In this document: positions 1 through 64,000 of the stretch, piece after piece
How the letters are laid out: each line of letters starts with the position of its first letter
How positions within the stretch are numbered: the first letter of the stretch is position 1
Source of the DNA: Hypomesus transpacificus
Taxonomy: Eukaryota > Chordata > Actinopteri > Osmeriformes > Osmeridae
Reading direction: 5' to 3'
Assembly (NCBI RefSeq): GCF_021917145.1
Contig: NC_061067.1
Coordinates: 8,133,950-8,197,949 of the forward strand
DNA: 64,000 nt
The notes under the pieces: model-generated
What the model was told of the DNA's origin: nothing
Databases searched by the model: none
The model's input: only the letters and a program-made list of their open reading frames with translations
Translations under genes and position numbers: made by a program

Positions 1-88
1 GGGGCGGCGGGGAGGGGGTGTGCGGGGGCGGAGCTGGGGCCGCAGACACACACAGGACACGGGCGGGCCGCAGCCCCCTCCTCCCCAG

Positions 89-518
89 CACACACACCAA
101 CTGCTGGGAGAACAAGTCCAAGATGAACTACGCCCGCTGCTTTCACAAGATGATCTCCCACAATGGGAAGCTGTATGTGTTTGGAGGTGTGTGCGTGATC
201 CTGAGGGCTTCCTTCGAGTCCCAAGGGTGCCCGTCCACCGAGGTGTACGACCCAGAGACAGACGAGTGGACCATCCTGGCGTCCATGCCCATAGGGCGCA
301 GCGGCCACGGGGTGGCCGTGCTGGACAGGCAGATCATGGTACTGGGGGGGCTGTGTTACAACGGCCACTACAGTGACTCCATCCTCACCTTCGACCCGGA
401 AGAGAACAAGTGGAAAGAGGACGAGTATCCCAGGATGCCTTGCAAACTGGACGGGTTGCAGGTGTGCAGTCTGCACTTTCCTGAGTACGTGCTGGAGCAC
501 GTCAGACGATGCAGCTGA
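89..518 (+). CDS. klhl15: Kelch-like protein 15, C-terminal exon (partial)
   Basis: This is the last coding exon of a BTB-kelch protein, a substrate adaptor for CUL3 ubiquitin ligases. The exon opens after a pyrimidine-rich acceptor ending at 88 and runs in frame to a TGA at 516-518, giving about 142 residues. Two kelch blades are visible, marked by 'LYVFGGV' and 'IMVLGGLCYNGHYSDSIL', each followed by a YDPETDEW-type strand. The C-terminus 'VLEHVRRCS' and the stretch 'RASFESQGCPSTEVY' match my memory of KLHL15 rather than other KLHL proteins. The neighbour apoo supports this, since KLHL15 and APOO are adjacent on human Xp22.11. The BTB and BACK domains and earlier blades lie before position 1. 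The exact exon start is inferred. Confidence 0.85.
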
Positions 519-2320
519 GGTCTGGTTTAAACACGCCTCCTTTTTTTTGCTCTAGGAACTCCCACTAATATGACTGAGTCCTCCCACTAAGTCTTGGGAC
601 TGTGGGTGGTAGGTGTTTACAGGTGTGAAACTAATACTCGTATGCTGACGCTTTTAAACTAGAGACCAGTGCTTATTTGAGACAAAGATGAAACAATGCG
701 CCATAGTTTTCTGTCCGTAATGATGGAATAAGGTTCTCTAGTGGTCCGTTGTGGTTGATCCTTTTCAAAGAAATACGCTTTGTCAGAAAAAAGGGAAAAA
801 TGTGAGGGGGGGGGGGAGGTTTTCATTCAGCAGATTTATTTTTAATTTGTACGTGGACTACGGTCAGTTTCATATTTTACTGTATTTATTCTGTCTGAGA
901 TCTAGCAGCTCTACTCTCCTATAACTCCATTATAATCGCCAATGTGTTCATGTTCGTGTGACGGATCTCGTCTGTGTTCCCCACCCCGTGCCTGGGCTGG
1001 GGGAGCTGGAATGTGTGAGTGTGGGTGTTTGCCAACATGGATGTATGTGGGTGTGCGCACCCGTGCAGCTGAATGACGCATGTCATGAACTGAGAGAAGA
1101 AGAAGACAAAAATACACTACTGGTTGTGTGAGGGCTTCTTAGTCCAATACTGATGTTGACGATGTCACAATTGCATTGTAATGCTGTTCCGCTGCTGAGT
1201 GCCAGTCAGAGATGAAAGGTCAGGGGTCATTCACTGTTAAAGAGGACCCTTGACACCGAATGGCTACTTTTATTTATGTTTCTCATGCTTTTCTCACTCC
1301 TTAGGCTTTGGATGTGGCTCCATGGGTATGTTTTGTAGCAGGATCCATCCATTGGGATACGTTTCCTGGATAGTCTGTAAGAATATACAGCTTAATTGAC
1401 CACATCTCTAGCTGGTTATACCTTTAGATAAGTGTCTGGACCTAGTCAAGGCTCTGGCTCTCTTCCTCTTTTTATATGTGCAACTACGAAAAGGGCTAAA
1501 GCACATACGAATGCAGTTCAGTCAGCAATGTTTTGATTCTCAACAGCTTCCTGTCACTGTGCATGTGTCACCATGCAGCTTTGTAGATCATTCAGACTTT
1601 AGAGTGCTTTGAAAGAGGAACATCGTGTATTTATGCGCTTTAAAACATTTTACTCTCCCACCGTCATGCTTCCCTCTCTTCCCCAAGTCCGCACCAATTC
1701 AGCAATATCGAGAGAGAAGCTGATCTTACTGTCATCCCTCCTGCCAAAGCTCATCAAACCAGCGATGCAGTGTTCACACGGTTGCGTTTAAACATGCAGA
1801 TCTCTGTGGTGAAATGAAATAGTTGACTGGTTCAAGTACTGTACCATGTAGAATCCTCAGCTGTAAGGCTACCGTAATGTTTGATCACGGGTAGTAGCTT
1901 GTTATCTGACGTGCTGCATTGATATGGCAAAGGCAGGTAGAGTAGAGAATAACCAGCGGGCCCATCTTCTGTCTCCACGGTGTCATTGTTTATTTGTCTG
2001 AATTACAGTCTATATATACCATTAACTATAATATATGCCAAAATTCAAGTCTTCAAACTGCTTCTTATGCAGCTCAAACTGTGTATGCTATACTACTGTT
2101 ATTTTTGTTGAGGGCACGGCTTGTCATAGCTCAGCATTTTTAATTCCACTCATCACCCTTCCGTATTTCAGTAGGTTAAAATAATAGGTTAGGCTCTCGA
2201 GGATAAAACAAAACCCTGTACGCTGAAAAAAATGAAATGAAACGTATAATCTGAGTAGCCACTATTTGGAACAGTTTGTAATTTCTTGAAGGAAATAAAT
2301 GTTCATACAGCTTTCCACTC
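519..2320 (+). other. klhl15: klhl15 3' untranslated region
   Basis: This stretch follows the klhl15 stop codon and holds no convincing coding exon on either strand. It ends near a canonical AATAAA at 2294-2299, about 150 bp before the apoo start codon, so it is best read as a roughly 1.8 kb 3' UTR. A G11 run lies at 806-816. Confidence 0.6.
2294..2299 (+). promoter_or_regulatory. poly(A) signal of klhl15
   Basis: Canonical AATAAA on the plus strand, downstream of the klhl15 stop and upstream of the apoo first exon. Confidence 0.5.
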
Positions 2321-2449
2321 TTGTTCGGTTGTTTTGTATTGTGTGCGCAAAACGTGTGTGCGTCATCTTGCGTGCACGGTGAGAAAGCGGTTGTTTTGGT
2401 GTATTTTGCCTTCAGACTTGCCGTACGAATCCTAGTCACACAGAAGGAA

Positions 2450-5394
<2,945 letters not shown>

Positions 5395-6440
5395 GAGAGA
5401 GAGACGCTCTGGCCACACACACCTGCAACAGTGCCACCGCCCTCACACACACGCACGTCTCTGAAACATTTGATGATGGCAGGCCAACTTACTCTTTACG
5501 AGAGAGAACATTTTCTTTACTTAAAGCCTAAATTCTATAAAGAATAAGAACATTTGGTTCACACTAACACTCATATTCACATGGTTGTTGTGCGCATGGC
5601 TTTAAAAACTGCTGAACCAGTTTCTCACCATGTCAACATGATTACACATCCCTGCATATTTCCCATATTGGCAGACAAACAGCTTTTTAAATGGTTGTTT
5701 GGACTGGATTTGTATATTTATTTACAGATATATTATTTCCTTGTCCTAGATTCACAACAAGGTAAACTACTATTTGTATGTCACAGTAAAGATTATTGTT
5801 TAAATTATGTTTTAAATGTGTTTGAAGGTGTAATTCATTGCTCATGCCTACAGTATTTGAAATATGTTGTCCCAACAAATGAAAGTAATATGGAAATATA
5901 TTTTTGTTTTACGTGACTATTTGAATGTAAGTAAGAACGATTCCAAGACAATTACCTGTACTGTCTTATTCAAGATGGTTGTTAACACTTATGTAAGTGT
6001 GATAACTTTTCTACAGGAGGTAAAGTTCAGTACTGTTAAGAAAATTCCAACTATAGTTGATACTAAAACTCTTAAGCAAGCCTGTTCTGTAAATAAGCGA
6101 TTGATCCAGAATGTCTCAAGGCAGGGTTGTAATGAGGTCTAAAAAGTTTTATTGCTGGTACAGGAGTAGAAAGCCTTTGTCTGAAAAGGTTATCAATGCA
6201 GATAGTTCCCAGTTCTCTGTCCAGACTGTTGGCCCTGCCAGAGTTGAAATTACTGGAATATTCTTAAAATAGTCAGTATTCATCCCTTTGCCTAATTCCT
6301 GGTCGCCCTCCAGGCAATTGTTATTCTGTCACTAGGTTGAGCTCAAGAACAGAAACAGGGCAGTTCAAGGTGGATGAGTGCACTTGGCTGTGACCAAAAT
6401 GCTCACTCCATTTTTGAGTGTAAATAAAGGCAATTGTGAC
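5395..6440 (+). other. apoo: apoo 3' untranslated region
   Basis: AT-rich sequence between the apoo stop and AATAAA at 6423-6428. A 120-residue open frame at 5554-5916 has no recognisable motif or codon character and is taken as chance. Confidence 0.6.
6423..6428 (+). promoter_or_regulatory. poly(A) signal of apoo
   Basis: Canonical AATAAA followed by a T/G-rich stretch, about 1 kb past the apoo stop codon. Confidence 0.55.
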
Positions 6441-7325
6441 TGTAGGGTTTAATATTGGCCTAACCACAAAAACAAACTCTCCTACTGTTTAAAGGAAGGT
6501 GGGAAACAGAACAGTGTATTAACATGAACCAAATGATGCCAATACTCTACCATGATTATTGTAAACCAGAGATAGAAAGCAAGAGGTGAGAAAGGACAAG
6601 CCAGAACTGAGGAAGTCTCAGGAGATCAAGATCAATTCACAATTTCATTTATATTCAAGGACAACAAATCAGACCACACCTTTCCCTTATCAACATAACT
6701 AGCAATGCTACAGTAAGTTACACCTTGAGGTGTGAGAGCCATCAAGTAGAAACTCGTCCAGCAACTCCAGATTTTAGCATATTAGAGGTGGAGGCAGGGT
6801 GACACTCAGCTTTGCATGGCCCTGATCGATTTCTGATCTGTTTATCTGCTGGTTGCACAGGTACTCCCTAGTTTGCCCCAAAACTGTGTGCACACATTTG
6901 AAATAGGATCAAATTTAAATCAACGTTTGATGCCAAATCTTTAGTTTCTTTTAGTCTGTGTGCACTTTATGCAAGGGTGTGGTTTGCAGAGAACCGAAGT
7001 CATCTTTTCAGAGGTGGAACAGTCTGTGCAAACGATAGCCTGGGGGTGCAGGTCTGTATTAGCATGTAGATAGATGAGTCTTTTGTTCTGCCAATGTCTG
7101 TGCAGTTGGCCAAGTCTTCTGCATTGATGTGATTAACTCTAAGAAAACACCCCTCTCTCTGGGACCAATAAGACTAACTGATGATGTTGCACTTGACTCC
7201 AAAAAGGAGGTGGAAGAAGTGAAATGTGTTAATCTGTGAAATATATGAAGTTACCAACTGCATGGTTAAACAATCCTCAAAACTGAGTTGATTGATTTGT
7301 ACACAGAAAGTCAAAAACTATGATA
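6441..7325. other. Intergenic segment between converging apoo and sat1
   Basis: Roughly 0.9 kb between the probable 3' ends of two converging genes. I see no open reading frame with coding character, no RNA gene and no recognisable repeat. Confidence 0.5.
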
Positions 7326-7342
7326 CAGGTGTGCAATTTAAC

Positions 7343-7348
7343 TTTATT
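7343..7348 (-). promoter_or_regulatory. poly(A) signal of sat1
   Basis: TTTATT on the plus strand reads AATAAA on the minus strand, about 570 bp past the sat1 stop. The interval 7325-7917 would be the sat1 3' UTR. Confidence 0.5.
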
Positions 7349-7917
7349 AGCGCTCAAATATTAACTTATTAAAAGGCAGACTACACATTACAATATTTCA
7401 CCTATAGTCAATAAGGAAGGAGTGAACAAATACAACTGAATTATGCAGGATTAAGCATCTATTTTCAAAAACTTAAATGGACTCAAATTAACATATATAG
7501 CTCACTAAGTACATTAAATGCCCATTAGATTACTAATCTACCGCTAGCAATCTCTGATCCCAACCTTGACAGGAAGTGGTGCCTGTCAAGAATCAAGAGT
7601 CATGAGCATGGAGAATTTGGCCAACACATTAGCTGGACTCCAGACAGCCGACTCAGAGCGTTTCATTCCACCCTTCATGATAAATGTTGTCATTCTAAAC
7701 TGAGCAAATTCAAGCAAAGTCGGCACCCCCATGTGCCAACGTAGCTGGTGGGGAGGTATCCAACCCTGACTGCTACGGAAATTACACAAATCATTTCAGA
7801 GTCTTATCAAGCCATTTGTTTGTGATGACCAAACTCTCCAGCCATGTCTCTGGTTCTGACAGGCCCCCCCTGTCCCCCACCCCCGCCCCACTCCTGGTCA
7901 CTGGAACTGGGGCCAGC

Positions 7918-9546
7918 TCACTCCTCTGCTGGGGAGGACATCTTGTAGAGGCCCTCCTTGTCAATCCTGAAGAGCCTCCAGCCCTCCTCCAGAGAGAGGT
8001 CGGCAGCACCGCGACGCTTGTAGAACTCTATCGACGCCTTGTTGTCCTCGGCAACGATGAAGTGCATGCTGCTGCAGCGAGTTTTCACCGCCGTCTGGAG
8101 AGAATTTAAGGATTAGATACATATACACATATACATTGACATTAACTGAGGTTTCCCTACTTCAGACAAAAGTCTAAACCCTAGTAACAATTCTCTGGCC
8201 ATATCCAGCTAAACTATAGCACCGTAATTATGTCAAAGGATTAGCTTCTACTCAACTCACATGACTGAGGAGCTTCAAGATTTCAGATCCGATGCCAAAC
8301 CCTGAAAGACAGGAAAAAAAGCTGATTAAGATCAAGGAGAAAAGGCTGAGTTAGCTGAGAACGTTTTTGTACGACATTGTACTCACCCCTGTACTCTTTC
8401 ATCACAAAGAAGTCCTCCAGGTAAAGGAGCTTGCCAATCCAGGGGTCATAGGTGAAGTAGTACATAGCAAAACCAATCACGGTGGGAGCTGGGCGCACAC
8501 AGACATGCACTATCAATAACAAGTAAAACATCTTTGTGGGATGAGAACAAGAACATTTATTTGGTAAACAGATTGTGTCGGTTTCTTAAGTGTATACTTC
8601 AGAGTGCTACGGGTAAGCTATGTTGAAGGCAGAGGCTGAGGTTAAAGAACAGCTTTTCATCCAAACAGGAAGTACTACCCACAAGACATCTACCCAAGAT
8701 ATGACGGTGTACGAGAAGGCCTAAATCTGTTGGAACTGGCAAATGGCGCCTGTGCGTTGCAGAACAAAACACGTTCTGTTTATTTGAAACACAAACCAAC
8801 GTTGCCTACCGCTGTTCATCTGCTCCCCTGTGAACTCTGCCACAATACAGTGGTAAAACGGGTGGTCACCGAATCCATCCTCAAGCAGATCTGTGATAAC
8901 AGAATTGTATAACCTTATTAAACTTGTTCCATGTGTAATACATTTACCCTACAGTCAGATTTCAACAGCTGTAGGCTACCAATCAGACATACCTTTCTCA
9001 GTCAGTATAACTTGATCTTCCATTTCTTCATATTTTGCAAGTTCCTAGTAAGAAACATTATGTTTCAGTAGGCCAATGAGCATTATTAACGATTCAACAC
9101 GTTAGAATTGGTGAACTGACCTGAACTAAACGATTACTAACATTTAGTTATTTATTTACGTTGATTGGTGGATACAAATCTATTTAGGGGAAGTGCATCA
9201 TGAAACTGAGGAAATTTATTTAAAAAAAAACAGGGGGACGGAGATCATTTCAGACCCAAACAAAATATGAAACGATGACGAACTACACATCCTTCTCTAG
9301 TCGGATATCCAGCGGAAATGCCCTACTTAGATGGCCGTTACGTCGGCTTGGTTTAGGCCCGTCACTTCATCAAAACAGAAGAGTTTAGTGCTGCCAGCAA
9401 GCGGCTGTTATAAAATGTATTCAGCGTATGCATTCGGCGTAACGTGAATAACATCGAAATATTAAAACAGGCGACTCTACCTTTATGAGTCGCAATATGT
9501 CAGGCACGTCTTTGGGTTCAGCTTTCCGTAATTTAAAGTTAGCCAT
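7918..9546 (-). CDS. sat1: Spermidine/spermine N1-acetyltransferase 1
   Basis: Six minus-strand exons encode 172 residues (human SAT1 is 171): 9481-9546, 8993-9044, 8810-8890, 8387-8488, 8261-8301, 7918-8094. Every junction is GT-AG and in phase. SAT1 transfers acetyl from acetyl-CoA to spermidine and spermine and is the rate-limiting step of polyamine catabolism in the cytosol. The GNAT fold is clear: '[11 protein letters not shown]', '[20 protein letters not shown]', the acetyl-CoA loop '[11 protein letters not shown]' (R/Q-x-x-G-x-G/A) and '[11 protein letters not shown]', ending 'SSPAEE'. The neighbouring acot9 lies head to head with it, as in human Xp22.11. The short intron between the third and fourth exons may hold a regulated stop-containing exon (see findings). 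Confidence 0.95.
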
Positions 9547-10931
9547 TTTCTTCTTTTACTCTTTTTTCCTTTTCTCACTAATCCTCTGTATGTGAAGTGA
9601 AGCAATAGAAGTTTCTTCATTCGCTTCCCAGGGAGTTTACCCTCCGCAGTCAGTCTGGGATCCTGACGCTTCTGTCGGGAGAATTACATGCAGCAACTAC
9701 CTGCGTTGACGAAATCAGCTGTACTAGACGGTTCTTTGTTTCTTCATGTGTTTATATACTGACCCGTGGGGGTTGGGAAAATCTGCCGTTTCTGACCAAT
9801 ACAAACGACGGATCGAAGAAACGTCACTACAGTCTGTTTTCCCCGGTCACAAGAGCAGACGCTGTTTTGCATGGCTGTTTAAGCCTGCCCCCTTAGTTTG
9901 GCGTTTGGGGACAACCATCACCTTACTCGTTTATCCTGTTTTATTGAATAGGCCTATTGTGATAAACCAGCATAGGTTCAATTATAATTGAAAATTATAC
10001 TGGCTTTCATACACAAATAGTGTATCTCCCAGCCTTCATTATTTGTCTGACAGGGATAAACCCTTTTTAAAATACACAGGTTAATACTCTGTCTCTTGGT
10101 GTAAAGGGTGGATGAGAAAGTTCTACTATCCTGCTAAGAATGCAGCCAAAATGATGTCTCAGCCTACATGCTTGCTCATATGGGTTAAAAGACCTGCACA
10201 CAAAAAAAAACCTTATAAGCACCTTTTCCACCCAATTGCACCTGGCCTGCAAAATGAATGTCATGGAGGTCAAACCAACAGTGGGTGGATGTGTTTCATC
10301 CAAGAGACTGATGTTATTTGAAACTTTTAGTCTTCTGGGAAGCTATGTGGACTTTTCCTGATCCAGACCAAAATAGCTTGCAATGTGGAAAGAGTCAATA
10401 TAGTTCCCCACACGCACACGCACACGCACACGCACAAAGAGAACGAGAGATACTAACATTTACAACACTAATCATTATGCATTTTTACCACCCCAAAAAC
10501 ATCAGAGAAACAGTGCACAGTGGCCTACAACATGGATCAGAAGTGCACCGTTCCGACAGTATTTCATGGTTAGATCCAAGGAACGGTCTGTACGGTCTGT
10601 GTTTACCAACATAGTGCAACAATAACATCACCTACATTATTACATAACTCTGATTATAAGGCAGTGCAATAATAAACAACAAATAAACAAATAACATTAT
10701 ACGCGTTGAAAAACCGAAATCACTGGATATTTTTTTGAGGGAACGAAAAAAGCATTTTACATTTGGCAAACTGTCATGCGCGTTTACTTCAATGTTTACG
10801 TGCGGAAGCAAACTTACGTACAACAAGGAAGTGATTTTCTGTGTTCATCTCCCTTTTGGATCTGTCTACCCATGGTGTAGCTTTCCTCTAAAATCCTAGT
10901 TGCTAACACCTGAATTGTAGCTAATACAGAA
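9547..10931. promoter_or_regulatory. Divergent promoter region of sat1 and acot9
   Basis: The two start codons face away from each other with 1,385 bp between them, so both 5' UTRs and promoters must lie here. A CCAAT box is at 9796-9800. A short CACACG repeat lies near 10410-10435. No coding exon was found. I could not locate the polyamine-responsive element described for mammalian SAT1. Confidence 0.5.
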
Positions 10932-13900
10932 ATGCTGTTACCAAGGTGCGTAGCTACTTTCAAGAGCATCCAGGAAACCGTTTAAATTGAGTTGAGCCAG
11001 CAATCTAACGTTAGCTACATACTCTACTTAAAATATCAAAATTAGCCAGCCAGCTAGCTGTAAACTACCACATTTTTTGTAGTCTGTAGGCTAGCTCCAA
11101 GTAATTACCATTCACAAAGTGTAATCAGCTGCTGGTTTAATGAGCAGCTATCGGTGTATTGGGACCGTACGGGGTTTGCTAGCTAGCTTATTATGTTGCC
11201 TGAAAACTGTTATAATGCAGGGTCCAACTTTGGTTTACACAGGGTGTGTCTACTCTAATCTAGTTCCAGCACAAGATCAGTGATCAGCGAGATCAGTTGT
11301 ACGGTTTCATTTGACACTATTAGTAGCTACCCCTCGAGCCCGGGGTTCCAAAGTGACAGCCTGTCACGACGTGTCTGTCATGACGCAAAACTAGATACAA
11401 CACAGGTCTTTCGGCCGCCGGGCAGGACTCTGCTGGAAATGTCAAAGGGATGTCTACGACGCTCACTGATGTTTAGAAATAGTTGCCAAGGGGGATGCAT
11501 CTACAGCTAGCCACAGAGTTGGAACGCAGACTGTCAGTCAGGGGTTTATTCTTCTTTTTCAGGTTACTCCTGATGAGGTCGGCTGCATCCGTCACGCGCA
11601 GGGCGTTCTCTCTCAGGGGCATGTCCTTACAGGGAAAGGCACCTGATATGGCAGAGGGTAAGAAGGAAGAAGACCCGGTCGATAGATTCATTGCTTTTGT
11701 GCTTTACCCATGACCCCTGACCCCATGATGTTTTGTGTCTTCACAGAAAATTCACACTTGCTTGTGACCAATGGTGTGTGTTGGTAAACCAGAATGAATC
11801 ACTGTGTACTGTATTCAGTCCTAAATTAATATAATTCTGTCTGCATGTTTAAATTTACAATTTATTCACCAAGCAGACCGCATGTTGCTAACCCTAATGT
11901 CACTTTCTCTTCTTACACACTGGTTCATGCCCAGCTCCTTTACGTGGTCTCTGTTGGGTCTCTCTTTACACTAGACACAGAGATAGAACCTTGCACAATC
12001 AACTACAGTGTTTACCTACAAACATGTTCCTTGTTTAGTTGGTTGCTGCCTGGGTGACTTGCACTATCTTCACCCTCTCTAGGATCCCTCCGGATTCTCT
12101 CTGTTTTCTCTCCCAATTCTCCTGTTTCATATAGTCTCAATAGTATGACATCACTGAAAAACCTGAGACATCACTTGGATGGGCCAGACAAGTGAAGGCT
12201 GAATCAAGTTGTACAAAGTGCACTTTATAATGGTGCACGTTTAGTGTAATTATAAACCTACTTACTTTCTGCCACATACGTCATTAAATATGCTGAACAA
12301 TACACCAGACAATACATTGTTAATTTGAACTGCACTTTCACAACGCAGTTTTCTTAACTGACATTCACACATTGTTTTATTCTGTTTGTGCTACACCGAG
12401 AAGGCTGGGGAAAAAAACTATTCTCTGCAGCACCTCCCAGATTACTGTCCTTGATTGTGGCTGACTCAGATTATGTTGCCTGAGACAATATGAAAGCTGC
12501 ATCTTTGTACATTCTGTTCTGACTCACATTCACGCACACACTCTCAGATATCCACGACGCTTCATGTTATTGTATGGTTGTTTTTCAGTTCGCAACAGAC
12601 TGAGGGCAATTGTGGGAGCATCTACTAACTGGAGGTACGCCAACATCACAGCTACTTTGTACTGAGATATCCCTCTGAAAAACAATGTGTCATCTATTTT
12701 AAAAGTCGACTGGATCTTTGGAAAGAAGAGAGCCTTGTTTCATGGTCGTAGATGTGAATGACCTTGACCACTACATGCCCACAGACACTTACTTCATGTA
12801 CTTATTGTCTTATATAATCCACCTCTTTTTGTGACCTCATATATTGTTGTGTGCCATGTTCATTGTGACCTCATTCTCTTTAAACTCCAGTTATCATTAC
12901 AAAACAGGCCATGCACACATAGGTATATATGTCTATGCATGCACATCTCCATTGAATTCTCTCTGTTAGTGGCAAAGAGTATAGAAGCACAGTCAATATA
13001 AGTTCTTTGTTAGTGGTCTACATGCATTGTGACGTCACAGGGGCGGGGGTTGGTTTTCAAATGTTGGTTGGACAGCTTTTTTGGGGAAGCACCCATTAAA
13101 TATGATTTTCTAATACAAAAGGGGGGGTTGGGGGCAGATATGCAGAAAAATTTAAGTGTGTGGAACATGTATAAAGATACTTATGCCCTTGTGACATCAT
13201 AAACAGCCAGGTTACATGCACGTGATGACAGGCAACCATTTTCGATAATGAGAGGTCCCAGAGTCATTTCCCACAGACTGGTGATGGTGTCTTTGTAAAC
13301 TTCTAGAATCTTTGCTATTGCTGTGACATTGAGGGCCTGGCGCATGTTGTCACAACAGCCTTTTTGTCGACAACACTATCAAATTTCCAAAGGCATAAAC
13401 GGAACGACTCTTTCAAAGAAAGCGCTTCCACCTTTGGCCTCTGTGACAGTATTTGTTTTTCTCTGCGCGGGTGAAGTGACCACCAGCAGGCGTTAGAGGA
13501 CCGCCTGTCGCTGTCGTCCCAGCTGGCCCGCTCTCAGGACGAGCTGCCTGTCAGGAGGATGAAGGACAGCTACATGGAGGTCCACCTCCCCCTGGGCACA
13601 CAGCCACGCCTCCGGGAGAGTTACCTCACCTTCCACAACAGTGTCAGGTAGAACACACACACACACTACTACTACAGTGGGGTCATATGCACGTACATAC
13701 AGATGCATTCATGCCCACCGCCTTCCTCTTCCCCTTGCAGGTTTGGAAGAATCTTGGAAGACCTGGACAGTTTAGCAGGTATCCGTTGAACGTCACATTG
13801 TAATGTGCCCTGGCTTAGCCCACGTCTGTCTAGACCATGTTTAAAAGCCACTCTCGTCTTGGCATCCCTGTCTGCTCCTTTAAAATAGCCTGTGAACAGC

Positions 13901-16632
13901 TCATCACCAGCTGACATATCTACCAGCTTAAACAAAATGTCTTCAAGGTGTTTACCCTGTCGGACAACATTACTCCTATTTCATGAGTGAATTAATATCA
14001 ATAGATGATAATTTATTGATCAATAGATCAATAAACAGGTTTGACCAGTTTCGGGGGACCAATAAATACAACTTAAAAAATAAGTAAAAATCTAAATAAA
14101 AATTTAGATTGGAAAAAGTCTTCTCAGAAATGCATATGAATATTTTGAACTACTCGATTAGTAGTTCTCTCTCACACATACACTTATCATCTATCGTCGC
14201 TACCTGCCAACTGTCAAAGTGAAACAATTCTATTTTAAAAGGAGATTACTGTGTGTACTTGCAGCTGTTACCTATAGATTGTGTGACCTATCTCTCCTGT
14301 GTTTTGCTCCCCAGTGCTTATCTGCTACTCTCACACGCACAACGAGGCGCTGAAGAGGTCTCCTTTGTCCATTGTCACCGCCCTGGTCGACAAGATAGGT
14401 AGGACATCCAAAATGAAGGAAACCGCCCTTTTTTCTCATTCGGCGTGGGGGTTCATAGCGATGGACAATTAAAATCTTTATTGTTTGTGATGTCACAGAC
14501 ATGAGGAAGCACATCATCTACCCTGACTGTGACATTAAGTTAACTGGTCATGTGACGTGGGTGGGGAAAACCTCCATTGAAGCCAAGATGCACATGACTC
14601 AGGTATATACACTGACACGTCACATACGACTGGACACCTTGTCTTGTCATGGCTCTATGAACACCAGATATTTACAGTGAGGGATGTCAAAAGGTGATTT
14701 GAGGACTAGTGGCATAGTGAAAATAGCTCCATCTCAAGAACATTCTGTCAAATGACAATTCATCCCAAGCTCTGTGCATGCATGTACAACATAACCTGTT
14801 ACTTCTTACACCAAATAAGACATCCCCTATGTATCAATTGTTGAACATAATACGTTGTTTCTGTCATGCAAGAATACATTCCCCAAAATTCCCATGGAAT
14901 GTTTAGACAATTACATAGTTTTAAAATGAATTGGGTGCATGTACTCACACATCGGGTGCTCTAATACATTGTATAAAGATGTCTGTCTTTTTCTAGTATC
15001 ACGAGGGAGCCTACACTCCAGTTCTGGATGCTACGTTTGTCATGGTGGCCAGAGACCCAGAAAACAAGAGGTCGGTCGTCCCATCCATCCGCCCGTCCAT
15101 CTTCTCACCACCCATCCATCATCTCTCCATCCGTCTGTCGGTCTATCTATAATACACATCTCTCTTTCTTCCCCACCCTCCCCTTCTCCCAGGGCCGCGT
15201 TTGTAAACCCACTAAAACCAGAGGGTCCGGAAGAGGAGAAGCTCTTCCAAGAGGGAGAGAGTAAGATCATAGGTCTTAGCCGTGTAATAACATCCACTCA
15301 TCCCTGTGGTGCAGTGTGCGGGTGGTAACCCTCTCTCCCCTGTGTCTCCCAGTCAATAAGACCCGTCGTGTGCAGCTGAGCTCTGCCTCCCTGCTGAAGG
15401 TGGCTCCTACCGGCGAGGAGAGGAAGATCATCCACAGCTTGTTCCTCAACACGCTCGACACCAAGTACGACACGCCGCGCACGCGCTCAAATCTCTCACT
15501 GACACAGATTCGCACACAGTCGTGTGTGCGTGTGAGTGTGTGTGTGTGAGAGAGTTCCATGCATCGTCTGCGTGTCTGCTGTAGGACAGTGAGTTTCCGG
15601 GGCCGAGTCCTGCCTCCTAACTCTGTGTGGATGGAGGATGCCAAGGTGAAGGGACTGGAGATCTGCCACCCACAGGTGAGAGAAGACGGGAAAAGAGAGA
15701 AAGATAGTGAGGAGTGGGGGGGGGAGTAATAAGTCAGTTCATCTCTAGTTGTTGTTTGCGTTTGTGTTCATGGTATTCTGTGCTTGGTGTGTGTGTGATG
15801 TGACGTCCAGCCTGTGTGTGTCCTGTCCAGGAGAGGAACATCTTCAACCGGATCTTTGGAGGCTTCCTGATGAGGAAGGCCTATGAGCTGGGCTGGGCCA
15901 ACGCTTTTTCTTATTGGTGGGTTGGAATCCGTGTGTGTGTGTGTGTGTGCTTGGGTGGGTTTTTCAGCCCAGCGACCGCCCCTGATGTGTGCTTCCTACG
16001 TTTCATAGTGGGAGTCGACCGAGCCTGGTTGCTGTTGACGACATCCTGTTCCAAAAGCCTGTAGAGATAGGCTCTCTGTTGTTGCTGTCATCACAGGTGA
16101 GTGTTTGTGTGGATGCGTGTCGACTTTCCCTCGAGGGTCAATACATTAAATAAGTGATCTTGGAACTGTCAAAACAGACTGTATTGACAGTCCCTTCTAT
16201 CTTCAGGTGTGTTACACTGAGGGGAAGTACATCCAGGTCAGAGTTCACACGGAGGTGATGGACCCGCTGACCCGGCAGCACAACACCACCAACGTCTTCC
16301 ACTTCACCTTCCTCTCCGAGACGGACGTCCCCAACATCGTCCCCCAGAGCTACGGAGGTCAGTCCCTGCTCCTCTCACCCCCCCCCCCCTCACCCCCCCA
16401 CATGACCTTCTTCAGCCCTTTACACCTGCAGCGGTTGTCATTGCTACATCTGTAGATGATGTAGTCTATGTTGCAGGGTAGGTGAACTCCCACCACCCTG
16501 ATTTAGGTGTTACTCGATCCTTCTTCCTGTAAATGATCTACATGTCATGCTCCTGTAATGTTTGTGTCCACAGAGTCCATGCTGTACCTGGATGGGAAGA
16601 GACACTTCAACCAGACCGTGGAGTCCACATGA
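10932..16632 (+). CDS. acot9: Acyl-CoA thioesterase 9, mitochondrial
   Basis: Fifteen exons give 426 residues: 10932-10945, 11563-11657, 12589-12634, 13477-13647, 13741-13778, 14315-14398, 14499-14602, 14997-15070, 15193-15260, 15353-15464, 15585-15675, 15831-15916, 16009-16096, 16207-16357, 16574-16632. All phases close. ACOT9 hydrolyses acyl-CoA to free acid and CoA in mitochondria. The arginine-rich N-terminus (MLLPRLLLMRSAASVTRRAF) looks like a matrix targeting peptide. Two hotdog domains follow: one around 'SPLSIVTALVDKID' to 'GHVTWVGKTSIEAKM' and 'VLDATFVMVARDPENK', the second around 'NIFNRIFGGFLMRKAYEL' and 'NVFHFTFLSE'. It ends 'ESMLYLDGKRHFNQTVEST'. The first exon has only 14 coding bases and is inferred from phase and donor. 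The exon at 13477 uses a weak acceptor (GTGAAG). Confidence 0.95.
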
Positions 16633-17130
16633 GACCACAAGACACGTGATCGACCAACCCAACTGCCTGCCAAAGCCTTACAGTGTCCCACAAGCTCTGC
16701 TCAGCGTCCTCCGTGAGAGAAAATGATCCAGGTCATAGGTCAACTCTTGTATTTTGTTTTCATTCTTTGTACACCTGTTTATGCATGAACCTCACATAGC
16801 TGAGAACCATCCGGATCCTCATCCTCGTGTTTGTTTGTTTGGGCTTTAAAGACACATACCTCCCTTTGCCTTTTCCTTTTACTGTCTACAGTATATATTA
16901 CTACAGTATACTGTATATCATTTCTTCCACGTCTTAGCTTTATATGCACATATATTTAGCAGTTACCTGGACGTTTTGCGGTTACATTTTTTTAAATGCA
17001 CTTTTAAAGTATTTTTTTCTTACATTTTATATACTCATGCATCTGTATGTAAATGTTGATGGGGAGATACATTCTGAGGGATTTATTCATGCTATTATTG
17101 GTGAACTGCAATAAATAGTATTGTATTATT
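16633..17130 (+). other. acot9: acot9 3' untranslated region
   Basis: AT-rich sequence from the acot9 stop to AATAAA at 17110-17115, with further AATAAA-like hexamers just beyond. It converges on the prdx4 3' end about 120 bp away. Confidence 0.6.
17110..17115 (+). promoter_or_regulatory. poly(A) signal of acot9
   Basis: Canonical AATAAA about 480 bp past the acot9 stop codon. Confidence 0.55.
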
Positions 17131-17266
17131 TATCTTAGTATAAATAAATAGTTTAAATCAACAGTGTGTTTCATCACATTCATTGGACAGAATTCTCTCC
17201 ACACAAACCACTTGTATGTTTGCCATCTGATAAATAAACTAATTTGATGTTAACAGTGTTAACAGC

Positions 17267-17272
17267 TTTATT
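17267..17272 (-). promoter_or_regulatory. poly(A) signal of prdx4
   Basis: TTTATT on the plus strand, reading AATAAA on the minus strand, about 280 bp past the prdx4 stop. The interval 17250-17547 would be the prdx4 3' UTR. Confidence 0.5.
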
Positions 17273-17547
17273 TGAGAAATGAGTAACATCCATAGACAAG
17301 GAAAAGCAATACTGGAAATCACAGAACCATTGTGTGTAGTTTGATTAGCTCAATAGCTCCATCAGTCTCAAATGATCTGGCACTAATTGTAAAGATGCGG
17401 CATATGATAAGGTGAATAGAACATTCCTTTGGTTGTAAACAAATTCCAATGGAAATACTGCCACCTTGTGGTCTTTGGAGGTAGTGGCAGGAGATGGAAA
17501 TGAACCATGATGAGGAAGGGATTTACTGAACCATTTTAGTGCTTAAC

Positions 17548-19453
17548 TCACAGTTCCTGCTTGGGCCATCGGGCTCTCAAAGCTTCCTCAGGATTGATCT
17601 AGGTGTATGATAAATTAAACAATGTAATACACTGAGAAGAAAACTCAGACATACTAGAAGGTTATACATGCATCACTAGAATAATAATGTGACAACATAA
17701 GACTGAATAGATAATAACATAAGAATGAAAAACAATATAAATTCCATCAATGACTCACCGTGTCATCACCTGGTTTCCAGCCAGCGGGACACACTGTAAC
17801 AAGAAAGAGAAGAGAGACACATCCGTTTATAATGCGCTTACTCACCTGTCAGTGTATGTACTGCAGGGCCTGGATCTCTACCCACCTGCCCTGTGTCTGT
17901 CAGTGTGCTACAGGGCCTGGATCTCTACCCACCTGCCCTGTGTCTGTCAGTGTGCTACAGGGCCTGGATCTCTACCCACCTGCCCCGTGTCTGTCAGTGT
18001 GCTACAGGGCCTGGATCTCTACCCACCTGTTCCGTGTCTGTCAGTGTGCTGCAGGGCCTGGATCTCTACCCACTTGCCCCGTGTCTGTCAGTGTGCTACA
18101 GGGCCTGGATCTCTACCCACCTGCTCCGTGTCTGTCAGTGTGCTGCAGGGCCTGGATCTCCACCCACCTGCCCCGTGTCTGTCAGTGTGCTGCAGGGCCT
18201 GGATCTCTACCCACCTGCCCCGTGTCTGTCAGTGTGCTGCAGGGCCTGGATCTCTACCCACTTGCCCCGTGTCTGTCAGTGTGCTGCAGGGCCTGGATCT
18301 CTACCCACCTGCCCCGTGTCTGTCAGTGTGCTGCAGGGCCTGGACCAGGCGCAGGGTCTCGTCCACAGAGCGTCCGACTGGCAGGTCATTCAGGGTCACC
18401 TGCCTCAGGACCCCGCGGCCATCGATGATGAAGAGGCCCCTGAGAACGAATAGAGATGGACATTGATGCCAAACAGGCCTGTGTGTGTGGTGTGTGTATG
18501 TGTGGTATGTATGTAAGTGTGTGACTCTGACCTCAGTGAGTGTCCCAGGTCCTCCAGGTACACTCCGTAGTCCTTGGCGATCTGATGTGTGAGGTCAGAG
18601 AGGAGAGGGATGTTCATTGGTCCAAGACCGCCCTGTTTCCTGGACAAGTTTATCCTATTGGCAAGACACCCAATCCCACACAGTGGGTGGAGTTACAGTA
18701 TTATTTATCTTATATCATTTATCGTATTATTTATCAATGGTCAATAAAAGTTGATTGGTGAGAGAGGTCATACCAGGCCAGGTGTGAGAAGTGTGAGTCC
18801 ACAGAGCAAGCAACCACCTCGACTCCTATTTCCCTGAATTGCTGCACGCGCTCACTGAAGGCTTTCACCTCTGTGGGACAGACAAACGTGCTGTGCAACA
18901 CACAACAGATACATGATATTACTCATCTACATATGACACATTCATCACAAATGGATTTCACAGATGACATGTCTCAGACATTCATCCATGGTTTGCCGTT
19001 TGTTACAGCCAAAAGAGCATAGTTTGAGTGTTTCACTCACAAGTCTAGTGGGTAGAAGAGGAGGACGAGGTATCTCCCTTTGTAGTCAGACAAACGGAGC
19101 TGTTTGAACTCTCCGTTAATCACAGCTGTAGCCTCCCAGTCGGGAGCCCTCTTAGAGACTAGAGAGAGACACACACAGAGAGAGAGAGAGAGACACACAC
19201 ACACGCACAGTTTGAGACTACACCGATCGAGACACACAATCAATTATATTTTTGCATTATATTGAGATTTCCTGTGAGTGTGTAGACACCCGATAATCGA
19301 CGCACTCTTTGCCTTGCTCAGGTGGAGAGAAGAAGGGTGGCGAGGAGAGCAAAGGGCCCTCGGATTCCTGGATGCCTGGATTGTGGTCTTAAATTGCAGA
19401 AATACCAAATAAATCAGACACACACTAAAAAATGAATACCGCTGGGATGACAT
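17548..19453 (-). CDS. prdx4: Peroxiredoxin 4 (typical 2-Cys), atypical C-terminus
   Basis: Seven minus-strand exons give 240 residues: 19306-19453, 19041-19158, 18774-18890, 18532-18654, 18309-18439, 17759-17793, 17548-17598. PRDX4 reduces peroxides in the endoplasmic reticulum. The peroxidatic Cys sits in 'FTFVCPTE', the conserved Arg and GGLG loop in 'SRKQGGLGP', and the resolving Cys in 'HGAVCPAGW'. A hydrophobic N-terminus ([15 protein letters not shown]) suits a signal peptide. An in-frame ATG at 19531 would add 26 residues; I chose 19453 because it puts the hydrophobic core near the end. 'LHLSKAKI' before the thioredoxin fold identifies PRDX4 over PRDX1-3, and acot9 is the expected neighbour. 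Oddities: the usual N-terminal extension is shortened, the C-terminal YF motif is replaced, and the protein ends KQEL. The fifth exon's donor is part of a minisatellite. Confidence 0.87.
17864..18345 (-). repeat. 47-bp minisatellite made from a prdx4 exon end and donor
   Basis: About eleven copies of a 47-bp unit begin at 17864 and recur at exact 47-bp steps (17911, 17958, 18005 and so on to 18334), differing by a few bases. On the minus strand each unit holds the last 35 nt of prdx4 exon 5 followed by 12 nt of its intron, including the GTGGG donor. The exon-proximal copy at 18309-18343 is the real exon end. A shorter, diverged copy at 17846-17863 carries a GTGAGTAAG donor. As 47 is not a multiple of three, the array is open in all three plus frames, which are not genes. 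Confidence 0.97.
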
Positions 19454-19841
19454 ATCTAAAAATTTTCTTTGCGTCAGTCTAAACTCAGGAGAAAGCAGAA
19501 CTACCGAAAACCTACGCGTGCGTGACGCCAACAGCTGAGAAGTATCGATTTTTTCCCTTGGAAATATGACTCAATACACTATTCATTGCTTCCTTCCCTC
19601 ATCTCCTTTCCTCCATTGGTAAGGAAGAATAATATCTTAATCCCCTTAAATTGCCATTAAATGTTCATTGGCTGTCTGCAGTAGAAGAAAGACTATACTT
19701 ATATAGACTGTTTATAGGATTTATAATATGTTTGCCTAGTCTATCCTCTTTATATTTGTGACGTCACGGGCTCATAGTCGACAACTTCCGTGTTTTGCTA
19801 ATCCCGGTAGGTCGGAGTAGTGCTTTTGGTGTTCGATTAGC
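19454..19841. promoter_or_regulatory. Bidirectional promoter of prdx4 and pdha1
   Basis: The prdx4 and pdha1 start codons are head to head with 388 bp between them. The space holds a perfect palindromic CRE, TGACGTCA, at 19759-19766, and two inverted CCAAT boxes (ATTGG) at 19615-19619 and 19667-19671. No TATA box is placed convincingly. This is the layout of a shared housekeeping promoter; actual transcription starts are inferred, not seen. Confidence 0.65.
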
Positions 19842-24156
<4,315 letters not shown>

Positions 24157-25005
24157 ATACACACACACAGTAAATCCTGGTTAAAAAAGCACGCGCACAA
24201 GCCCGTGAACCAATCAGTGAGCCTCATTCCCCCACTCAGCTTACTGTGAACGCACAAAGAGAGACGACCGTGCCGGGGTCCACAGTGGGTCAGGTAGCAG
24301 CATTCCCCGTGGGGCCAAGTAGAGCACCCCTAATGTTATTTATTGAGACTATTTGTAGATAGATTGTTATTATTCATGTATTTATAATCCTTCTTGTGGT
24401 TCCGTGGGATCATTCCTTTGGTCAGATAGGTTACATCCTTGTTCCCACATACCAGTTTTTACCACACGTGTAATAGTGCCGGGCTCTTGGAATGACATCA
24501 GGCCTTTCATTATCACACCTATCTGTAGACAAATAAGCGGTAGAGTTTAGTTTGACATTGGATTCGACAAGACACTTACTGTAATGAACCAGCATGGGGG
24601 AAGTGGCCACTCTCTGTGGCTCAGTGGGAGTTTGAGGCAGGAGCAGCTTGAGTCTTTCTGTTTGAAATGTCACTTGCTAGCATTGGCTCACTGTCAGATG
24701 GTGTGATTTGGGGGAACTGGCTCGTGTTAATATGATGTAAAAGATTTGAAGGTCAATGGCTGGATGTTGTGGCAGTCCCTGGTTGAAATAATGTGTGGTT
24801 TGGGTAAACTCAACTAGCTTCTCTTTATGGATGACGTTATTGCAGGATAACATCAGAAACAAAATGATTGGCTGCTTGCATTTTCCTTCTCTCTCTTTAT
24901 CCTACCAAGCCATGCACTGCGTGAATATTATGCCTGAGTGGAAATGAAAATACTGCTTGTAATGCAGCGATGTCAATGATTAAATAAAGATGACTGCCCC
25001 TGGAT
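24157..25005 (+). other. pdha1: pdha1 3' untranslated region
   Basis: Sequence between the pdha1 stop and a canonical AATAAA at 24983-24988. No coding exon is visible in it. Confidence 0.65.
24983..24988 (+). promoter_or_regulatory. poly(A) signal of pdha1
   Basis: Canonical AATAAA about 830 bp past the stop codon. Confidence 0.55.
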
Positions 25006-25997
25006 TATTGCATGTTATGCTTATTGTTCCTCATGTCTATTTGGATGCCATGCAATGAATGACACCGAGGTGTTGCTCCATCACCCACCACTAGTCGTCA
25101 CTCGCAACTTGCACCTTTGCTTTATTTAATCCAATCCTGTGTGAAGAGGGCTGGTTAAAATGTCAGATTTGAAGTTACAGTTATGAGGGAGTCGCTGCCG
25201 CCCACAGCACATCTTTAGTCACAGATAATGACTCTGTACTAGGCTGGTTTCATTATATCCCCGCGTGCGGCGCGTGCTCAGATAAAAATAGACGATAATA
25301 AAAGACTTGCGCTGACGACCTACACCATCGGAGACTGCCGACTTCAGATATGGCGACGCTAGACATTCACCTGATGGTGTTTTCCACGACACCCTTATAT
25401 TGTGGCACCATCTACCTAACGTGTGTATAGTAGCCTATCCAAGGTGTTAAAACTATCCCAGTCAGTGGCCGGAAGCAACAAGAAAGACTGACCAAGTAAT
25501 GTGCTGGACAATGAATGTCTCAATACATTAACTAATAGTTTAAGGTTGCTCATCAAAATGCTTTGACATTCCTTTTGGCATTTTATGGCCTTTGTGCTGA
25601 ACTCTCACCTGCCCGCATGCTGTCGTGTTCTGAAGAGTACGCCCCTACAATGACGCAGGCGTGACTCAACCCTCTGACAGACAGGTAAGCCGACACCCGA
25701 CGCCATATTGGGAAATAACGGAAGTGAGAGAGCGAGCGAGCCAGAGAGAAATAGAGAGAGAGGGGAGAGTGTGTGTGTTTGAGAGAGAGACGGGACGACA
25801 GTCGATACGGTCGTCTCTACTACACACAAGGACGAAAGTAGAGAGTTTCCGAAAAGGCGTTCCATCCGGCGCGTTTTAATGTTTAGACAGTGTTTTAAAG
25901 GAAGGGGCGGTTGCTGTTTATAACTGTTAGCTGTTGCCTGTGTCTTAAATACTAGACCAGAATCACAGTGTAACAGGGACAACTCGGAGCTGCGAAG
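25006..25997 (+). promoter_or_regulatory. Intergenic and 5' region of rps6ka3
   Basis: About 1 kb between the pdha1 3' end and the rps6ka3 start codon. It holds purine-rich GAGA tracts near 25725-25785. Promoter and 5' UTR must be here but no single element stands out. Confidence 0.4.
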
Positions 25998-29426
<3,429 letters not shown>

Positions 29427-32070
29427 CCTCATGACCTTAACCTCTTCCCTGGTGACTCCGACCTCTGACCCCCTGCTGGGGAGAGGGGGGGGGAGGCACA
29501 GTCAACCCTCCTCCTGGGCCCACGGGTGACCCTGGAGCACCTGGGACCACCAACGCCAAATAGAAGCACAGCGACCCCTCCCCCCCTCCCCCTTGCCCCT
29601 TTTACCTCCATTCCATGACCACCCCCCCCCCCCCCCCCCTGCCCCTGTCCTGTTGCTCAGTGTTTCCCCACTCTGGTCCTGGGATGGTGGGGCGGGGCGG
29701 GGGCTGTAGGGAGAGACAGAGAGAGCGAGCGGGGTTTGGGTCCAGCCCATCTCTAACACACTTGATCTGTTATTGTGTCAGCGCTGGGCTGGAGGAAAGA
29801 ATGACGCCTGCCGTCTAAGTAGCTCTCCAGGACCAGGGTGAACAGAAGGGAGACGGCCGTCCTCACCAGTATCTCCATCCTGCTTCGGACAATCAGTACT
29901 GCTTCTAGGACGGACAGACTCGTGCCAGGAACATGAATGTGTTATGTAACCTTTGGGAACATTTTGAGAGATGATATGATAATCTGCTGTATGCATTTAA
30001 GACCGAATTGTTATTTCCATGTACTACTTATAGCTGTAAATCTGTATGTCAACAACACATGTAGCCACTGAGGTGATGCTGTCATCAAGCGGGGACTGAC
30101 GTGGTGATCCAAGTTTACCCCAGCCGAGTTTCAAACGTTCCACCCGGCTAGAGGCAACGGCCAGTCAGATGCTGCAGAGCTCAGAGTGACAGGAGAGATG
30201 TCCAGTTGTAATTCAGAAGGACTGGAACCCCTCCACACCCATAGCCCCCGTCTAATGCTTTAAAAGGGGGGGGGGGGGCTGCACAAGAATGTCTGGAGGA
30301 AGAGGCTTGGCAAACACAGAGAGATGATTCCTCTCTGGCCAACCCAGAAACAACCCCACAGCACGTGGATCGCCTCTCCTCTGAGAGTCAGGTTCCCTGA
30401 ATAGGAATCTTAACTTTATGCTCTGTCACTAGGCAACTGGTGGTTTATGGCCTGGTTACCTGGCAACATGTAAGCCCTGCTGGGTGGTGTGATGTCAGAG
30501 TGGTGGGGGGGGGGGGGGGGGAGGGGAGGTGAGTCCTGGCCCTGCTCCTGGAAGCACAGACGGGGGACCATCTTCCCCCCTGAAGACAGACCCCCACCAT
30601 GGATAGCCATGTCTGGGCCAGACCGGGCGGCCTGTAATTGGCTGAGTGTGTGTAGCAGTCGAGGACACAGAACTGAACATATGCAGACAGTAGAGCAACT
30701 CAGGTTTATGTGAAATACAAAACAATGCATTTTTTATACATCCCTAGGGAGAGTGATGTGAAACAAGCACATAGTCGAGTCGTTGAAGGGGGTTTTCAGT
30801 CCATGGATATTGATTTAACCCTTTCCTTATACTCTTACGTTCTTTGAAATAGCCAGAAACAACCTCTGCAGACGTAGAGAGGATTGTGCAGGTCAGAGAA
30901 AGATGGTGGTCGTGTTATGGCCGGCGTAGTTCAGTGACCCGCTCTCTGATAGTCTCTCTGACTTGGTGGCTATCTTCCTTCATCTCTGTCTTGGTTTCGC
31001 TAACTATCCAGTCAGCTCCGATCCTAAGATCAGGGTGTTGTCTGCAAAGCTGAGTGATCTTCTCTCCAGGGGGTCTGTTGATTGGGATGCACACTGTGCT
31101 CTGTATGGTGGTTCCCAGAAACTCTGAACTGAACTTCTCCATCAAGCCCGTTAAACTGAAAGCACCATATAGTAATAACTGCGATGTTGTCATTATGTAT
31201 AATGTAGCAATCAGTGGTTTGTAGCAGTAGTTGGCTTGATTTGAGTTCATCCGTACCACAGATTCTTTCCAATCAACAGATTACTTAACTAGCTGGCCAT
31301 CGTCAGTTTAACTGGAAGGTGGATCTAACAGACATCTAGTCTAAAGCATGGCTCCCTTCCAGCTGCTCAAACACAGGAGGGGGAAGCTGGGTGGGACTGA
31401 CCGTCTTTGACACAGTAGGATTCTGGGAAACGGATGCGTCTGGGGACACGCTTCATGTGAGCGGTTCCGTCAACCAGCTTAGATTACAGACGATCAACAG
31501 GCACCTGAAATAGCCCACGTGCCCTTTTCCCTCCAGTGTACTTCCAGGTCTGCAGAGTTCCTCCATTCCCCTCTAGGAATAGATGGAGAACATGGAGGGG
31601 AAACATTTCCCCAGAACCCCGACTCCAACGCTGTGATATTGGATCACGCGACGCTTCGTAGACATTTACCAGGCGATGTCCTGGGAAGTTTGGGAACGTG
31701 AAGAGGGCCTCAAACTTCACTACTCAGAGAAAACACTGTTGTTACGCTCCCTTCCAGAGCTTTTGTATGTGTATATGTTTTAATATATGTTTTAATATAT
31801 GTGCATATTAGTATCTTTGTCTCGTATGCTTTTTATGTAAGGAGAGAGAATGTGAAAAGGGGTTTCCTTCCATGTGTCAGAAAGTGGAAGCCCAGCTTCT
31901 CACTACTGTTCTCCAATGCACCCCCCTCCCCCCCTCCTACCAGAAGAAGTTATGTTTGCCTGTGTGCATCCAGCCAGTCCTGCTGCTAGTCCAACTCTCT
32001 GGTTTTCTATCTGCAGTCTCGTAAGAGTAGGGGTTTCTACTGAAATGAATAAAAAGGATCTTCAGTAAAG
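29427..32070 (+). other. rps6ka3: rps6ka3 3' untranslated region
   Basis: About 2.6 kb between the rps6ka3 stop and AATAAA at 32048-32053. It contains poly-C and poly-G runs (29622-29639, 30505-30521). The only long unexplained open frame is on the minus strand at 30915-31259 (see findings). Confidence 0.5.
32048..32053 (+). promoter_or_regulatory. poly(A) signal of rps6ka3
   Basis: Canonical AATAAA, the last good plus-strand signal before the opposing zcchc2 3' end. Confidence 0.45.
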
Positions 32071-32247
32071 ACTGGGGGATTTTCATTCACTCATTTTTTA
32101 CAAAGTTACGTTATTAGAGTTGTTACAAATAAGTTATGTAATTTGCAGTCTCACAAATCATACTTTTGGTTACATTATGAGCGAGGCCCCTAATTAGACG
32201 GCTTGTAAAACTAAACAAAACTCCAAACAGCTTTGTGGCATTTTGTA

Positions 32248-32253
32248 TTTATT
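32248..32253 (-). promoter_or_regulatory. poly(A) signal of zcchc2
   Basis: TTTATT on the plus strand reads AATAAA on the minus strand. It would give zcchc2 a 3' UTR of about 2.3 kb (32230-34547). Another candidate is near 33906. Confidence 0.4.
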
Positions 32254-32639
32254 GCTGTTAATTCCAGGAAACAGTTTCAACAATTTGCATAAAATCCAAA
32301 TTTGCTCTAGAAATATATTTGACCTTTCCAGTACATAACATTTAGATATCAAAGAATACAGTAAACATACAATGAAGGGTACCACTTGAACCCTTCCATA
32401 TACAGTACAGCATTTTAACCCATTTAAAAGTTCAACAATTACGACTGGTAGGCGCGTTATGTACAACCCCAAGCTCTCATTGGTGCTTCATTCACCACAT
32501 CACACATGGTCCACGTCTTCTCCCTGCGCTGTCTGCAGAGGCCGTCCAAACTGACAGATGACATCTGAAAAGCGAGTCGGAACAGATCTCTGTTTTTGTT
32601 CAAAATCAAGCAAAAAAAACGTCTGTGTGTTTCAGCAAT

Positions 32640-32663
32640 GGGGGGGGGGGGGGGGGGGGGGGG
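32640..32663 (+). repeat. Poly(G) run, 24 bases
   Basis: An uninterrupted G homopolymer in the zcchc2 3' UTR. Confidence 0.95.
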
Positions 32664-34547
32664 CAAAGGGGAGTCTTCATGTGTTTAAAGACAAACGGCA
32701 TCAAAGAAAACGTTGACTATTCATGACATCTGAGAAATAAAAAAATTAAGTTGCTTTCTGGAAGTGTGTGTTTGCAACGTGTCGCCTCCTACGTCACCAG
32801 AATTCGAAACAGGTGAAACTGATTCTCAACGTCCTTGTTCTGTCTAGGGGCATACCCACATCTGTGTAGGCTACCTACCCAATCCTGACCTCCGCCTGAC
32901 TCAGAAATATCTTTAAGAGTTCAATTGTCATTTAATGGTTGTATACATTGCAACGTTAAAAAGAGAATGTACTGGGTGTGTGGGTGTGTGTGTGTGCATA
33001 GATATTTCACTACATTTACCGATGCACAAACAACATATGCAATACAGTCAGATATATCAATGAATGTAGATATCCAACTTCTGCACTGAAGCTATATCAG
33101 TCAAGAAATATCGACGAAGAGGGCAGAAAACAAACTCCAAGTATAGGTAAGGCCTCATTTGCCACTCTAGTGCGGTAGTAGTAGCCTGGGTATAAACTGA
33201 ATGATTACACATCAACAACCTTAATCCTGACCACTCTGGCCTGTACCAAATATTTTTGAAAGAAAGTTTCAAATACTGAAGGTGTGTTTGATTACGCTTG
33301 GATGACAAGACAAAACAGTGTCAAAGGCATACTGAAGCAATGGAACGATTTCTTCCAAATTGGATTAAAAAAAAAATGTCTCCCTCTAGTGTTCAAAGTT
33401 CTGCATAGCAGCTCTGCATTGAAATGGCAAGACGGGCTCTGGATCGACATTGCACGTTAAAAGATGGGTTTCTTTACGTGGGCAAATTTGTGAGCCACAT
33501 AGCCGGGGAGACTTGAAAGGCCCCTGCATCAGCAGGGTAGTAGTGTGTTTTAGTGTCATCACTTGTCCCCACTGCTCTGCAACCGAGCTCGTTTTAGGGA
33601 CTTTTTCAGTGCACTGTAGACGAGTTCCTGGTAGCTATAGTGCATGTTGTCAAAGAAACGAAGGGAAAAAAATAAAGTTTTTCGAACAAACCAGCAGCAT
33701 TTTAACATTGACAGACATAATGCTTGCTATGCCTTTCACATTATATCAAGTGGCAAACGCTCATCAAGAAACCTCTTTTTTTTGTTGATACCGCCAGTTC
33801 TTGACAACAAGAAATGAAAACCATGTTTTACATTCAAAAACAGCAAAATAAAACAGCGGAACAAATCCAGCTTTTCTTTTTTTTCTTTTTCTTTTTAACA
33901 TTTCCTTTATTTGTTCTGTATTTTAAATCGTTCGTAGCTGCTGTTCGGTTTAAACAATAAAAACAATTCTAGCCGACAGAATGATCGTAAGTAGGCATAA
34001 ATATACCGTAGTATAAAACAAACTAAGAATAGAAAAGTCCTAAGTCTGAGATCAAAGTTGGCTCTTCGTAGAATCCGAGGACAACAGAAATATTCTCCTA
34101 CTCAGCCGCTGTTAACAGAGGTGGTGTTCCTAGTAACGTCACAAATAAGTTAGTAAACACAAGCGTGCTCTCCGCTGCCAGTCTTCAGTGCATAAATACT
34201 ACAAGCCACAGAGAGGGAAGAGAGCGGTGGGGTCGGGATGTGGGTTAAAGGTCATCTCTATGGAGACGAGAGCGCCACAATAAGCGCTCTCCTGGTTGTC
34301 AGTTGGAAGTTCACCTCAGGCACAAGAACCCAGGCTGTCCGGTGGATCCTCGCACCTCGCGTCAGCCCCCTTCAGGAGGTCAGAAAACCACAACCAAGAC
34401 AGAGACTGGAGGAGATCCTTCTAACCCCCCTCCACTCAACCCCGCCCCCCGCCCCCCGCCCCCCTCAGGGAGCACAAGCTCTTCAGCAGACCGCTCACTG
34501 AGCAGGAAACATTAAGTGGCGTCGACCAGGAAAGGTGGCTTTCATCG

Positions 34548-54752
<20,205 letters not shown>

Positions 54753-57700
54753 TATCAGCTCGGCAGGAAAGGCTTCCAGGCGTAAATTACGGATTGCTGT
54801 ACATAGTTTAATATTTTAAACGGGTTGTAATCTGAATCGACGTCGCCTTATCAATCTTAGTGTTTTAATATAATCACAGTGACAATCGGCGACCGGCTGT
54901 AGCTAGCTAGTTTTCTCGTTCACTGTGTAGACAGCACCCTGGTGGAGTCAGTGAGGTTGCCAGGTTCACCCGCGTGATCCCCCTTGTAAAGTGTCTGTAA
55001 CCCCCAAACGAAGCAGTGTTTTACAAATGTCTCTAGTTACATGGCTATATGATTTACGTATGCATTAAAAGCCCGTTGCTCGCATGATTTAATTCTCACT
55101 GGTGCATTCCCAATTTCATTCTAGAGTGGAATGACTGAACCAGATGTCAGTGTTGACAAAGTTATAGCGACTTCTAGCCATTTCAGAGCCACTTTACCTT
55201 AACGTCATAACCACCTGTGTACTCAACTTCCCTGGAACTATACCCTGCTTTTATCATTCAAGCTAATTGCCTTCTTTGGGGTTAAGCCTTTTCCATATCA
55301 CTCCAACCTCCCCCTCTCCTCCTGCTGATTCCATACCTGATCTAGTCACCGCTGGTTCCAGCCTATCACTATCAGGTACTTCCAAGAACGTCAACGGTGA
55401 TATGGAATGCTTTCTGTGGATAGCACTGCCCTCGTGTGTTTAAAGGTTGCCATTGCAGTCAAATATGTGCATACTGCCACTTTCAACAGGAGGCAGTATT
55501 GTACCTGATTCAGACTACCTTAGATGTGCACCATAACATGTCATATAATAATAATAGTCATTTCAGGTCATGGAACTTCTGCTATAAACCTCACGTGCCT
55601 CTGAAACTAACAGTTAGAACCGATTAGTAACACCCTCCATTAAACCCTTACAAATACCAACAAAACATCAGACATATTTGGATCTTACCCAACTGTCAAC
55701 ATTAATTCCATTCTGGTGTAACCTACGTTGTGTACATAAAAAAATGTGCAAGGACAGGAAAGTTAAAAAAAACTAATAAATCTAGTGTTACAGACACCAT
55801 ATGTTTCCAGAGGAAAAATGAAACGTAAAATGTGAGCCTGCTCCATAGGCCTATACTATAGCCTGCCTACAACAAATCCTGAATCACCGTGACTTTTTGC
55901 CGCTGGCAAACACATAGGGCCTTTCAGTTCGTCTAGCTTAGACATGTTTTCCCGATCTGTAGTTATGACCTGTTTTATAACAGGGTTTCTAAATTTTATC
56001 ATACGTATTCCACACTTGTCAGACTCAGAAATTCAAAAACACATTATCACTCTCAATTTCAATTCCTTCGCTGACAGACAAAATGCTCGGGCGTGAGTAA
56101 CGTCACAGGCGCACAGGGTATAAAAACCTTTACATGCCACACTTCCACATGTGGACGGTGTGGGCTCAGTCTCCCCCTAGTGTCCTTATCCCTAACTTTA
56201 ATATCCACAAACCATCACTCGGCTAGACTCAATTCATCACTTGTTCATAGAGGGGAATCTTTATATACCACTAGGAACAGCAAAGGTAAGTGTATAAAAA
56301 CAATCCTATATGTTCAACAAGGTAGCTCAATATGTTTGTTGCCAAACAGACATAAAACGCGCAAGAGTTTAATCGGTGATTTGTGAGCTACAGGCTATTT
56401 ATATAAACTTTTTGTTTATTTATCACAGAGAAATTGTTACAGAGAAACTTAATGTTGCCATAGGTCAGAAAGAATTAAACCTGTCCTAACATCTGTCACT
56501 AGGGTTTGCGTAGCCTATCCATAGTTCTGTTGATGTAAAGTTGACTGCCGGAGGAATTGTATTAAGGCATACATAGGTGTTTGAGAGGTGAGAAATAGCA
56601 AACGCATTTTTATACTTTACAAAGTTATGTACTTCAGTTTGGTAAAAGTTCATTCTGACTCAGGTGTGCAACGCACTTAAAGCAGATTGATTAACACATA
56701 CCTACGGATATTTTTTTTCAGTTATCGTATGATAAATCGACGGTAGGCCATGGTGGGTACATGTCCCACAATTAAAATGCTACCCATCCACGCCGCGTTG
56801 CAGGCAAAGAGAGAAGTACTATATATAGCCTACCGTATCCAGCCCATACATCTGATTATGCCTGTGTGGTTGTATGGCACATCGCACAAAACAGAGCAGG
56901 CCAAGCCTCACTCATGGATCTAGCAGCTGGAATGATTATATACCCAGCATCTGAAGAATGCTGTTTAGAAGTTATAATGAGACAGAGATCTGCAGTCCCT
57001 GGTTCTATAAAGAGGTTGAGTGGTTGTGGATTTAAAAATGGTATGGGGTGTGCTGATTTTGTCTGAGTCATGTTAAAGTGAGAAATTGCAGCCATAAAGG
57101 AGCTTTGAAACAGCCAAACAAGCTTCAAATGCCTACAAGTAGCAAGAAACATCCTTGAACCGTCCCTGGTAACAGCCTCGCGCAGCACTATTAAGAGGAT
57201 GTGATGGATTGGAAAAGGAAGCTGTTAGGTGAGCGCACCAATAATTTGCAAATGTCCTGTGCGGTTCATGGAGTATTCGGGGGTTTGAGGGTCGACCGCC
57301 ACGCTGTGCATGTGTCTGTAATCACCTGTGAAATGGCTGTTAGGGCCCTCAGGGAGAGGAGGGGTCTCCGGGGAATACAGCTGTGCTGCCTGGATAAATG
57401 GAGGAGAGAGAGATAGATAGAGAGAGAGAGAGATAGTCAGGTGACAGCTCGCAAGCTGGTAGGGATGACAGGTGGGTAGACAGGGCCGGTTGAACGACTG
57501 CCTAATGCAAACTGGCAGATTACATGATGGAAAGGGAAAGATATTCCACATGAATTCAAACAACCTGTGTCCCCTGATTGGCTATATCTCAGCACATTGC
57601 TCGACTGTTCTCTTCAAATGCTTTACTTTCAATAAGCCACAGCACATTTATATATAGTTTTAACCTTAATGACTGATCTGTCCAGATGCTCAGCATTGAG

Positions 57701-58555
57701 GGAACATGCCTTGTGGGTGGGTTTTGGTACCCAATAGAAAGTCAGTGTTCTACTGGTATGTCAGTATTTGACTGAAAACCAATGGTGACACTTGGTCTTG
57801 TCAAGGGGCAGACAAGCCTAGTCTGCAGGGTTGGTTTAGGATAGTACAGTATGGAGTTATTGGCAGTGGTTATAGGACATTCATGAGCACAAACAACATG
57901 TATTACCATTTATAATGACATATTCAAGAGTTCCTTTGGAGAACAGCTGTGAAATGTGAAGTTGTTAACTGTTACTCTAATTTATTGACTTATGCTGTTG
58001 GCTCAATTCTATTCTCAAGAACGTGATTTACTATGATAGATATGATGTTTAATGTCAGTTTTGCAGGTTAAGTGGCAGTGTAACAGCAATCTGTGGTAAA
58101 AACCTGGCTGTCAGTCGGACAATTTATGAGTGAGTAGTTCCCATGCCCACTTCAGTCCTGCCTGAACCCTCCTGTCCCAGGGCCTATAGTCAGTTACTGC
58201 CTGGTTGTAACATTTTACTGCCTGTTTACTAGACCACTGGAGTGGTGAACATGGGGCGGGGGGAGGGGGGGGGGGTTATGAGCAAATCTGGCCCCCCTCC
58301 ACTCTCCCCAGCATCACCTCTCATCATGCTGCTGCTCTTGCTGTATGTGTTCATGCTAACCTGCTGGTGCCTCTGAGCGCTCTGGTTTTAACCTCAAGCT
58401 TAGAGATGTTTCCAAGTAGCAGGAAGGTTGCTAGTTGGACTTCCAGACTGTAAAACTGCAACTGTCAGAGTTTTGATCAGACCATTGGAGCATCAGGGAC
58501 AAAGAAAGTGTGTGCAAAATAAACAAGTTGGGCATGTGTGTTTGGGTGTGTGGGT

Positions 58556-58586
<31 letters not shown>

Positions 58587-59854
58587 GTGATTAGTGCACC
58601 TGTTTCTGAGTGTTTGAATGATTGTGTTTGTGCGTTGAATCTTTGATCTTGTCTGTATATCATTCTGTAAGTGTGAGGAACTCTGCCCTGTCCCTCCTGC
58701 CAGCCTTCTTCAAGCGGCTGCCTGTTTATTTTGCTGTTGCATCCTCCAGCCTCTCTGCTTACATTGTTTTTTTTACCCCAGCTCCGGCCTGCGGTTGGCA
58801 TGGCGATGTTTGTCGGTGGAATGAAAGTGGGAGAAACGCCACCGAATACACCAACCACATGTCTCAAGGCATAACGCAAATATCCTCAGGCTCACCAAGA
58901 ACATTTTTACAAGAGATGGCGCAGGAGTAAAAAAGTAAAATACAAATAAAAAGAGGAGACGATGTTGGGATTTGACAGGCGACAGATGTCTTGTTTTCAA
59001 AGCTAAGGGGCGGACTGCAGCCACCACACCATTCATCCAGACACATGCTGGGTTGTTTATAGCACTCTTATGTTCATTATCCAGTCTGCCTGACATCTCC
59101 AAACCCCCGTCTATCTCACACTCAGCAGAAACACGTAAAGTGGAGAGTCAGAACATCGGGACTTGGGTTAGTTGGAAGCAGCAAGTTAGATCTGTGACAC
59201 ACACACACAAAAAGGCTAAATGTTGCACTTGACTTTGGGGACATATTTGTGTGGCTTGTGTTAGAAGTTTGGTTTTCTCATGGAGAAGACTGATTCCTTT
59301 AAAGCCACTTGCTGCAGTAGACTTGTAGATGTCTTATTCTAGGCATCTCACTGACAACCTAATTAATTTCACATGCTACTGCATGTAAGAGCACAAAGTA
59401 ATGAACTCTCCCCAAGAGATAAATGTGACATTTTGAGGTCTGGTGTGACAAGAGAAACTCCCTAAATGCTTCTTTCTTCTCCTCAACTGACTTCAGCTCC
59501 ACACAGGATAATGGGTGTTTTTCTTCTCTCAAAGATGTCTCATGCCCTCCTAAAATATCATGCCTTCCTCGCATTATGTGTTCTGAAGTCCAAGCCCCCA
59601 TTACTTGGCGTATCTGGGAAATGGTACGCTAGCAGTTTGTGCAAAGATTTTTTTTGTCTGAATTGTCAAAGACTTGAGTGCCAATGAAAACATGTAGCTC
59701 AACATCCCTGTCAGCTGTTCCTGTCAGGCTAGGACTGGGGCAAGACTTCTGAGCTTCAATATTCTCAGTGAAAATGTTTTCTCGTTCTCATGTATTGTTC
59801 TCAATATTCTCTGGTTTGGTAGAATGCCTTTCATGGACCTAGATACTAACTAGG

Positions 59855-60029
59855 GGGAAGTCAGGTGGTTGAGCGGTTAGAGCTATGGGCTAGTAATCTG
59901 AAGGTCGGTGCACATGACTTGTGTCCTTGGGCAAGGCACTTCACCCTACTTGCCTCGGGGAGAATGGCCCTGTACTTACTGTAAGTCGCTCTGGATAAGG
60001 GCGTCTGCTAAATGACTAAATGTAAATGT
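59855..60029 (+). mobile_element. tRNA-derived SINE (teleost type)
   Basis: A tRNA-like head with A-box-like 'GGTTGAGCGGTTAGAGC' and B-box-like 'GGTCGGTGCACATGAC', a middle 'TTGGGCAAGGCACTTCACCC', and the tail 'CTCTGGATAAGGGCGTCTGC' followed by TAAATG repeats. This tail is shared by many fish SINE families. I cannot assign the family. Confidence 0.85.
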
Positions 60030-60057
60030 AACTATGAGTTAACTCGCAGTTGTGTTT

Positions 60058-60168
60058 AGCAAAGTGGCAGAATATAGAATTGGAGATGATTTGCTAGTTC
60101 AATTCCTGCTGTGTATGTTACTTTGGATAAAAGTGGTTGTTAAATGAATACATTACTATTATTATTTT
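60058..60168 (+). mobile_element. Degenerate second SINE
   Basis: A B-box-like 'AGTTCAATTCCTG' followed by the tail 'TTTGGATAAAAGTGGTTG' and AAATGAATA repeats, directly behind the better-preserved SINE. Confidence 0.5.
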
Positions 60169-60238
60169 CCAAACCAGGGGGCTGAGCTAGACTGAGCTGG
60201 GCTGGACTGAGCCGGACTGGGCCTGCTGTTAGATCACC

Positions 60239-63225
<2,987 letters not shown>

Positions 63226-64000
63226 GTAGAGGAAAGGACGTGTGTGGGTGTGCGGGCGTGAATGTTGGTCTGTGTGTACCTGTTTGTGTGTGTGTTCGAC
63301 CGGGAGTGTGTCAGTAAAGCACTTGCGGGGAGAAACCTTCTAGCACGAGAGAGAGAGAATTAATCTGTCAGATCGAATCAATAGCTGCTCCTTGTCTAAT
63401 CAGGTCAGTGAACAGGATAGTCAAAGGTCCTGGAGGACCGCACAGTTTAGCCAGCAAACACACTCCCTCTCCTCTCAGAGCCAGCCACCGCACCCTCGCA
63501 CGGCCGTGTGGGAGAACCAGGAGGATTGGAAGAAAACGTTTCCCTTTTCGGGCCACGCCTCTGTAAGAGGTGGAAAGGAGCCGCTGGCGATTGGACACCT
63601 GGAAGCTCTCGCTGCTGTTTCCATGGTAGCAGCATCCCCGTTTCCCCGCTAGCCGTGGCTGTGTTTCCAGTGGGAACGGTCGGGGTGCTTTTCCACTGAA
63701 TGTTCCATCGCTGTCCATTCTGATTGGAGCGTCTCGGTTGGTGCGTGTGTGAAGCCTGGTGAAATCAAATGTATGAGTGTGTGTGTGTGTGTGTGGGGGG
63801 GGGGGGGATCAATGCCATTGACAAAGACACAGGGAGAGCACCACCTAACAGCAACACGCCATCATGGTCATGCGTTCCCACCATCTCCCCTCCATGTTCT
63901 CGTACTCGGGGCACGTCCAGGTGTACGGACCGGCAGTGTATTACAGCACACTGTCCTAGCCCAGCCAATAGGCAGCCTCCCCTTCCTCTCTGTGGTGAGC
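63226..64000 (+). other. col21a1 intron (window end)
   Basis: No further TSPN or collagen exon was found here. The tract contains a GT run followed by G12 near 63779-63807. Confidence 0.6.

Follow-up and report, generated by a model that had tools for sequence, protein, structure and literature searches.

The end of exon 5 of the prdx4 gene of Hypomesus transpacificus, together with its splice donor, is repeated in an array of 47-nt units that runs into intron 5. We consider it probable that this array is a mirage-type minisatellite, formed by duplication and expansion of the border, that the first donor is the one mostly used, and that the gene for the most part simply tolerates the array as a passenger. 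The window, by which we mean the whole stretch of 64,000 nt that was analysed, carries prdx4 on the minus strand and, beyond it, pdha1 and then rps6ka3 on the plus strand. The gene is laid out as follows.

19453-17548, minus strand: prdx4 coding region, 7 exons and 240 codons, internal stops absent
19453-19306, 19158-19041, 18890-18774, 18654-18532, 18439-18309, 17793-17759 and 17598-17548, minus strand: prdx4 exons, with GT-AG borders and a continuous frame
18309..18439, minus strand: exon 5, whose final 35 nt (18343-18309) are the exon portion of unit 1
17794..18308, minus strand: intron 5, 515 nt, with the true donor CAG|GTGGGT at 18309/18308

The translation matches best a Peroxiredoxin chain, 3qpm (E 1.1e-103), followed by Peroxiredoxin-4 chains, and contains the AhpC-TSA and 1-cysPrx_C domains. 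Exons 5 and 6 are separated by one intron, placed by frame and homology, and the start of exon 1 and the whole of exon 7 are based more on frame and splice signals than on homology. The prdx4 and pdha1 genes lie head to head, with less than 2 kb from the predicted prdx4 ATG to the first located pdha1 exon (19453-21384). Vertebrate Prdx4 has a YF tail; the predicted last exon (17548-17598) is without one, its C-terminal end being the KDEL-like KQEL, and searching the three minus frames of 14000-17758 for [YF]F[DSN]K gave no other candidate for this exon.

A preliminary description of this DNA had reported that 35 nt from the end of exon 5 recur with 12 nt of intron at a 47-nt period, and TRF, anchor positions and self-match all agree with it. 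TRF found a single array at 17857-18344 (period 47, 10.4 copies, 95% matches, score 885), the CCAGGCCCTG anchor occurs 11 times at a spacing of exactly 47 nt, and the self-match over 17846-18344 is 0.95 at lag 47, compared with 0.17-0.36 at all remaining lags between 40 and 54. Against intron 5, the final 40 nt of exon 5 give an alignment score of 72, the best among 200 dinucleotide shuffles being 29; the repeat far exceeds chance. That a splice border has been captured by a minisatellite, as had also been proposed, is thus borne out by the sequence. The array consists of two parts.

17874..18343, minus strand: ten full 47-nt units, each 35 nt of exon 5 end plus 12 nt of intron, with 0-2 differences from unit 1
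17846..17873, minus strand: a diverged eleventh copy of that exon end, with the donor GTGAGTAAG after it at 17845

The ten full units vary at six positions, of which five belong to the exon end and one to the intron segment, and any pair of them is 0-4 nt apart; the intron segment reads GTGGGTAGAGAT except in unit 4, where it is GTGGGTGGAGAT. Unit 1, including the coding end of the exon, is identical to unit 3. The earlier count of about eleven repeats at exact spacing holds for ten full units and for the 11 anchors 47 nt apart, but the eleventh copy is diverged: it has a net 7 nt fewer before its donor and reads CAG|GTGAGTAAG (17846/17845) where the others carry GTGGGTAG. Distance between units rose with their spacing in no clear gradient (Spearman 0.23, permutation p 0.078). 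A hand alignment of unit 11, with a TACA insertion and an 11-nt deletion, preserves CAG TAC ACT GAC, comparable to QYTD in the Prdx4 chains; since the aligner placed this stretch differently at a nearly equal score, an ancestral state with the Tyr codon stays a suggestion. Within the exon end taken up by the array, the protein is changed at 4 of the 11 positions that are invariant among three Prdx4 rows, compared with 25 of 158 such positions outside it (Fisher one-sided p 0.097), and equally many changes occur in 13 of 177 sliding windows of 11 residues, overlapping windows counted, so that the excess is not significant and is not claimed.

The arrangement is rare but not new: examples have been described in amphioxus and human genes, and prdx4 is a further case. 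In the mirages of amphioxus globin and Adh3 genes, the units at the edge are described as lying outside homogenisation and RT-PCR as showing undisturbed splicing (PMC3087553), and PMC3902484 reports the same architecture in the PGBD5 and troponin C genes of lancelets. The prdx4 array shares four of four testable anatomical features with the amphioxus mirages (Adh3, BflGb6, BflGb9): tandem units straddle the exon–intron boundary (35 nt of exon and 12 nt of intron, ten units), an authentic border stands at one end with the gene kept open (unit 1 is continuous with exon 5, and 240 codons are open), many units carry splice signals, and the edge unit is not homogenised (unit 11 is diverged, units 1-10 being 0-4 nt apart). 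It differs in gene and in chordate lineage, and whereas acceptor borders are also involved in amphioxus, the window yielded donor borders only. Allelic length variation and RT-PCR are known for the amphioxus mirages, whereas the prdx4 array is known from one sequence.

In human IFI6 (6-16, G1P3), a minisatellite is reported to supply several splice donors (PMC4526556, citing Turri 1995). The likeness to prdx4 lies in a multi-donor minisatellite; in IFI6 the units reportedly act as donors in splicing and yield three mRNAs (PMC4526556), whereas in prdx4 any decoy would add a stop and the candidate donors are known from sequence. Human variable internal tandem repeats are likewise minisatellites at exon–intron boundaries and able to alter splicing, but are described from segmentally duplicated primate genes, where variable repeats are retained or spliced out, with a mean unit of 30 bp and 4 repeats (PMC2812944). 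The strong prdx4 units, as in intron gain by AGGT duplication (PMC4974935), are tandem duplicates with AG|GT; in contrast to that process, no new intron is evident in prdx4, all copies lying within one intron. For prdx4 together with a minisatellite, the literature match concerned diabetes and obesity gene data.

The history that we infer would have begun with a tandem duplication of the exon 5/intron 5 border, followed by growth to ten 47-nt units via unequal exchange or slippage. The copy attached to the upstream exon would have remained coding, and its donor would be the one used; the outermost copy at the other end would have drifted, and those in between would remain in the intron as latent donors. 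The ten exactly spaced units and the diverged edge copy support such a mirage-type origin. In most transcripts the first donor would be chosen and the decoys rarely used; that the array is probably a passenger is proposed because the amphioxus mirages are reported to leave splicing undisturbed (PMC3087553). The 240 open codons and the matches to Prdx4 imply that the first donor serves at least sometimes, for the full-length product.

What use of a decoy would do can be read from the reading frames. Read-through of unit 1 gives GCA GGT GGG TAG, exactly as had been described, and use of any decoy would put this in-frame TAG into the mRNA, so that according to the frames an intact protein comes from the first donor only.

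18301..18303, minus strand: in-frame TAG, met in transcripts that use any donor after unit 1

The TAG would lie from 74 nt (unit 2) up to 450 nt (unit 10) upstream of the exon 6/7 junction, and the usual rule for nonsense-mediated decay is 50-55 nt upstream of a junction. Since these distances exceed it, transcripts spliced at a decoy and carrying the unit-1 TAG would be expected to undergo nonsense-mediated decay, a further ground for reading the array mainly as a passenger. Any decoy product that survived would, judging from the frame, end after HGAGG and be without exon 6 and its VCP cysteine, which we take to be the resolving cysteine.

The strength of the donors was compared across 23 donors of three genes (prdx4, pdha1 and rps6ka3) by a U1 duplex score that is crude, enhancers and modified U1 bases being ignored. 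The rps6ka3 exon 1 donor (-12.7) was excluded because its intron contains a 100-N gap; one rps6ka3 donor among the 23 scores -7.1. This gap (26185-26284) falls at the expected site of rps6ka3 residues 21-329, the true gap being probably much larger, and a 23-nt repeat at +58 nt adjoins it (26294). The true donor of prdx4 intron 5, at -13.0 kcal/mol, has the lowest energy of the 23 and so is the strongest, the runner-up reaching -11.9. The preliminary description had counted some ten decoy donors: ten further GT sites do exist, but they are unequal. GT is present in all ten full units and CAG|GT in 8/10; the decoys of units 3, 5, 7, 8, 9 and 10 score -13.0 and that of unit 4 -12.5, so that seven decoys differ from the true donor by at most 0.5 kcal/mol, whereas those of units 2 and 6 are weakened (CAA|GTGGGT, -6.5). 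Intron 5 would shorten from 515 nt with the true donor to 92 nt with unit 10 and 52 nt with unit 11. The unit 11 donor, at -13.8, is stronger than the true one; we judge it unlikely to be a usable decoy, since only a 52-nt intron would remain, which minimum intron size makes unlikely.

A rival reading, which develops the copy-number effect on expression proposed in the preliminary description, is that splicing turns to the decoys at a rate that has consequences: the number of units would determine what fraction of prdx4 mRNA bears the TAG and is decayed, and would thereby tune expression. It seems to us unlikely, yet of the alternatives it is the one that survives best. The seven near-equal decoys, which have the same 35 nt of exon adjoining them as the true donor, count in its favour and against a passenger role, as does the reported use of downstream repeat units as donors in IFI6 (PMC4526556); the still stronger pairing of unit 11 and the early stop in every decoy product also count in its favour. 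Predicted local RNA structure likewise offers unit 1 no preference: the modelled accessibility probability of the donors ranges from 2.6e-6 to 1.7e-3, with 3.9e-5 for unit 1, and does not explain why the first would be chosen. Against tuning stands the report that amphioxus mirages do not perturb splicing (PMC3087553, PMC3902484).

A second case was found in the neighbouring pdha1 gene, in three copies of an exon end.

22381..22422, plus strand: copy 1 (authentic), followed by the weak donor AGG|GTCTCT, U1 -3.5
22476..22517, plus strand: copy 2, 42 nt identical, 95 nt downstream
22646..22690, plus strand: copy 3, diverged, with the stronger donor AGG|GTGAGA, U1 -9.0

Against its own intron this exon gives an alignment score of 80, compared with 26 in 200 shuffles, and an in-frame TAG in copy 3 (22660-22662) halts read-through. 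Common to pdha1 and prdx4 is a diverged last copy with a stronger donor. Among the 23 introns of the three genes, the end of the upstream exon is clearly held by two and a copy of the start of the next exon by none; two more exon ends are borderline (p 0.05 and 0.055) and, given 46 tests, are not claimed. Tandem arrays scoring at least 40 in TRF begin no more than 15 nt from the donor in 6/23 introns; in 2/23 they end at most 15 nt from the acceptor. This donor-side bias is a lead only, since the pyrimidine tract constrains the acceptor side and the three genes were a non-random choice. We find it doubtful that donor borders of this genome are hot spots of tandem duplication at which the exon end co-evolves with its copies, with the result that turnover introduces changes such as Tyr to His into Prdx4. 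Two arrays in rps6ka3 may be recorded here: a 15-bp minisatellite of 14 copies (28427-28638) starts 4 nt into the intron after the exon ending at 28423, and (GTCT)n with about 52 copies (28031-28237) starts 5 nt into the intron after the exon ending at 28026.

An artefact of assembly or sequencing, the true prdx4 locus having one or few units, is improbable. The assembly is imperfect here, as the 100-N gap in the window and the failure to find rps6ka3 residues 21-329 (human protein numbering) between 26057 and 26366 show, and the BflGb6 mirage of amphioxus is reported to have been misassembled in the draft genome (PMC3087553). However, the gap lies about 7.8 kb from the array, and six variable positions with a diverged edge copy are not what simple stutter gives; the exact copy number, coming from one assembled sequence, is provisional. 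Stepwise removal of the intron, each CAG|GTGGGT acting as both acceptor and donor so that splicing ratchets along without residue, is very improbable: splicing from unit to unit would regenerate the donor in the 8/10 units that carry this motif, and a branch-like CTGAC is seen by eye upstream of the AG in the units (the motif scan spanned the last 110 nt), but the units are without the polypyrimidine tract that the authentic acceptor has.

The probable mirage-type passenger in prdx4, along with the second case in its neighbour, adds a teleost to a phenomenon for which amphioxus offers the best descriptions. Where near-identical donors stand in a row and one alone keeps the frame, choice among equal 5′ splice sites is put to a natural test, and if alleles vary in copy number, the cost of the decoys would be directly measurable.
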